A stretch of 64,000 nucleotides of DNA from Vitreimonas flagellata (lineage in GTDB: Bacteria > Pseudomonadota > Alphaproteobacteria > Caulobacterales > Aquidulcibacteraceae): positions 682,001-746,000 of the forward strand of contig NZ_SBJL01000002.1 in assembly GCF_004634425.1 (NCBI RefSeq). Direction: 5' to 3'. The notes beneath the pieces are model-generated. The model had not been told where the DNA came from and made no database searches. It saw only the letters and a list, made by a program, of their open reading frames with translations. Of the stretch, positions 1 to 64,000 are shown in pieces. A program made the position numbers and the translations under genes. Position 1 is the stretch's first letter; each line of letters opens with the position of its first letter.

Positions 1-799
1 GCTCGTCTTCGCGCATCTCGGCGACGACAGCCTCATAGCGCTGCTCCATGCGTGTGACGTCGTCCGGCGAAGTGACGCGGCTCCAGAAGCCCTTCAGGCC
101 ACCTTCGAACATCGTGAGCACGGAATCGCCCAGCGGACCTTCGGCTTGTGCGGCAAACCAAGTCTCGCGACGCAGCATGTCGCTTTGCTCGAGCGCAGCG
201 GGCGCGCGGCGTCCCATCAAATGATTGAGCACGCCTTTGACGAAAAGATCCGTCCAGAGCGGGTCATTGGCGCGGCCGTCGCTTTCGGCGTCAATCGCGA
301 ATAGCCAGCGGGCCTCTTCTTCGGTGACGGAGACAGCGCCCGCGCCGGAGGCGACATAAAGCGCGCGGCGGATGAATTCGGTTTCTTGCGCGCCAATCGG
401 TTTGCCGGCGAGCCATGCGGCGACGCGCTTGCGTGCGAAGGCCGCGAGCGACGCGGGCGCGCTTTCGCTGCGCTCGAGCGTCTTCAGCAGAACTTCGATC
501 TCGGTTTCGCGGGCGCCGTTGTCGCCGAAGCGCGACATGAGCCAGGAGGTCGTGTTTTCATCCACGTGGCCTGCGTAATGGCCTGATTGCAGAACGTGAT
601 CGACGATGCCTTCTACGAAGGCATTCGCCCAGGCCTGATCGCTATTGGCGACACGGCCCTCAAGCGAGATCAGCACATCCGCTTCCTGGCGCGAAACGAC
701 GCCATCGGGGAAGATCGCCTGGCGCAACTGAAACGCCTCCTCCGCGCTGATGAAGCGGTCGGCGGCGATGTGTTCTGAAAGCGTTAGCAACGCGCTCAT
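1..799 (-). CDS. Hypothetical protein, 3' end cut by window edge
   Basis: At least 266 residues on the minus strand, starting at ATG 799 behind a GGAG-type ribosome site and still open at base 1. I do not recognise the family. It is acidic, with no signal peptide or membrane segment. It seems internally duplicated: a segment near residues 35-75 (VSRQEADVLISLEGR, then WANAFVEGIVDHVL) recurs near residues 150-190 (VSVTEEEARWLFAID, then WTDLFVKGVLNHLM). Both copies run acidic helix, W-x3-(F/L)FV-x-G(I/V)-x(D/N)H-(V/L)(L/M). This looks like a repeated helical unit, perhaps for protein contacts. No function is assigned. Confidence 0.8.
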   Translation of the reverse strand, partial: MSALLTLSEHIAADRFISAEEAFQLRQAIFPDGVVSRQEADVLISLEGRVANSDQAWANAFVEGIVDHVLQSGHYAGHVDENTTSWLMSRFGDNGARETEIEVLLKTLERSESAPASLAAFARKRVAAWLAGKPIGAQETEFIRRALYVASGAGAVSVTEEEARWLFAIDAESDGRANDPLWTDLFVKGVLNHLMGRRAPAALEQSDMLRRETWFAAQAEGPLGDSVLTMFEGGLKGFWSRVTSPDDVTRMEQRYEAVVAEMREDE

Positions 800-893
800 G
801 GGCAAACTCCAAACCCATGAATTTTAGCTGGCGCGGCTTAAGGCGACGCAAACGCCGAAGCTTAACGAAAGCAAAACGACGCTGCGTCCGGCG

Positions 894-1064
894 CTAGCGC
901 ATTGCGCCTTGCGTGTAGGCGTACGCGGCGATGCTGAGGGCGATCACGACGATTCCGGCCCAAGCGCTGAGACCAATGCCTTGGCGCTTGGGCGGCTCGA
1001 TTTGGATGTCATGGGTGCGATCGAAGCGTTCGCCGCTCACTTCGGTCTCACGTATCCGCGCCAT
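894..1064 (-). CDS. Small single-span membrane protein
   Basis: A 56-residue minus-strand gene with ATG at 1064 and a good ribosome site (TGGAGG) a few bases upstream. The N-terminal ~30 residues are charged and hydrophilic. Residues ~31-49 (LSAWAGIVVIALSIAAYAY) form one transmembrane helix, followed by a short tail. An overlapping ATG at 1068 in another frame closes after six codons, so 1064 is the likely start. It lies downstream of and co-oriented with the DUF2218/padR pair, about 66 bases away, and could be co-transcribed. Function unknown. Confidence 0.6.
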   Translation of the reverse strand: MARIRETEVSGERFDRTHDIQIEPPKRQGIGLSAWAGIVVIALSIAAYAYTQGAMR

Positions 1065-1130
1065 CCATGACCTCCAGAAACTGGATCGGCAAACGCGGAC
1101 GCCGCGCTTCTGTTCCCTTCTTGCCGAAAA

Positions 1131-1418
1131 TCAGGCGGCGCGCCAGCCCGGCACGACAAGCGGCGCGCGGAAGGCGAAGCGCTGCAGGTGATTGATGACA
1201 ACGCCGGAGAGGCGCTCGGCCTCAGCTTCGCTTTCGGCATCGAGGCGAAGCGCCAAGACGTTTGCGCCAGCTTGCAGAGTGCAGACACCCGTTGGAAACG
1301 GCACGCGACCTTCCGTTGGCGTGAATGTCGCGTCGAAGCGGTGGCCGAAATGCTTGCAGAGCTGCTGCAGGTATCGGCTGGCCTCGTTGGTGGCGATGTC
1401 TGTGACAATGGTGTGCAT
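1131..1418 (-). CDS. DUF2218 family protein
   Basis: A 95-residue soluble protein matching the DUF2218 pattern as I remember it: an N-terminal segment with ASRYLQQLCKHFGHRF, then a core with a glycine turn (FPTGVCTLQAG), then LRLDAESEAEAERLSGVVINHLQRF and a closing FAFRAPLVVPGW. Family members are small one-domain proteins often found beside PadR-type regulators or iron/siderophore genes, with no established biochemical role. The start is three bases after the padR stop, so the two are almost certainly one transcript. The conserved histidines (KHFGHRF, NHLQRF) would allow metal or ligand binding, but this is inference. Confidence 0.8.
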   Translation of the reverse strand: MHTIVTDIATNEASRYLQQLCKHFGHRFDATFTPTEGRVPFPTGVCTLQAGANVLALRLDAESEAEAERLSGVVINHLQRFAFRAPLVVPGWRAA

Positions 1419-1421
1419 GGC

Positions 1422-2003
1422 TTAGCTCCGCTCGATCGCTTGGGCGGCGGCGTCGATGGCGGCGGCGACGTCCTGCAATTGCGCTTCCGTGAGCGGACCG
1501 CGCTCCATGCGCAGGCGCAGCGCGACTTTGAGGTTTTCCATGGCGCGCACGATTTGCGGTGAGCGGCCGCTGGAGAAGGTCTCACGCGCTGAAGCGATGC
1601 GGGCGAAGAGTGCGTCGACATTGGCCTTGTTCGACGCGAGTTCGGCTTGGCCCTGCTCGGTGATGGCGTAGAGCTTCTTGGCGCCTTCGCTGGCGCTGAG
1701 TTGGGCGAGGCCCATTTCTTCGAGCATGGTCAGCAGCGGGTAGATCACGCCCGGGCTCGGCGCATAGGCGCCGCCAACGCGGTGTTCGATCTCCTTGATG
1801 ATCTCGTAGCCGTGGCGGGGCTGTTCAGCGATGAGCGCCAGAACCACGAATTTGAGGTCGCCGTGGTCGAACATGCGGCGCAGGCCGCCGCCGTGGCGAT
1901 GACCCCGCCTGCCCCAATGGCCGCGCTCGTGGTCATGGCCGAAGCCCTCGCCATGCCGGGGACCGCGCATGCAGCGCTGGCGCTTCAGATGTCGATGGTA
2001 CAT
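1422..2003 (-). CDS. PadR family transcriptional regulator with His-rich N-terminus
   Basis: A 193-residue regulator. The start is ATG 2003, preceded by GGAGAAG; an open extension to 2066 would run through the operator palindrome and is rejected. Residues 1-40 are very rich in His, Gly and Arg (eight His and one Cys), a possible metal-sensing arm. From about residue 48 comes the PadR winged helix: DLKFVVLALIAEQPRHGYEI, then SPGVIYPLLTMLEEMGL and a wing ending KKLYAITEQG. A C-terminal helical region (~120-193) would dimerise. It heads a padR-DUF2218 operon and probably represses itself through the palindrome at 2020-2052. The inducer is unknown. Confidence 0.9.
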   Translation of the reverse strand: MYHRHLKRQRCMRGPRHGEGFGHDHERGHWGRRGHRHGGGLRRMFDHGDLKFVVLALIAEQPRHGYEIIKEIEHRVGGAYAPSPGVIYPLLTMLEEMGLAQLSASEGAKKLYAITEQGQAELASNKANVDALFARIASARETFSSGRSPQIVRAMENLKVALRLRMERGPLTEAQLQDVAAAIDAAAQAIERS

Positions 2004-2019
2004 GTCTTCTCCGTCTATA

Positions 2020-2052
2020 TTTCGATATATCTGACATAAAGATATATCGAAA
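2020..2052. promoter_or_regulatory. Perfect 13-bp palindrome, likely PadR operator
   Basis: Arms TTTCGATATATCT (2020-2032) and AGATATATCGAAA (2040-2052) are exact reverse complements around the 7-base centre GACATAA. The AT-rich dyad stands out in GC-rich DNA and begins 17 bases upstream of the padR start. PadR proteins classically bind such dyads in their own promoters, so autorepression is the natural reading. The fabI start is about 98 bases away on the other side, so control of fabI is possible but less likely. Confidence 0.8.
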
Positions 2053-2098
2053 CTGCCTCGCGTCAAGAGGCGCCTGCAAGACGGGTCTGGGGTTGACC

Positions 2099-2116
2099 CG
2101 GGCGCCCTGGCGCCCG
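2099..2116. repeat. GC-rich dyad in the fabI leader
   Basis: CGGGCGCC (2099-2106) and GGCGCCCG (2109-2116) form an 8-bp inverted repeat around CT, 34 bases upstream of the fabI start. As RNA it would give a strong hairpin; as DNA it could be an operator. There is no T-tract, so it is not a terminator. Its function is unknown. Confidence 0.4.
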
Positions 2117-2150
2117 CAGGTGCGCGCCATCGAATTCAGGAGTGCGACCG

Positions 2151-2966
2151 ATGGCCGACGAGTGGGTGTTTCCGAAGGGCGAATTGATGGCCGGCAAGCG
2201 CGGCCTGGTCATGGGCGTCGCCAATGACAAATCCATCGCCTGGGGCATCGCCCAGCAGCTCGCGGCGCAAGGCGCGGAGTTGGCCTTCACCTATCAGGGC
2301 GAAGCGCTCGAAAAGCGTATCAAGCCGCTGGCGGAAAGCGTCGGCTCGAAGATCGTGCTCGAATGCGACGCCACCAATGATGCGCATCTCGATGCGGTGT
2401 TCGCCGAACTTGAAAAGAAATGGGGCAAGCTCGACTTCCTCGTTCACTCGATCGCCTTCTCCGACAAGAACGAGCTCAAGGGCTCGTTCATTGAAAACAC
2501 GTCGCGCGAGAATTTCCTGCGCTCGATGGACATTTCCGCATTCTCGTTCGTCGCCGCCGGCAAGCGCGCGGCGAAGCTGATGGAGCGCGGCGGCTCGATG
2601 CTCACGCTCACCTATCTCGGCGCCGAGCGCGTGCTGCCGAGCTATAATGTGATGGGCGTGGCGAAGGCCGCACTCGAAGCCTGCACGCGCTACATGGCGC
2701 GCGATCTCGGGCCCGAGGGCAAGCGCGTCAACGCGATCAGCGCCGGCGCCATGCGCACGCTCGCCATCGCTGGCATCCAAGGCGGTCGCGGTTTGATCAG
2801 CACTGGCCGGGAATGGTCGGTGATGAAGGAAGACACCAGCATGGAAGGCATCGCCGGCTGCGCGCTTTGGCTGCTGAGCGATCTCGGACGCTCGACCACG
2901 GGCGAAGTCGTGCACGTCGACGCGGGTTTCCACATCGTCGGCGTGCCGGATACGGGCGGGGAATAA
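2151..2966 (+). CDS. fabI: Enoyl-[acyl-carrier-protein] reductase (NADH)
   Basis: 271 residues. FabI carries out the last reduction of fatty-acid elongation, trans-2-enoyl-ACP to acyl-ACP with NADH, in the cytoplasm, and is the triclosan target. The atypical SDR glycine motif (GVANDKSIAWGIAQQLA) lies near residues 24-40. The family's Tyr-x6-Lys pair is present at Tyr165 and Lys172 (SYNVMGVAKAA), with the upstream Tyr155. SAGAMRTLAIAGI and the GEVVHVDAGFHIVG end are typical. ATG 2151 has AGGAG eight bases upstream; a GTG nine bases earlier overlaps that site and is rejected. The gene stands alone, divergent from padR. Confidence 0.95.
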   Translation: MADEWVFPKGELMAGKRGLVMGVANDKSIAWGIAQQLAAQGAELAFTYQGEALEKRIKPLAESVGSKIVLECDATNDAHLDAVFAELEKKWGKLDFLVHSIAFSDKNELKGSFIENTSRENFLRSMDISAFSFVAAGKRAAKLMERGGSMLTLTYLGAERVLPSYNVMGVAKAALEACTRYMARDLGPEGKRVNAISAGAMRTLAIAGIQGGRGLISTGREWSVMKEDTSMEGIAGCALWLLSDLGRSTTGEVVHVDAGFHIVGVPDTGGE

Positions 2967-2978
2967 TTTCACCGCCCA

Positions 2979-3005
2979 TGTCACACTCCGCCCCGCTGCC
3001 TCGTC
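2979..3005 (+). promoter_or_regulatory. ECF41-type sigma-factor promoter
   Basis: TGTCACA (2979-2985), a 16-base spacer, then CGTC (3002-3005). This is exactly the signature published for ECF41 promoters, TGTCACA-n16-CGTC. It lies 22 bases upstream of the first gene of an operon that itself encodes an ECF41 sigma factor, so positive autoregulation is expected. The match is read directly from the sequence; activity is inferred. Confidence 0.87.
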
Positions 3006-3026
3006 TTGGCTGCGGAGGATGATTAG

Positions 3027-3422
3027 ATGTGGAAACGTGCGGCGGCGGGTGTGTTGGGCGCGATGAGCGTGATCAATGCGCTGGTGATTTGGGCCGATGG
3101 GCAGCGTTGGTACGATACCGTGCCGGGCGTGGCCTTCACCGGACCTTATAATCCGCATTTCGTGCAGGACATTGGCGCGGCGTTCTTCGCCGCAGGGCTC
3201 GGCTTGGTCGCGCGCGTTTGGCGCGTGCGTTATTGGCCGGCCGCTGTCGCGGGCGCCGGCTTTCTTGCAATCCACGCGGCCATTCACGTTGGCATGTTGA
3301 TTGGCGCGATGCTGGGCATCTGCACGGCGCGCACCTGGGGCTTCGACATCGCAGCCGTGATCATACCGGCAGCGCTTTCGCTCTACGTCGCCTTCCCCGG
3401 CAAAGGAGAAAGCCATGCTTAG
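3027..3422 (+). CDS. Four-helix membrane protein of the ECF41 operon
   Basis: A 131-residue integral membrane protein with four predicted helices (about residues 5-22, 47-63, 70-93 and 104-122) and short loops. A conserved-looking extracytoplasmic patch, GQRWYDTVPGVAFTGPYNPH, follows the first helix, and the third contains FLAIHAAIHVGML. I do not recognise a named family. It has a strong ribosome site (GGAGG) and is the first gene behind the ECF41-type promoter. Its end overlaps the next gene by eight bases, so it is probably translationally coupled and part of the sigma-factor target operon. Confidence 0.8.
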   Translation: MWKRAAAGVLGAMSVINALVIWADGQRWYDTVPGVAFTGPYNPHFVQDIGAAFFAAGLGLVARVWRVRYWPAAVAGAGFLAIHAAIHVGMLIGAMLGICTARTWGFDIAAVIIPAALSLYVAFPGKGESHA

Positions 3423-3816
3423 AGCCATCGCACGCCATCGCTTGCGGAAGATGAGCGCACACTACGATTACGACGTCAGCTACATGGAATGGCTGCTGGA
3501 TCGCTCACCCAACGCCTTCTTCAAGTTCGCCAAACTGATGGACGCCGCGCGCCATCTCGAAGCTGCACCCGTGAATGCATATTTCGCGGCGAAGCTCGTG
3601 GGCGCGCTGGTGGAAGATTGCGGACCGTGCGCGCAATTGGTCGTCAATATGTCGACTGAAGCTGGCATGCCCGCGGATCAGATCGCGGCGGTGCTGCGAC
3701 GCGACACGGAAGCAATGCGCGACGATACTGTGCTTGGCTTTCGCTTCGCCGATGCGATTACAGCGCGCAGCACGAACGAGGACGATGTGCGTGACGCCGT
3801 GCGTTCGGCTGATTAA
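3415..3816 (+). CDS. Carboxymuconolactone decarboxylase (AhpD)-like protein
   Basis: 133 residues, starting at ATG 3415 behind AAAGGAGA inside the end of the previous gene. The helical core and the Cys69-Gly-Pro-Cys72 motif (EDCGPCAQLVVN) resemble the CMD/AhpD fold, in which a CxxC pair usually serves as a peroxidase or disulfide reductase site. The histidine often found after the second Cys is not in its usual place. ECF41 sigma factors are characteristically linked to one of three gene types (CMD, oxidoreductase or epimerase, the COE genes), and this gene fills that position. The substrate is unknown. Confidence 0.8.
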   Translation: MLRAIARHRLRKMSAHYDYDVSYMEWLLDRSPNAFFKFAKLMDAARHLEAAPVNAYFAAKLVGALVEDCGPCAQLVVNMSTEAGMPADQIAAVLRRDTEAMRDDTVLGFRFADAITARSTNEDDVRDAVRSAD

Positions 3817-3894
3817 AGCAGGGCTGGGCTTCGCCAAGGGATGCCGACGCGTGCAGGTTGGCGGCGCGGCGGTGGATGTGGTCAAACGGGCGGC

Positions 3895-4761
3895 GTGAGC
3901 GATCTCGATGCTTTTGAGCCGCTGCGCGGGCGCCTGACGGGCCTCGCCTATCGCATGCTGGGCAGCCGGGCCGACGCGGACGACATGGTGCAGGATGCGT
4001 TCCTGCGCTGGTCGACCGCCGATCGCGCGGCGGTGGAGCATGCGGAAGCGTATCTCGTGCGCGTGGTCACGCGGCTTTGCCTCGACCGGCTGAAGAGCGC
4101 GCAGGCGCGGCGTGAGGTTTATGTCGGTCCCTGGCTGCCGGAGCCGGTGCTGGACGCCGAGGCGCTCTCGCCGGCGCGGCATACTGAATTGGCGGACGAT
4201 CTTTCGTTTGCATTGTTGCTGGCGCTGGATCGTTTGTCGCCGAGCGAGCGGGCGGCGTTTCTGCTGCACGACGTGTTCGATGCGCCCTTCTCCGAAATCG
4301 CGGCGACGCTCGATAAGAGCGAGGCGGCGTGCCGGCAACTTGCGGCGCGGGCGCGCAAGGCGGTGCGTGAAGCGCGGCCGGCGCCCGCGCCGATGCCGGA
4401 GCACGAGCGGCTGCTCGCTGCGTTCGCGCAAGCGGCGATCAGCGGTGATCTGACGGCGCTGAAAACAGTGCTTGCCGAAGACGCCGTGCTGTTGAGCGAT
4501 GGCGGCGGGCGCAAGGTCGCGGCGCTCAATCCGATACGCGGCGCGGACAACATTGCGCGCTTCATCGCGAGCATTGTGCGCAAGCTCGGCGAAACCAAAG
4601 CGCAGACCGGCGCGCAGGTCGCGCGCGTGAACGGCGCACCGGCTTTGATGCTGTATCTCAATGGCGAGTTGGATCAGGTGCAGATGATCGCGGCTGAAAA
4701 CGGCCGCATCGGTGCGCTCTATCTAGTGCGCAATCCTGAGAAGCTGATGGCGCTGCACTAG
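3895..4761 (+). CDS. ECF41-group RNA polymerase sigma factor
   Basis: 288 residues from GTG 3895. ATG 3841 is also in frame but adds a glycine-rich leader unlike the family. Sigma2 (~5-70) carries LAYRMLGSRADADDMVQDAF, and sigma4 (~105-165) carries LSPSERAAFLLHDVFDAPF. All three ECF41 hallmarks are visible: WLPEP at 80-84 between the sigma domains, DGGGRK at 202-207 and NPEKL at 280-284 in a SnoaL-like C-terminal extension. In this group the extension replaces an anti-sigma factor and tunes activity. No anti-sigma gene is adjacent. With the CMD-like gene and the matching promoter this forms a complete ECF41 module. The inducing signal is unknown. Confidence 0.92.
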   Translation: MSDLDAFEPLRGRLTGLAYRMLGSRADADDMVQDAFLRWSTADRAAVEHAEAYLVRVVTRLCLDRLKSAQARREVYVGPWLPEPVLDAEALSPARHTELADDLSFALLLALDRLSPSERAAFLLHDVFDAPFSEIAATLDKSEAACRQLAARARKAVREARPAPAPMPEHERLLAAFAQAAISGDLTALKTVLAEDAVLLSDGGGRKVAALNPIRGADNIARFIASIVRKLGETKAQTGAQVARVNGAPALMLYLNGELDQVQMIAAENGRIGALYLVRNPEKLMALH

Positions 4762-4985
4762 CTTGGATCGAGCTGTGCGTCGCGGAGGATGGCTTCGATT
4801 TGGGCGGCGTCTTCTTCGCGACCGAGTAAGCGCCAGCCGTGTTCCATCATGCTCGGGTCGAAATCGGCCATGAGCACGTTGAAATCGGGCATCAGGGTTT
4901 CGATCCCTTCGCTACGCAGCAAGGATTGCGCGATGATGGCTTCCGGGCGCGATGCAAAGCGCGCGACGATGACAAGCGCGGACAT
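4758..4985 (-). CDS. DUF2007-like small protein
   Basis: A 75-residue protein, convergent with the sigma-factor gene and overlapping its stop by four bases. The pattern matches DUF2007 (putative signal-transducing protein): a first strand (SALVIVARFASRPEAIIA), then LLRSEGIETLMPDFN, then a C-terminal helix (REEDAAQIEAILRDA). The fold resembles a small ferredoxin-like or ACT-like unit. No signal peptide or membrane helix. It shares orientation with pnp downstream but the pnp terminator lies between. Function not established for the family. Confidence 0.75.
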   Translation of the reverse strand: MSALVIVARFASRPEAIIAQSLLRSEGIETLMPDFNVLMADFDPSMMEHGWRLLGREEDAAQIEAILRDAQLDPS

Positions 4986-5028
4986 GGGGCGAGCTTAGCG
5001 CGAACAGCGGCGAAATCTGGACCAAACA

Positions 5029-5057
5029 AAAAGCCCGCCGCTTGCGCGACGGGCTTT
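5029..5057 (-). terminator. Rho-independent terminator of the pnp operon
   Basis: On the minus strand, AAAGCCCGTCGC pairs with GCGGCGGGCTTT across a short loop (one G-T pair) and is followed by a T-rich run. It starts 25 bases beyond the pnp stop and ends the long trmB-to-pnp gene block. Confidence 0.85.
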
Positions 5058-5081
5058 CTGTTTTGCGTTTGCGCTTAAGGC

Positions 5082-7310
5082 TTAGTCGCCCGAGCTTTCG
5101 CGGCGCGGGCGATCGCCACGGTCACGACGCGGGCCGCGATCGCCGCGGTCGCTGCGTTCGCGACGGGGGCCACGATCTTCCGCCTCTTCGCCAAGTTCGG
5201 CCGAGAGGTCAGCGCCGGTGGCTTGATCGACGACCTTCATCGAGAGCTTTACCTTGCCGCGATCGTCGAAACCCAAGAGCTTCACCTTCACGGTGTCGCC
5301 TTCCTTCACGACGTCGCCCGGCTTTTCCACGCGCTCACGCGCGAGTTGGGAGACGTGGACGAGGCCGTCCTTGGCGCCGAAGAAGTTCACGAAGGCGCCG
5401 AACTCCATCACCTTCACGACCTTGCCTTCGTAGATCTGGCCGACTTCCGGTTCAGAGGTCAGCGACTTGATCCACTTGATGGCGGCTTCGATCGAGTCGG
5501 CGTTGGCCGAGGCGACCTTCACCGTGCCGTCGTCTTCGACGTTCACCTTCGCGCCAGTCTTTTCCACGATTTCGCGGATGACCTTGCCGCCGGTGCCGAT
5601 CACGTCACGGATCTTATCGACCGGGATCTTAATCTGCTCGATGCGCGGCGCGTTCTTGCCGACTTCACCGCGCGGCGCATCCATCGCCTTCGCCATCTCG
5701 CCAAGGATGTGCATACGGCCGGCGTGCGCGCGATCGAGCGCCACCTGCATGATCTCCTGCGTGATGCCGGCGACCTTGATGTCCATCTGCAGCGAGGTGA
5801 TGCCCTTCGCCGTGCCCGCGACCTTGAAGTCCATGTCGCCGAGGTGGTCTTCATCACCAAGGATGTCAGTCAGAACTTCGTAGCCGTAATCTTCGAGGAT
5901 GAGCCCCATCGCGACGCCGGCGACCGGCGCAGAGATCGGCACGCCTGCATCCATCAGTGCGAGCGAGCTGCCGCACACCGTGGCCATCGAGGACGAGCCG
6001 TTCGACTCGGTGATCTCCGACACGAGGCGCACCGTGTAGGGGAATTGCTCCTGACTCGGCAGCACAGCTTTCATCGCGCGCCACGCCAATTTGCCGTGGC
6101 CGATTTCGCGGCGACCAGCGCCACCCATGCGGCCCGTTTCACCGACGCTATAGGGCGGGAAATTGTAGTGGAGCATGAAGCGCTCTTTAGTCGTGCCGGA
6201 GAGCGCATCGATGAATTGCTCGTCTTCTGCGGTGCCGAGGGTGGCGACGACGATGGCTTGCGTTTCACCGCGGGTGAACAGCGCCGAGCCGTGCGTGCGT
6301 GGTAGGAAGCCGACCATGCTTTCGATCGGACGCACCTTGTCGACCGGACGGCCGTCTATGCGGCCCTTTTCCTTGACGATGCGCGAGCGCACGACGTCGC
6401 TTTCGACTTCCTTGAAGACTTCCTTCAGGACGTTGGCGTCGACGCCTTCCGGGTTCGCTTCAGATTTCACCAGGGCCGCCTTCGCCTTGTCGCGCAGCGC
6501 ACCGACGGCGGCGTAGCGCTCGTCCTTCTTGGTAATCTTGTAGGCGGCGGAGAGATCGGCGCCGACGAGATCGAAGATCTTCTTCTTCAGCTCGGAATTG
6601 TCCGGCGGGGTGAAGTCGAATGGCTCCTTGCCGGCCTTATCTGCGAGATCGATGATCGCGTCGATGACCGGCTGCATGCCCTTGTGCGCGAGCGAAAGCG
6701 CTTCGAGCATTTGCGCCTCAGTGAGTTCCTTCACTTCCGACTCGACCATCATGATCGCGTTGGCGGTGCCGGCGACGACGAGGTCGAGATCACTCGTGGT
6801 CATTTGCGCAATCGTCGGGTTCAGCACGGCCTTGCCGTCGATCCAGCCCACCCGCGAAGCGGCGATCGGGCCCATGAACGGCACGCCAGAAATCGTGAGC
6901 GCCGCCGATGCGGCGACCATCGCCAACAGATCGGACTCATTCTCGTTATCCCAGCTCAGCACCGTGATGATAACTTGCACTTCGTTCTTGAAGCCATCGA
7001 CGAAGAGCGGACGGATCGGGCGATCGATCAGGCGCGACAGCAACGTTTCACGCTCAGTCGGACGGCCTTCGCGCTTGAAGAAGCCGCCAGGAATGCGGCC
7101 CGAAGCGAAATACTTTTCTTGGTAGTTCACGGTCAGCGGGAAGAAATCCTGGCCAGGCTTCGCTTCCTTCGCATAAACGACCGTCGCGAGCAGCGCGGTT
7201 TCGCCCCACGTAGCGTAAACGGCGCCGTCGGCCTGGCGCGCAACGCGACCGGTTTCAAGCGTGAGTGGGCGGCCCGCCCAATCGATGGAAACGGATTTGG
7301 TATCAAACAT
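5082..7310 (-). CDS. pnp: Polyribonucleotide nucleotidyltransferase (PNPase)
   Basis: 742 residues. PNPase degrades RNA 3'-to-5' by phosphorolysis and is a degradosome partner. Two RNase PH-like halves (starting [20 protein letters not shown], and with the second core [34 protein letters not shown]) flank an all-helical linker. A KH domain ([20 protein letters not shown]) and an S1 domain ([20 protein letters not shown]) follow. The last ~35 residues are an Arg/Gly/Asp-rich tail ([14 protein letters not shown]). The start is ATG 7310 after GGAGTT; the longer open frame runs through the structured leader and is rejected. The stem-loop array upstream suggests autoregulation at the mRNA-leader level. 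Confidence 0.96.
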
Positions 7311-7322
7311 ACATCTAACTCC

Positions 7323-7540
7323 AGGCGATGAGCCCCTGCTCAATCGCCTCGTCGGAGCGCAACGGCGATCCGTTGCGCAAATTGCCTCTTCCGCGGATCG
7401 GAAGAGGTTCGTCCAGTGCCAGCGCGCATTTGCGCGATGACGGATGAGGGGTGATTGCGTGAGGTCTGACGCATTTACGTCAGCACCCCTCACCTGCGCT
7501 CGCAAGCGAGCGCTGTCCTCTCCTCATACGAGGAGAGGAC
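7323..7540 (-). promoter_or_regulatory. Chain of stem-loops in the rpsO-pnp intergenic RNA
   Basis: Almost the whole 240-base gap folds into successive inverted repeats: 7323-7349 (11 pairs, one bulge), 7357-7378 (GCGCAACGG/CCGTTGCGC), 7385-7407 (CCTCTTCC/GGAAGAGG), 7423-7436, 7445-7492 (TGAGGGGTG/CACCCCTCA enclosing CTGACG/CGTCAG), 7496-7513 (GCGCTCGC/GCGAGCGC) and 7515-7540 (GTCCTCTCCTC/GAGGAGAGGAC). None carries a T-tract, so this is not a simple terminator. In E. coli a hairpin in this gap is cut by RNase III and PNPase then represses its own mRNA. A similar, larger device, or a REP-like repeat cluster, is likely here. Confidence 0.75.
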
Positions 7541-7550
7541 GAGTCTGCGC

Positions 7551-7820
7551 TTAGCGGCGCAGGCCCAGCTTTTCGATGAGCGCTTGGTAGCGCGCCGCAT
7601 CGCAGCTCTTCAGGTAGTCGAGCAAACGACGGCGCTGAGAAACCATTTTGAGCAAGCCTTGACGCGAGTGATTGTCTTTCTTGTGCGTCTTGAAGTGCTC
7701 GGTGAGGTTGGCGATGCGCTCAGAGAGGATCGCAACCTGAACTTCCGGCGAACCGGTGTCGCCCTTGGTCTTAGCGTTGTCTTTAATGAGCGCGGCTTTG
7801 CGCTCCGTAGTAATCGACAT
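7551..7820 (-). CDS. rpsO: 30S ribosomal protein S15
   Basis: 89 residues, the normal S15 length. S15 binds 16S rRNA early in assembly of the 30S platform. Family signatures are clear: [20 protein letters not shown], then [19 protein letters not shown] and the C-terminal [14 protein letters not shown] 7820 has AGGAG upstream. It follows truB by about ten bases and precedes pnp, the standard proteobacterial order. The extensive hairpins begin 11 bases after its stop and would protect or process its 3' end. Confidence 0.97.
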
Positions 7821-7829
7821 CGCGGACTC

Positions 7830-8789
7830 CTATTGGTCTGCAAGGTGGAACACGCGAGTCGGCGAAAATCTGCCGGCCCGCACGTCGCCCAGCGCAATCG
7901 CTTTGCCTTGAAACAAGGCGACCGCCGCGCGGGAAGCATCCTGCCCGGCGATGGTGCGTTCGCGGAATTTCGGCTTCAGCGCCTCCATCACATGCGGAAG
8001 GAGAACGATGGGCCGTCCTTGTCTGAGCTTGAACGCGTCCTCACCATTGATGGCCAGCGCCGGGATGTCGGCCAGCGCGGTCTCAACGGGTTTAAGGCGT
8101 TCTGACGCGGCGCCCTTATGGCGCAAATCCTCGAGCGCGTCGAGGGTGACGGATTCGGCTTCTGTAAATGGGCCAACCGCCGCACGGCGCAGCCGCCAGA
8201 CATGACCCTCCGCACCGAGTGCGGCGGCCAAATCTCGGGCCAATGCCCTGATATAGAAGCCTTTTCCAGAGCGGACGCGGAAGGTGGCGAGATCTTCGCC
8301 CTCGGTGTTTACCAGTTCGGCCTCGTGCACGACGACCGCGCGCGGCTGCAACTCGACGGTTTCGCCATCGCGAGCCAAATCATAAGCGCGCTCGCCGTCG
8401 ACTTTCACGGCGCTGAATTGCGGCGGGATCTGCTGGATTTCACCGACAAAAGCTTTGAGCGCCTCCCGGATCGCCTCGGCGCTCGGGCGCACGTCGCTTG
8501 TGGCGGTCACTTTGCCTTCGCGGTCCTGAGTGTCGGTCGATGCACCCCATTTGATGGTGAAGAGGTAGGTCTTCTCCGCTTCCATCAACCAAGGCACCGT
8601 CTTGGTCGCCTCGCCCAGCGCGATCGGCAGGATGCCGGAGGCAAGCGGATCAAGCGTGCCGGCGTGGCCAGCCTTCTGTGCATTGAAGATGCGGCGCACG
8701 GCGGAGACGGCATGCGTGGACGTCATGTCGTCCGGCTTATCGAGCACGATCCAGCCGGAGACGTCGTCGCCCTTCTTACGGCGGCCCAT
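7830..8789 (-). CDS. truB: tRNA pseudouridine(55) synthase
   Basis: 319 residues. TruB makes pseudouridine 55 in the T-loop of most tRNAs. The N-terminal [17 protein letters not shown] and the catalytic motif [15 protein letters not shown] (Asp47 as nucleophile) are intact, followed by ETKTVPWL-type and [14 protein letters not shown] motifs, and a C-terminal PUA-like region (~240-319). It starts two bases after the rbfA stop with no separate ribosome site, so it is probably translationally coupled within the nusA-infB operon. Confidence 0.96.
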
Positions 8790-8790
8790 C

Positions 8791-9204
8791 TTAGTCTTCG
8801 TCCTCGTGCTTCAGATCGCGCGCCACTTCGGGGCTCGCGAGCAATTCGTCGATGTGGCGCGCTTCGTCGTAGGAGACGTCGGGCTGGAAATGCAGCTCGG
8901 GCGTGAATTTGAGATCGATCGCGCGGGCGAGACGACCGCGCAGAAAACCAGCGCTGCGCGTGAGCGCATTGGCGATGATTCGCGGATCACCCGGCCCGAG
9001 CGCGGAAACGAACGCCGTCATGTGCTTCAGATCGGGTGAGGCGCGGACTTCGCCTATCGTCACGGACACACCCTTCAAATCGGGATCGCGCAAATCTTCG
9101 CGCGTGATCACATCGACCAGCGCGTGGCGTACGAGTTCGGCCGCGCGCAATTGGCGTTGCGACGGCCCGTGGCCGTGATCGTGTCCTTTGCCTTTGCGTT
9201 TCAT
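8791..9204 (-). CDS. rbfA: 30S ribosome-binding factor A
   Basis: 137 residues from ATG 9204; a longer open frame into the preceding gene is rejected. RbfA is a cold-shock-related maturation factor for the 16S rRNA 5' end. The KH-like core is visible: [19 protein letters not shown], then [20 protein letters not shown] and the closing [19 protein letters not shown]. The first 14 residues are Lys/His/Gly rich. It begins one base after the stop of the lipoprotein gene, an unusual neighbour inside the infB-rbfA interval. Confidence 0.94.
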
Positions 9205-9205
9205 T

Positions 9206-9802
9206 TTACTGCGCCGTGAAGGCGAATGCATTGCAGAGTTCGGGATCGGCGCCGGAGGATGGCCCCGCCTCGCCGCGGAACGCCGCGATCTTGAACACCC
9301 AGCGTCCGCTGGAATCGACGAATTCGGAAACGGCCATATGGCGCGATACACCCTCGCCGCAGAGTCCGCCGCGCGCCGCGCTCGCCGTCACGTTCTCGTT
9401 CTCGACGCGATAGAGGAACACATCGACGCGCGGATCGCCGCCAAGCACGGCCGCGAAACTCTGCCCGCCAACGCCCGAGCGGGAATCCGCCGGCTCAACG
9501 TCATAGGGCTGCGCGCGCACGGTGATTCCATTGGCGAACGCGAAGATCAACGGCCCGCCACGACGGCCTTCCATGCTCACCCGCAGATTGCCCGTGATGG
9601 TGCGCGCCGTGTCGCTCGACGCGCGCCACTGCGTCCGCGCGACTGCCGGCTCTTCTTGCGGCACGGTATCAACGCGGGTTTCCGGCTCCACGATCGTGGT
9701 GGTGCGAACGCGCGGCCCCTCGGACTCGCCATTGTCGCGATCGCATGCGCCTGCCATCAGCCCGAACGCCGCCACCGCTGCAAGAACAACCCGCCGCATC
9801 AT
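9206..9802 (-). CDS. Putative lipoprotein inserted between infB and rbfA
   Basis: 198 residues starting MMRRVV, with a lipoprotein signal (LAAVAAFGLMAGAC) and lipidation Cys at residue 20. The mature part is acidic. It has a Pro/Glu/Thr-rich linker to about residue 55, then a beta-rich domain containing GNLRVSMEGRRGGPLIFAFA and FLYRVENENVTASA and ending with two Cys. I do not recognise a family. It is tightly packed: 8 bases after infB and 1 base before rbfA. Ribosome genes rarely host an exported lipoprotein, so this is probably a lineage-specific insertion using the strong operon promoter. Confidence 0.8.
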   Translation of the reverse strand: MMRRVVLAAVAAFGLMAGACDRDNGESEGPRVRTTTIVEPETRVDTVPQEEPAVARTQWRASSDTARTITGNLRVSMEGRRGGPLIFAFANGITVRAQPYDVEPADSRSGVGGQSFAAVLGGDPRVDVFLYRVENENVTASAARGGLCGEGVSRHMAVSEFVDSSGRWVFKIAAFRGEAGPSSGADPELCNAFAFTAQ

Positions 9803-9810
9803 TCCGCGCC

Positions 9811-12429
9811 TCAGAGCGAGCGTTGCACCACTTCGACGTTGAAGCACTCGATCACGTCGCCCTGCTTGATGTCCTGGAATTGGCCAAAGCTCATGCCGCA
9901 TTCCTGACCATTGACGACCTGATCGACCTCGTCCTTGAAGCGCTTCAGCGTCGTGAGCACACCCATTTCTTGGATCACGACATCGTCGCGCAAGATACGG
10001 ACCTTGGCGCCCTTGCGGACCACGCCGTCGGTGACGCGGCAGCCAGCGACCTTGCCGACCTTCGAGATGTTGAACACCTCCAAGACCTGCGCATTGCCGA
10101 GGAAGGTTTCGCGATTGATCGGCGTGAGCATGCCCGACATGACGCCTTTGATGTCGTCAATCAGGTCATAGATGATGTTGTAATAGCGGATCTCGACGCC
10201 TTCGCGCTCGGCCAGATCGCGCGCTTCTTTTGAGGCGCGGACATTGAAGCCGATGATCGGCGCACCCGAGCCCTTGGCGAGCTGGACGTCCGATTCATTG
10301 ATACCACCAACGCCGGAGAGCACGACACGCGCACGGACTTCTTCGTGCGCGAGCTTTTCGAGCGAACCAACGATCGCTTCCGCCGAGCCTTGCACGTCGG
10401 CCTTGATGAGGACCGGCAATTCCTTCGCCGTGGAATCCTTGAACTTGGCCATCATGGATTCGAGCGAGGTCGTCGCCGACTTGCCGCCGCCCGAGCGCTG
10501 ACGCTGCTTGGTGCGTGCACGATAGTTCGCGACTTCGCGGGCGCGGTTTTCGTTTTCGACGACGTTCAGATTGTCGCCCGGCTCCGGCACGCCTTCGAGA
10601 CCCATGATCTCAACGGGCTCGGATGGCCCTGCGCTCTGCAATTGTTGACCGCGCTCGTTCGAGATCGCGCGAATACGGCCCGTTTGGGCGCCGACGACAA
10701 CGATGTCGCCGCGCTTCAAAGTACCCTTCTGCACGAGAACAGTCGCCACCGTGCCACGGCCCTTATCGAGCTTGGACTCGATCACGGTCGCTTCCGCCGC
10801 GCGATCTGGATTGGCGCGCAGATTTAGCACTTCCGCTTGCAGCAGGATTTGCTCGATCAGTTCCTCGAGACCGGTCTTCTTCAGAGCGGACACCTTCACG
10901 ACCTGAACGTCGCCGCCAAATTGTTCGACGATCACGTCGTGTTGCGTGAGTTCGCTCAGCACGCGGTCCGGATTGGCGTCCGGCTTGTCCATCTTGTTGA
11001 TGGCCACGATCATCGGCACGCCCGACGCCTTCGCATGCTGAATGGCTTCGACCGTTTGTGGCATGACGCCGTCGTCGCCGGCCACAACGAGCACGACGAT
11101 GTCGGTGACTTGCGCGCCGCGCGCGCGCATGGCGCTAAACGCGGCGTGGCCCGGCGTATCCAGGAAGGTGACGCGTTGGCCGCTGTCGAGACGCACCTGA
11201 TAGGCGCCGATATGCTGGGTGATGCCGCCGGCTTCGCCAGAGACGACATCAGTTTGGCGCAGCGCATCGAGCAGCGAGGTTTTGCCGTGGTCGACGTGGC
11301 CCATGATGGTCACGACTGGCGGACGCGGCTGCAGATTGTCATCCGTATCGTCGATGTCGCCCGCGAGCCCCTCTTCAACGTCAGATTCCGCGACACGCTT
11401 CACGGTGTGGCCGAAATCGGTGGCGATAAGCTCGGCCGTGTCGGCATCAAGCTCGTCGCTCTGCTTCATCATCTGGCCCTGACGCATCATGAACTTGATG
11501 ATGTCGGCCACACGGACGGCCATACGGTTGGAGAGTTCCTGAACCGTGATGGTTTCCGGGATGATGACTTCGCGCTTGATCTGTTCGCGCTCACCGCCGC
11601 CGCCCATCAATTTGGCGCGACGTTCTTTTTCTTTTTGCTGCGCACGGCGATAGGCGGCCAGCGAACGGACGCGATCATCGTCGCCTTCGCTGATGCGTTC
11701 CACCATGTCCAGCGTGAGCTTGCCTTCGCGACGTTGCGGCTGGCCCTTCTTGGCCGGCTTCACAGGCGCAGCCGGCAACGGCTTGCGCGCGGATTTAATA
11801 CGGCCGCCCAATTCGTCGAGCAGCGCGGTTTCGCGTTGAGGCGGCTGTTGCTGCTGTTGTTGCGGCGCATTCGGGCGCGGCACGGGCGAGCCAAGCTTCG
11901 GCGGCTCAGACGCAGCCTGGCGTGCAGCCTCGGCTGCTGCGGCTTCTTCTTCGGCTTCCGCCTCGGCGCGACGGCGCGCGTCCGATTCAGCGGCGAGTGC
12001 TGCATCTTCGGCGGCCTTCTTGCGCTGAGCCTCTTCGAGTGCGCGGCGTTGTTCGTCTTCGGCGCGCTGACGTTGCTCGCGCGCTTCGCGTTCAGCCATC
12101 GCGCGGCGAACGGCTTCCTCGCGACGACGCGTCTCGTCATCGGTGATGCCGCCGGGCGGCGTGGCGCGCGGCGCGGGCGCTTCAGGCGCTGCGGGTGCTG
12201 CGCTGCGCGCGGCGCGCACGGGCGGCACGCCAGGGCCGGGCGCTGCGGGCGCGGCTGCGCCACCGGCGCCGGGGCGATTGATCGAACGCTTCTCGCGGAC
12301 CTCGACAGCCACTTGCTTGGTGCGGCCGTGGCTAAAGCTTTGCCGCACAGTTCCAGCGCTCGCCGTACGCGTCAGCGTCAGCGGTTTGCGACCGGAGGGA
12401 GTATCTTTCTGTTCGTTGCCGTCAGACAT
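9811..12429 (-). CDS. infB: Translation initiation factor IF-2
   Basis: 872 residues. IF-2 is a GTPase that places fMet-tRNA on the 30S subunit. The first ~285 residues are low complexity: Ala/Pro/Arg-rich, then a long charged coiled coil (~95-175) and a Gln run. The IF2_N domain is near 288-340. G1 is GHVDHGKT at 377-384, followed by DTPGHAAF and NKMD, then domains II-IV ending [21 protein letters not shown]. It lies downstream of ylxR in the conserved nusA-infB order. Confidence 0.97.
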
Positions 12430-12473
12430 GCAGTCGAGTTGCCAATCCTAAAATCGTCGTCACGCGCGGTAGT

Positions 12474-13196
12474 TCAAACGTCTGTTCGCCGGCCGCGGCC
12501 CTGACTTTCGTCAGCATCCGCGCCGCCCAGTTTCCACGACACAGAGCGCCAGGAATCGGGCCAAGAGCCTGGGACGATGGTGCGAAAGCCAGCGAGGCGG
12601 CCGATTTCCACCACCCAGCCCACCGCCAAGCGCTCTTGAAGCAGGCAAGCGTGTATCACACGTTCCCGGCCTAGCGCCACGCCCAAATCCGTGGATTGGA
12701 AGCAGCCAACCGCGCGCGGCGGCCTGCCCCAGAGCCCAATATGGAGGCTCATCAGCTTTTCGCGACCCTCTTCGGCGCCATCTTCTGCTTCGATCAGCAA
12801 AAAGAGCGGTTTGGCGCGAATCGCTGCCTCAACTTGCGTGGCGCCAATCGCGATCGCGCCGGCGCGACGGGCGAGGCCGAGTTGATCGAGACAGCGCTTT
12901 GCCAGGAGCCGTTCCACCAGATCGGCGAGACCATCGGGAACCTTGACCTGTTCCTTAAAGCCGCGCGCGAACCCGCCCTTGCGCGCGGCAAGTTCCACGC
13001 TCTCACGGTCAGCGCGCACCCACACGCCGCGCCCCGGCAATTTGGAGGCGACGTCGGGCGTCACCACGCCGTCCGGCGCGAGCGCAAACCGGATCAGCGC
13101 GGAATCTGGATAGGTTTCGCCGGAGGCGACGCAGCGGCGTTCACGGCCGCGGCGCGTCTCTTCATCCGCGGTCTGGGAAGACGGTGGAGAGTTCAT
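12474..13196 (-). CDS. YlxR/DUF448 RNA-binding protein fused to L7Ae-like domain
   Basis: 240 residues from ATG 13196. The start lies inside the nusA gene, so the two overlap by 35 bases; an in-frame upstream start at 13277 is less plausible. The YlxR core (RRCVASGETYPDSALIRFALAP, then LPGRGVWVRADR) covers ~15-95. A second domain (~105-165; CLDQLGLARRAGAIAIGATQ) resembles the L7Ae/L30e fold of YlxQ. A ~75-residue tail is not recognised. YlxR family genes sit between nusA and infB throughout bacteria. The fused form is usual in alphaproteobacteria, and a role in RNA or nucleoid regulation is suspected. Confidence 0.87.
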   Translation of the reverse strand: MNSPPSSQTADEETRRGRERRCVASGETYPDSALIRFALAPDGVVTPDVASKLPGRGVWVRADRESVELAARKGGFARGFKEQVKVPDGLADLVERLLAKRCLDQLGLARRAGAIAIGATQVEAAIRAKPLFLLIEAEDGAEEGREKLMSLHIGLWGRPPRAVGCFQSTDLGVALGRERVIHACLLQERLAVGWVVEIGRLAGFRTIVPGSWPDSWRSVSWKLGGADADESQGRGRRTDV

Positions 13197-14805
13197 CCGC
13201 CTCTCCTTCAGCAACTTCTTCTTCCGGTGGCGCTTCGATCCAGCCAGCAGCGATCCGTGCATTGAGCACGAGTGCATCGGCTTGTTCTTGCGTCAGCTGG
13301 AAGCTTTCGAGCACGCCCGGCTCGCGCACGCGCTCGCCGTTCTTGGTTTCGAAATAGCCGCGGATGTCGTCGCCGACGAGGCCGGCGAAATCCTCAAGCG
13401 TCTTCACGCCCTTTTCGCCCAAAGCGACGAGCATTTGCGGCGTAAGACCGGGCACGGCCTTCAGCGCATCTTCAACGCCGAGTGCAACGCGCTTGGCTTC
13501 GAGTTCGGCGGCTTGTTTTTCGAGATATTCCTGCGCCCGCGCTTGGAGTTCTTCGGCGATTTCGTCGTTCAAGCCTTCGATCGAGGCCAGTTCGATGGAA
13601 TCAACAAAGGCGATTTCCTCGACCGTCTCAAATCCTTCCGAGGCCAGGAGTTGGGCGAACATTTCGTCCACTTCCAGCGCCTTGATGAAGAGTTCAGTGC
13701 GCGTCGCGAATTCCTTCTGACGACGCTCGGATTCTTCGGCTTCGGTGAGAATGTCGATCGACCAGCCGGTGAGTTGCGAGGCCAAGCGGACGTTCTGACC
13801 ACGACGGCCGATCGCGAGCGAAAGCTGGGCCTCGCCGACCACGACTTCGACGCGCGCTTCTTCGGGGTCGAGCACGACCTTGGAAACTTCCGCCGGCTGC
13901 AGTGCGTTGACGATGAACGTCGCCGGGTCCGACGACCACGGGATGATGTCGATCTTCTCGCCCTGCATTTCGCCGACAACCGCTTGTACGCGGGCGCCGC
14001 GCATACCGACGCAGGCGCCGACCGGATCGATGCTTGAATCATGGCTCAAAACCGCGATTTTCGCGCGCGAACCCGGATCGCGGGCGGCGGCCTTGATCTC
14101 GATCACGCCTTCATAAACCTCTGGCACTTCCTGCGCGAACAGGCGCGCCATGAATTCAGGCTTGGCGCGGCTCAGGAAGATTTGCGGGCCCTTGGTTTCG
14201 CGACGCACGTCATAGACGTAGGCGCGCGTGCGATCTCCGACGCGAAGATTTTCGCGCGGAATGCCTTCCGACTTGCGGATCACGCCTTCGGCGCGGCCGA
14301 GATCGACGATGACGTTGTAAAATTCAACGCGCTTCACGACGCCGTTGATGATCTCGCCAATGCGATCCTTGTACTCGTTGTATTGACGTTCACGTTCCGC
14401 TTCGCGGACTTCGTGATTGATGACCTGCTTGGCGGTTTGCGCGGCGACGCGGCCGAATTCGATCGGCGGCAGCAATTCCACGTACTCCTTGCCGACCGCG
14501 GCTTCTTTGTCGGACTTCAGCGCGACATTGAGCATGATGTCGGTCGAGGGATTGAACGGGCGCGTTTCCGGATCGAGGACGCTGTCGTCCACCACTGTCA
14601 TCACGCGCTTCAGCTCCATCTCACCCGTCTTCGGGTCGATGGTGGCGCGGATGTCGTGCTCGGCGCCATAGCGCGAGCGGGCGGCCTTTTGCAGCGCGTG
14701 CTCCATGGCCTGGATCACGATCTCTTTTTCGATCGACTTTTCACGCGCGACCGCGTCGGCGATCTGCAGGATTTCAAGCCGGTTCGCTGAAATGCCGGTG
14801 CTCAT
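13162..14805 (-). CDS. nusA: Transcription termination/antitermination protein NusA
   Basis: 547 residues. NusA binds RNA polymerase and modulates pausing, termination and antitermination. An N-terminal polymerase-binding domain (to ~125) precedes S1 (~130-200, GVVKRVEFYNVIVDLGRAEGV), KH1 (VGACVGMRGARVQAV) and KH2 (LAIGRRGQNVRLA). Two C-terminal acidic helix-hairpin-helix repeats follow (~365-530), and the tail is acidic. ATG 14805 overlaps the rimP stop as ATGA and has GAGGAAG upstream. The ylxR start lies within its last 12 codons. Confidence 0.97.
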   Translation of the reverse strand: MSTGISANRLEILQIADAVAREKSIEKEIVIQAMEHALQKAARSRYGAEHDIRATIDPKTGEMELKRVMTVVDDSVLDPETRPFNPSTDIMLNVALKSDKEAAVGKEYVELLPPIEFGRVAAQTAKQVINHEVREAERERQYNEYKDRIGEIINGVVKRVEFYNVIVDLGRAEGVIRKSEGIPRENLRVGDRTRAYVYDVRRETKGPQIFLSRAKPEFMARLFAQEVPEVYEGVIEIKAAARDPGSRAKIAVLSHDSSIDPVGACVGMRGARVQAVVGEMQGEKIDIIPWSSDPATFIVNALQPAEVSKVVLDPEEARVEVVVGEAQLSLAIGRRGQNVRLASQLTGWSIDILTEAEESERRQKEFATRTELFIKALEVDEMFAQLLASEGFETVEEIAFVDSIELASIEGLNDEIAEELQARAQEYLEKQAAELEAKRVALGVEDALKAVPGLTPQMLVALGEKGVKTLEDFAGLVGDDIRGYFETKNGERVREPGVLESFQLTQEQADALVLNARIAAGWIEAPPEEEVAEGEADELSTVFPDRG

Positions 14806-15362
14806 GATGCTTCCTCTTCGTCAGAACTCTGTGCGCCCGCGGCTTCGGCCGCTTTGGCGCGTTTCAAATCTTCCGCAATCAGCTTGTCGGTGAGCACGAG
14901 GCGCGCATCCGACAGGGTCGAGAATTTCAAGCGGGCTTCGCCCTGCTCGGTTTGGAGAACGATCACGTCGCCTTCGACGGCCGCAATCACGCCTTTGAAG
15001 CGGCGCTGATTGTCGGCCATGGCGACGGTTTCGAGCTTGGCTTGGTGGCCTTTGAAACGCTCGAAATCCTCGATGCGCATCAGTGGGCGATCGATGCCGG
15101 GTGACGACATCTCAAGATCGTAATCGCCCTGGATCGGGTCTTCGAGGTCGAACACGGGCGAGAGAGCGCGCGAGAGCCGCGTGCAATCCTGAATGCCCAT
15201 TTCGCCATCCGACAGCCGTTCGGCCATGATTTGCAGGCGTTTACGACGATTGCCGGACAAGCGAACGCGCACGATACGGTAGCCGAGCTCAGTTGCGGTC
15301 GGCTCGATCAACGCGATCACGCGCTCTTCGACGGGGTTTGTAGCGCGCAGGTGCGGCTCCAT
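14802..15362 (-). CDS. rimP: Ribosome maturation factor RimP
   Basis: 186 residues. RimP assists 30S subunit assembly. It has the N-terminal domain IEPTATELGYRIVRVRLSG, followed by LSRALSPVFDLEDPIQGDYDLEMSSPGIDRPL, the family signature, and an Sm-like C-terminal barrel. The last ~20 residues are acidic. ATG 15362 is the only plausible start by homology, but it has no ribosome-binding site: the bases just before it are the T-run of a hairpin (15371-15402). Translation may therefore be weak, leaderless after processing, or controlled by that structure. It heads the rimP-nusA-infB string. Confidence 0.93.
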   Translation of the reverse strand: MEPHLRATNPVEERVIALIEPTATELGYRIVRVRLSGNRRKRLQIMAERLSDGEMGIQDCTRLSRALSPVFDLEDPIQGDYDLEMSSPGIDRPLMRIEDFERFKGHQAKLETVAMADNQRRFKGVIAAVEGDVIVLQTEQGEARLKFSTLSDARLVLTDKLIAEDLKRAKAAEAAGAQSSDEEEAS

Positions 15363-15370
15363 TGGGTAAC

Positions 15371-15419
15371 AAAAAAGCGGCGGAGCCCGGGGCCCCGCCG
15401 CTGCGTCTCCACCGGAGAC
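15371..15419 (-). terminator. Tandem hairpins with U-tract before rimP (terminator or attenuator)
   Basis: Reading the minus strand: a small hairpin GTCTCC/GGAGAC (15405-15419), then a strong GC stem AGCGGCGG/CCGCCGCT (15376-15402) followed at once by six T. This has every feature of an intrinsic terminator and would end trmB transcription. The T-run stops only eight bases before the rimP ATG, so the structure occupies the rimP ribosome-site region and could instead be an attenuator of the nusA operon. Confidence 0.8.
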
Positions 15420-15477
15420 ATCAGCGATGTGTTGGTGGGGATATAGCGGGTTTAGGGGCCGGAGCCAAGCCCCCTGC

Positions 15478-16242
15478 CTAGGCCCGCACAAACCGCAGCC
15501 AAATCGGGGCGCAATCGCCGAGCTTCTTCTCTTCGTAGCGCGTGGTGACGTGGCCGCGCCAGGGTTTGCGCCAGTCCGCTGCGCGTTCGGCGAGCCAGGT
15601 GAAGCGCGTGTCGCGGGTCAGATGTTCGAGCGTCCAGGCGGCGTAATTGGCCCAATCCGTCGCGAAGCGCAGTTCGGCGCCGGGCTTCATGACGCGCGCG
15701 AGCTCGCCCAGAAATTCCGGTTGGATCAGGCGGCGCTTGTGATGGCGCGTCTTCGGCCAGGGATCGGGGAAGAGGATATAGACGCGATCGAGCGACGCAT
15801 CGGGCAAACGCGCGATCACGTCGCGCGCGTCGCCCTGGTGCAGACGGATGTTCTGTGCGCCGCTTTCCTCGATGTGGCGCAAGCAGGAGGCGACCCCATT
15901 GAGGAAGGGCTCGACGCCGATGAAACGATGGTCCGGATGGGCGGTCGCCTGCGCGACGAAATGCTCGCCGCCGCCGAAGCCGATTTCCAAAATCTGCTCC
16001 CCTCCCCCTTGCGGGGCGGGGTCGGGGTTGGGGACAGCGCCAAAGTCAGATAGCTTCGCGCCAATCCCCGCCCCGCCCTCCCCCTGATCGGGGGAGGGAG
16101 AAAACAATGCATCCCAATCCAGCGCCCCCTCATCCGGCACGGCCAGATGCGGCAGCAGGCTCTCCACCAGGCCGGCTTGGCGCGGTTTGAGGGTGCGGGC
16201 CTTGATGCGGCCGAATGTGCGGAGGGGGCGGTGGTCGTTCAT
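15478..16242 (-). CDS. trmB: tRNA (guanine(46)-N7)-methyltransferase with in-frame insertion
   Basis: 254 residues. TrmB uses SAM to make m7G46 in tRNA variable loops. Motif I (ILEIGFGGGEHF) is at ~84-95, then FIGVEPFLNGVAS, the signature LFPDPWPKTRHHKRRL and the C-terminal ATDWANYAAW. Residues ~47-83 (rich in Pro, Gly, Asp; SPSPDQGEGG to PAPQGGG) are not part of the family. They are encoded by a GC-rich inverted-repeat element inserted in frame just before the SAM-binding core. The reading frame is intact, so the enzyme is probably still active. A hairpin follows the stop before rimP. Confidence 0.92.
   Translation of the reverse strand: MNDHRPLRTFGRIKARTLKPRQAGLVESLLPHLAVPDEGALDWDALFSPSPDQGEGGAGIGAKLSDFGAVPNPDPAPQGGGEQILEIGFGGGEHFVAQATAHPDHRFIGVEPFLNGVASCLRHIEESGAQNIRLHQGDARDVIARLPDASLDRVYILFPDPWPKTRHHKRRLIQPEFLGELARVMKPGAELRFATDWANYAAWTLEHLTRDTRFTWLAERAADWRKPWRGHVTTRYEEKKLGDCAPIWLRFVRA
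15994..16104. repeat. GC-rich palindromic element inserted in trmB
   Basis: About 111 bases, whose ends are rough inverted repeats: the CTCCCCCTTGCGGGGCGGGG region near 16003-16022, and ATCCCCGCCCCGCCCTCCCC near 16064-16083 with CCTGATCGGGGGAGGG after it. The composition (runs of G and C) differs sharply from the coding sequence around it. Such elements normally sit between genes. Here its length is a multiple of three and it contains no stop in the trmB frame, so it adds ~37 residues to the protein. Confidence 0.7.
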
Positions 16243-16338
16243 GCCGCCGCCCCATAGCGCAACATTGCCGCCACGCGAACTCGTCGCGACGCCCTATATC
16301 TGCTAACGCAGAACAAATTCCCCCGGAGGAGCACGATC

Positions 16339-17775
16339 ATGCGCGAGAAGCTGAATTTCTACATCGACGGCAAATGGGTCGCCCCGACGAAGCCGCGCAC
16401 GCATGATGTGATCAATCCGGCCAATGAAGAGCCGGTCGGCCGCATTTCGCTCGGCACGGCGGAAGACGTGAACAAGGCCGTCGCCGCCGCGAAGCGCGCG
16501 TTCGAAACCTTCTCGCAAACCAGTGTCGACGAGCGCAAAGCGCTGCTCGACAAGATCATCGCCATCTATCAGCGCCGCCTGCCGGAAATGGCCGAGACCA
16601 TTTCGATGGAAATGGGCGCGCCGCTGCCGTTGGCGAACGCTGCGCAAGCGCCGGCGGGCCTTGGCTATCTGATGGACGCGCGCAAGCAACTCGACGACTT
16701 TTCGTTCGAGTACGATTACGGCAAGGGCCGCCGCATCCTGAAGGAGCCGATCGGCGTCGTCGGCATGATCACGCCGTGGAATTGGCCCCAAAATCAAATC
16801 TGCGCGAAGGTAGGCCCAGCGCTCGCGGCGGGCTGCACCATGGTGCTGAAGCCGTCGGAACTGGCGCCGCTGAACGCTGTGCTATTTGCCGAAATCCTTG
16901 AAGAAGCCGGCGTGCCAGCTGGCGTGTTCAATCTCGTCAACGGCGATGGCCCTGGCGTGGGTGCGGCGCTCTCGGCGCATCCCGACGTCGACATGATGAG
17001 CTTCACCGGCTCCACGCGCGCGGGCACAGCCGTGATGGAAGCGTGCGCGAAGGGCATCAAGAAGGTTGCGCTCGAATTGGGCGGCAAGAGCCCGAACATC
17101 ATCTTGGACGACGCCGATCTGAAGAAGGCGGTCGCGGGCGGCATGCTGCACATGGCGCAAAACACCGGCCAAAGCTGCAACGCGCCGTCGCGTATGCTGG
17201 CGCCGAAATCCAAGTACGAAGAAGTGGTCGCGATCGCCGCCGCCGCCGCACAATCGGTGAAAGTGCAGGCGCCGGATAAGGCCGAACCCGGCGCCATCGG
17301 CCCGCTGGCGAACGCCAACCAATTCCAGAAGGTGCAGGGCCTCATTCAAAAGGGCATTGATGAAGGCGCGCGCGTCGCCGCCGGCGGCGTCGGCCGTCCG
17401 GAGGGCTTCAATCGCGGCTATTACGTGAAGCCGACGGTGTTCGCCGACGTGAACAACAACATGACCATCGCGCGCGAAGAAATCTTCGGCCCCGTGCTGG
17501 TGATCATTCCGTACGAAACCGAAGAAGAAGCGATCAAGATCGCCAATGACACGCCCTATGGTTTGGCCGCGTATGTCGCGGGCCCGGAAGAACGCGCACG
17601 CAAAGTCGCGCGCAAGCTCCGCGCCGGCAACATTCACATCAATGGCGCCTGGGGCGGCATGGGCACGCCGTTCGGCGGCTACAAGCAATCAGGCTTGGGC
17701 CGTGAAGGCGGGCATTTCGGCTTGGAGGAATTCCTCGAAGTGAAGGCCGCCGCCGGTTGGGGCGAGCAAGCGTAA
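16339..17775 (+). CDS. NAD(P)-dependent aldehyde dehydrogenase
   Basis: 478 residues, the usual ALDH length. It oxidises an aldehyde to the acid with NAD(P). The active site is complete: Asn148 (TPWNWPQN), the general base Glu246 (LELGGKSPN) and the nucleophile Cys280 (NTGQSCNAPSRML), with EEIFGPVL and PFGGYKQSGLGREGG near the C-terminus. The active-site SCNAPSR differs from betaine-aldehyde dehydrogenases and resembles broad-specificity members. It has a strong ribosome site (GGAGGA) and no partner in a tight operon. The substrate cannot be told from sequence. Confidence 0.92.
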   Translation: MREKLNFYIDGKWVAPTKPRTHDVINPANEEPVGRISLGTAEDVNKAVAAAKRAFETFSQTSVDERKALLDKIIAIYQRRLPEMAETISMEMGAPLPLANAAQAPAGLGYLMDARKQLDDFSFEYDYGKGRRILKEPIGVVGMITPWNWPQNQICAKVGPALAAGCTMVLKPSELAPLNAVLFAEILEEAGVPAGVFNLVNGDGPGVGAALSAHPDVDMMSFTGSTRAGTAVMEACAKGIKKVALELGGKSPNIILDDADLKKAVAGGMLHMAQNTGQSCNAPSRMLAPKSKYEEVVAIAAAAAQSVKVQAPDKAEPGAIGPLANANQFQKVQGLIQKGIDEGARVAAGGVGRPEGFNRGYYVKPTVFADVNNNMTIAREEIFGPVLVIIPYETEEEAIKIANDTPYGLAAYVAGPEERARKVARKLRAGNIHINGAWGGMGTPFGGYKQSGLGREGGHFGLEEFLEVKAAAGWGEQA

Positions 17776-17822
17776 AGAGCGCTTAAGGGCTCTAAACAAC
17801 ATAAAAACATCGCTTTCACGCG

Positions 17823-18404
17823 GTGTTAGCTACGAAGCGGCAGAGTGTGCGGAAGATGATTCCGCCGCTCCACCCTTCGCACGCGCCTGAAGCCGCTCCT
17901 TCGCACGAGGAGCCGGGCTTTTATCTCGTGGACGATGCGGGCGGGCGTTTCATCGTCGATCGCCAATGGGGCATCGTCTCTGTCGCCAACGATGATGTGC
18001 TCGCGCGTGAGCCGGGCGCCGTGCATGGCGTGATGCTGCGCGTGATCGAACCTTCGGGCGCGACGTACCAATTGCCGATGCAGCTGCGCCTCACGGGCCG
18101 CGTGCCGCAAATGGTCGGTGCAGAAGAATTTGCGATGCTGGCGGCGATGGCCGATGGCTTGGCCGCCCAGATCGCGGACGGCGCTGTCGCTGCGCCCGCG
18201 CCGAGCGTGCAGCCCGCTGCGACGCCAACAATCGCCTGGAGCCAATTCTCCGCCGCATGCGCAAAGCCGGGCAAAGGCGCGTTGCCGGAACAAGATTTTG
18301 CGCCGCCGCTGCCGAATATGAGCCCGCGCCTAGCCGATGCGGGTCTCTCCGTGCCGGAAATGACGCTCACGCCCGCGCCCGCCGACGCGGATTGGTCGCT
18401 CTAA
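17823..18404 (+). CDS. Hypothetical protein
   Basis: 193 residues if the GTG at 17823 is used; ATG 17856 (IPPLHPSHAP) is an alternative, with GGAAG close by. A compact N-terminal domain (~33-105: FYLVDDAGGRFIVDRQWGIV, then LRVIEPSGATYQLPMQL) looks beta-rich and repeat-like. It is followed by a Pro/Ala-rich linker and a short C-terminal segment ending DADWSL. No signal peptide or membrane helix. I do not recognise the family. The phrase VDDAGGRFIVDRQWGIVSVA suggests a small ligand- or partner-binding beta domain, nothing firmer. Confidence 0.7.
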   Translation: MLATKRQSVRKMIPPLHPSHAPEAAPSHEEPGFYLVDDAGGRFIVDRQWGIVSVANDDVLAREPGAVHGVMLRVIEPSGATYQLPMQLRLTGRVPQMVGAEEFAMLAAMADGLAAQIADGAVAAPAPSVQPAATPTIAWSQFSAACAKPGKGALPEQDFAPPLPNMSPRLADAGLSVPEMTLTPAPADADWSL

Positions 18405-18502
18405 GCGCAAAGCCGGCAAATTCTTGCGCGTCGTCGCGCAGCCATTGAATTTCACGCTACGTCAGCCGAGAAGAGCGCAAATCGTTCTTTATGGAGACAC
18501 GC

Positions 18503-19783
18503 GTGGCCGAGAAAAAATGGCGCAAGCGCACGCTTAACAATCGTCCGCTGAAGCCCGAAACCCTGATGATGGGCTACGGCTACGATCCGATGTTGTCGGA
18601 AGGTTCGCTGAAGCCGCCGCAATTCCAGACCTCGACCTTCGTGTTCAAGACCGCGCAGGACGGCAAGGATTTCTTCGCCACCATTCAAGGCCGCCGCAAG
18701 CTCGGCCCCGACGAAGAGCCGGGCCTCATCTATTCGCGCTTCAACAATCCGAACCTCGAAGTGGTCGAGGATCGTTTGGCGTTGTGGGATGAAGCCGAGA
18801 CGGCGCTCGTGTTCGCCTCAGGCATGGCGGCGATCTCAACCGCGCTGCTCGCCTATCTCCGCCCCGGCGACATCATCCTGCAGAGCCGCCCGATCTATGG
18901 CGGCACGGAAACTCTGATCCATTCGATCCTGCCGGAATTCGGCATCAGCCAAGTCGCGTTCGAAGCTGAGCTCGGCGCCGAAGACATGCGCCGCGCCGCT
19001 GAAGAAGCGAAGAAGAAGGGCCGCGTCGGCGCGATCTTTATCGAGACGCCGGCGAACCCGACCAATGCGCTCGTGGATATTCAAGCCGCACGAAAAGTGT
19101 CTGAGATGCTCACTGTGGACGGCAAACGTCCGCCCGTGATCGTCGATAACACGATGCTTGGCCCTGTGTATTCCACGCCGCTGCTGCATGGCGCCGACAT
19201 CGTCGTAATGTCGCTGACGAAATACGTGGGCGGCCACTCCGATCTGATCGCAGGCGGCGCGTCGGGTTCAAAGGCGATGCTGGCGCCGGTGCGCCGTATG
19301 CGTTCCACGCTTGGCACGATGGGCGACACGCACACGGCGTGGCTGCTGATGCGCTCGTTAGAAACGCTGAAGTTGCGCATGGAAGCGGGCGCAGTCGGTG
19401 CGCGCAAGGTTGCGGAATTCCTGCGCGACCATCCCAAGATCGATAACGTCTGGTATCTCGATTTCCTGCCGGATGATCACCCCGATCGCCCAGTGCACGA
19501 ACGCCAGAACAATAGCGCCGGCTCGACCTTCTCGTTCGAAGTGAAGGGCGGCGAAGCGCCCGCATTCCGCGTGCTCGACGCACTGCAAGTGATCAAGCTC
19601 GCGGTCAGCCTCGGCGGCACGGAGACGCTCGCCTCGCACCCTGCAGCGATGACGCACTCCGGCATGCCCGCCGAAGAGCTCGCGAAATATTCGATCACCC
19701 CTGGCCTCATTCGCATCTCAATCGGCATCGAAGATCCAGACGATCTGATCGCCGATCTGAGCCAAGCGCTCGACAAGGCCTAA
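18503..19783 (+). CDS. Cystathionine gamma-synthase family PLP enzyme
   Basis: About 426 residues from GTG 18503. ATG 18491 is also in frame, but its own bases form the GGAG site for the GTG. The fold-type I Cys/Met-metabolism family is clear: LIYSRFNNPNLEVVEDRLA, the PLP-contact FASGMAAIS, IYGGTETL, VDNTMLGP, and the Schiff-base lysine in SLTKYVGGHSD (Lys240). The C-terminal SLGGTETLASHPAAMTHSGM, SITPGLIRISIGIED is typical. It could be cystathionine gamma-synthase, O-acylhomoserine sulfhydrylase or methionine gamma-lyase; the long N-terminal lead and the insert GRRKLGPDEEPG suggest the lyase-like subgroup, but this is uncertain. Confidence 0.9.
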   Translation: MAEKKWRKRTLNNRPLKPETLMMGYGYDPMLSEGSLKPPQFQTSTFVFKTAQDGKDFFATIQGRRKLGPDEEPGLIYSRFNNPNLEVVEDRLALWDEAETALVFASGMAAISTALLAYLRPGDIILQSRPIYGGTETLIHSILPEFGISQVAFEAELGAEDMRRAAEEAKKKGRVGAIFIETPANPTNALVDIQAARKVSEMLTVDGKRPPVIVDNTMLGPVYSTPLLHGADIVVMSLTKYVGGHSDLIAGGASGSKAMLAPVRRMRSTLGTMGDTHTAWLLMRSLETLKLRMEAGAVGARKVAEFLRDHPKIDNVWYLDFLPDDHPDRPVHERQNNSAGSTFSFEVKGGEAPAFRVLDALQVIKLAVSLGGTETLASHPAAMTHSGMPAEELAKYSITPGLIRISIGIEDPDDLIADLSQALDKA

Positions 19784-19792
19784 AGGAAAACG

Positions 19793-20302
19793 ATGCGCTT
19801 CGTTTCGCTGATCGCCCTCCTCGCGCTCGCTGCGTGTGCAACGTTGCCCGATGCATTGCCCTCGCTACGCTACGCGGATGCAGCGAGCCGCGGGACGTTG
19901 GCGTCTTTGCTCGCTGGCCGGCCAAATGCGGCGCAAGTGGAGCGTACGACAGAGGCGTGGTCGATGGCGCTGGGCGATAGCTTCGCGTGCGGCGTGCCGA
20001 TGCGGCAGACGTTGGACGCTGGTCTCGTCGGCGCGTTGGAGATTGCGGCGATGAACGCGGCCGCGAGCGGCGGCGGTGATCGCGAAATTCGTCAAGGCGT
20101 GGGCCGCTATGTCGGCAGCCTGGTTGAACTCGCCGTCGATCGCCGGCCGCGCCCGAGCGCGTCACGTTGCGACGCGCTCTCCGCCTGGGCGCCGCATATC
20201 GCCGACGAAGGCCGGGAAACGGTAGCGCGCGCCCGGCGCAATGGGCTGATGGACGACGATTACGGCCTTTTGCTCCAGCTGCTGTCGCGCCGACCCAAAT
20301 AG
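19793..20302 (+). CDS. Putative lipoprotein
   Basis: 169 residues with a short signal and lipobox (LIALLALAAC, Cys at residue 15). The mature part is helical, with three further cysteines (SFACGVPM, SRCDALSAW) and a segment (GRYVGSLVELAVDRRP) resembling a small periplasmic helical bundle. I recognise no family. It has a good ribosome site and starts nine bases after the PLP-enzyme stop, so it is probably co-transcribed with it. It ends ~90 bases before katG. Confidence 0.75.
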   Translation: MRFVSLIALLALAACATLPDALPSLRYADAASRGTLASLLAGRPNAAQVERTTEAWSMALGDSFACGVPMRQTLDAGLVGALEIAAMNAAASGGGDREIRQGVGRYVGSLVELAVDRRPRPSASRCDALSAWAPHIADEGRETVARARRNGLMDDDYGLLLQLLSRRPK

Positions 20303-20310
20303 AGAAAATT

Positions 20311-20350
20311 TCTATAGGTCGATCTCATAAAATCGATTTGGTCGATATCC
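20311..20350 (+). promoter_or_regulatory. Candidate peroxide-responsive (OxyR-like) region of katG
   Basis: In the ~90 bases before katG there is an AT-rich stretch with CTATAGGTCGAT, the dyad TCGAT (20319-20323)/ATCGA (20332-20336) and a further GGTCGATATC. KatG genes in this class are usually under OxyR, whose sites have ATAG-type half sites at ten-base spacing. The resemblance is partial. Confidence 0.35.
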
Positions 20351-20382
20351 CCTAACGCGCTAGTCCGTTCGCTTATCGTTAG

Positions 20383-22581
<2,199 letters not shown>

Positions 22582-22603
22582 GCCCAGGCTAAACTCCAGC
22601 TTG

Positions 22604-22636
22604 AAGGCCGCTCCGCAAGGGGCGGCCTTTTTGCTT
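22604..22636 (+). terminator. Rho-independent terminator of katG
   Basis: AAGGCCGCTCC (22604-22614) and GGGGCGGCCTT (22619-22629) make an 11-pair stem with a GCAA tetraloop (one G-T pair), followed by TTTTTGCTTTT. It starts 22 bases after the katG stop. A textbook intrinsic terminator. Confidence 0.93.
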
Positions 22637-22714
22637 TTGCGCGACACCCCTTCCGCTGCGGCGCAGCTTGCGCGGGCGCCGCCCTCCCTTCACGCTCCCG
22701 AACGGAGGAACCCC

Positions 22715-23902
22715 ATGACAAGTCGCCAAAGCAGCGCTCTCGATTTCGATTCATTACGCCCGCCCTCTCCGTTCATGGGCGAAACGCATCACGCTTGGCG
22801 CGACAGCTTGCGGCGCTTCATCGAGCGCGAACTCATGCCCTTCGTGACGGAATGGGATGAGGCCGAGCACGTTCCGCGCGAGGTGTTCAAGAAGGCTGGT
22901 GCGTTCGGCCTCTTGGGCGCGGGCTATCCCGAACACTATGGCGGCTGGAGCGAAGGCTTTGATCGTTTCCACGGGATTGTCACCAGTGAGGAGCTGGCGC
23001 GCATGGGCGCGGGCGGCGTCTCCACCGCGCTCATGGTGCACGGCATCGGACTGCCGCCGATCTTGGCCATCGGCGCGGATGAAATGAAGGAGCGCATCGC
23101 GCCGCCTGTGTTGCGCGGGGAGATGCAGATCAGTCTAGCGATCACCGAGCCGGACGCTGGCTCGGACGTCGCCAACATCGCCACGCGCGCGGAGCGGCGC
23201 GGCGATCATTATGTCGTCAACGGCTCGAAGATGTTCATCACCGGCGGCATGACCTCGCATTGGGCAACGACAGCGGTGCGTACGGGCGGCGATGGCGCCG
23301 GCGGCATCTCGCTGCTCTTGATCGACCTCAACGCCAAGGGCGTGACGCGCACACCTTTGAAAAAGCAAGGCTGGTGGGCGTCGGATACGGCGGCGCTCTA
23401 TTTCGAGGACGTTGAAGTGCCCGTGGATCAACTGATCGGTGGGCTGGGCCAAGGCTTCGCCGGTATCATGCGCAATTTCAACGGCGAGCGGCTGGGCATG
23501 GCGTCGGGCGCCACGGCGAGCGCGCGTGTGTGCATCGAGGACGCGGCGCAATGGGCGCAGCAACGACGCACCTTTGGTAAGCGGCTCGCCGACCACCAAG
23601 TCATCCGCCACAAGATCGCGGAAATGGTGCAGCGCGTGAACGCGACAACGGCTTATCTCGAACATTGCGCTTGGCGGGTGCAGCGCGGTGAAACGCCGGT
23701 GATGGATTTATGCTTGCTCAAAGTGCAGGCGACGCAGACGCTGGAATTCTGCGCGCGTGAAGCGACGCAGATTATGGGCGGCGCCGGCTATATGCGCGGC
23801 AGCCGAGTTGAACGCATCTATCGCGAAGTGCGCGTCAACGCGATTGGCGGCGGCAGCGAAGAGATCATGCGCGATCTCGCGGCGCGGCAACTTGCACTTT
23901 AG
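22715..23902 (+). CDS. Acyl-CoA dehydrogenase
   Basis: 395 residues from ATG 22715 with GGAGG upstream. FAD-dependent alpha,beta-dehydrogenation of acyl-CoA, passing electrons to ETF. The N-terminal helical domain contains GLLGAGYPEHYGG, the middle domain ISLAITEPDAGSDVANI and the flavin-binding GSKMFITGG, and the C-terminal domain GRTFGKRLADHQVIRHKIAEM plus QIMGGAGYMRGSRVERIYREVR. It is convergent with an acyl-CoA ligase gene; their stops overlap. Chain-length preference is not readable. Confidence 0.93.
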   Translation: MTSRQSSALDFDSLRPPSPFMGETHHAWRDSLRRFIERELMPFVTEWDEAEHVPREVFKKAGAFGLLGAGYPEHYGGWSEGFDRFHGIVTSEELARMGAGGVSTALMVHGIGLPPILAIGADEMKERIAPPVLRGEMQISLAITEPDAGSDVANIATRAERRGDHYVVNGSKMFITGGMTSHWATTAVRTGGDGAGGISLLLIDLNAKGVTRTPLKKQGWWASDTAALYFEDVEVPVDQLIGGLGQGFAGIMRNFNGERLGMASGATASARVCIEDAAQWAQQRRTFGKRLADHQVIRHKIAEMVQRVNATTAYLEHCAWRVQRGETPVMDLCLLKVQATQTLEFCAREATQIMGGAGYMRGSRVERIYREVRVNAIGGGSEEIMRDLAARQLAL

Positions 23903-25533
23903 CCCAGCATTTCCAGTGCGCGGGCTTTGACAGCTTTGTAATCGAGCTTGCCATTGGGCGCACGGCGCAAGGAATCGACGATCACGAGCGCGCGCGGGGT
24001 TTTGTAGTCAGCGAGATGCTCGCGCACGTGCGCGGCAAGTTCGGAGAGCGACGGTTCGAGCGCGTCGAATTGAAGCTCCACGACGGCGCAGATGCGCTCG
24101 CCAAAGCGCGGGTCGGGCGCGCCGATCACCGCTGCGTCACGCACGGCGGGATGGCGCTTCAGTGCTTCTTCTACTTCTTCGGGGAATACTTTCTCGCCGC
24201 CGGTATTGATGCACTGGCTGCCACGCCCAAGCAGACGCAGCGAACCGTCGGCCTCGACGGTCGCCCAATCGCCGGGGATCGACCAGCGTTTGCCTTCGAT
24301 TATAGGGAAAGTGCGCTTGGTTTTTTCCTCGTCACCGTAATACCCGAGCGGCAGATGGCCGCCGACCGCGACGAGACCGCGCTCGCCTGAGCCTGGCTGT
24401 ACGCGGCGGTGATCTTCTGTGAACACCGCGCATTCAGGGCCGGCGATGAAAGCCGCGGTTTGGCTTTCGCCTGCTGCGGTCGACACAGAAAGGCCCATGC
24501 CGACGGCTTCGCTGGATGAGAACGCGTCGGTGAGCATCGCTTGCGGCATGAAGCGCAGAAGAGCGCGCTTGTTTTCCCGACTCCACATCGCGCCGGACGA
24601 GCCGATACTGGTGACGCAGGATAAATCCCAGCGGCCTGGATTGCGCTCAAGCGCTTCCAGTAATGGTTGCGCGAACGGCAAGCCAACGATGGCGATCGAG
24701 GTGACGCGATGGCGCGCGACCTCATCCCACAATTGCTCGGCATCGAAGTGCCGCCCCGGCAACAGAACGACGGCGCCGCCGGCGAGCAAGGTCATCAATG
24801 CACTGAACAAGCCTGTGCCGTGCATCAGCGGGCACGCGACCAAACCAATGCGGCGCGGAACCTGCGCGATACGCTCAGCCGCCTCTTCGGGCCGCGCCAG
24901 CGGCGGCACGCCGAGCAAAAGCGAGCCGCCAAAACCCGTGACGCCGATCTGATCTTCCTGGCGCCACATCACGCCTTTCGGCAGACCTGTGGTGCCGCCG
25001 GTGTAGAGGATCAGAAGATCGTCGTTCGAGCGGCCCCACGGTGCGATTATCGGGCGCTGCGCCGGGATAGTGGCGATGACGCGCGCGTAGCGTTCAGCCC
25101 ATGTCGGCGCAGCATAGCCCGGCTCTTCAACCGCGATCCAGCATTTCACTTGCGGCAGACGCGCGCGGATTTCATCGACGCGTTCGGCGAAGCTCGCGTG
25201 AAATACGATCGCTTCGGCATCGGCGTTGTCGAAGAGATAAAGCAGCTCGTCGGCGGTGTAGCGATAATTGACGTTGAACGGCGCTAAGCCTGCTTTGAAC
25301 GCGGCGTAATTGGCGACGAGGTATTCGGCGCAATTGTGCAGATAGACGCCGACCTTGGAATTCTGGTGGAGGCCCGCTGCGAGCATGTGCGCGGCCAGCG
25401 CATCGGCGTGCGCGTCGAATTCGGCCCATGATAGCGCGCGATCACCCTGCAGCACCGCAGGCTGATCAGGCTGCTTTCGCGCGATCGGCTCCCAGGCGTT
25501 TGCGTAGGACCAGACGATGGCGTTCTCGGTCAT
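23899..25533 (-). CDS. Acyl-CoA synthetase (AMP-forming)
   Basis: 544 residues from ATG 25533; a longer open frame upstream is rejected because it runs into the neighbouring gene region. It activates a carboxylic acid to its CoA thioester through an acyl-AMP. Motif A5/P-loop is LLILYTGGTTGLPKGVMW (~residues 168-185). The adenylate-binding region has SSGAMWS and the SSEAVGMG segment (in place of the usual YG-TE), and the C-terminal motifs are GDWATVEADGSL, GRGSQCINTGGEKVFPEEVE and APNGKLDYKAVK with its catalytic Lys. It resembles the FadD3/FadD19-type ligases of steroid and ring catabolism in general layout, but this is not decisive. Confidence 0.92.
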   Translation of the reverse strand: MTENAIVWSYANAWEPIARKQPDQPAVLQGDRALSWAEFDAHADALAAHMLAAGLHQNSKVGVYLHNCAEYLVANYAAFKAGLAPFNVNYRYTADELLYLFDNADAEAIVFHASFAERVDEIRARLPQVKCWIAVEEPGYAAPTWAERYARVIATIPAQRPIIAPWGRSNDDLLILYTGGTTGLPKGVMWRQEDQIGVTGFGGSLLLGVPPLARPEEAAERIAQVPRRIGLVACPLMHGTGLFSALMTLLAGGAVVLLPGRHFDAEQLWDEVARHRVTSIAIVGLPFAQPLLEALERNPGRWDLSCVTSIGSSGAMWSRENKRALLRFMPQAMLTDAFSSSEAVGMGLSVSTAAGESQTAAFIAGPECAVFTEDHRRVQPGSGERGLVAVGGHLPLGYYGDEEKTKRTFPIIEGKRWSIPGDWATVEADGSLRLLGRGSQCINTGGEKVFPEEVEEALKRHPAVRDAAVIGAPDPRFGERICAVVELQFDALEPSLSELAAHVREHLADYKTPRALVIVDSLRRAPNGKLDYKAVKARALEMLG

Positions 25534-25634
25534 GGACGCGAGCCTAGCCAAGCGCCGCAAACCCGTCATCCTCGTACTATCGTCAGGCCATTCGCGCTGG
25601 CGCTTGGTTGCAGCGCAACATAGCGCGCACGACG

Positions 25635-25982
25635 CTAGTTGGCGGGCGGTTGTTGAATGCTGCGCAGATACGCGATCAACGCATCGGCGCCCTGGGGATT
25701 GAATTGGAAATCCGGCATGCGGTGGTTCACCTGGATGCCTTGGATCATCTCCTCTTCCAGCACGTCGGCGCGATAGCGGGTGAGGATAGTGCGGAAGACG
25801 GGCGCCTCGGGCACGGGGCTTGCGCCATATTCGCCGATGGCGTGGCAGCCCGCACATTGCGCCTCGGCAATGGCGCGGCCGTCGTTCGCAAGAGTCTCGG
25901 TGGGCGCGGCGGGCGGCGCCGGCTGTACGGCGCAAGCGGTAAGCACGAAAGCGGCGGCGACCGCGCAGACGAAACGAAGCAT
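25635..25982 (-). CDS. Lipoprotein c-type cytochrome
   Basis: 115 residues. A lipoprotein signal (VAAAFVLTAC, Cys at 17) is followed by a short Pro-rich linker and a mono-haem domain with CAGCH (haem attachment) and a candidate axial Met in NHRMPDFQFNPQ near the C-terminus. It should sit on the outer face of the inner membrane or the periplasmic face of the outer membrane and shuttle electrons. A good ribosome site (AAAGGAG) precedes ATG 25982. It is divergent from the helicase gene with only 60 bases between starts. Confidence 0.9.
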   Translation of the reverse strand: MLRFVCAVAAAFVLTACAVQPAPPAAPTETLANDGRAIAEAQCAGCHAIGEYGASPVPEAPVFRTILTRYRADVLEEEMIQGIQVNHRMPDFQFNPQGADALIAYLRSIQQPPAN

Positions 25983-26042
25983 CGCGAACTCCTTTATGCG
26001 CCGAGCTTAGCGCAAGCGCGCGGGCGCCTATATACCTTCCGC

Positions 26043-27332
26043 ATGTCGATTCCCGCGAAGAATACCGATTTGGCCGTCGCAGGAGCGCGCGCCGCCCTGG
26101 ACGACCGCACGCCGGTTGTGCTGGTCACCGGGCGCGCAGGCACGGGCAAGAGCCATTTCATCCGTTCGCTGGTGGACGCTGACCCGACCTATCCACAGGC
26201 GGTGCTGGCGCCGACAGGCCTGGCGGCGATGAATATTGGCGGCCAGACGGTGCATTCCTTCTTCGGCTTTCCGCCGCGGCCGATGATTGGCAATGCCGAG
26301 AAGCCGCATTGGTTTTTCGCCCGCACCGCACGCGCTATTCGCCGATTGATCGTGGACGAAGTGTCGATGCTGCGCGCCGACGTGCTCGACGCGATGAACT
26401 CTCATCTGCAGATCGCTCGGAAATCTTCGAGGCCGTTTGGCGGCGTGCAGATGTTGTTGGTGGGTGACTTTTATCAGCTCCCGCCGGTCGTGCGCGGCGA
26501 GGAAGGTCAACTCTTGGAAGATGCCGGCTATGCGAGCCCCTATGCGTTCTCCGCACATGTGCTGCGCGACGCGCCATTGGCGGCGATTGAGCTCACAGAA
26601 GTGCATCGCCAGACCAATCAGGATTTCATTACCCTGCTCTCGCAGATCCGAGAAATGCGCGGTATCGAAGAGGCGGTGACGATCCTCAATACGGTGTGCT
26701 TGGAGCGCTCGTTGCCGAAGCGGCCGGTGTTGCTGTGCGCGACCAATTCTGTAGCGGACAATTATAACGCGCGCGGCTTGGCCAATCTGGAGGGTGCGGC
26801 GGCGCGCTATTCGGGCGGCTTCGAGGGCGAAGCACCGAAAGCGCAAGGTGATCGTTTCCCAGCGCCGATGGAATTGGTGCTGAAGCGCGGCGCGCGCGTG
26901 ATCTTCACGCAGAACGATCCCGAGGGGCGCTGGGTCAACGGCTCGCTCGGCACAGTGACAGATTTGGACGAGACGATCGTGAGCGTGACGCTCGATAGCG
27001 GCGATGACGTTGAGGTCGAGCGCGCGACGTGGCCACAGGCGCGCTGGACCTGGAACGCGAAAGAAAACCGCATGGAGGTCAAGGAGGAATTCAAATACGT
27101 GCAATTCCCTCTGGCCCCGGCATGGGCGCTGACCATCCACAAGGCGCAGGGCATGACGCTCGATAGCGTCGAGATCGATCTGGGGCGCGGCGCGTTTGCA
27201 CCGGGGCAAACGTACGTGGCGCTGTCACGCGCGCGAAGCATGGAGACGCTGCGGCTGACGCGACCAATGTCCGTGCGCGACGTACAGGTTGATCCCGCGA
27301 TCGCGGAAGGCCTGGCGCGGATCGGGGCTTAG
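26043..27332 (+). CDS. PIF1/RecD-like DNA helicase (AAA ATPase)
   Basis: 429 residues from ATG 26043. A superfamily 1B helicase: Walker A VTGRAGTGKSHF, the APTGLAAMNIGG segment, Walker B RRLIVDEVSMLRADVLD, motif III LLVGDFYQLPPV, motif IV TEVHRQ, the RVIFTQNDPEGRWVNGSLG fold and the C-terminal AWALTIHKAQGMTLDSVEID plus YVALSRARSMETL (motif VI). It is compact, without extra N- or C-terminal domains. PIF1-like helicases of this type act on DNA forks or recombination. There is no ribosome site in the 15 bases before the start; a TATATA element ends eight bases upstream, so it may be leaderless. Confidence 0.9.
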   Translation: MSIPAKNTDLAVAGARAALDDRTPVVLVTGRAGTGKSHFIRSLVDADPTYPQAVLAPTGLAAMNIGGQTVHSFFGFPPRPMIGNAEKPHWFFARTARAIRRLIVDEVSMLRADVLDAMNSHLQIARKSSRPFGGVQMLLVGDFYQLPPVVRGEEGQLLEDAGYASPYAFSAHVLRDAPLAAIELTEVHRQTNQDFITLLSQIREMRGIEEAVTILNTVCLERSLPKRPVLLCATNSVADNYNARGLANLEGAAARYSGGFEGEAPKAQGDRFPAPMELVLKRGARVIFTQNDPEGRWVNGSLGTVTDLDETIVSVTLDSGDDVEVERATWPQARWTWNAKENRMEVKEEFKYVQFPLAPAWALTIHKAQGMTLDSVEIDLGRGAFAPGQTYVALSRARSMETLRLTRPMSVRDVQVDPAIAEGLARIGA

Positions 27333-27390
27333 ATCGCCACTTCACAACCTGAAGACGCCGCTGCATGATGCCCACAATCGAGGGGGCGTC

Positions 27391-27846
27391 ATGATCCGAC
27401 TTTTCACCGCAATGACTGCGCTCGTCCTAGTGACGACTCCGGCGGCGGCGCAAACAAATTCCGGAATCGATGCACTCCGCGCATGCGTTGTGAACTCCAC
27501 CAACGAAGAAGACAGCGTCGTGACCGCGCGTTGGCTGTTCATCGCGATGTCGCGACACCCCAGCTTGCCCCAATCCGTTCGCGTTGGTGACCGCGAAGGG
27601 CTCGACGCAAATAGGCAAATGGGCGCTCTCGTAAACCGCATCCTGTTTGACACCTGCGCAGACGAAACCCGCGCTGCCATTGCCGCCTCGGGCTCAGAGA
27701 CCACCTTTCAAACTGCCTTCGGGACACTTGGCGAAGAGGCCATGGGCGACTTAATGACTAACCCAGACGTGATGGCGAGTATTGTCCAACTTGGCGCGTA
27801 TTTGGACGCCAATCGCCTCGCCACTCTGGTGGCCGCGCCTAAATAG
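27391..27846 (+). CDS. Small exported protein, function unknown
   Basis: 151 residues starting at ATG 27391 after GAGGGGG. A clear signal peptide (MIRLFTAMTALVLVTTPAAAQ) would be cleaved after AAA. The mature protein is ~130 residues and helical, with two cysteines (LRACVVNST, FDTCADET) that could form one disulfide. It has no recognisable domain. Its stop abuts the stop of the convergent spoVR gene. Confidence 0.72.
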   Translation: MIRLFTAMTALVLVTTPAAAQTNSGIDALRACVVNSTNEEDSVVTARWLFIAMSRHPSLPQSVRVGDREGLDANRQMGALVNRILFDTCADETRAAIAASGSETTFQTAFGTLGEEAMGDLMTNPDVMASIVQLGAYLDANRLATLVAAPK

Positions 27847-29391
27847 CTACGCAAACATCCGCCGCGGACTAGCGAGGTGTTCAGCATGCGCCGTGCCGTT
27901 ATCGTCCTGCTCGATGAGCTTCACGTCGTAACCCCAGAGGTCGGCGACGTGTTGGAGCACTTTTTCCGCGTCGCCTTCGACGAGCGTGATGCCGTCCATG
28001 ACACGGTGCTGCAGGATCAGCTTGCGATCGCCGGCGAGATCGACGTCCATGATCTGAATGTCGGGGTCGCGATAGGCGATGTCGTAATGCTTTGAGAGCG
28101 CACGGCGCACATTGCGATAGCCGCGTTCGTCATGGATGGCGGCAACCTCCATCTCGTCTTCCGTTTCATCGTCGGTGATCCGGAACAGAGAGAAATCGCG
28201 CATCACGCGCGGCGACAAGAATTGCGAGATGAAGCTCTCGTCACGGTAGTTCGCCCAGACGTCGCGCAATGTGCCGTAGGGATCGCCGTTGCCGGCAATA
28301 TCCGGCATCCATTCGCGATCCTCGTCAGTCGGCTTGGTGCAGATGCGTTCGATGTCGCAGCACATGGCAAAGCCCAACGCGTACGGATTGATGCCGCTGT
28401 AGCGGCGGTCGTCGAAACCCGGCTGCAGCACGACGCCGGTGTGCGAGTGGATGAATTCGAGGAACGAGCCGTCGTCGATCTGCCCCTTCTCGTGCAGGCG
28501 ATTCATGATGCGGTGGTGCACGAATGTGGCGCAACCCTCGTTCATCACTTTGGTTTGCCGTTGCGGGTAGAAATACTGATTGATCAACCGCACGATGCGC
28601 AGGATTTCGCGCTGCCAGGGGCGCAGGCGCGGGGCGGTTTTCTCCAGGAAGTAGAGCAGGTTTTCTTCCGGCAGGCCCAGCAACGCTTTGCGCTTGGCGT
28701 CCTCGTCCTTGTTCTGCTTACGCTTGCCCTGCGGCACGGTGCGCCAAAGGTCGTTGAACAATTGCTCGCCGTGTTTGCGGCGTTCCTCTTCGCGGATTTG
28801 CTCCGACCGCAAGTCTGGCATGCGCTTGCGTGGAAAGCGGTGCACACCATGGCTCTGCAACGCATGGGCGGCGTCGAGCACACGCTCGACTTCTTCCTGG
28901 CCGTAGCGATCCTCACACTTGGAGATGAAGCCACGCGCGAATTCGAGGTAGTCTAGAATGCCGTCAGCGTCGGTCCATTGCTTGAAGACGTAATTGTTCT
29001 TGAAGAAGTGCGAGTGGCCATAGCCGGCGTGCGCGATCACGAGCGTCTGCATCGTCGCGGAGTTCTCCTCCATGATATAGACGAGGCACGGATTGGAATT
29101 GATGACGATCTCGTACGCGAGGCCTTGATAGCCCTTGCGATAGAGCGCCTCGTTGCGCGCGAATTCCTTGCCGAAGCTCCAATGGCGATAAAAGAGCGGC
29201 ATGCCGGTCGACGCATAAGCGTCGAGCATCTGCTCGGTCGTGATCACTTCGATCTGGTTGGGATATGGGTCGAGCCCCATCTCATTGATACCGATCTCGC
29301 CGCAGGCTTCATGCACGCGCTTGATCAGATCGAAATCCCAATCTGGGCCTTGGTAGAGCAATTTGCTTTTCGAGTCGGCGATCAAGCTCAT
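27847..29391 (-). CDS. SpoVR family protein (YcgB type)
   Basis: 514 residues from ATG 29391, overlapping the previous stop as TGATG, so translationally coupled. SpoVR proteins are widespread in bacteria that do not sporulate; the family takes its name from a Bacillus mutant. Family landmarks: MGLDPYPNQIEVITTEQML, RHWSFGKEFARNEALY, YEIVINSNPCLVYIMEENS, GHSHFFKNNY and YNEGCATFVHH-type (VMNEGCATFVHHRIM). These His/Glu-rich motifs suggest a zinc-enzyme-like core. It is the last gene of the prkA-yeaH-spoVR operon, a general stress/starvation unit in proteobacteria. The precise activity is unknown. Confidence 0.94.
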   Translation of the reverse strand: MSLIADSKSKLLYQGPDWDFDLIKRVHEACGEIGINEMGLDPYPNQIEVITTEQMLDAYASTGMPLFYRHWSFGKEFARNEALYRKGYQGLAYEIVINSNPCLVYIMEENSATMQTLVIAHAGYGHSHFFKNNYVFKQWTDADGILDYLEFARGFISKCEDRYGQEEVERVLDAAHALQSHGVHRFPRKRMPDLRSEQIREEERRKHGEQLFNDLWRTVPQGKRKQNKDEDAKRKALLGLPEENLLYFLEKTAPRLRPWQREILRIVRLINQYFYPQRQTKVMNEGCATFVHHRIMNRLHEKGQIDDGSFLEFIHSHTGVVLQPGFDDRRYSGINPYALGFAMCCDIERICTKPTDEDREWMPDIAGNGDPYGTLRDVWANYRDESFISQFLSPRVMRDFSLFRITDDETEDEMEVAAIHDERGYRNVRRALSKHYDIAYRDPDIQIMDVDLAGDRKLILQHRVMDGITLVEGDAEKVLQHVADLWGYDVKLIEQDDNGTAHAEHLASPRRMFA

Positions 29392-30698
29392 CAGGCGCCC
29401 TCCGCACTCACGCCCTCGGGGCGACGCGAAAAGAGTTCGCGGAAGACCGGATAAATGTCGCGGCGGTGACGCACCTTGCGCATCGCGAACGGCGCGTCGG
29501 CCGGCACACGGCGATACGCGCGCCACAGATTGGTGCTGGGTTCACCCATGCCAGGCTGGTGCTCGTCCTCGTCGTCCATGCCGACTTCGACGTAAGCGTA
29601 ATATTGGCAGATCGGCAGAATGAGGTCGTTGAGTTGCGCGAGCACGACTTGATTGTCGCTCGACGTGTTGTCGCCGTCGCTGGCTTGCGCCGCGTAGATG
29701 TTCCATTGGTCGACGGGATACCGCTCACGCACGATCTCTTGCATCTTGAAGAGCGCGGTGGAGACGACGGTTCCGCCGGTTTCGCGCGAATAGAAGAAGG
29801 TCTGCTCATCCACCTCGGACGCTTCATGCGTATGGCGGATGAAGACGACATCCACGTGCTCGTAGCGGCGATTGAGGAAGAGATAGAGAAGCGAGTAGAA
29901 CCGCTTCGCCAAATCCTTCATGTGCTCGTTCATCGAGCCGGAGACGTCCATCAGGCAGAACATCACCGCCTTCGCGATCGGCTTGGGATTGGATTCGAGG
30001 CGGCGATATCGCACGTCGACGGGATCGATGTAGGGAATGCGCTTGGTGCGCGCGAGGCGCTGCTCAAGCTCGGCCCGGAGCGCGACCAAATCATCGAAAT
30101 GACCACCCTCGCGTTCGAGCTTGTCGATCTCGTCGCGCAGCGCCTGGATTTCCTCGTTCTTCGGTCGCTTCAATGCAATACGCCGCGACATCGAGTGGCG
30201 CAGCGTGCGCGCAATCGAGATGCGCGACGGCGGGCCGGATGTCGAATAGCCGGCCTGGCGCCATTGCACCGACGTGGCGCCCGCGATTTGGCGCTTCGCC
30301 AGATCGGGCAGCTCCAAATCCTCGAGATAAAGATCGAGATATTCTTCGTCGGAGAGCGCGAAGCGGAACTCGTCTTCGCCCTCACCGCTATCGCTGGCTT
30401 GCGGCTTGCCACCGGCGCCGCCATCGGGGCGCGCAATCGTGTCGCCTTCGACGTACTTCTTGTTGCCGGGCAGCACGTAGTCGCGATTTCCGCCCTGTGA
30501 GGAGCGACGCAGCGTCGGCTCGTGCACGCCGCCCGCTGGAATGGAGACTTCGCCCCCCTTGCCGGCGTCCTTGATCGAACGCTGGCTAGAGCTTTCACGC
30601 ACCGCGCGCCGCACTTGCGCACGGGCGCGGCGCAGGAAGCGCTGCCTGTTTGCAAAGCTCTTGCCGCCTGGATTCAGTCGACGATCGATGATGTGCAT
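29391..30698 (-). CDS. YeaH/YhbH family (DUF444) protein
   Basis: 435 residues. The N-terminus (RRLNPGGKSFANRQRFLRRA) is the DUF444 signature, followed by a Gly-rich basic linker (~50-110). A von Willebrand A-like domain with MIDAS (FCLMDVSGSMNE, then GGTVVSTAL) comes near residues 245-355. It is the middle gene between prkA and spoVR. YeaH is thought to act with the kinase YeaG/PrkA in nutrient-stress responses. Ends with a 1-base overlap to spoVR. Confidence 0.94.
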   Translation of the reverse strand: MHIIDRRLNPGGKSFANRQRFLRRARAQVRRAVRESSSQRSIKDAGKGGEVSIPAGGVHEPTLRRSSQGGNRDYVLPGNKKYVEGDTIARPDGGAGGKPQASDSGEGEDEFRFALSDEEYLDLYLEDLELPDLAKRQIAGATSVQWRQAGYSTSGPPSRISIARTLRHSMSRRIALKRPKNEEIQALRDEIDKLEREGGHFDDLVALRAELEQRLARTKRIPYIDPVDVRYRRLESNPKPIAKAVMFCLMDVSGSMNEHMKDLAKRFYSLLYLFLNRRYEHVDVVFIRHTHEASEVDEQTFFYSRETGGTVVSTALFKMQEIVRERYPVDQWNIYAAQASDGDNTSSDNQVVLAQLNDLILPICQYYAYVEVGMDDEDEHQPGMGEPSTNLWRAYRRVPADAPFAMRKVRHRRDIYPVFRELFSRRPEGVSAEGA

Positions 30699-30711
30699 GA
30701 GCGCGCCCGAT

Positions 30712-32652
30712 CTAGCCGGCCTGTTTCACCCGCATGTACCATTCCACGAGGCGACGCACTTGGCGCTCGGTGTACCCGCGCTCCGTCATGCGCAGCACGA
30801 ACTCCTCGTGCTTCTTCTCGCTGTCGCTATCCTTCTTAGAGCCGAACGAGATCACCGGCAGCAAATCTTCGACTTGGCTGAACATGCGCCGTTCGATGAC
30901 TTCGCGAATTTTCTCGTAGGACGTCCATGACGGATTTTTTCCGCCATGGCTGGCGCGTGCGCGCAGCGTGAATTTGACCACCTCGTTGCGGAAATCCTTC
31001 GGGTTGGCGATGCCCGCCGGCTTTTCGATCTTCGAGAGTTCTTGGTTTAGAAGCTCGCGATTGAGCAATTGGCCGGTGTCGGAATCCTTGAAGTCGATGT
31101 CTTCGATCCAAGCGTCCGCGTAGTCCACGTAACGATCGAACAGGTTTTGACCGTAATCGTGATAGGATTCGAGGTACGCCTTCTGAATCTCATTGCCGAT
31201 GAATTCCGCATAGCGCGGCGCCAGATCGGCCTTGATGAATTCGAGCAGCTTGCCTTCCTGTTCTTGTGGGAATTGCTCGCGGCGGATCGCCTGCTCCAGC
31301 ACGTACATCAAGTGCACCGGATCGGCGGCGACCTCTTGCGTGTCGTGATTGAAGGTCGCGGCGAGCACCTTAAACGCGAAGCGCGTCGACATGCCGTCCA
31401 TGCCTTCATCGACGCCGGCGGCGTCCTTGTATTCCTGCAAAGTGCGCGCCTTCGGATCGACCTCCTTCAGGCTCTCCCCATTATAGACACGCATCTTGGC
31501 AAAGGCGTTGGAATTCTCGTGCTCTTTCAAGCGCGAGAGCACCGAGAAGCGCGCGAGCATTTCCAGTGTCGCCGGCGCGCACGGCGCTTCCGCGAGTTCC
31601 GAGGTGCGCACCAACTTCTCGTAGATCTTTTTCTCTTCATCCACGCGCAGGCAATACGGCACCTTGATCACGTAGATGCGGTCGATGAAAGCTTCGTTGT
31701 TCTTGTTGTTCTTGAACGATTGCCATTCGGCCTCGTTCGAGTGCGCCATGATGATGCCCTGGAACGGAATGGCGCCGATGTTTTCCGTGCCGACATAATT
31801 GCCTTCCTGCGTCGCGGTCAGCAGCGGGTGCAGCATCTTGATCGGCGCTTTGAACATCTCGACGAATTCGAGCATGCCCTGATTGGCGCGGTTGAGGCCG
31901 CCTGAGTACGAATACGCGTCAGGGTCGTTCTGCGCGTGCATTTCGAGTTTGCGAATGTCGACCTTGCCGACGAGCGAGCTGACGTCCTGATTGTTGTCGT
32001 CGCCCGGCTCGGTTTTGGCGATGGCGATCTGACGCAGGCGCGAGGGCGTGACCTTGGCGACGCGGAATTTCGTGATGTCGCCGCCAAATTCGTCGAGGCG
32101 CTTCACGCACCACGGGCTCATCAAGCCGGACAAACGCCGGCGCGGAATGTTGTATTCGTCCTCAAGCTTGTCGCCCCAGACTTCTGGATCGAACAGACCG
32201 AGCGGGTGCTCAAACACCGGGCTCATCTGATCGCCGGCTTTGAGCACATAGATCGGCTGATCTTCCATCAGCGCCTTCAGGCGCTCGGCGAGTGAGGACT
32301 TACCGCCACCGACTGGGCCGAGCAGATAGATGATCTGTTTGCGCTCTTCGAGGCCTTGGGCCGCGTGGCGGAAGAAGGCGACGATCCGTTCGATCGTTTC
32401 TTCCATGCCGTAGAATTCGGCGAAGGCCGGATAGAACCGCACTGTCCGGTTCATAAAGACACGGCCGAGGCGAGCGTCTTTAGAAGTGTCGACCATCTTC
32501 GGTTCGCCGATGGCCGCGAGCAGGCGCTCATGTGCGCTCGCATAGGCCATAGGCTCGGTTCGGCAGAGGCTCAAAAAGTCCTGCAGCGACATTTCCGCTT
32601 CGCGCCGCTGCTCGAAAGTGCGGGCATAGTTGCGAAAGATATCTTCAGACAT
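30712..32652 (-). CDS. PrkA family serine protein kinase (YeaG)
   Basis: 646 residues. An AAA-like ATPase N-terminal part with Walker A LLGPVGGGKSSLAERL (Lys118) and a C-terminal kinase-like region. Landmarks include GEPKMVDTSKD, the FEHPLGLFDP segment, LSGLMSPWCVKRLDEFGGD, LEFVEMFKAP and the C-terminal YIDYADAWIED-like segment (RYVDYADAWIEDIDF). In E. coli YeaG is a stationary-phase, sigma-S-dependent kinase; homologues are AAA+ regulators tied to nutrient stress. It leads a three-gene operon, 13 bases before yeaH. A strong ribosome site (GGAGG) precedes ATG 32652. Confidence 0.95.
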   Translation of the reverse strand: MSEDIFRNYARTFEQRREAEMSLQDFLSLCRTEPMAYASAHERLLAAIGEPKMVDTSKDARLGRVFMNRTVRFYPAFAEFYGMEETIERIVAFFRHAAQGLEERKQIIYLLGPVGGGKSSLAERLKALMEDQPIYVLKAGDQMSPVFEHPLGLFDPEVWGDKLEDEYNIPRRRLSGLMSPWCVKRLDEFGGDITKFRVAKVTPSRLRQIAIAKTEPGDDNNQDVSSLVGKVDIRKLEMHAQNDPDAYSYSGGLNRANQGMLEFVEMFKAPIKMLHPLLTATQEGNYVGTENIGAIPFQGIIMAHSNEAEWQSFKNNKNNEAFIDRIYVIKVPYCLRVDEEKKIYEKLVRTSELAEAPCAPATLEMLARFSVLSRLKEHENSNAFAKMRVYNGESLKEVDPKARTLQEYKDAAGVDEGMDGMSTRFAFKVLAATFNHDTQEVAADPVHLMYVLEQAIRREQFPQEQEGKLLEFIKADLAPRYAEFIGNEIQKAYLESYHDYGQNLFDRYVDYADAWIEDIDFKDSDTGQLLNRELLNQELSKIEKPAGIANPKDFRNEVVKFTLRARASHGGKNPSWTSYEKIREVIERRMFSQVEDLLPVISFGSKKDSDSEKKHEEFVLRMTERGYTERQVRRLVEWYMRVKQAG

Positions 32653-32981
32653 CGTGCCTCCGTTCGCGCCCTCGGCCTCAGCTACCCATCCTACATAAGT
32701 GCCCCGGCCGTCTGATGCTTAACAAACTGACAACATGAATCTGGCGGCTCTAAGGTGACGGAGCGCGCAAAACGTCCCGCCGCCGCCTCATTCGCATGCA
32801 CAAGCATGGCATGAATCGCGCAGCAAGCAGCCTGCGACATCCCAATTTTATCATCTCATTTACGATCTAGGCCGTTTTGCTGCGGCGGCGATTGTCACAA
32901 TTCGTGAGCGGCGTGTGATCACGCCGCAAAAGCTCCAATTTTACGCAGCCTTAAGCACGTTCGCCGCATGCCTGTACGATC
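32653..32981. other. Divergent intergenic region, prkA to coiled-coil gene
   Basis: 329 bases without a supported gene; it must hold both divergent promoters. Visible elements: two GAATC (CcrM-type GANTC) sites at 32737-32741 and 32813-32817; a dyad GCGGCGTG (32908-32915)/CACGCCGC (32920-32927) with a TGAT centre; and a TGTCACA at 32893 without the CGTC partner of an ECF41 promoter. An AT-rich stretch lies at 32841-32870. I see nothing else recognisable. Confidence 0.5.
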
Positions 32982-35141
32982 ATGAGCGAGCATTCCTGGG
33001 TTCTGACGGGCATCGATCCCGACACGCGCCGACGCGCTGAGGCTGAAGCCGCGCGTTTGGGCATGAGCCTTGGCGATTATCTCGCGCAAGCGATGACGCC
33101 GCCCGCGCCGACGCCGGCGCAGCGTCGTCCTTTGCCGGAGCCGCCGGCATCCGGCGCCGCCCCGCAAAAAGATCACCTCGCGCTCCGCGTGCGCATCGAG
33201 GCGCTGGAACGTCGACTTGGGCTCTCTGTGAGCACACTCGACACCACGGTTCAGGGCATTGATTCCACGGTGTTTGATCTGGCCCGTCGGCTGGACCAAG
33301 TCGAAATGGTCGCGACGGACGCCGCCGACAATGTGGCGCGCGCGACGCAAGAGAGCACCGGGAACTTTACTCTGGTGCGCAAACGCGTCGGCGACGCCGA
33401 ACTCGCGCTGGGTGAATTGCGCACGACGCAAGATCAGATGCGCGCAGAGCTGGGGCTCTGGGGCGGCGATCTCGGCCGGCGCTTGGATAGCGTCGAGCGT
33501 ATCGCGCACGGCACGGCGCATACCACAGCCGAGCTAGGCGAAACTCAGGCGCAGGTCCGCGCCGACTTGGACGCATGGACAAGCGAACTCGATCGCCGTG
33601 TCGATGGCGTCGAGCGCCTCGCCCACGGCGCAGCACTCACCGCCTCCGACCTGACCGATGCGCAAGAGGAGCTCAAGCGCGCCGTCGCCTCCGATTTCAG
33701 GGAGTTCGCCGAAGGCACCGACGAACGCATTGAGGCAGGCCTGGCGCAGATCCGCCATGCCGCCGAACTCGCCGCGCAACAGAGCGACGAGGCCCTCGCC
33801 CACGTCGTGCGCGACGTCGAGGACATGCGCAGCAGTCTCGAAAACAGCATTGCACGCAGCACCAGCGAGACCCGCGCGCGTATGCAAGCGGCGTTCAGCG
33901 ACGCCTCCGAGCGTACATCTGCCCTGGCCGAGAAGCTTGCCGCGACAGAGCGCACCGTCGCCAAACTCGACGAAGAGGTGCGCGAACGCCTGAGCGATGT
34001 GGCGGACACCACGCAAGCTGCCCTCGACACTGCGGTTGAGAGCCTGCGCCAAGCCGACGCCGATCTGCTGGCGGAAGTGCAACGCGCCCGCGGCGAGACA
34101 GCCAGCATCAGCGAGGCCTGGCGCAACGATTTCGGCACGGCCCTCGCCGATCTGCGCGAAAAATTCGAAACGCGCAGCTCACAGAACGAATACGCCATGC
34201 GCCAGCGCATCGATGCGCTGGCCGCACGTATCGTTCAGAACGAAGAGCTTTCGGCTGAAGATCAGCGACGCACCTTGGCGGAAACGCACCGCGTTGAGGC
34301 CTGCACGATCGCAGCGCTCGAGAAGGTGGTGCAAGATGTCAGCGACGGCGATGCCGCGCTGGACGCGCGCCTGACCGAGACTGAGTCCGCGGCGAAGGTG
34401 CTGCGCGCCAATCTGGACAACGACCTCTCCGATCTGCGCCGTCGTCATGCCGAAGCGCTGGCGCGCCTGCAGGCGCTTGAGCAGCTGGACGTGAAGGCAG
34501 CCGCCGAGCAAGCGATCGCCCCGCTTCGCGCGCGGCTGAGCGCCATCGAGAGCGCCGAACGCCCGCTCGACGCGGAATTCACCGAGCGCTTGTCGCGTCT
34601 AGAAGCCGCTACGCTCAACACCAGCGCGCATGATGCTCTCGCTAGGGCGCAGGCCGATATGCTGGCGCGCGTGGCCGCTCTCGAAGGCGCGAGCGCTGAG
34701 ACGCTCGATCGTCTCGCTGGCGTGACACGGTCCATCGGCCGCCTCGCCTCGCAGAACGCCGATTCCAGCGCCGAGACGCAGGAGCGGATCGAAAAACTTG
34801 AGATCGGCATCTCGGAAGGCTTGGCCGAGAACCAGATTATCGCAGAGCTTCAGTCGCGCATCGCCGAAATGGAAGGCCGCCAAGCGGACGCGTTTGAAAC
34901 GCTGCGCGAAAGTATCTCGACCTTCGTTGCAGCAAACGAGCGGCGCTTCGATGCGCTGGAAACCACCAAGCCGGGCGAATACGATCTCGCGAGCGAATTC
35001 GAGGCGCTGCGTCAGCGTATGGAAGAACGTATCCACGGCGTCGAGCAGCGCAGCGTGCGGGCGCTTGAGCAAGTCGCCGAGACGGTGTCGATCATCGAGC
35101 GCCGCTTCCATGCCGGCGACGGCGAAGCGAAAAGCGCTTAA
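32982..35141 (+). CDS. Large coiled-coil protein with PodJ-like N-terminal motif
   Basis: 719 residues. The N-terminus ([18 protein letters not shown], then RLGMSLGDYLAQAM) matches a short motif also found at the start of the polar organiser PodJ of Caulobacter (IDP-x-AR, GMTLGEWL). A Pro-rich linker follows to about 65, and then almost all of residues 70-710 is continuous charged alpha-helical coiled coil (heptad Leu/Ala/Val, repeated ERL, DLRE, ELQSR). There is no membrane helix or enzyme domain. A structural or scaffolding role at a cell pole or along the envelope is the natural guess. No partner gene is adjacent. The start lacks a ribosome site. Confidence 0.85.
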   Translation: MSEHSWVLTGIDPDTRRRAEAEAARLGMSLGDYLAQAMTPPAPTPAQRRPLPEPPASGAAPQKDHLALRVRIEALERRLGLSVSTLDTTVQGIDSTVFDLARRLDQVEMVATDAADNVARATQESTGNFTLVRKRVGDAELALGELRTTQDQMRAELGLWGGDLGRRLDSVERIAHGTAHTTAELGETQAQVRADLDAWTSELDRRVDGVERLAHGAALTASDLTDAQEELKRAVASDFREFAEGTDERIEAGLAQIRHAAELAAQQSDEALAHVVRDVEDMRSSLENSIARSTSETRARMQAAFSDASERTSALAEKLAATERTVAKLDEEVRERLSDVADTTQAALDTAVESLRQADADLLAEVQRARGETASISEAWRNDFGTALADLREKFETRSSQNEYAMRQRIDALAARIVQNEELSAEDQRRTLAETHRVEACTIAALEKVVQDVSDGDAALDARLTETESAAKVLRANLDNDLSDLRRRHAEALARLQALEQLDVKAAAEQAIAPLRARLSAIESAERPLDAEFTERLSRLEAATLNTSAHDALARAQADMLARVAALEGASAETLDRLAGVTRSIGRLASQNADSSAETQERIEKLEIGISEGLAENQIIAELQSRIAEMEGRQADAFETLRESISTFVAANERRFDALETTKPGEYDLASEFEALRQRMEERIHGVEQRSVRALEQVAETVSIIERRFHAGDGEAKSA

Positions 35142-35443
35142 GCGTAAAGCGGCTGTTGCGGCGCGTAATATTCGCTGGGCATTTCCTCAGCGCCGCTTGC
35201 ATTGCATGACAGCAGCGTGCTTGCCGCCTCCAGCGCACGATACGCGACGTCTTGCGCGATGTTCACCAACACACCGCGCCACGATTGCGGCGCCGGCAAT
35301 TGCCCACACTCCACCATCGCAAGTTCGGTTGTCGTGACATTAAGTACGTCGCACAGCGCCACCCGCCAGTCGCGCCCATAGAGGGCCTCGCCAGCAGCCG
35401 CCAGTTCAAGCGGCGAGATCGGAGGGAGCGCAAGATCACGCAT
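35138..35443 (-). CDS. Small helix-turn-helix-like protein
   Basis: 101 residues from ATG 35443, convergent with the coiled-coil gene (4-base overlap of ends). Residues ~8-60 (SPLELAAAGEALYGRDWR, then VLNVTTTELAMVECGQLPAP) follow the pattern of short XRE-like DNA-binding proteins that begin with a GEALYG-x-W lead and end with a sandwiching (Q/R)LPxP segment. The C-terminal half (~62-100) is helical with one Cys. It could be a regulator or a relic. A start at 35524 is possible but gives a poor N-terminus. Confidence 0.65.
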   Translation of the reverse strand: MRDLALPPISPLELAAAGEALYGRDWRVALCDVLNVTTTELAMVECGQLPAPQSWRGVLVNIAQDVAYRALEAASTLLSCNASGAEEMPSEYYAPQQPLYA

Positions 35444-35567
35444 GTATGCGAGATTACGACACGGGCATGGTTGGGAAGTCTTTAAAAGCACTGCGCTTTT
35501 CTGAACATTTGGCTCGATTTCCAACGCCTTTTACGTTTTCGTAAGAGAGGTTGCGTTTTCTCCGCGT

Positions 35568-36041
35568 ATGGCGCGGCGCAGACGCATATTTCTGGGTGGC
35601 ATAGCTTATGCCTTCTTGTTCGCGCTCGGCGCGGGCGGGATGACGTTGATCTTGCCGCTCATGTCGGCGAGCGGCGAGAGCCGTGGGCCGCCGCACTCGT
35701 ACATTCGCGTCATCGATGGCGACACGCTGGAGGATCGCCAAGCGGACATCACGTACCGCCTCGTGAACATCGACACGCCGGAAACCGGCAGCCGCGCCAG
35801 CTGCATCGCTGAACGCGAGCAAGGCGAGGCGGCGACTCAGGCCGTGCGCGATCTCATCGCCAATGCGCAGAGCTTCGAAGCGCGCCCAACGGGGCGCACC
35901 GATCATTATGGCCGCACGATCGCGTACATCAATGTCGATGGCCGCGATCTCGGCGAAACCTTGATGGAAGAGCATCTCGCCCGTCCCTGGCGTGGCCGGC
36001 GGTACCCCTGGTGCGACGCGTACGGGCAATTGCTGCCCTAA
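35568..36041 (+). CDS. Thermonuclease family protein (SNase-like), membrane anchored
   Basis: 157 residues. A basic start (MARRRRIFLGG) leads into one hydrophobic segment (~8-30) that anchors or secretes the protein, then an OB-fold nuclease domain. Key SNase features are RVIDGDTLEDR, YRLVNIDTPETGSR (with Arg and Asp/Glu) and TDHYGRTIAYI. The C-terminal RGRRYPWCD is short. The catalytic Arg-Glu-Arg set is plausible in these segments. It probably acts on nucleic acid outside the cytoplasm. Its start lies in an open 44-base gap after the HTH gene, which is transcribed the other way. Confidence 0.85.
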   Translation: MARRRRIFLGGIAYAFLFALGAGGMTLILPLMSASGESRGPPHSYIRVIDGDTLEDRQADITYRLVNIDTPETGSRASCIAEREQGEAATQAVRDLIANAQSFEARPTGRTDHYGRTIAYINVDGRDLGETLMEEHLARPWRGRRYPWCDAYGQLLP

Positions 36042-36083
36042 GGACACAATTGAGCGCGCCGCGCACGCGCCTACACTCGCGCC

Positions 36084-36512
36084 ATGACTGACACACCCGC
36101 TACACCCGAAGCCATGCTCGCGCGCCTGAAGCAGAGCGTGCAAAAATCCGGCTTCACCACCATGCTCGCCGCACAACCGCTGAAGTGCTGGGCCGGCGAG
36201 TCCGAAATTCTGCTCGATCTCCGGCCTGAGCTGACGCAACACCACGGTTTCGCCCATGGCGGTGTCATCGGCGCATTGGCCGACAATGCGTGCGCTTGGG
36301 CGGCGGCGTCCGTTGCCGGAGATGTGGTGACATCGAGCTATACGCTGCACTTCCTCGGACCAGCGCTTGGCGAGCGGCTGCGCGCCAAAGGCCGGGTGGT
36401 CCGCGCCGGCAAACGCCAGGCCACTGTTCAGGCCGACGTTTTCGCGGAAAAAGGCGAAGAATCAAAGCTGGTGGCCACCGCTTTGGCCACGATCGCCCGT
36501 GTTGAACGCTGA
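36084..36512 (+). CDS. PaaI family thioesterase (hotdog fold)
   Basis: 142 residues. A hotdog-fold acyl-CoA thioesterase of the PaaI type: LRPELTQHHGFAHGGVIGALADNACAW is the family's active-site segment (catalytic Asp/Asn region), and the second half has SYTLHFLGPALGERLRAKGRVV and the closing KLVATALATIAR. It hydrolyses aryl- or fatty acyl-CoA. It lies 76 bases before tesB, which has the same function by another fold; co-transcription is likely. Confidence 0.9.
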   Translation: MTDTPATPEAMLARLKQSVQKSGFTTMLAAQPLKCWAGESEILLDLRPELTQHHGFAHGGVIGALADNACAWAAASVAGDVVTSSYTLHFLGPALGERLRAKGRVVRAGKRQATVQADVFAEKGEESKLVATALATIARVER

Positions 36513-36587
36513 TTCAGCGGCGGCGCTTGTGCCCGCCGCCGCCCTGCCATATCGAACGGGCTTCCTCCCCTGCTCCAGGTCGCGCCC

Positions 36588-37433
36588 ATGTCCGTGATGG
36601 ACGAACTCGTCAACATTCTCACGCTCGAACCGATCGAGGTGAACCTCTTCCTCGGCCGCTCACCGCCCGGCGAGCGCGGCCGTATCTTTGGCGGCCAAGT
36701 CGTCGCGCAAGCGCTGACGGCGGCATACAAAACCGTGAATGGTTCGATCTGCCATTCGCTGCAAAGCTATTTCATCCGTCCCGGCGACCCGACGCTGCCG
36801 GTGCTCTACCAAGTTGAGCGCTCGCGCGATGGCAAGAGCTTCGCCACGCGGCGCGTGATCGCGATTCAAAAGGGCGAGCAGATCTTCAATCTCGCCTGCT
36901 CGTTCCAGGTCCCGGAAGACGGCTACGATCACGCTGATGAGATGCCGTCCGCACCACGGCCAGAGGAGCTGCAGGAAGAGAGCGAGCGGTTGCGCATCGT
37001 CTTCAAGGACCATCCTGAGGAGCTCGCACGTGCGACGCGCGATCGGCCGATCGAAACCCGGCACATTTCACCCATCAATATCCTAGCTCCCGAGATCAAA
37101 CCGTCGGCGCACCAGATGTGGTTCCGCGCACGTGGCGACCTCGGTGACGATATCGGCTTAAACCAAGCGCTGCTCGCGTACGCGTCTGACTATTCGCTGT
37201 TGGGAACCTCCATGCGACCGCACGGCGTGTCGTGGATGTCGGGCGTGCAGACGGCGAGCCTCGATCACATCCTCTGGTTCCATCGCCCCACGAACTTCTC
37301 GCGCTGGCACCTCTACGTGCAAGACAGCCCGTCTGCATCTGGAGCGCGCGGCTTCAATCGCGGCGCGATTTACCGCGAGGACGGCGTGCTGGTCGCATCG
37401 GCCGCACAGGAAGGCCTAATTCGTAAGAGATAG
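36588..37433 (+). CDS. tesB: Acyl-CoA thioesterase II
   Basis: 281 residues with the double-hotdog fold of TesB. Landmarks: LGRSPPGERGRIFGGQVVAQALTAA in the first hotdog, SYFIRPGDPTLPVLYQVERSRDGKSFATRRV, and in the second hotdog ASDYSLLGTSMRPHG (active-site Asp) and DHILWFHRP, with a final DGVLVASAAQEGLIR. It hydrolyses medium- to long-chain acyl-CoA in the cytoplasm. Follows the PaaI-like gene on the same strand. Start ATG 36588 is in a GTC-rich leader without a strong ribosome site. Confidence 0.94.
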   Translation: MSVMDELVNILTLEPIEVNLFLGRSPPGERGRIFGGQVVAQALTAAYKTVNGSICHSLQSYFIRPGDPTLPVLYQVERSRDGKSFATRRVIAIQKGEQIFNLACSFQVPEDGYDHADEMPSAPRPEELQEESERLRIVFKDHPEELARATRDRPIETRHISPINILAPEIKPSAHQMWFRARGDLGDDIGLNQALLAYASDYSLLGTSMRPHGVSWMSGVQTASLDHILWFHRPTNFSRWHLYVQDSPSASGARGFNRGAIYREDGVLVASAAQEGLIRKR

Positions 37434-37480
37434 GGCTTCGCTAATCGGCCGTTAGCTAACATTCATGTAAACTCCGCTAC

Positions 37481-37843
37481 GTGAACAGGAAGTGGGTCGA
37501 TAACGAGGTCTATTTCGGACCGGACCGCCGTCAACGCGACGGTGGCAAGCGCTGGGGCGACCAGCGCAAGGTGAACGACGCCGGTGATCCGCCGCCACTC
37601 GGCTCGCTTCTCCGCCGTCTGCAAATCGCGCTCTACGACATCAACGATCCGGCCAAGCGCCAGCGCGTGCAGCAGATGATCAGCCTCGGCATTATGGAAG
37701 CCCAGCGCCAGGGCAACGCGGCCGCCGCTGATCGTATGCATCAGCTCTCACGGATGATCCTGCTAAAAGCGCCCATGTCGCAAATCGAGTCGATGCTGAT
37801 GGAATCACAGGCGGCCGCGCAAATGACAGGCGGCTTCCGCTAA
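37481..37843 (+). CDS. Hypothetical protein
   Basis: 120 residues starting at GTG 37481. The N-terminal third is polar and Arg/Asp/Gly rich (VYFGPDRRQRDGGKRW). The rest (~40-115) is helical and Met/Ala/Gln rich (VQQMISLGIMEAQRQG, AAADRMHQLSRMIL, MESQAAAQMTGG). No signal peptide, membrane helix or known domain is visible. The GPDRR-RDG motif resembles short basic leads seen on small cytoplasmic proteins of alphaproteobacteria. It is convergent with the CoA-transferase gene (4-base overlap). Confidence 0.65.
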   Translation: MNRKWVDNEVYFGPDRRQRDGGKRWGDQRKVNDAGDPPPLGSLLRRLQIALYDINDPAKRQRVQQMISLGIMEAQRQGNAAAADRMHQLSRMILLKAPMSQIESMLMESQAAAQMTGGFR

Positions 37844-39048
37844 GAACTCGCCGCGTCCCACGCCGCTTTCAACATCTCCCTATGCGCGGGCGCGGCGATC
37901 GCGATCAAGCGCTCGGCCCGCGCATCATGCGAACAGCCGCGTAAATCCGCCGCGCCATATTCCGTGACCACGACATCGATATCGAAGCGGCTGAGCGATA
38001 CCGGCCCTCGCCCCGCCCCAGGCGTCACGATGCGGCTGGCGCCCCGCGCCATCGATGGCAGCACAAGGATGCGCACGCCGCCCGCGAGCTTGGCCCCGCG
38101 CGAGAAATCCAACGCACCGCCCGGACCCGAGGCAAAGCCATTCGGAACCCGCTCGGCATAGGCTTGGCCGAACAGATCGACTTCAAGCGCGCCGTTGACG
38201 GCAATCAGCCCACACTTGCTGCGCAGCACATCGGGCGCGTGCGTGTGCGCGACGGGCTGAAATGCAAAGCGTGAAGCATGGAGCGCTGTGTAGAGGCGCG
38301 GGGTGCCGATGGCTAAGCCTGTTGTCACGGCATCGTCGGCTGCGAGCGCGCCAGCCTCGTGCAGATCAAGCGCCCAATCGCTAATGAAGCCCGTGTGGAG
38401 GCTTAAGGCCTTCCTCGAGCGCAGCGCGCGCATCACCGCGCCGGGCGCTTTGCCGATGCCGGTCTGCACGATTGCGCCGTCCGGTACGAACGCCGCCGCG
38501 TTGCGGCCGATCGCCAGGGCGATCTCATCGTCGGGCGCTTCATTCAACTCAATCAGCGGCGCATCCGCGCGCACGACATGCGTCAATGCTTCGAACGGAA
38601 GCCCTGCGTGTCCCCGCGTGTGCGGCATGGACGGATTGATGTGGGCGATGCGGATTGGAATCTGCGGCCAGAGCTCCGCGGCGAAATCCACGGCGACGCC
38701 GAAACTGCACTGGCCCGCTGCATCCGCTGGCGATGCCGTGAACAGCACAGTGTCGATGGGTTCAGCGCGAAGATATGAGAGGATGTCGTTGTAGCCAAGC
38801 GGCAGAAATTGCGCGGCAGCGGCTTTGAGTTCGGGCGTCAGGAAGAAGGTCGTGAATGTCCCGCCATAGGCGTGCGTGTTCACGCCCGGCAGAAACACGC
38901 CCACGTACGATAGATCAGGCCGCGCCGCGACCCCCGCTTGCACGGCATCCGCGATAACCCGGGACTCACCCGCAGCGCCCTGCACCAAGACGCGCGCACC
39001 ATGCGGCAGCGTACTCAGCACCTCGTCCGCGCTGATGACGCGCGGCAC
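37840..39048 (-). CDS. Acetyl-CoA hydrolase/transferase family protein
   Basis: 402 residues from GTG 39048, whose first base is the last base of the upstream thiolase stop (TAGTG), so coupled to it. The two-domain CoA-transferase family is recognised from GARVLVQGAAGESRVI, then the GVFLPGVN and YSFGVAVDF-type (QCSFGVAVDFAAE) segments, GIGKAPGAVMRAL, HTGFISDWALDL and FASGPGGALDFSRGA with the C-terminal VVTEYGAADLRG. Relatives include 4-hydroxybutyrate CoA-transferase and acetate/propionate CoA-transferase. The donor/acceptor pair cannot be told from sequence. Confidence 0.88.
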   Translation of the reverse strand: MPRVISADEVLSTLPHGARVLVQGAAGESRVIADAVQAGVAARPDLSYVGVFLPGVNTHAYGGTFTTFFLTPELKAAAAQFLPLGYNDILSYLRAEPIDTVLFTASPADAAGQCSFGVAVDFAAELWPQIPIRIAHINPSMPHTRGHAGLPFEALTHVVRADAPLIELNEAPDDEIALAIGRNAAAFVPDGAIVQTGIGKAPGAVMRALRSRKALSLHTGFISDWALDLHEAGALAADDAVTTGLAIGTPRLYTALHASRFAFQPVAHTHAPDVLRSKCGLIAVNGALEVDLFGQAYAERVPNGFASGPGGALDFSRGAKLAGGVRILVLPSMARGASRIVTPGAGRGPVSLSRFDIDVVVTEYGAADLRGCSHDARAERLIAIAAPAHREMLKAAWDAASS

Positions 39049-40244
39049 TAGGCGCGCTCGAAAATCGCGGCCAAGCCCTGCCCGCCGCCGATGCACATCG
39101 TCTCCAAGCCATAGCGCCCGTCGCGGCGATGCAGCTCACGCACGAGGTTTGCGAGGATGCGCCCGCCCGTGGCGCCGATCGGGTGGCCCAACGAAATGCC
39201 GGAGCCGTTGACGTTGAGCTTGTCGCGATCGTCCCAGCCCCAGCCCTTCAGCACGGCCAGCACTTGCGGCGCGAAGGCTTCATTGAGCTCCACGAGATCG
39301 ATATCTTTCCAGCCCAGGCCGTTGCGCTTGAACAAGCGCTCCACCGCCGGCACCGGGCCAATGCCCATGCGTGACGGATCGCAGCCTGCCGCGGCCCATG
39401 AGTGAAACCACGCCATTGGTTCGAGTTTCAGTTCGTCCAGTTTGTCCTCAGCCACAACCAGGCACGCAGCAGCCGCATCATTCTGCTGGCTTGCATTGCC
39501 CGCGGTGACGATTCCACCCTTCTCGATCGCGCGCAACGCGCCGAGCGTTTCCATCGATGCGTCAGGCCGATAGCCCTCGTCCTTGGCGAACATGATCGGC
39601 TCGCCCTTCTTCTGCGGCACCGGTACTGGCGCGAGTTCATCCGCGAACTTGTTTTCCGCCCAAGCGTTGGTCGCGCGCTTGTGGCTCATGACGGCGTATT
39701 CGTCCGCCTGCTCACGCGTAATGCCATAATCCTTGGCGAGATTTTCCGCGGTCTCGATCATGCCGGTGATAACGCCAAAGCGCGCAATCGGCTGCGACAT
39801 CACGCGGCCGCGCGACAAGCGGTCGTACATCACGGAGTCACCTGCGCGCGCGCCGCCACGCATGGCAGTCGAATAGTATTCGACATTGCTCATGCTCTCG
39901 ACGCCGCCTGCGATGACGACATCGGCCACACCCGTCTGCACCATCATTGCAGCATCGATCACCGATTGCAGGCCGGAGCCGCAGCGACGATCAAGCTGAT
40001 AGCCAGGTACCGAGATCGGAAAATCCGCCGCCAACGCTGACCAGCGCGCGATGCATGGCGCTTCGCCATTGCCGTAGCCCTGCGCGAAGATCACATCGTC
40101 CACGCGCTCGGGATCGAGCTTGGTGCGCTCGATCAGGGCTCGGAGGATCACCGCGCCAAGTTCACCCGCCGGGATCGAGGCAAGCGCGCCCTGAAACTTA
40201 CCAACGGCGGTACGGATCGGGCTGACGATGGCGGCTCTACGCAT
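39048..40244 (-). CDS. Acetyl-CoA C-acyltransferase (thiolase)
   Basis: 398 residues from ATG 40244 with GAGGAAAG upstream. Thiolytic cleavage (or condensation) of 3-ketoacyl-CoA. The nucleophile Cys88 is in DRRCGSGLQSV. The C-terminal GHPIGATGGR His and the CIGGGQGLA Cys are both present. The N-terminal PIRTAVGKFQGALA and VDLVELNEAFAPQ are family standard. It is coupled to the CoA-transferase gene downstream, suggesting the last steps of a beta-oxidation pathway producing acetyl- or propionyl-CoA. Confidence 0.94.
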   Translation of the reverse strand: MRRAAIVSPIRTAVGKFQGALASIPAGELGAVILRALIERTKLDPERVDDVIFAQGYGNGEAPCIARWSALAADFPISVPGYQLDRRCGSGLQSVIDAAMMVQTGVADVVIAGGVESMSNVEYYSTAMRGGARAGDSVMYDRLSRGRVMSQPIARFGVITGMIETAENLAKDYGITREQADEYAVMSHKRATNAWAENKFADELAPVPVPQKKGEPIMFAKDEGYRPDASMETLGALRAIEKGGIVTAGNASQQNDAAAACLVVAEDKLDELKLEPMAWFHSWAAAGCDPSRMGIGPVPAVERLFKRNGLGWKDIDLVELNEAFAPQVLAVLKGWGWDDRDKLNVNGSGISLGHPIGATGGRILANLVRELHRRDGRYGLETMCIGGGQGLAAIFERA

Positions 40245-40333
40245 GGGCTTTCCTCGGCTGACGCGATGGCGCGTCACTCATCGCTTAGTCAGCCGCAGCG
40301 CAACCCGCAATGGCGCCGCCGGGAGAGGTGCGC

Positions 40334-40978
40334 CTAGGTCGCCAGCGCCGCCTCGATGGCGGTGCGGATTTCGGCCGACGTGGGCGTCACGTCCGATGGG
40401 AAAGCGGCCAGGATGCGCCCGTCTCGCCCGACCAGGATCTTGTGGAAATTCCATTGCGGCACGGCCGCGTCCCCAAACTCGGTGCGCGCCCATTGATAGA
40501 ATGGATGCGCATGATCGCCCACAACGTCCGCCTTTGCGGCCATCGGGAAGGTGACGCCAAAATTCAGCGTGCAGAAATCTTGGATCTCCTGCGCCGAGCC
40601 CGGCTCCTGCCCCGCGAAATTGTTCGCTGGCACGCCGAGCACCTCGAAGCCGCGCTCGTGATACTCGGTGTAAATTTCCTGCAAGCCCGCATATTGCGGT
40701 GTGAACCCGCACCGCGACGCCGTATTCACGACGAGCACCACTTCGCCTTGAAAGGCCGTCATCGGCACGCGCTCGGCAACAAGACCATCGAACACAAACT
40801 GATACGCGGTGTTGTCACTGGTCGGCGCGGGTGCGGCGGCGAAGCGCGCGCGTTGCTCATCGACAGCGGCGGTGACAGCAGCGCTGCGTTCAGCGGCGAC
40901 CTCCGCGGTGGGCGGTTCCGGCGCGCGATTGCAGGCGGCGGCGAGCATGATGAGGCCCGCCAACAAAAGCTTACGCAT
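40334..40978 (-). CDS. Glutathione-peroxidase-family lipoprotein
   Basis: 214 residues. Unlike usual cytosolic forms, it opens with a lipoprotein signal (LLAGLIMLAAAC, Cys at 16) and a ~45-residue linker. The peroxidase core has the peroxidatic Cys90 in VVNTASRCGFTPQY, the family second motif LGVPANNFAGQEPG, the resolving-Cys region (IQDFCTLNF) and the Trp-Asn-Phe signature WNFHKILVGRDG. It is probably a thiol peroxidase (thioredoxin-type donor) held on the periplasmic side of a membrane, where it would reduce lipid or alkyl peroxides. Confidence 0.9.
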   Translation of the reverse strand: MRKLLLAGLIMLAAACNRAPEPPTAEVAAERSAAVTAAVDEQRARFAAAPAPTSDNTAYQFVFDGLVAERVPMTAFQGEVVLVVNTASRCGFTPQYAGLQEIYTEYHERGFEVLGVPANNFAGQEPGSAQEIQDFCTLNFGVTFPMAAKADVVGDHAHPFYQWARTEFGDAAVPQWNFHKILVGRDGRILAAFPSDVTPTSAEIRTAIEAALAT

Positions 40979-41009
40979 GTCACTCTCCGGATTGCTTAGG
41001 TCGCATCGT

Positions 41010-42002
41010 TTAGGGCCGGACAACAACCCGTCCGACGCAGGCGCGCGAGACCACACGCGCAACGGCCTGACGCCAATCGTCCAGACCCCATTCCGAATCC
41101 ACATACGGCCGCAAGCCGTTTTCGGACCATGCCTCGGTAAGAAAGCGCCACGACTCGCGCCGCTTCTCCGGGAAGCGCCGGCTATACTCGCCCGCGCGCA
41201 CGCCTAGCACGGAGATATTCTTGATCAGCGCACGATTGACCGCGAGCGTGGGGATACGCCCCGACGCGAAGCCCACGACGAGCAATCGCCCGGCGAACGA
41301 CAGGCATGACAAGCATTGATCAAACGCGTCGCCGCCCACTGGGTCATAGACGACATTCACGCCGCCGCCGGAGAGTTCGCGCACTTCGTCGCGGAACGGC
41401 GCGCTGGAATCGATGACGCGCGCATTTGGAAACGCCTGCGAAATCTTCGCGCGTTTCTCCGCACTTGATGCGCCAGCGATCACACCGGCGCCGAGGCGTG
41501 TCGCCAAATCAACCGCGGCGAGGCCAACGCCGCCAGCTGCGCCGAGCACAAGCACCCACTCGCCAGCTTGCAATTGCGCTGCATGCACGAGTGACACATG
41601 CGCCGTCAGGTAGGCCGAAGGAAACGCCGCGCCTTCGGCGAAATCCGCATGCGCGGGTATGGGGGTGAGGCCGGCGGCCGGGACAGCGCAATATTCCGCG
41701 AACGCGCCCGTCAGTGCGCCGGTCGCAATGCGCGCACCGAGTTCAACATTAGCGACACCCTCGCCCAGCGCCACAACTTCGCCGGCGAGATCGCCGCCAA
41801 AGACGAAGGGCAAATCGGGTTTGTGTTGATAGGCGCCGCGCGTCATCAGCAGCGCAGGAAAACCGAGAGCGGCCGCGCGCACGCGGATCAGAACGTCGCC
41901 CGCCTTTGGCGCCGGACTTGGTTGCGTGACGATTGAACAGCCGGCGAAATCCTCGGCCAGCGCCGAGACTTCCAGCGCGCGCATCTGCGACGCGATCGCC
42001 AT
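41010..42002 (-). CDS. NADPH:quinone oxidoreductase (MDR family)
   Basis: 330 residues from ATG 42002. A zinc-free medium-chain reductase: the N-terminal catalytic domain (PFVFGGDLAGEVVALGEGV) and Rossmann domain with GAAGGVGLAAVDLATRLGA. The C-terminal half contains FASGRIPTLAVNRALIKNISVLGV. Reduces quinones or activated enones, or acts on acyl-CoA intermediates. Its start overlaps the stop of the FMN oxidase gene (TGATG), so translation is coupled. No zinc-binding Cys set is seen. Confidence 0.9.
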   Translation of the reverse strand: MAIASQMRALEVSALAEDFAGCSIVTQPSPAPKAGDVLIRVRAAALGFPALLMTRGAYQHKPDLPFVFGGDLAGEVVALGEGVANVELGARIATGALTGAFAEYCAVPAAGLTPIPAHADFAEGAAFPSAYLTAHVSLVHAAQLQAGEWVLVLGAAGGVGLAAVDLATRLGAGVIAGASSAEKRAKISQAFPNARVIDSSAPFRDEVRELSGGGVNVVYDPVGGDAFDQCLSCLSFAGRLLVVGFASGRIPTLAVNRALIKNISVLGVRAGEYSRRFPEKRRESWRFLTEAWSENGLRPYVDSEWGLDDWRQAVARVVSRACVGRVVVRP

Positions 42003-43144
42003 CAAGCGGCGTCGATAATATCGCGGTTGGCGTTCTTCACGTCCGTCACGCCGGTGAGCGCCATCGCCACATGCATCTCCTTGCGCAGCAATTCGAGCAC
42101 GTGAGCGACACCGCGTTGTCCCGCGCCCGCCAGAGCGAGCGCCCAGGCGCGACCAAGAAGGCACCCATTGGCGCCCAGCGCAAGCGCCTTCAGGACATCC
42201 ATGCCGGAGCGGATGCCGCCGTCGAAGAAAATCGTCGTACGCTCATCCACTTTTTCAGCGATGCGCGGCAGCACGCTGATGCTTGACGCAGCGCCATCCA
42301 ATTGTCGGCCGCCGTGGTTGGACACAACGATCCCGTCCACGCCCTGCTGCAGCGCAAGCTCGGCGTCCTCGACATCGAGCACGCCTTTCAGGACGATCTT
42401 GCCCTTCCAGCGCTCACGCACCCAGGCGATATCTTTCCAGGTCACCGACGCATCCATGTTGGCGACAATCCACGGCATGAATTCGTCGATCTGCTTGGCG
42501 CCCTTCACAGCGCCGACGAGATTGCCGAACATCAGCGGCTGACCACGCAGCGCCACGTCGTACGACCAATGCGGCCGCACCGCGCCTTGCATGACGCGAT
42601 TGATGAGCCCCACCGCGCCCGGATTGTTCATGCCGGTGCGGATGTCGCGATAGCGCGCGCCGCCGACGGGCAAATCGACGGTGAACATCAGCACATCGAC
42701 ACCGAGTGCGGCCACGCGATCGAGCACGCCTTCCATGAAGGCGCGATCCTTCAGCATGTAGAGCTGATACCAAAGCAGATCGCCGGCGACCGCGGAGACC
42801 TCCTCGGCGCTGCAAATGCCGACCGTCGACAAACAGAACGGCACGCCCGCCGCCTTCGCCGCGCGCGCGGCCTGCACTTCGCCGCGCCGCGCAAACGCAC
42901 CGGCGAAGCCAACCGGGCCAAGCGCCACCGGCAGCGGATAGTCGCGGCCGAACCATGTCGCCTTTGTCGAAAGCTTGGACACATCGCACATCACGCGCTG
43001 GCGCAATTTCAGCGCACGCATGTCCGCGACATTGGCGGCGAGCGTCACCTCATCGTAGGAGCCGCCATCGATGTATTCGAAAAACATGCGCGGCAAGCGC
43101 CGCCGCGCCAATTCGCGATAATCTGAAATCGAAGCTGCGATCAA
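42002..43144 (-). CDS. FMN-dependent alpha-hydroxy-acid dehydrogenase/oxidase
   Basis: 380 residues. The LldD/glycolate-oxidase family: TIM barrel with FFEYIDGGSYDEVTL at the start, the substrate Tyr in WYQLYM, the FMN phosphate region and the catalytic His in IVVSNHGGRQLDG with FFDGGIRSGMDVLKALALGA. It oxidises L-lactate, mandelate or another (S)-2-hydroxyacid. The start seems to be TTG 43144, a few bases after a GGTGA site; no ATG lies close by. It precedes the quinone-reductase gene with overlapping codons. Confidence 0.93.
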   Translation of the reverse strand: MIAASISDYRELARRRLPRMFFEYIDGGSYDEVTLAANVADMRALKLRQRVMCDVSKLSTKATWFGRDYPLPVALGPVGFAGAFARRGEVQAARAAKAAGVPFCLSTVGICSAEEVSAVAGDLLWYQLYMLKDRAFMEGVLDRVAALGVDVLMFTVDLPVGGARYRDIRTGMNNPGAVGLINRVMQGAVRPHWSYDVALRGQPLMFGNLVGAVKGAKQIDEFMPWIVANMDASVTWKDIAWVRERWKGKIVLKGVLDVEDAELALQQGVDGIVVSNHGGRQLDGAASSISVLPRIAEKVDERTTIFFDGGIRSGMDVLKALALGANGCLLGRAWALALAGAGQRGVAHVLELLRKEMHVAMALTGVTDVKNANRDIIDAA

Positions 43145-43148
43145 GCGT

Positions 43149-44708
43149 TCACCCTAATTTGCCCGCGCTCGCATAGGTTTTGCGCAGAAGCGGCTTTAGA
43201 ATTTTACCGGTGCCGCTGCGCGGCAACGGATCGGCGGAGAAAATCACCTGTCGCGGCACTTTGTAGCCGCCAATCATGGTTCGGCAATGCGCGATCAGAT
43301 CGCCCTCTGTCAGCGAACTCTCCGGCTTCAGATGCAGGATCGCGGCGACGCGCTCGCCCCACTTCTCATCCGGCAAACCAATCACGGCGCATTCGGCGAC
43401 GCTCGGATGCGCGTAGATCGCGTTTTCCACTTCGGCCGAATAGACGTTCTCGCCACCCGTGATGATCATGTCCTTGATGCGATCGACGATGTAGAGATAG
43501 CCGTCCGCGTCGAGCTTGCCAGCGTCGCCGGTGTGCAGCCAACCGTTCTTTACGGCGGCCGCAGTCTCGGCGGGTTTATTCCAGTAGCCGGCCATTACGC
43601 CCGGCCCGCGAATGCACACTTCGCCCACTTCGCCGGCTGGCAGCACATTGCCGGACGGGTCACGAATTTCGAGATCATTGCCTGCGATGGGTTGGCCGAC
43701 GGAATACATGCGATGTGCGAACGGGCCGTCCGGCTGGTGGTCTTGCGGCAGCAAGCAAGCGCCCGTCGCCGTCGTTTCCGTCATCGAATAGCCTTGGTTG
43801 AAGCCAACGCCCGGCATCTTCTCCATCGCGCGATTCAGCAGCGCCGGCGGCATGGGCGAGGCGCCATAGATCAAACGCTCCATGCAGGTGAGATCGTACG
43901 ATTCCACATTGGGCGCGTTGAGCATTTGATTGATCATCGCCGGCACCAGCACCGAATGCGTGATCCGCCGCTCTGCAATAGTTTTAAGTGCGTCCGCGGC
44001 ATCGAAACGCCGCGCGATCACGATGCCGGACGCTGCGAAAGTAAGGCCGACAAGGAATGTGCCAGCGCCGACGTGAAACATGGGCATGACGCAGAGCGCA
44101 TTGGTGCGCGCGGAAAGCGCGAAGGGGCTCGCAATCATCAGACCGGTGAAAAACACATTGTCCGACGTCAGCATCGCGCCTTTGGACTGCCCCGTCGTAC
44201 CGCTCGTATAGAAGAGATGCACCACTTCGGCGCCGCCGCGCTCCTGATCGGCAAGCGGTGAATTCTCCACCACCAGCGCCTCGTAGTCGCGCGCGCCGTT
44301 GGGGGCCGCAGCCGAGTCGGAGCCCGCGTAAATGACATGGCGCACCGAGGGGCAGGCTTTGGCCAATTGCTCGGCCAGCGGCGCGAAGGCGGCATCGACC
44401 ACCAGAGCGGTCGCCGCGCAGTCCTGCAGCGCCGCGATCATCTCAGGGACGGCCCAGCGCGTGTTGAGGCTGGCCATGATCAGATCGGCCCAGGGTGCGG
44501 CCCAATAGAGTTCAAAGAAGGCGGCGCTATTCTCGGACAAAACCGCGACGCGATCGCCGCGCTGCAATCCCAGCGCGCGGAGGCCGGCCGCAACCCGCGC
44601 TACGCGATCTTCGACGGTCGCCCATGGCCGGGTGACGCCTTCAAACTCGATCCCAGGAAAGTCGCCGCGCACACGGGCGGCGCGCCTCAAACCATGTGTC
44701 GCCAGCAT
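43149..44708 (-). CDS. AMP-binding fatty-acid/aryl CoA ligase
   Basis: 519 residues. Full set of ANL-family motifs: HLFYTSGTTGQSKGAMLT (phosphate loop), QGYSMTETTATG, HTGDAGKLDADGYLYIVDRIKDMI and the catalytic lysine segment PRSGTGKILK. The long-chain or aryl acyl-CoA group is likely. Its stop is five bases before the start of the FMN oxidase gene, and it leads the ligase-oxidase-quinone reductase set, suggesting a common substrate pathway. ATG 44708 lacks a strong ribosome site. Confidence 0.93.
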   Translation of the reverse strand: MLATHGLRRAARVRGDFPGIEFEGVTRPWATVEDRVARVAAGLRALGLQRGDRVAVLSENSAAFFELYWAAPWADLIMASLNTRWAVPEMIAALQDCAATALVVDAAFAPLAEQLAKACPSVRHVIYAGSDSAAAPNGARDYEALVVENSPLADQERGGAEVVHLFYTSGTTGQSKGAMLTSDNVFFTGLMIASPFALSARTNALCVMPMFHVGAGTFLVGLTFAASGIVIARRFDAADALKTIAERRITHSVLVPAMINQMLNAPNVESYDLTCMERLIYGASPMPPALLNRAMEKMPGVGFNQGYSMTETTATGACLLPQDHQPDGPFAHRMYSVGQPIAGNDLEIRDPSGNVLPAGEVGEVCIRGPGVMAGYWNKPAETAAAVKNGWLHTGDAGKLDADGYLYIVDRIKDMIITGGENVYSAEVENAIYAHPSVAECAVIGLPDEKWGERVAAILHLKPESSLTEGDLIAHCRTMIGGYKVPRQVIFSADPLPRSGTGKILKPLLRKTYASAGKLG

Positions 44709-44833
44709 GAACCGGATTGTAGCCGGAAATTCCGGAACGCGCGCCAGCCCAGGTTGCGGTGCAGAGTCGATCTGAAGAGGAAACGGTGAATAATGCCAAG
44801 TGTCGCATGAGCGGCGTCAGGCAAGGACATTCC

Positions 44834-45466
44834 ATGAAGCTCTATCATTGCCGCGACGCCCGCTCCCTTCGCCCGCTTTGGACGCTCGAAGAGATGGAAC
44901 TCGCCTACGAGCCGGTTCTGCTGCCCTTCCCGCCGCGCGTCTTCGCCAAGCCCTACCTGATCGAAAACCCGCTCGGCACCATCCCGCTATTGGTCGATGG
45001 CGATGTACGGATGACGGAATCCTCCGGCATCTGCTTTTACCTCACGCAGAAATATGGCCCGACACCGCTGGCAGTCGCGCCCGACGAGCCGGATTACGCC
45101 AGCTTTCTGAACTGGCTCTTCTTTAGCGACGCCACTCTGACATTCCCGCAGACGTTGGTCCTTCGCTACCGCCAGTTCGAAACGCCAGAGCGACGCAATG
45201 AGCAGGTCGCGGGCGATTACGAGAAATGGTTCTTCGGTCGGCTGCGCGCGCTTGATGCGGCGCTAGAAGATGGTCGCGAATGGCTGTGCGCCGGCCGCTT
45301 CACCATCGCCGACATCTGCATCGCGTATGCGCTGCATCTGGCTGACGTTCGCGCGAACCTCGGCCACGGCCTGAGTGAACGCGTTCGCGCTTATCTTGAT
45401 CGCGCGCGCGCGCGGCCAGGTTTTGTACGCGCTCGCAGCATTGATGCGCAGGCGCCACAGTATTGA
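44834..45466 (+). CDS. Glutathione S-transferase
   Basis: 210 residues. A thioredoxin-fold N-terminal domain (MKLYHCRDARSLRPLWTLEE, cis-Pro loop NPLGTIPLLVDGD, then ESSGICFYL) and an all-helical C-terminal domain (~90-205) with FTIADICIAYAL. It would conjugate glutathione to electrophiles or act as a non-catalytic binding protein. It has AAGGA upstream and is divergent from the CoA-ligase gene, 125 bases away. Class not assigned. Confidence 0.92.
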   Translation: MKLYHCRDARSLRPLWTLEEMELAYEPVLLPFPPRVFAKPYLIENPLGTIPLLVDGDVRMTESSGICFYLTQKYGPTPLAVAPDEPDYASFLNWLFFSDATLTFPQTLVLRYRQFETPERRNEQVAGDYEKWFFGRLRALDAALEDGREWLCAGRFTIADICIAYALHLADVRANLGHGLSERVRAYLDRARARPGFVRARSIDAQAPQY

Positions 45467-45602
45467 GGCGCTAACAGTGTCAAACGCCGTTCTATGGTAA
45501 GATTTCGCCAGATTAGCGAGCCGCTCGGCGAATTTGAGCAAAACTCCTGGCGCGTTTTGCAGAGCAGGCAACCTGTCACTTGTTAAGGTCTTGCTCGAAA
45601 TA

Positions 45603-45642
45603 GCGCAGGCGGAGGCCTGCGCGCGGCTCATAAATCTGAGCC
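45603..45642 (+). promoter_or_regulatory. Two hairpins in the TonB-receptor 5' leader
   Basis: GCGCAGGC (45603-45610)/GCCTGCGC (45615-45622) with a GGAG loop, then GGCTCA (45625-45630)/TGAGCC (45637-45642) with TAAATC in between. They end 36 bases before the ATG in a 210-base leader, ahead of the GGGGAGGAAAG ribosome site. The leader could hold an RNA element or operator. The regulator is unknown. Confidence 0.45.
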
Positions 45643-45677
45643 GAATAAGAATACCGTGTTGTTCGGGGAGGAAAGCT

Positions 45678-48002
45678 ATGAGCGGGCGAAAGCTTGAGGG
45701 CAAAATCTATAAGCGGGCGCTGTTTCTAGCGGCCGGCGTGGCGCTTGGCGCGCTCGGCACGGCAGTGCCAGCGTACGCGCAAGACGAAGACGAGATCGTC
45801 GTCACCGCGCAACGTCGCGTGGAGCGCCAGATCGAGGTGCCGATTTCACTGACGGCGCTAACCGGCGATCAACTCGATCGCGCCGGCATCGACAACGTGC
45901 AAGAGCTCGCGCAAGTCACGCCAGGCTTCATCTTTGAAGACAGCCTCATTTCATCAGGCCAACGCGCGCGTATTCGCGGCATCGGCAGCCCGACCTTCAC
46001 CAGCGGCGTTGAAACCAGCGTCAGCGTCGTCATCGACGGCGTGGTCACCGGCCCGACGGGCTCTGGCTTGTCCAACCTATTCGACGTGGAGCGCGTTGAA
46101 GTTCTACGCGGCCCGCAAGGCACCTTGTTCGGCAAAAACTCCACCGCCGGCGTGGTCAGCGTCACGACGCGCGGCCCGACCGATGAATTCGAAGCGTATC
46201 TGAACGTCTCGCGCACTTGGGACGATTTCAGCGATGAAGTCGACTACGCCTCGACACGCGTTGAGGGCGCGGTCAGCGGGCCGCTTGGCCCGGATACGCG
46301 TGCACGCTTGGCCATGTTCACGCTCGTGGACGACGAAGGCCTCGCCTATAACAACTTCCTGGACACCGATGAGAACCGCCGCAACCAGTGGGGCACGCGC
46401 TTCTCGTTCGAGCAAGATATCGGCCAGTGGGGTTTCGACCTCAGCGCCGCGTATATCGAGACCAATGATCGTTGCTGCGGCCCGACCTTCCGCGAAATCG
46501 ATCCGGACGTGCTCGCGGACGTCAACAATGGCGCGCCTACGCCCGCTGGCTTTGGCCGCATTCCCACGCTGATCGCGCTCGCCGCCGCCAACAATATCGA
46601 GATTGGCCCGGAAAATCGCACATCGATGGCGTCTGATCGCGTCGGCGAAAGCACCACCACGGCGCATGTCAGCCTCACAGCGGATTATGAGTTCGACAAC
46701 GGCTTCATTTTCCGTTCGATCACGGGCTATCGCCATTGGACGAGCTACGGCGAAGACGATTCAGAGCGTATGGCCGTTGATATTGCCGACGCCACGTTCG
46801 GCGACATCGATCTGAAAATCTTTAGCGAAGAGCTCCAGCTGATCTCGCCCGGCGACGGCCGCCTCAACTACGTGCTTGGCCTCTACTATTACGATCAAAG
46901 CCTCGACGATACGTTCCGCGTCGGCGGCGCGCTCGGCACGGCCAACCCGCTGCAAGCCGTCTCGACCGCGAACAGTCTGATCGAGGTGACCAATTGGGCG
47001 GTGTTCGCCAACGCCACCTACGATCTCACGGACTCGTTGGAAGTCTTGGGTGGCATCCGCCTCCTTAGCGAAGAGCAATCCATGGCCGGCGTTCGCGTCG
47101 GCACCTTCTTCGGCGCGAACCGTCCGTTCCAAGAAGTGTCGGTGCAGGACGAAGATTGGGTGGGGCGCGCAGGCCTGCGCTATGCGCCGAACCGGGATCT
47201 CTCGATCTTCGCCACGGTCAGCCGCGGCTATAAAGGTTCGGGCCTCAACAATTCGAACAGCGGTCCGTTCTTCTCGCCAGCCAACAGCGCCGATCCAATT
47301 CTCGATCCGGAAACGGTGATGAGCTACGAGGTGGGTTGGAAGCAACGCTGGTTTGGTGGAGCTCTCGAAACCAACATCGTGGCCTACCATTCGGAGTTCC
47401 AGGACTTCCAGACCTCGGCCTTTGACGGCGCGTCCAACACGTTCTCGCTTCGCAACGCCGGCGTTATCACGCTCGACGGTATCGAAATCGATGCAACGGC
47501 GCGGCCTTGGGAGGGCGCCTCATTCACACTGGGCGCCGCCTACATCGAGGCAATCTTCGATGAATTCGAAGGTGCGCCTTGCACAGCGATCCAATCGACC
47601 TACGGCATTTGCCCTCCAGCGACACCAACTTCGCTGGCCGGCCAAGACCTGTCGGGCCGAGCAGTCGATGGCGCTCCGGAGCTGCAAATCTCCCTCAGCG
47701 GTCGCCAAGACTTCCCGCTGGGCTCTTATGGCGCCTATGTGAGCGGCGATGTCTCCTATCGCTCGGAAGTGAACTACAATTCGGATCTCGATCCGATGCT
47801 TGTGCAGGAAGGCTTCTCCGTCGCGAACTTCCGCGCCGGTCTCATGCCGAACGACAATATCGAGATCGTCGGCTTTGTCGAAAACGCCTTTGACGAAACC
47901 TATGCCTTGCGCATTTCGCCGGCCCCACTCCTCCCCGGGGTTACGTCGCACTATCTCGCGCCCGGTCGCACCATTGGTGTCGAACTGCGCTTGACGCGTT
48001 AA
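45678..48002 (+). CDS. TonB-dependent outer-membrane receptor
   Basis: 774 residues from ATG 45678. A signal peptide ends near residue 35 (TAVPAYAQ), followed by a TonB-box-like DEDEIVVTAQRR. The plug domain (~50-160) holds IPISLTAL-type, RIRGIGSPTFTSGVETSVSVV and VEVLRGPQGTLFGKNSTAGVVSVTTR. The rest is a 22-stranded barrel pattern with many aromatic-rich strands. The C-terminus ends LAPGRTIGVELRLTR rather than in the usual aromatic residue. Closest to the broad oligosaccharide/lignin/terpenoid-type receptors, not siderophore-specific by sequence. Its position suggests uptake of the substrate of the nearby catabolic genes. Confidence 0.93.
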   Translation: MSGRKLEGKIYKRALFLAAGVALGALGTAVPAYAQDEDEIVVTAQRRVERQIEVPISLTALTGDQLDRAGIDNVQELAQVTPGFIFEDSLISSGQRARIRGIGSPTFTSGVETSVSVVIDGVVTGPTGSGLSNLFDVERVEVLRGPQGTLFGKNSTAGVVSVTTRGPTDEFEAYLNVSRTWDDFSDEVDYASTRVEGAVSGPLGPDTRARLAMFTLVDDEGLAYNNFLDTDENRRNQWGTRFSFEQDIGQWGFDLSAAYIETNDRCCGPTFREIDPDVLADVNNGAPTPAGFGRIPTLIALAAANNIEIGPENRTSMASDRVGESTTTAHVSLTADYEFDNGFIFRSITGYRHWTSYGEDDSERMAVDIADATFGDIDLKIFSEELQLISPGDGRLNYVLGLYYYDQSLDDTFRVGGALGTANPLQAVSTANSLIEVTNWAVFANATYDLTDSLEVLGGIRLLSEEQSMAGVRVGTFFGANRPFQEVSVQDEDWVGRAGLRYAPNRDLSIFATVSRGYKGSGLNNSNSGPFFSPANSADPILDPETVMSYEVGWKQRWFGGALETNIVAYHSEFQDFQTSAFDGASNTFSLRNAGVITLDGIEIDATARPWEGASFTLGAAYIEAIFDEFEGAPCTAIQSTYGICPPATPTSLAGQDLSGRAVDGAPELQISLSGRQDFPLGSYGAYVSGDVSYRSEVNYNSDLDPMLVQEGFSVANFRAGLMPNDNIEIVGFVENAFDETYALRISPAPLLPGVTSHYLAPGRTIGVELRLTR

Positions 48003-48011
48003 GGCCCTTCA

Positions 48012-48052
48012 AGACCCTGTTGCGAGTCCCGCAACAGGGTCTTTTTCTTTTG
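48012..48052 (+). terminator. Rho-independent terminator of the TonB receptor
   Basis: AGACCCTGTTGCG (48012-48024) and CGCAACAGGGTCT (48030-48042) form a perfect 13-bp stem with an AGTCC loop, followed by TTTTCTTTTG. It starts 10 bases after the receptor stop. Readthrough to the MFS gene, 15 bases beyond, is possible. Confidence 0.93.
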
Positions 48053-48066
48053 CGCGTGGAGTACGC

Positions 48067-49434
48067 ATGACCAGCATCGACGCCGATAAGAGCGATCCCA
48101 CCGCGCCGCAAACGACAGAACAGCCCTGGCCCGATCGGCGCTACGCCTGGTTCGTCGTCACGCTTCTGGTGCTTGCGTTCACCAGCTCCTTCATCGACCG
48201 CCAGATCGTATCCCTGCTGGTCGGCCCGATTCGCGCAGACCTCAATATCTCGGACACGCAGTTCAGTCTGCTCGTCGGTCTCGCATTCTCAATCTTCTAT
48301 TCCTTCTGCGGCCTGCCGATCGCCTATGCCGCCGATCGTTATAGCCGACGTTGGATCATCACGGCGGGTGTCTTTTCCTGGAGCATCATGACCGCACTCT
48401 GCGGTTTGGCCGGCAGCTTCTGGCAATTGTTCTGGGCGCGCGTCGGCGTTGGCGTCGGCGAAGCGACTCTGACGCCTTCCGCCTCATCGCTGATCTCCGA
48501 TTATTTCCCGCGCGAACGCCGCGGCCTGGCCATGGCCGTATACGCCACCGGCGTTTATTGGGGCTCCGGCCTCGCGCTGATGATCGGCGGCCTTGTTGTG
48601 CGCGCCGTCGAGAATGCACCGCCTGTCGTGTTGCCGATCGTGGGCGAACTGCGCGCTTGGCAGACCGTGTTCTTCATTGTCGGACTGCCGGGGATTCTGC
48701 TTGCGCTCTTGATGCTGCTGATCCGCGAGCCGGTTCGCCGCGGCGCGGCGCCGACGAGCGGCGAAGCCAAAGAAAAGCTCGCGCCAGTTTTGCCCTTCCT
48801 TGCCAAGAATGCCGGCGCGATCGCTTCGATCTTCATGGGCTTCACGCTGCTCGGCATGGTCGTGATCGCCTATCTGACCTGGATTCCAGCGATCTTCATG
48901 CGCTCGTTCGGCTGGGACGCTGCACAAGTGGGCCTCACCTTCGGCGCCATCGTTATCGTGTTCGGCACCGGCGGCATTCTCGCTGGCGGCTTCATCACCG
49001 ATTGGCTGACGCGGAAGGGCCATCAAGACGCAGCGGTGCGCGCTGGCCTCTATGGTGGCGTAGCAACGATATTCCTGGCCGCGCTCGCGCCGCTCTTGCC
49101 GACTCCCGAGCTCATTCTCGCCGGCGCCGCCTTGGCGCTCTTCGCTTCGACCTCGACGCAAGCGCTTCCGGTAGTCGCGATCCAATTTATGACGCCAAAC
49201 AATCTGCGGGCGCGCATGGCGGCGATCTATTTCATGGTCGGCAGCCTGCTCATCTTCACGGGTGGCCCGACGCTCGTCGCATTGTTCACAGACTATGTGT
49301 TCCGGGACGATGCGGCCGTCCGCTATTCGCTCGCCGCAGTTTGCGCGGTTATCGCACCGATCGGCGTGTTGTTGATGTTCTTGGCCTTGAAGCCTTACCG
49401 GCGCAGCGTCGCCGAGGCCGCCGCCTGGGAGTAA
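48067..49434 (+). CDS. MFS transporter, spinster-like
   Basis: 455 residues with 12 predicted membrane helices and a short cytoplasmic start. Landmarks: FIDRQIVSLLVGPI in helix 1, loop 2-3 motif A AADRYSRRWII, RVGVGVGEATLTPSASSL in helices 4-5 and the central loop (~residues 220-245). The pattern matches the spinster group of MFS carriers, which move amphipathic or lipid-like compounds. It has a GGAG site, follows the receptor terminator and is separated by only three bases from the LLM oxidoreductase gene, so the two probably form one transcript. Confidence 0.92.
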   Translation: MTSIDADKSDPTAPQTTEQPWPDRRYAWFVVTLLVLAFTSSFIDRQIVSLLVGPIRADLNISDTQFSLLVGLAFSIFYSFCGLPIAYAADRYSRRWIITAGVFSWSIMTALCGLAGSFWQLFWARVGVGVGEATLTPSASSLISDYFPRERRGLAMAVYATGVYWGSGLALMIGGLVVRAVENAPPVVLPIVGELRAWQTVFFIVGLPGILLALLMLLIREPVRRGAAPTSGEAKEKLAPVLPFLAKNAGAIASIFMGFTLLGMVVIAYLTWIPAIFMRSFGWDAAQVGLTFGAIVIVFGTGGILAGGFITDWLTRKGHQDAAVRAGLYGGVATIFLAALAPLLPTPELILAGAALALFASTSTQALPVVAIQFMTPNNLRARMAAIYFMVGSLLIFTGGPTLVALFTDYVFRDDAAVRYSLAAVCAVIAPIGVLLMFLALKPYRRSVAEAAAWE

Positions 49435-49437
49435 TAA

Positions 49438-50316
49438 ATGGATATCGGATTGTCCTGCCGTCTCGGCGACCAAGACGCGATCGACATTAGCTACGTGCGC
49501 GCCCTTGCAGAGACGATGGAAGCCGTAGGCTTCGCGTCGATGTGGGTGCCCGAACACATCGTTTTCTTCTCGAAGTACAATTCGAAATACCCGTACAGCG
49601 AGGACGGCACGCCGCCGTTCGGCACCGATATTGGACTCTTTGACTCGCTGCTCGTGTTCGCCGCGGCGGCGCAAGTCACGACCAAGCTGCGCTTCGCCAC
49701 CAGCGTGATGGTGTTGCCAGAGCGCCCGGCGCTGCTGACGGCCAAGGAAGTGATGACGCTCGATCACTTGACCAAAGGCCGATATCAACTCGGCGTCGGC
49801 TCAGGCTGGTCGCAGGAAGAGTATGAGGCGCTGGGCGTTTCGTTCGACAAACGCGGCAAGCGCTTCGACGAATACATCCTCGCCATCAAAGCTGCCTGGA
49901 CACAGGACAATGCCAGCTTCCACGGCGAGTTCGTGAACTTCGACAATGTCGTGCTGCTGCCGAAGCCTTATACGCCGGGCGGTCCGCCCTTCATCATTGG
50001 TGGCGATTCCGATCCCGCCATGCGCCGCGCCGCCACGATCGGCGACGGCTGGTATTCGTGGTGGAAGGGCTACGAGATCGAGCCGCACATCGAGAAATTC
50101 CGCGGCGTGATGGAGAAGCACAATCGTAGCTTCGACGGCTACCATTTGAAGATCGGCTCGCCGCACCGCGGCGAACCGCCGGAAACGCTGATCAAAAAGG
50201 TCGAAACCGTGAAGAAGCTTGGCGCCGAGGAATTCGTGATCGCCGTGCCGGTCGAGCCGAGGACGATGGAGCGCGATCTACGCTTCTGGGCCGAAGCCGC
50301 GGGGATCAAGGGCTAG
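49438..50316 (+). CDS. LLM-class F420-dependent oxidoreductase, copy 1
   Basis: 292 residues. A luciferase-like TIM-barrel enzyme of the TIGR03619 type (probable F420-dependent). Features: WVPEHIVFF, YPYSEDGTPPFG, VAAAQVTTKLRFATSVMVLP-like, LDHLTKGRYQLGVGSGW and IIGGDSDPAMRRAA. It is closely related to the enzyme at 56372-57268, with long identical stretches. Cofactor F420 is suggested by family and by the FbiC and F420-reductase genes downstream, though some relatives use FMN. It starts three bases after the MFS gene and its end overlaps the convergent NTF2-like gene by 11 bases. Confidence 0.88.
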   Translation: MDIGLSCRLGDQDAIDISYVRALAETMEAVGFASMWVPEHIVFFSKYNSKYPYSEDGTPPFGTDIGLFDSLLVFAAAAQVTTKLRFATSVMVLPERPALLTAKEVMTLDHLTKGRYQLGVGSGWSQEEYEALGVSFDKRGKRFDEYILAIKAAWTQDNASFHGEFVNFDNVVLLPKPYTPGGPPFIIGGDSDPAMRRAATIGDGWYSWWKGYEIEPHIEKFRGVMEKHNRSFDGYHLKIGSPHRGEPPETLIKKVETVKKLGAEEFVIAVPVEPRTMERDLRFWAEAAGIKG

Positions 50317-50752
50317 CGCGCTTCAGGCGGCGAAAGCCTGGGTCCACGTCGAGGCCGCGAATGCCGGCGACGTGGAGTTCACGGCGCGCGATCCGCCAGC
50401 GCCCCCCCTCCAAACGCAATTGATCCGCATAGCGCCCCCAGACTTCCAAGTCGGGGGCGTTTTCGGCTCTGTGCCATGCGTAGATGTACGACCACGCCGT
50501 TGCGCGCGTATCATCGATCAATTCGATGTCGATGTTTGAGGCGTGATGGCTCGTGCTATGGTAGCGCGCGATCACGCCTTCCACGAGCTTCTTGATCTGA
50601 TCGCGGCCGGCGCGTTGCGAGCGGCCGTCGTCGTGCACGCCATCATGCGTGTACAGGGCCGCGAATTCATCGGCGCGGCCCTCGTCCACGAAACGGCAAT
50701 AATCGTGCAGCGTCCGGCTTATGGCTCGATAAACCTCATCGCCGGACGCCAT
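50306..50752 (-). CDS. SnoaL/NTF2-like protein, copy 1
   Basis: 148 residues from ATG 50752 with AAAGGGGC upstream. Single NTF2-like cone: helices with DYCRFVDEGRADEFAALY, sheet with HHASNIDIELID, then YIYAWHRAENAPDLEVWGRYADQLR and GGRWRIARRELHVAGIRG. It is a clear paralogue of the protein at 53976-54425. NTF2-like folds include ring-hydroxylase small subunits, isomerases and hydratases; a His/Asp pair in the pocket is possible. It is 11 bases downstream of an acyl-CoA dehydrogenase gene and is likely in its operon. Confidence 0.85.
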   Translation of the reverse strand: MASGDEVYRAISRTLHDYCRFVDEGRADEFAALYTHDGVHDDGRSQRAGRDQIKKLVEGVIARYHSTSHHASNIDIELIDDTRATAWSYIYAWHRAENAPDLEVWGRYADQLRLEGGRWRIARRELHVAGIRGLDVDPGFRRLKRASP

Positions 50753-50763
50753 GTGTCGCCCCT

Positions 50764-51936
50764 TTAAGTCGCCAAGCGCAGGCGCGCGGCGATGTTGTTG
50801 CGTTGCATGTTGGACGAACCGCCCACGATCGGGAAGCAGACGATGTCGCGCAGATAGCGTTCCATGTCGTAATCGACCGCCAAACCGTACGCACCCATCA
50901 CACGTTGGCACATCATCACAATCTCCACGCCCGTGTCGGCAATGAAGAGCTTGGCCATCGACGTCTCGACCGAGCACGGCCGGCCTTCGTTGGCCAACCA
51001 AGCGGCATGATAGAGCATGTGGCGGCAGGCCTGCAGCTTCGTCTTCGCTTCCACCAGCGCGTGACGCACGGCTTGGTGCGCCGAGATCGGCTTGCCGAAT
51101 TGCTTGCGTTCTTGCGCATATTTCCAAGCATCATCCACAGCGGCCCAAGCGATGCCGAGCGCGCATGCCGCCGTCTCGAGCTTTTCAACATCGAGCGCTC
51201 GGCCAGCGAGCATCTTCCAGCCTTGGTTCCAGCCTTCCGGGCCCCCCAGTACGTTCTCGACCGGCACTTCGACGTTCTCGAGGATCGTATCGGTCGTTTC
51301 CGCGAAGCGAATGCAGGAATGGTCGATCGTGTGCACGGTGATGCCTGGCGACTTTGCCGGGACCAGCACCATCGACAAATTCTGATAGCGCGGCGCGTCC
51401 GCGTCGGACTTGCAGAGACAGAACAGCCAATCGGCGTCCTTGATCGCCGTGCACCAGCGCTTCGTGCCGTTTATGATGACCTTCGTGCCATCCGCGCTCA
51501 GGCGCGCCGTCGTCGTTACGCTGGCAAGGTCGCCGCCAACGTCCGGTTCGGAGAGGCCGTAGGCGAACACGAGTTCGCCGCGCGCGATCTTCGGCAGGAA
51601 TTCCTGTTTCTGCGCTTCGGACCCGTTCTCGCCGATATTCAAACCGCCGTAGAAGGCGCAGTGAATGTAGGGCGCGGCCACTGCGCCGCCGCGCTTGGCG
51701 AATTCTTCAACAACGGCGATCGCCGCGACGATGTCGATGCCGGCGCCGCCATACTTCTCCTCAACCGTGAGGCCGGTGATGCCCATCGGGCCGTATTTGT
51801 CGAACAGCTCCACGCGTGGGAAATACGCGATCTTATCCCAGGCGCGGATCTTCTCGCGCGGCGCTTCCTTCTCGATGAAGCGGCGCAGACTGTCGCGCAG
51901 CATGGTGATGTGTTCGGGTTCGTCCTGGAAATACAT
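50764..51936 (-). CDS. Acyl-CoA dehydrogenase
   Basis: 390 residues. FAD-dependent family with MGITGLTVEEKYGGAGIDI, VFAYGLSEPDVGGDLASV, KRWCTAIKDADWLF in the middle domain, and RKQFGKPISAHQAVRHALVEAKT followed by VMGAYGLAVDYDMERYLRDI in the C-terminal domain. The expected SEPDVGGD loop and substrate-binding region look intact. Neighbours are enoyl-CoA hydratase eight bases upstream and an NTF2-like gene downstream. With the kinase gene across the divergent gap, it could serve 4-hydroxyacyl-CoA breakdown. Confidence 0.93.
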   Translation of the reverse strand: MYFQDEPEHITMLRDSLRRFIEKEAPREKIRAWDKIAYFPRVELFDKYGPMGITGLTVEEKYGGAGIDIVAAIAVVEEFAKRGGAVAAPYIHCAFYGGLNIGENGSEAQKQEFLPKIARGELVFAYGLSEPDVGGDLASVTTTARLSADGTKVIINGTKRWCTAIKDADWLFCLCKSDADAPRYQNLSMVLVPAKSPGITVHTIDHSCIRFAETTDTILENVEVPVENVLGGPEGWNQGWKMLAGRALDVEKLETAACALGIAWAAVDDAWKYAQERKQFGKPISAHQAVRHALVEAKTKLQACRHMLYHAAWLANEGRPCSVETSMAKLFIADTGVEIVMMCQRVMGAYGLAVDYDMERYLRDIVCFPIVGGSSNMQRNNIAARLRLAT

Positions 51937-51944
51937 GGCTGGTC

Positions 51945-52739
51945 CTATTCTCCGACGAACTTGGCCGGACGTTTTTCAACAAAGGCGCGGACCGCCTCTT
52001 GGTGGTCCTTCGAGCTATTGGTGACCGTCTCATAGCCCATGCAGGCGTCCATCACCTGGTTGGCGATGTCGCGCAGTGGGATGTTGACGGCGGCTTTGGT
52101 CCAACGGATCGCTTGACGCGCGCCATTGGCGAGTTCGTCAGCCAAATCATAGACCCGCGCGTCCAACTCTTCCGGCGGCACGACCGCGTTGACGAGACCA
52201 ATGCGCTCCATTTCGGCGGCCGGCATCATCTTGCCCGTGAGCAGGTATTCCTTGGCGCGCGCGTAACCCACGAGCTGCGCCCAGATCACCGCGCCGCCGT
52301 CGCCCGCGACCAAGCCCATCTTCACGTGCGGATCGCCAATGCTGGCTTTCGTGCTGGCGATGATGATGTCGCAGAGCAGCGCGATCGAAGCGCCGAGGCC
52401 GGCGGCGGGGCCATTCAGGCGGCAGATGATCGGCTTTTCGAGATCGATCAGGCTATAGACGATGCGCTTCGCATGCGGCGCCAGGCGTTCGAAAATCCGC
52501 GGATTGTCGATCATGCTCTGGAACCATTCCATGTCGCCGCCGGCGCAGAAGCTTTTGCCGGCGCCAGTGAGCACGATCACATCGCTGTCGGGATCGTCGG
52601 CGACATCGCTGAACACCGTCGCCAGCTCATCGTGCAATTCGCCATTGACCGAATTGTAGCTCTCCGGCCGGTTGATGATGATGGTGAGAACTTTGCCGCG
52701 GCGCTCAAACGCCAAGGTCTTATAGTCTTCAAATCGCAT
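51945..52739 (-). CDS. Enoyl-CoA hydratase/isomerase family protein
   Basis: 264 residues of the crotonase superfamily: an oxyanion-hole loop AGKSFCAGGDMEWF, then GPAAGLGASIALLCDIIIAS, and PHVKMGLVAGDGGAVIWAQLVG with a Gly-Asp-Gly turn where the catalytic Glu pair is often found, so activity could be hydratase, isomerase or another member of the family. It heads the minus-strand ech-acad-NTF2 operon and is divergent from the phosphotransferase gene. Confidence 0.92.
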   Translation of the reverse strand: MRFEDYKTLAFERRGKVLTIIINRPESYNSVNGELHDELATVFSDVADDPDSDVIVLTGAGKSFCAGGDMEWFQSMIDNPRIFERLAPHAKRIVYSLIDLEKPIICRLNGPAAGLGASIALLCDIIIASTKASIGDPHVKMGLVAGDGGAVIWAQLVGYARAKEYLLTGKMMPAAEMERIGLVNAVVPPEELDARVYDLADELANGARQAIRWTKAAVNIPLRDIANQVMDACMGYETVTNSSKDHQEAVRAFVEKRPAKFVGE

Positions 52740-52812
52740 TACATGCCTCGTCTGATTTGACCTTCACTTTTGGCATTGAGCGCCACAATGCTAGATCACT
52801 CGAATACTTGGC

Positions 52813-52831
52813 AGAGGCGCCAAGCGCCTCT
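52813..52831. promoter_or_regulatory. Perfect 8-bp dyad in the ech/kinase divergent promoter
   Basis: AGAGGCGC (52813-52820) and GCGCCTCT (52824-52831) around CAA, roughly central in the 141-base gap between two divergent operons. No T-run follows, so an operator is likelier than a terminator. The regulator is not encoded nearby. Confidence 0.45.
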
Positions 52832-52880
52832 TCCCTCCCACTCAGATCGGCTAAGGTGCCCCTCGCACACATAATTCGCG

Positions 52881-53963
52881 ATGGGATCAATGGCCGGCGT
52901 CGAAAAGCAGTATCTCGGAAAAACCGTCGACGTGAAAGCGGAGCACGCCTTTGACGTCGCCAAGCTTGAGCAATACCTGACCACCGCCATTCCGGACTTC
53001 GCCGGGCCGCTGACGGCGCGTCAATTCGAGGGCGGCCAATCCAATCCGACCTATTTGCTCACCACGCCGAACGCGCGCTACGTGCTGCGCCGCAAACCGC
53101 CGGGCGTGCTGCTGCCGTCTGCGCACGCGGTCGACCGCGAATTCCGCGTCATGACCGCTTTGGGCGGCGCTGGCTTCCCGGTGGCGCGCGCGCGTCACCT
53201 CTGCACCGATGAATCGATCACCGGCACGATGTTCTTCGTGATGGATTACGTCGACGGGCGCGTGTTCTGGGATCCGCTAATGCCGGACCTCTCGCCCGCT
53301 GATCGGCTCGCCGTGCTGAACGCCGCCGTCGACACACTGGCCGACCTACACAATCTCGATCACGAGAAGCTGGGGCTCGCCGATTACGGCAAGCCGGGCA
53401 ATTTCTTCGCGCGACAGATCGGGCGCTGGTCGAAGCAATACACACAAAGCGCCGTCGAACTGAATCCCGACATGGCCAAGCTGATGGAATGGCTGCCCGG
53501 CGCAGTGCCAGCCGACGATTCCACCTCGCTCATCCACGGCGATTATGGCGTGCACAACCTCCTGCTCGACAAGAACGCGCCCAAGGTGCTCGCCGTGTTG
53601 GATTGGGAGCTTTCGACGCTCGGCCACCCGATTAGCGACCTGCTCTATTTCCTGATCCCATGGTATCGCCCAGACCTGGACGACGGTCGCACCTCGTTCC
53701 GTGGTCTCGACTTCAAAGCCGTTGGTTTGCCGACGATGGATGAAGTCGTCGCCCGCTATTGCGCGCGCACGGGCCGCGCCTCGCTGGATAGCCTCAACTT
53801 CTATTGCGCGTTCAATCTGTTCCGCGCCGCCGCCATCGGCGAGGGCATCGTCGCCCGCGCGCGCCAAGGCAATGCGGCCGCATCGGATGCGGCAAGCTTC
53901 GAAGAAAGCGTCAAAGCCTACGCCGCACGCGGCTGGGAATTCGCACAAGGCGCAAGAGCTTAG
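52881..53963 (+). CDS. APH-family phosphotransferase (ACAD10/LvaA-like)
   Basis: 360 residues from ATG 52881 (52890 also possible). An aminoglycoside-phosphotransferase/choline-kinase fold used on acyl-CoA substrates: QFEGGQSNPTYLL, YVLRRKPPGVLLPSAHAVDREFRV (ATP-binding lobe), FFVMDYVDGRVFWDPLMP, the catalytic loop LIHGDYGVHNLLLD and the metal site VLAVLDWELSTLGHP. This form is known as the kinase domain of human ACAD10/11 and of levulinate-pathway LvaA. It would phosphorylate a 4-hydroxyacyl-CoA before elimination. Divergent from the enoyl-CoA hydratase operon. Confidence 0.9.
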   Translation: MGSMAGVEKQYLGKTVDVKAEHAFDVAKLEQYLTTAIPDFAGPLTARQFEGGQSNPTYLLTTPNARYVLRRKPPGVLLPSAHAVDREFRVMTALGGAGFPVARARHLCTDESITGTMFFVMDYVDGRVFWDPLMPDLSPADRLAVLNAAVDTLADLHNLDHEKLGLADYGKPGNFFARQIGRWSKQYTQSAVELNPDMAKLMEWLPGAVPADDSTSLIHGDYGVHNLLLDKNAPKVLAVLDWELSTLGHPISDLLYFLIPWYRPDLDDGRTSFRGLDFKAVGLPTMDEVVARYCARTGRASLDSLNFYCAFNLFRAAAIGEGIVARARQGNAAASDAASFEESVKAYAARGWEFAQGARA

Positions 53964-53975
53964 GGAGAAAGCAAG

Positions 53976-54425
53976 ATGCAGACAGATGCGGAGGTTCAAG
54001 CTGGCGTGACCGCGACGATGCTCGATTATTGCGAGCTGCTTGATGAAAAGCGCCTGGACGAGTTCGTCGAACTTTTCACGGATGACGTGGAATTCGAGGA
54101 AGGCGGCGTCGCCAAAGGCAAGCCACACGTCCGCAACAAGGTCCGCAAGCTGCTGGCGATGTTTCAGCGCCTAAGCCACCACCTTTCCAACGTGCGCGTG
54201 ACGCGCACCGGCCCAGAGACTGCAAAGGCAAGCGCCTATATCTACGCCTGGCACCACCTCAACGATGGCCGCGTTATGGAAATCTGGGGCCGCTATTTGG
54301 ACGAGCAGCGCTTCGAAGGCGGTCGCTGGAAGATCGCCAAGCGCACCGTGCAGATGCAAGGCGCGCGGGGCTTTGACGATCTCGCGCTGATGCGCGTGCC
54401 GCTGCAGGAGCTGCCGCCGCGATGA
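53976..54425 (+). CDS. SnoaL/NTF2-like protein, copy 2
   Basis: 149 residues, AGGGAGAAAG upstream of ATG 53976. Same layout as the gene at 50306-50752: DYCELLDEKRLDEFVELF, HHLSNVRVTRTG, YIYAWHHLNDGRVMEIWGRY, FEGGRWKIAKRTVQMQGARGF. Such proteins with a pocket formed by the C-terminal helix may be small dehydratases, isomerases or auxiliary subunits. It is 12 bases after the kinase gene and its end overlaps the next start (ATGA), so the three are one operon. Confidence 0.85.
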   Translation: MQTDAEVQAGVTATMLDYCELLDEKRLDEFVELFTDDVEFEEGGVAKGKPHVRNKVRKLLAMFQRLSHHLSNVRVTRTGPETAKASAYIYAWHHLNDGRVMEIWGRYLDEQRFEGGRWKIAKRTVQMQGARGFDDLALMRVPLQELPPR

Positions 54426-55426
54426 GCGCGCGCCGCTGGGTGATGGCCGAGCGGCCGCAAGGCAAGCTCGAAGCGCATCACCTCAAACTGGTGGATGCGC
54501 CGCGCGAAGAGGTCGGCGACGGCGAGATTGAGATCGAGAACATCTTTGTCTCGATCGATCCGACGACGCGCCTCTGGATGTCCGAAGTCTCTCAACACGC
54601 GCAGCCGATCCAGATGGGCGATCCGATCCGCAGCTTCGTGTGGGGCCGCGTCGCTGCGTCACGCAACAAGCGCCATCGCGAAGGCGACATGGTGTTCGCG
54701 CTGGGCGCTTGGGAAAGCGTCTCGCGCGTACGGCAAGCGACTTCCATTCCCGAAAGCCATGGCCTCCCCTTGAGCGCACACGCCAGTGTGCTGGGCCTCA
54801 CCGGGCTCACCGCCTATTTCGGCATGCTCGATGTCGGCCGACCGCAGGCGGGCGAGACCGTTGTTGTATCCGCTGCTGGCGGCGCCGTTGGCTCGGTCGC
54901 GGCGCAGATCGGGCGCATTCTGGGATGTCGCACGGTCGGCATCGTTGGCAGCGAGGCGAAGGCCGCGAAGGTCGTGCGCGATTATCGGCTTGACGCCGCC
55001 GTAAGCCGGAAAGGCGATCTGAGCGCGGCGCTCGCGAACGCCTGCCCATCCGGCATCGATGTCGATTTCGAGAACGTCGCGGGCCCCGTGCTCGACGCCG
55101 TGATGGAGCATATCAACCCAGGCGCACGGCTGGTTCTGTGCGGGATGATCTCGGCTTACGAATCTGACGGCGTGTGGCCTTCCAATGTCGTGCGCCCGCT
55201 GCTGATGAAGCGCGCGCGGCTCGAAGGCGTGCTGATCTCATCGTACTTCAACCGCTTGCCGGAAGGCGTCGAAGCCTTGGCAGGCTGGGTGAAGAGCGGC
55301 GAGATGCGTTGGGATGTCGATGTGCTGAACGGTATCGAACGCGCACCCGAAGCACTGCAACGCCTCCTGAGCGGCGCGAATATCGGCAAGCAATTGGTGC
55401 AGCTCGCGGCCGATCCGTGGGCCTAA
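54422..55426 (+). CDS. NADP-dependent alkenal/2-enoyl reductase (MDR, LTB4DH type)
   Basis: 334 residues. A zinc-free medium-chain reductase of the leukotriene B4 dehydrogenase/YncB type: VSIDPTTRLWM, GLTGLTAYFGMLDVGRPQAGETV, VSAAGGAVGSVAAQIGRILGC and the SYFNRLPEGVEALAGWVKSG end. Such enzymes reduce the C=C bond of enones and alkenals with NADPH. It overlaps the NTF2-like gene by four bases and closes the kinase operon. Chemically it fits reduction of an alpha,beta-unsaturated product. Confidence 0.92.
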   Translation: MSARRWVMAERPQGKLEAHHLKLVDAPREEVGDGEIEIENIFVSIDPTTRLWMSEVSQHAQPIQMGDPIRSFVWGRVAASRNKRHREGDMVFALGAWESVSRVRQATSIPESHGLPLSAHASVLGLTGLTAYFGMLDVGRPQAGETVVVSAAGGAVGSVAAQIGRILGCRTVGIVGSEAKAAKVVRDYRLDAAVSRKGDLSAALANACPSGIDVDFENVAGPVLDAVMEHINPGARLVLCGMISAYESDGVWPSNVVRPLLMKRARLEGVLISSYFNRLPEGVEALAGWVKSGEMRWDVDVLNGIERAPEALQRLLSGANIGKQLVQLAADPWA

Positions 55427-55430
55427 AGCT

Positions 55431-56369
55431 TCACGCGCTCTTAGCGAACAGCGTGTCGAAGCCGTGCAGCGTGTCGCAATATTCACGGATGTTCTGGATC
55501 TTGCCGCCGTCGCAATCGAGCACCCAGCAATAGCGGTTCTGGTAGCGGCGGCCGTTGACATGACGGCCGTCCCCGAACGCCTCCACCGCGACCAAGCCAT
55601 CATCGCTCTCGATCAGACGATGCGCCTTCAGCGAATAGCCGTGCGGGAACATGCCGGACAGCGCATGCACGGAAGCAGCGCGCGCTTTGATGCCGACACG
55701 GCCCGAGACGATCGGATCGTTGTCGTGCTGTACCGGGCCTTCGGGACCAGTCGTGCGCCGCCGTCCGCCATCGGCCCACCAGGTCGCGTCTTGTGCGCAC
55801 AGGTTGAGCAAACGCGGCTCATCCATCGCCGCGATCGCGGCCATCAGATTGAGCCCCGCTTGGCCTGCCTCTGTGCGCGCCACGGGGGTCGGCGCGTTGA
55901 GCTCAGGTGACTCGCTGCGCCGATCGAGGTTCTTCCCGCCGAACACGTAGCCCGCGTGATTGGTGTCGAGATATTCGCGCACTTCCACGATCGCGCCGTC
56001 ACGCACCTCGAACACGAAGGCGTAGCGGTTTTGATAGGGCTTCTCGCCGCGAAAGAGGCCGTCGCCCTCGACTTCGATGACGGCAAAATCGCCATCCGCG
56101 AAGGCGCGACGTGCGATCTGGCGCACGCCGCCAGGAAACGTCTCGCCGATACGCGACATCAGCTTGCACTTCAACGCCGCGTCCATCGCGCCGTGCAGTG
56201 GCCAAGGCCGATCATCGCCCGGATCGATGCCGAATTGACCGGCCGCACGATCGCGGCCGGTATCAACCCACCAAATCGCGCCGGGCGCAAAGAAGCCCTT
56301 CAACGCCTCGACATCGTTGCGGTCGAGCGCGGTGATGAAGCCAGAGGCGACCTCAAGCGTGGACGCCAC
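55431..56369 (-). CDS. Tandem-domain SnoaL-like protein
   Basis: 312 residues from GTG 56369. Two SnoaL/NTF2-type domains fused in one chain: the first ~1-140 (GAIWWVDTGRDR, then PYQNRYAFVFEVRDGAIVEV, REYLDTNHAGYVFG) and the second ~165-312 (ATWWADGGRRR, RRYQNRYCWVLDCDGGKIQN, REYCDTLHGFDTLF). The two halves share the order and the QNRY and REY-DT motifs, showing internal duplication. Probably forms its own pseudo-dimer. Three bases separate it from the LLM gene, so they are co-transcribed. Function unknown. Confidence 0.85.
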   Translation of the reverse strand: MASTLEVASGFITALDRNDVEALKGFFAPGAIWWVDTGRDRAAGQFGIDPGDDRPWPLHGAMDAALKCKLMSRIGETFPGGVRQIARRAFADGDFAVIEVEGDGLFRGEKPYQNRYAFVFEVRDGAIVEVREYLDTNHAGYVFGGKNLDRRSESPELNAPTPVARTEAGQAGLNLMAAIAAMDEPRLLNLCAQDATWWADGGRRRTTGPEGPVQHDNDPIVSGRVGIKARAASVHALSGMFPHGYSLKAHRLIESDDGLVAVEAFGDGRHVNGRRYQNRYCWVLDCDGGKIQNIREYCDTLHGFDTLFAKSA

Positions 56370-56371
56370 GC

Positions 56372-57268
56372 TTACGCCGCCGCCTTGTTGCTCACGCCCG
56401 CAGCTTGCGCCCAGACTTCAAGATCGCGATCCAGCGATTTCGACGAGAACGGCAGCGCCATGACGAACTCCTTCACGCCTTCGCGACGCGCTTCTTCGAT
56501 CTTTTTATGCAAATCGTCCGGCGTGCCGCCGTACGGAATGCCAAGCTTCAAGCGATAGTTCGGGTCGTTCTCACGGCCAGCCTTGCGCAATTCGGCGCGC
56601 AGCTTTTCGAGATGCGGCGCGAGCTCGTACTTGGCCCACCAGCCATACCAACCATCGCCAATCGTCGCCGAGCGACGCATCGCAGCTTCGGAATCGCCGC
56701 CAATGAGGAACGGCGGGCCGCCCGGCGTGTACGGCTTCGGCAACAGCACGACATTCTCGAATTTCACGAACTCGCCGTCGAACTTGGCGCGATCTTGCGT
56801 CCAAGCCGCTTTGATCGCGAGGATGTATTCGTCAAAGCGCTTGCCGCGCTTTTCGAACGGCACGCCGAGCGCTTCGTATTCTTCCTTCGACCAACCTGAG
56901 CCGACGCCGAACTCGAAGCGGCCTTGGCAGATGTGATCGAGCGTCAGCACTTCCTTGGCCGTCAGCAGCGCCGGGCGCTGCGGCAGGATCAGAACGCTTG
57001 TGGAGAAACGCAGCGTCTTGGTGACTTGCGCGGCGACAGCGATCGCGAGCAGCGGGTCATAGACGCCCATCTCCTCGCCCCACGGCGGCGAGCCATCTTC
57101 GGAATACGGATACTCGGATTGGTAGTCCGAAGCCGGGAAGAACACGACATGTTCGGGAAACCAGAGCGAGTCGAAACCCAATTCTTCGACGCGCTGCGCT
57201 GCGGCTTTCATAAACTCGATGTCGCGACGCTGCGAATTGCCGAAGGCTGCGGCCAAACCAAGGTTCAC
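56372..57268 (-). CDS. LLM-class F420-dependent oxidoreductase, copy 2
   Basis: 298 residues from GTG 57268, whose GTGA overlaps the Rieske stop. Close paralogue of 49438-50316: shared LTAKEVLTLDH, KRGKRFDEYILAIKAAWTQD, VVLLPKPYTPGGPPFLIGGDS and ATIGDGWY stretches. Divergence is mainly at the two ends. Translational coupling to the Rieske oxygenase gene suggests the two act on successive forms of the same substrate. F420 is the likely cofactor from context. Confidence 0.88.
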   Translation of the reverse strand: MNLGLAAAFGNSQRRDIEFMKAAAQRVEELGFDSLWFPEHVVFFPASDYQSEYPYSEDGSPPWGEEMGVYDPLLAIAVAAQVTKTLRFSTSVLILPQRPALLTAKEVLTLDHICQGRFEFGVGSGWSKEEYEALGVPFEKRGKRFDEYILAIKAAWTQDRAKFDGEFVKFENVVLLPKPYTPGGPPFLIGGDSEAAMRRSATIGDGWYGWWAKYELAPHLEKLRAELRKAGRENDPNYRLKLGIPYGGTPDDLHKKIEEARREGVKEFVMALPFSSKSLDRDLEVWAQAAGVSNKAAA

Positions 57269-58635
57269 GGCTTCACTCCCATGTATTTATCAAGCGTTTG
57301 GTGGAAATGCCGGATGCGGCTTTCCTGATAATTCGCCAGCGTGATGCCCGGCTTGTGCGTGGCGCGCAGACCCTTTTGGATTCGGCGAAGATTTTCCGTG
57401 TCTTGATCGGCCACAAAGCCGGCGGAGCCTAGCTCCGGTGCGTCCGCCCAGCTCTGCTCTTCCGTCAGCCAATGCGGCGCGGCCGGCGGCGGATGCGAGC
57501 CGTCTTCGGCCTTCGCGAACAGCAGCATGATTTCCATCACGCTGCGTTCGGGATCGTTCTCGTACGGGCGGAAGCGATAGCAGATTGGCGCGCCATGACC
57601 GCCCCACGGCACGAGATTCGGGAAGAGCGAATATTGGATCACGTCCACGACTTCAGCATTCGACATGCCGCTCAAATCGCGCTTCGCCGATTTCGAGAGC
57701 TTTTCACGCGCGCTGTCGGCGAATTGATTGCGCACGTCGGCTTGGCTGCCGTGCTCGATCTTCGCCCGCGCGTGGAACGCCACGTCGCGCTGCATGTGTT
57801 TGATAGTCTTGTCCGTCTCGACCTCACCCGCTGACGGCGCGGGCATGGCTTCAACCGTGAGCATACGGTTGACGTGGCGTACGCCTGGGAAGATGTCGTA
57901 CTGGGTGGTGTCCCACGCCACGTAAGTGGTCGTTTGCGGGTGCGCCACAGGGATGTGGAAGCTCTCGATGAAAGCCTCCTGCGCCAGCTTCCAATTGCAC
58001 GGCACGACCTTGCAAACGTGCGCCGCCTTATAGCGATCCTCGAGTTTGAATTGCTCGAAATGCTTCGGCAGGATTTCGAGGTAGGATTCCAGAGACTCGC
58101 AGTTCGGGTCGAAATTGATGAACACGAAGCCGCCCCAAAGGCCAACCTTCACTTCGGGAAGGCTGAATTCCTCGCGGTTCACATGGTCAAAATCCCATTG
58201 GCTGGGAATGTGCGCGAGCTTGCCTTCCAAATTCCAAGTGAAGCCATGGAAGGGGCATTTGAAGCGCTCGACACAGCCGCCTTGCGTACGCAGCAGCACA
58301 CCGCGGTGCAAGCAGGCGTTCACGTACGCGCGGATCTCGCCCTTGCTGGTTCGCGTCACCAAGAGCGATTCATCGCCAATATTGTAAACGACGTGGTCAC
58401 CGGGCTTTTGCAGCTCCTCCACGCGACACGCCATCTGCCAGCATTTGCGCCAGACGCGGTCCATTTCGAGATTGTGCCAGCCCTGGTCGAAATAGCGATC
58501 GACCGGAATATCGTCGGTTCCCAAGCCGGTTGGCGGCGATTCAAAACGCAACACGTCCGGCGCCGGACGGCTATCCTGGGCGTAGATGTCTTGGACTGAA
58601 GGCGTCGGTCTGCCTTCCGGCGGCTTAATCGCCAT
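57265..58635 (-). CDS. Rieske aromatic-ring-hydroxylating oxygenase, alpha subunit
   Basis: 456 residues from ATG 58635; the longer open frame beyond is rejected as it crosses the divergent promoter gap. The [2Fe-2S] ligands are Cys108-x-His110 and Cys127-x2-His130 (ACLHRGVLL, CPFHGFTW). The catalytic Fe site has His227 and His232 (ESFHIPVAHPQT). The alpha subunit oxidises a substrate with O2, and needs a reductase/ferredoxin, none of which is adjacent. It is divergent from the F420-reductase gene and coupled to the LLM gene. Substrate unknown. Confidence 0.93.
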   Translation of the reverse strand: MAIKPPEGRPTPSVQDIYAQDSRPAPDVLRFESPPTGLGTDDIPVDRYFDQGWHNLEMDRVWRKCWQMACRVEELQKPGDHVVYNIGDESLLVTRTSKGEIRAYVNACLHRGVLLRTQGGCVERFKCPFHGFTWNLEGKLAHIPSQWDFDHVNREEFSLPEVKVGLWGGFVFINFDPNCESLESYLEILPKHFEQFKLEDRYKAAHVCKVVPCNWKLAQEAFIESFHIPVAHPQTTTYVAWDTTQYDIFPGVRHVNRMLTVEAMPAPSAGEVETDKTIKHMQRDVAFHARAKIEHGSQADVRNQFADSAREKLSKSAKRDLSGMSNAEVVDVIQYSLFPNLVPWGGHGAPICYRFRPYENDPERSVMEIMLLFAKAEDGSHPPPAAPHWLTEEQSWADAPELGSAGFVADQDTENLRRIQKGLRATHKPGITLANYQESRIRHFHQTLDKYMGVKP

Positions 58636-58667
58636 ATTTCGCTCCCGTTTGCGGCAGCATAGCAGGC

Positions 58668-58751
58668 GTGTTCGCCAACATCGACAACCGCACACTGCGC
58701 AAGACCGTCCGAATATTTGACGGAAGCCTGTAACCGGCCTTGGGCGAACAC
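58668..58751. promoter_or_regulatory. Spaced inverted repeat in the Rieske/F420-reductase gap
   Basis: GTGTTCGCC (58668-58676) and GGCGAACAC (58743-58751) are exact 9-bp reverse complements 66 bases apart, in the 213-base divergent gap. This could be two half-sites bound by one looping regulator. With no other support, this is tentative. The gap must hold both promoters. Confidence 0.3.
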
Positions 58752-58848
58752 ACCGCAGGCTGTGCGCGACTTGCTCGCGTTCCAATCTATCCCTTAGAAA
58801 ATTGCCAGGCGCCTTTCCGACGCCGCTGCATTGAGATCGATCAACACA

Positions 58849-59517
58849 ATGAAACTTGGCGACACCATCGCAATTCTTGGCGGCGCAGGCGCACTCGGCT
58901 CCGGCATCGCCGGCCGCCTCGCCAAAGCGGGTCACACCGTCGTGATCGGCTCGCGCGATCCTGAACGGGCGCGGGACACCGTCGCGCAAATCAATGCCGC
59001 CGCTGGCGCTGAGCGCGTGAGCGCCGCCAACTATTCTGACGCCGCAGCGCGCGCCGATATCGTGGTCGTCACCGTGCCGTTCGCGGCGCAGCAAGAAGCG
59101 CTCTCAATCGTGAAGCCGCACGTTGCGGGCAAGCTCGTAGTCGATTGCACGGTGCCGTTGAAGCCGCCCAAAGTTGGCCTAGTGCAATTGCCGCCGGAAG
59201 GCTCCGCCGCGCAGATCGCACAAGCGGTGCTCGGCAGCGACGTGAAAGTCGCCTCCGCATTCCATAATGTCGGCGCGAAGCTGCTTGAGGGCGATGCGCC
59301 GATCGAGTGCGACGTGCTCGTCTTTGGCGATAGCGACGAAATCCGTGCTGGCGCAGCAGCTCTGGTGGAAGCCGTTGGCCTGCGCGCAGTGGAAGCCGGA
59401 CCGCTGGCGAATTCCGCCGCCGCCGAAGCACTGACCTCGGTGCTCATCCAGATCAATCGGCGTTACAAGGCTGGCCACGCCGGCATTCGGATTACGGGGC
59501 TTTCGGGCGATCATTGA
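58849..59517 (+). CDS. NADPH:F420 oxidoreductase (NpdG-like)
   Basis: 222 residues. It moves hydride between NADP(H) and F420. The NADP fold opens MKLGDTIAILGGAGALGSGIAGRLA with GSRDPERA, the dinucleotide motif that prefers NADP; VVVTVPFAAQQ, VVDCTVPLKPPK, SAFHNVGAKLL and the C-terminal SVLIQINRRYKAGHAGIRITGL are family signatures. Its stop overlaps the fbiC ATG by one base (TGATG), so the cofactor-making and cofactor-charging enzymes are coupled. NpdG is so named for its role in nitrophenol degradation by actinobacteria. Confidence 0.9.
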   Translation: MKLGDTIAILGGAGALGSGIAGRLAKAGHTVVIGSRDPERARDTVAQINAAAGAERVSAANYSDAAARADIVVVTVPFAAQQEALSIVKPHVAGKLVVDCTVPLKPPKVGLVQLPPEGSAAQIAQAVLGSDVKVASAFHNVGAKLLEGDAPIECDVLVFGDSDEIRAGAAALVEAVGLRAVEAGPLANSAAAEALTSVLIQINRRYKAGHAGIRITGLSGDH

Positions 59518-61925
59518 TGGCGGATTGTCTGCGCGCACTTGAGAGCGGCCCGGCGGCGTTTCACGCGCTGAAGGACGCCCCGCTCGCCACCCTGCTCAGC
59601 GCCGCCAATGCGCTGCGCGAGCGTGGTCACGGCGCGCGCATTTCGTATTCGCGCAAAGTCTTTCTACCCGTCACGCATCTCTGCCGCGACACCTGCCGCT
59701 ATTGCACCTTCGCAAAGCCGCCGCGGCGCGGCCAGCAAATCTATATGAGCGAGACGGAAGTGCTCGACGTCGCACGCAAGGGTGCGGCGATGGGTTGCCG
59801 TGAGGCTCTGTTCACGCTCGGCGACAATCCGGAAGCACGTTGGAAAGAATCCCGCGAAGCGCTCGATGAAATGGGCTACGCGTCGACCATGGATTACGTC
59901 GCGCACCTGGCCAAGCGCGTGATCGAAGAAACGGGTCTGCTGCCGCACCTCAATCCGGGCCTCATGGATGAGGCGCGCATGGCCGAGCTGCGTGCGGTTT
60001 CGCCATCGATGGGCTTGATGCTGGAATCGATCTCGCCGCGCCTGATGGAGCGCGGCGGCCCGCACTACGGCTGCCCCGACAAAGAGCCGGTCGCGCGCTT
60101 GAAGACGATTGAAGCCGCCGGCTGCACACGCACGCCGTTCACGACAGGCTTGTTGATCGGCATTGGCGAAACGCGCGAGGAGCGCATCGAAGCGTTGGAG
60201 GCGCTTTACGATCTCCACGCCCAATACGGCCACATCCAGGAAATCATCATCCAGCCGTTCCGCGCCAAACCGGGCACGCGCATGCATGATGCGCCCGAGC
60301 CATCGGAAGACGAGCTGCTTTGGACGCTCGCCGCCGCCCGCATCATCATGGGGCCCGGCGCGAACATTCAAACGCCGCCGAACCTCTCGCCGGATGGCCT
60401 GCAGCATCTGATCGAAGCGGGCGTCAACGATCTGGGCGGCATCTCGCCGCTCACGCCGGATTTCGTGAACCCGGAAGCGCCCTGGCCGCACCTCGGCGCG
60501 CTCGCGACGTATCTTGCCGAGCATGGCTACGAATTGGCGGAGCGGCTGACGATCTATCCCGAATACGCGGCAGCACCCGATCGCTGGCTGCATCCCGCCA
60601 TCGCACCGCGCATCCGTGTCGCGACCGACGCCGCCGGTTGGCCGCGTGAAGACGATTGGATCACCGGCCAATCCCGCGAAGCCCCCGATTGGGCAAAGCT
60701 CGCGGACGAAACGCAACCGCGCCGCCGCAGCCTGGCGACGGCGCTCGCGCGCGTGCAATCGGATGCGCGTCCAAGCGAAGCCGATATCGCGCTGCTGTTC
60801 GACGCCCGCGGCGGTGATTATCTCGATGTCTGCAAGCTCGCCGATGAACAACGGCGCGCGCAAAACGGCGATGTCGTGAGCTACGTCGTCACCCGCAACA
60901 TCAATTACACCAACGTCTGCACCTATGCGTGCGGCTTCTGCGCCTTCTCCAAAGGCCGCGTTGCGCCCGAATTGCGTTCAGCGCCGTACGAAGTCGAATA
61001 CAGCGAAATCGCCCGCCGCGCCGCCGAAGCCTGGGACCGCGGCGGCACGGAGGTCTGCCTGCAAGGCGGCATCCACCCGAGCTATGACGGACAGACCTAT
61101 CTCGACATTCTCGCCGCCGCCAAAGCCGGCGCGCCGAACATTCATGTGCACGCCTTCTCGCCGCTCGAGATCATGCACGGCGCCGGCGCGCGCGGCATCC
61201 CTGTGCGCGACTATCTGCAAGAACTGAAAGCGGCCGGCCTCGGCAGCGTGCCGGGCACCGCCGCCGAAATCCTCGACGACGAAGCCCGCGCGCTGCTTTG
61301 TCCGGATAAGCTCACGGCAGATGAATGGATCAGCGTGATGCGCGACGCGCACAGCGTCGGGCTCAAAAGCACGTCGACGATCATGTTCGGCCACGTCGAC
61401 ACTTACACCCAATGGGCGCGCCATCTGCTGCGCTTGCGCGATTTGGCTGAAGAGACCGGCGGTTTCACCGAATTCGTACCGCTGCCGTTCGTCGCCGACG
61501 AAGCGCCGATGCATCGCAAAGGTAAAAGCCGCCGCGGTCCGACCTTTCGCGAAGCCGTGCTGATGCATGCCGTCGCGCGTCTCGTGTTCGGCCGCTTCAT
61601 TCCGAACATCCAAACCTCCTGGGTAAAGATGGGCCCGGAAGGCGCTGTCCATTGCCTCAATGCCGGCGCCAATGACATTGGCGGTACGCTGATGAACGAG
61701 ACCATCACGCGCTCCGCCGGCGCGCAGCACGGCCAAGAACGGCCGCCGCTCGAAATGGAAGCGCTGATCGCCAGCGCAGGCCGCACGCCGCGCCTGCGCA
61801 CCACACTCTACGCCGATGCGCCAAAAGAACGCCGAGAAACGGCGATCCGCGCACCCGAGCTTCTGCCAATACAACAGACACCAGCCGCGCGGCGTAAGCG
61901 CCAAGCCGCACGCGCGGAGACATAA
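59517..61925 (+). CDS. fbiC: FbiC, 5-amino-6-(D-ribitylamino)uracil--L-tyrosine FO synthase (CofG/CofH fusion)
   Basis: 802 residues from ATG 59517. FbiC makes FO (7,8-didemethyl-8-hydroxy-5-deazariboflavin), the chromophore of F420, from tyrosine and a riboflavin precursor. Two radical-SAM cores are present: Cys56-x3-Cys60-x2-Cys63 (THLCRDTCRYCTF) in the CofG-like half (~1-360), and Cys468-x3-Cys472-x2-Cys475 (NVCTYACGFCAF) in the CofH-like half (~440-770). The full-length fusion is the actinobacterial form; archaea split it. It is unusual in Proteobacteria. It overlaps the F420-reductase gene and is 13 bases before an SDR gene. Confidence 0.95.
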   Translation: MADCLRALESGPAAFHALKDAPLATLLSAANALRERGHGARISYSRKVFLPVTHLCRDTCRYCTFAKPPRRGQQIYMSETEVLDVARKGAAMGCREALFTLGDNPEARWKESREALDEMGYASTMDYVAHLAKRVIEETGLLPHLNPGLMDEARMAELRAVSPSMGLMLESISPRLMERGGPHYGCPDKEPVARLKTIEAAGCTRTPFTTGLLIGIGETREERIEALEALYDLHAQYGHIQEIIIQPFRAKPGTRMHDAPEPSEDELLWTLAAARIIMGPGANIQTPPNLSPDGLQHLIEAGVNDLGGISPLTPDFVNPEAPWPHLGALATYLAEHGYELAERLTIYPEYAAAPDRWLHPAIAPRIRVATDAAGWPREDDWITGQSREAPDWAKLADETQPRRRSLATALARVQSDARPSEADIALLFDARGGDYLDVCKLADEQRRAQNGDVVSYVVTRNINYTNVCTYACGFCAFSKGRVAPELRSAPYEVEYSEIARRAAEAWDRGGTEVCLQGGIHPSYDGQTYLDILAAAKAGAPNIHVHAFSPLEIMHGAGARGIPVRDYLQELKAAGLGSVPGTAAEILDDEARALLCPDKLTADEWISVMRDAHSVGLKSTSTIMFGHVDTYTQWARHLLRLRDLAEETGGFTEFVPLPFVADEAPMHRKGKSRRGPTFREAVLMHAVARLVFGRFIPNIQTSWVKMGPEGAVHCLNAGANDIGGTLMNETITRSAGAQHGQERPPLEMEALIASAGRTPRLRTTLYADAPKERRETAIRAPELLPIQQTPAARRKRQAARAET

Positions 61926-61938
61926 GGGAGAGTTCGCG

Positions 61939-62697
61939 ATGTCGGTTCCGTATGAGGATCTGAAGGGCAAGGTGGCTTTGGTCACCGGCGCGACGCGCGG
62001 CCTTGGCCGCCACATCGCCGAAGGCTTGGCGCGCGCTGGCGCTTCCATCGTCGTCGCAGCACGTGATGCCGGCGCTTGCGAAAGCGCAGCCCGCGAATTC
62101 GAGGCGTTGGGCGTGAAGGCGCTGGCCGCGCCCCTGGACGTCGGCAGCTGGGATGGCTGCGCGGAATTGGTCGAGAAGGCCTACGCGCATTTCGGCCATG
62201 TCGACGTGCTCATCAACAATGCCGGCATGTCGCCCGTGCTGCGCAAGCTCACCGATCTCGATGAGAAGGGCTTCGACACGATCTTCAACGTGAACGTGAA
62301 GAGCATCTACCGGCTCTCAACGCTGACGGCCGAGCGCATGGCCGCCGGCGACGGCGGTTCGATTCTCAACATTTCCAGCACTGCTGCCGCACTCGCATCA
62401 GCCCCGGTTGCACCTTACGCCGCCGCCAAGGGCGCCGTTAACGTGCTCACCAAGGCGCTCGCGCGCTCGTACGGCCCGAAAGTGCGTGTGAACGCCATCA
62501 TGTGCGGCCCGTTCCGCACTGATCTCACCGCCTCCTTTATCGATCATCCCGGCTTCCAAAAGCACGTGCAGATGGCGACGCCGCTCAAGCGCGTGGGCGA
62601 GCCGCCGGAGATCGTGGGCGCCGCGCTCTATTTCGCCAGCAACATCTCCAGCTTCACGAGCGGAGCGATCCTCACGGTCGACGGCGGGGAGTCCTAA
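61939..62697 (+). CDS. Short-chain dehydrogenase/reductase
   Basis: 252 residues from ATG 61939 with AAGGGAGA upstream. Classical SDR: VALVTGATRGLGRHIAEGL (glycine motif), NNAGMSP, the catalytic ISS and YAAAKGAV (Tyr-x3-Lys), and ASNISSFTSGAILTVDGGES at the end. Oxidises or reduces an alcohol with NAD(P). No Arg/Asp choice at the end of the second strand is obvious. It is downstream of fbiC and four bases before a CoA-ligase gene. Substrate unknown. Confidence 0.93.
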   Translation: MSVPYEDLKGKVALVTGATRGLGRHIAEGLARAGASIVVAARDAGACESAAREFEALGVKALAAPLDVGSWDGCAELVEKAYAHFGHVDVLINNAGMSPVLRKLTDLDEKGFDTIFNVNVKSIYRLSTLTAERMAAGDGGSILNISSTAAALASAPVAPYAAAKGAVNVLTKALARSYGPKVRVNAIMCGPFRTDLTASFIDHPGFQKHVQMATPLKRVGEPPEIVGAALYFASNISSFTSGAILTVDGGES

Positions 62698-62701
62698 CCC
62701 T

Positions 62702-64000
62702 ATGCCCGCCCCGCACCTTTGGGAGCTGGTCGAGCGCGCAGCGCTTGTGAACGGCCCTGGCGAGGCGATCATTTTTGGCGATCGCCGCGCGACCTGGCGC
62801 CAAACCCGCGACGAGATGGAAACGTTGGCGACCAAACTCGTCGGCGCGGGCGTTGGACGCGGGGATCGCGTCGCGCTCTTGGCCGCTAATTCTGATCGCT
62901 TCATCCAGGCACTGTTCGCCATCTCCCGCATCGGCGCAATTGCGGCCCCCATCAACACGCGCTTGGCGCTCGAAGAGATGGACGCCTTGGCGCGCGACGC
63001 CGAGCCCTGCCTATTGCTGACGGACGCGACCTTCGAAAAGCATGCACTTACGCTGCGCGCGCAAGGCGCTGTGCCGAATGTGGCGCGCCTCGATGCTGTC
63101 GCGGGCGACGCGCCGTCGATCGATAGCGTGCAGGCTGGCGCCTTGCCGCCGATGGGCGATGCTAACGAGACCGTCTGCTTGCTCTACACCGGCGGCACCA
63201 CCGGCCGCCCGAAAGGCGTGATGCACAACAGCGACTCGCTGGTGATGAACGTCTTCCAGAGCGCAGACATTCTGGGTTCGCCGCGCGATATGCGCTTCGT
63301 GCACGTGGCGCCGCTCTTTCACATCGGCGCCATCGCATACACCGTCGCCGTGACGCTGCATGCCGGCACGCACATTCCACTGCCCGCTTTCGATCCCGAA
63401 GCGGTGCTGAACACGATCGGCGCCAACCAAGCCACACACGTGACCTTGGTGCCCACCATGATCGCGCGCGTGCTCGACGTCCCGAGCTTCGCGGACAAGA
63501 ATCTGAGCACACTGCGCCGCATCGTCTATGGCGCCTCGCCAATCCCGGAGACCTTGCTCACGCGCGCGATCGAGGCGCTACCGCATGTCGAGTTCGGCCA
63601 ATCCTACGGCCAAACCGAGACCATCACGATCACCGTTCTGCCGGCGCAGCGCCACGTGATGAGCGGACCTCTGGCGGGCAAGCTCAAATCGGCCGGCCTA
63701 CCCGCGCCGGGCGCGACCGTTGAAGTCCGCACCAGCGACGGCGCCATCGCGGCGCGCGGCGAGCTTGGCGAGATCTGCGTGCGCAGCGGCAGCTTGATGA
63801 GCGGCTATTGGCGCAATCCGGAAGCCACCGCCGCCACCTTGCGCGATGGCTTCGTCCACACCGGCGATATCGGCTTCATGGATGAAGAGGGCTTCGTCAC
63901 CGTCGTCGATCGCCTGAAGGACATGATCATCACGGGCGGCGAGAACGTCTATTCGGTCGAAGTCGAAGACGCGCTCTTCCGTCACCCCGCGATTGCCGAA
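62702..64000 (+). CDS. AMP-binding acyl-CoA ligase, 3' end cut by window edge
   Basis: 433 residues visible from ATG 62702, a few bases after the SDR stop. Phosphate loop ETVCLLYTGGTTGRPKGVMH, then FVHVAPLFHIGAIAYTV, QSYGQTETITI and HTGDIGFMDEEGFVTVVDRLKDMII; the C-terminal catalytic Lys lies beyond the window. It resembles the ligases at 23899 and 43149 but is not a recent copy. The fbiC-SDR-ligase order supports one transcript, and a shared substrate. Confidence 0.9.
   Translation, partial: MPAPHLWELVERAALVNGPGEAIIFGDRRATWRQTRDEMETLATKLVGAGVGRGDRVALLAANSDRFIQALFAISRIGAIAAPINTRLALEEMDALARDAEPCLLLTDATFEKHALTLRAQGAVPNVARLDAVAGDAPSIDSVQAGALPPMGDANETVCLLYTGGTTGRPKGVMHNSDSLVMNVFQSADILGSPRDMRFVHVAPLFHIGAIAYTVAVTLHAGTHIPLPAFDPEAVLNTIGANQATHVTLVPTMIARVLDVPSFADKNLSTLRRIVYGASPIPETLLTRAIEALPHVEFGQSYGQTETITITVLPAQRHVMSGPLAGKLKSAGLPAPGATVEVRTSDGAIAARGELGEICVRSGSLMSGYWRNPEATAATLRDGFVHTGDIGFMDEEGFVTVVDRLKDMIITGGENVYSVEVEDALFRHPAIAE

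Follow-up and report, generated by a model that had tools for sequence, protein, structure and literature searches.

The 64,000-nucleotide stretch of Vitreimonas flagellata DNA that we analysed, hereafter the window, carries an rpsO-pnp operon on its minus strand. The upstream gene, rpsO (7551-7820), an open reading frame whose relatives were retrieved by protein search, encodes S15 (89 aa). The gene pnp (5082-7310), which encodes PNPase, begins with an ATG at 7310-7308, a true start conserved among relatives, and is preceded at a distance of 8 nt by a Shine-Dalgarno sequence, GGAG (7319-7322), read from the sequence and conserved in the alignment. From the stop of rpsO to the ATG of pnp lie 240 nt (7311-7550).

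A gap filled with stem-loops

A sequence-only reading of this DNA had described seven stem-loops filling 7323-7540. We found all of them, in a gap bounded exactly by 7311 and 7550: they lie at 7323-7349, 7357-7378, 7385-7407, 7418-7441, 7443-7494, 7496-7513 and 7515-7540, with a further CTGACG/CGTCAG hairpin (7466-7483) nested, as described, within 7443-7494. The earlier description was made on the plus strand, but the genes and the stronger structure are on the minus strand. The transcribed strand of the gap folds at -142.3 kcal/mol (z = -8.5), a value that none of 200 shuffles equalled, against z = -7.6 for the plus strand. The gap lies 6.4 SD under the GC-corrected mean of 3,832 segments of 240 nt sampled over 464 kb of the same genome, and a single other segment equals it in structure. 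No T-tract (intrinsic) terminator was found on either strand of the gap, which bears out the earlier remark, and no sigma-70-like site that could mark a second promoter was seen in it, a consensus that alphaproteobacterial promoters may not fit. A search of Rfam 15 returned no family at the gathering threshold for the window; nor did any for 11 related loci, where the best match, whalefall-1, scored 20.7 bits and its cut-off is 37.

The rpsO-side half is a copy of a mosaic palindromic repeat

The gap is a composite, made of a copy of a dispersed repeat on the rpsO side and of a pnp leader proper on the pnp side. The array had been read either as a leader exerting control or as a cluster akin to REPs; both proposals apply, each to one half, the former to the leader that adjoins pnp and the latter to the repeat that adjoins rpsO.

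The four rpsO-side hairpins (7418-7540, minus strand) make up a copy of a mosaic repeat minus its last hairpin. Hairpin A (7515-7540; GTCCTCTCCTC-GTAT-GAGGAGAGGAC, 11 bp, perfect) has the same position and role in the dispersed copies. Hairpin B (7496-7513; GCGCTCG-CTTG-CGAGCGC, 7 bp) is seen in the fold and in dispersed copies. Hairpin C (7443-7494), the repeat core, in which GGTGAGGGGTG...CACCCCTCATCC surround CTGACGTAAATGCGTCAG (7466-7483), is dispersed in the genus, and hairpin D (7418-7441; GTCATCGCGCAAATGCGCGCTGGC) is found in the fold, in relatives and in dispersed copies. The final hairpin, E (CACCTTCTCCC..GGGAGAAGG), is present in relatives and missing from the copy in the window. Searching for the core pattern GGTGAGGGN{25,55}CCCCTCAYCCG, with the same pattern reversed as a control, yielded between 0 and 22 copies in each genome of the genus, 3 in the own genome of the window, and 0 for the control. 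The hairpins follow a shared order in the copies: A (CCCTCTCCCCTTGTGGGAGAGGG), B (a short hairpin), C, D (GGCGCTTCGCGCC-like) and E (CACCTTCTCCCACAAGGGGAGAAGG); hairpins A and E are able to pair, which makes an inverted repeat of the unit as a whole. The C-D-E junction also occurs in other alphaproteobacterial families, where a single genome holds as many as 77 copies. We rejected the whole gap as a dispersed repeat, since BLAST of the gap against its own genome returned only itself and short partial matches. Starting from one of these partial matches, we located a complete copy of the mosaic (contig C4, near 234,300), with its hairpins in the order A-B-C-D-E. The dispersal that had been suggested for the hairpins, to be checked by genome BLAST, was confirmed for the rpsO-side half by the pattern search and does not extend to the three pnp-side hairpins, which have no second copy in the genome.

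By its described architecture, the repeat resembles the RIMEs, Rhizobium-specific intergenic mosaic elements (Osteras 1995, as cited in PMC2573895), in that both are dispersed intergenic palindrome mosaics of Alphaproteobacteria: several palindromes recur elsewhere in the fixed order A-B-C-D-E, with no hit for the reversed control. In contrast to the Rhizobium-specific elements, the present one belongs to a Hyphomonadaceae/Caulobacterales-like genus, and one copy, its last hairpin lost, is fixed between rpsO and pnp. REP and BIME elements, which are GTAG- or CGTC-tagged and RAYT-associated (PMC3733652), are likewise palindromes scattered outside genes, able to occur in clusters and to fold into hairpins in mRNA. 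On inspection, the bases of the hairpins in the repeat copies showed neither GTAG nor CGTC as a conserved tag, and a search for RAYT (Y1 transposase, PF01797) gave no match in the own genome while 5 of 14 control genomes were positive. The REP-like label is thus right as to a dispersed mosaic palindromic repeat and fails on the tags and on the transposase. A mosaic element built in the same way (CCTTCCCCC..GGGGGAAGG), apparently an independent arrival, also sits in the rpsO-pnp gap of L183, a locus from a distant family.

The repeat varies and the leader hairpins persist in relatives

We took the rpsO-pnp gaps of 27 genomes of the genus, located by protein search. They measure 183-304 nt and are hairpin-filled in all 27. 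The rpsO-side part is variable: most gaps have a version of A-B-C-D, often followed by the fifth hairpin E, five keep a reduced C alone (L029, L030, L036, L037 and L045), and in L031, L035, L043 and L052 unlike palindromic elements occupy the same place. Of the 27 relatives, 10 have an intact core pattern of C in this gap. Since relatives reduce or replace the repeat so freely, this half is probably either neutral or a shield for the 3' end. Among the replaced versions, the 199-nt gap of L043 contains repeats of GCGAATGGCGA, tandem GCGAATGGCGATTGGCGAATAGCG units taking the place of the mosaic repeat and forming one long hairpin; the gaps of L052 and L035 hold a different palindromic element, whose long inverted repeat is almost perfect (CCCCCTCCTCTTGAGAGGAGGGGG ... 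CCCCCTCCTCTCAAGAGGAGGGGG in L052) and is probably a substrate of RNase III.

On the pnp side the gap is stable, with hairpin H7 present in 27/27 relatives, H6 in nearly all and H5 in about 20. In the window, these hairpins (7323-7407, minus strand) run up to the Shine-Dalgarno sequence: H5 (7385-7407) is CCTCTTCCG-AUCCG-CGGAAGAGG, H6 (7357-7378) is GCGCAACGG-AUCG-CCGUUGCGC and H7 (7323-7349), which adjoins the Shine-Dalgarno sequence, is AGGCGATTGAGC-AGGG-GCTCATCGCCT. The three loops, AUCCG, AUCG and AGGG, are all of the class A(N2-4)G. Within the genus, H5 consists of a pentaloop, AUCCG or AUUCG, on a 9-bp stem in which 6 of the 9 pairs have changed on both sides, with 99.4% of cells paired. 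The H6 loop is AAUCCG in many relatives, and otherwise AUCCG or AUCG. The H7 loop is AGGG, ACCG, AUCG or AUGGG, carried on stems that are very unlike among relatives (AGGC..GCCT, AGACCGT..ACGGTCT, GCCCG..CGGGC). An alignment of H5 and H6 from 19 distinct genus leaders showed 97% of cells paired and 9 pairs with changes on both sides; its covariation score was 0.388, versus 0.179 after shuffling and at most 0.11 with slid partners. The conservation of stems in relatives, on which a regulatory role had been made to depend, therefore holds on the pnp side, where the stems covary.

Two further candidates were tried and rejected. Firstly, the minimum-energy fold suggested that the Shine-Dalgarno sequence is sequestered at long range by the 20 nt with which the gap begins; over the 27 relatives, the mean duplex energy was -8.5 kcal/mol, versus -8.6 kcal/mol for shuffled sequences. 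Secondly, CsrA-type A(N)GGA sites were considered; GGA is absent from the commonest loops AAUCCG, AUCCG, AUGGG and AUAGG.

A loop class before pnp across Alphaproteobacteria

We surveyed every hairpin loop, whatever its type, in 158 rpsO-pnp gaps (27 from the genus, 52 from the order and 79 from the class), all loop counts here and below being counts of loci and not of independent events. The commonest loops were AAUCCG, AGGG, AUCCG, AUGGG and AUAGG. Hairpins with an A(N2-4)G loop, a loose definition (4-6 nt, A...G) with no strict example in about half of the gaps at class level, numbered 169 of 546, versus 17.6 per shuffled set. They represent 54% of the hairpins located within 90 nt of pnp, and their share falls with the distance to the pnp start, from 67% (under 30 nt) to 51% (30-60 nt), 41% (60-90 nt) and about 4% (beyond 150 nt). 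The background in 800 kb of the same genomes is 4-5% of hairpins, and the share upstream of other genes is 3-8%. Eight core loops account for 39% in pnp leaders versus 0-0.8% before other genes. Because the class had been defined on the survey set, we tested it on 76 further pnp loci from another collection, in which sphingomonads are heavily represented and none of which is identical to a survey locus. A(N2-4)G loops were found in 46 of 100 hairpins, at 40 loci including Sphingomonas, Azospirillum, Novosphingobium and Sneathiella, and these hairpins mostly end 13-31 nt ahead of the ATG. Outside Alphaproteobacteria, in a small comparison of 32 pnp upstream regions, the class made up 4 of 47 hairpins.

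These data bear on whether the seven hairpins are nothing but a non-regulatory repeat cluster, rpsO-pnp being a landing site for palindromes and the array giving at most some protection to the rpsO 3' end. Such a cluster would be in keeping with the dispersal of the rpsO-side half, with the different palindromic elements lodged at the same place in four relatives and with the similar element in the distant L183. It is nevertheless very unlikely, given that H5-H7 are not dispersed, that their stems covary, that the loop class recurs ahead of pnp across Alphaproteobacteria and that, in about 860 kb scanned, A..G-loop hairpins in tandem occur only at the pnp leader of the window.

The hairpin next to the Shine-Dalgarno sequence could also have been kept, as a GC-rich structure, for another reason, for instance translation tuning or RNase E access. 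It would then act without any protein reading it, by leaving the ribosome site open or by positioning RNase E, and its A..G loop would have been chosen for folding. The constant distance to the ATG, about 13-30 nt, agrees with such a tuner, as does the rise in pnp mRNA upon RNase E inactivation in R. sphaeroides (PMC7866481). Generic folding or spacing, however, would not account for loops that are nearly absent before other genes, and we find this explanation rather doubtful.

Discussion

The autocontrol of PNPase is a textbook case from E. coli, with RNase III as its starter. PNPase, with the involvement of its KH/S1 domains, autoregulates through the rpsO-pnp hairpin in both E. coli and Streptomyces (PMC10126417). 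The window has the same operon and the same gap, with structured RNA before pnp. In contrast to those systems, the gap here holds an array of seven hairpins, and its conserved part is composed of two or three short A..G-loop hairpins at the Shine-Dalgarno sequence, with no single long RNase III helix.

Maintenance of pairing in stems that drift, together with the loop class and the distance to the Shine-Dalgarno sequence, before one gene and class-wide, points to an RNA element that is read through its loop. We therefore consider it fairly probable that the gap combines an inherited repeat with a class-wide pnp leader acting as a protein-read RNA operator, of which PNPase is the leading candidate reader. 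The rpsO-side half, one copy of the dispersed RIME-like palindrome mosaic, would in that case have been inherited vertically, and in the mRNA it would probably shield the rpsO 3' end from exonucleases or be neutral. H5-H7 would be the genus-specific, multi-hairpin form of an element that precedes pnp across Alphaproteobacteria, the leader proper consisting of two or three hairpins in a row, whose stems drift and whose loops are of the A(N2-4)G class, the last abutting the Shine-Dalgarno sequence. A protein binding these loops would lower pnp translation or mRNA stability; binding, ligand and effect on expression are all predicted here from sequence. PNPase itself, by means of its KH/S1 domains, is the first candidate because of the autoregulation known from E. 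coli and Streptomyces, in which these domains take part.

The E. coli mechanism might equally be transposed as it stands: RNase III would cut a long helix (C or A), PNPase would trim the duplex and the pnp mRNA would be destabilised, the pnp-side hairpins being mere spacers. This scheme has the precedent of the rpsO-pnp gaps of E. coli and Streptomyces (PMC10126417). In length, helix C and the stem nested in it would suffice as an RNase III substrate, and several Rhizobiales-like gaps contain a long imperfect hairpin. Yet the long helices of the window belong to a repeat that relatives lose or replace, with the core intact in only 10/27 genus gaps, the covarying and loop-conserved part is on the pnp side, and deletion of rnc leaves pnp mRNA unaffected in R. 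sphaeroides (PMC7866481), so that we hold such a transposition to be unlikely. The R. sphaeroides results, an unchanged pnp mRNA in the rnc mutant and an increased one upon RNase E inactivation, fit a leader unlike that of E. coli. In its most specific form, the operator reading would make the leader an undescribed, class-wide cis-regulatory RNA before pnp, with drifting stems and a loop of the A(A)UNSG/A(N)GG type at the Shine-Dalgarno sequence, which PNPase would read in tandem as its own, RNase III-independent operator; we put this forward tentatively, as a possibility suggested by the sequence comparisons. Such a leader would add to the catalogue an RNA family absent from Rfam and would indicate an RNA-binding specificity, possibly that of the PNPase KH/S1 domains; its recognisable loop, kept class-wide, would make the control of alphaproteobacterial pnp directly testable. 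The locus also illustrates how a regulatory leader proper and a palindromic repeat of the dispersed kind may be taken for a single array.

Another structured regulatory RNA is known from the same operon and the same class, the alphaproteobacterial S15 leader (PMC4137082). That leader sits upstream of rpsO and binds S15, whereas the element described here occupies the rpsO-pnp gap.

Elsewhere in the class, the gap takes other forms. In one family of the order, seven loci (L060, L061, L068-L070, L076 and L117) have a rpsO-pnp gap of 29 nt without a hairpin (TCCGCGACGCTATCCGTACGAAAGACGAT), so the element can disappear completely. Five Rhizobiales-like gaps (L257 and L260-L263) share a recurring long imperfect hairpin (CATGGCAGGAT[T/C]GC...GCAATCTTGCxCATGG-like), which resembles the E. 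coli RNase III helix more than anything in the window does; that of L263 carries an AATCCG-loop hairpin besides. As for strong palindromes away from the operon, the one segment of the own genome as structured as the gap (L123:15001-15260, that is C1:415001-415260) is a BIME-like unit, in which CGGACCGCCGGCTTCCAGCCGGC palindromes are paired and inverted relative to each other, and the window itself contains perfect long hairpins at 2020-2052 (13 bp, TTTCGATATATCT..) and 48011-48043 (14 bp, AAGACCCTGTTGCG..).
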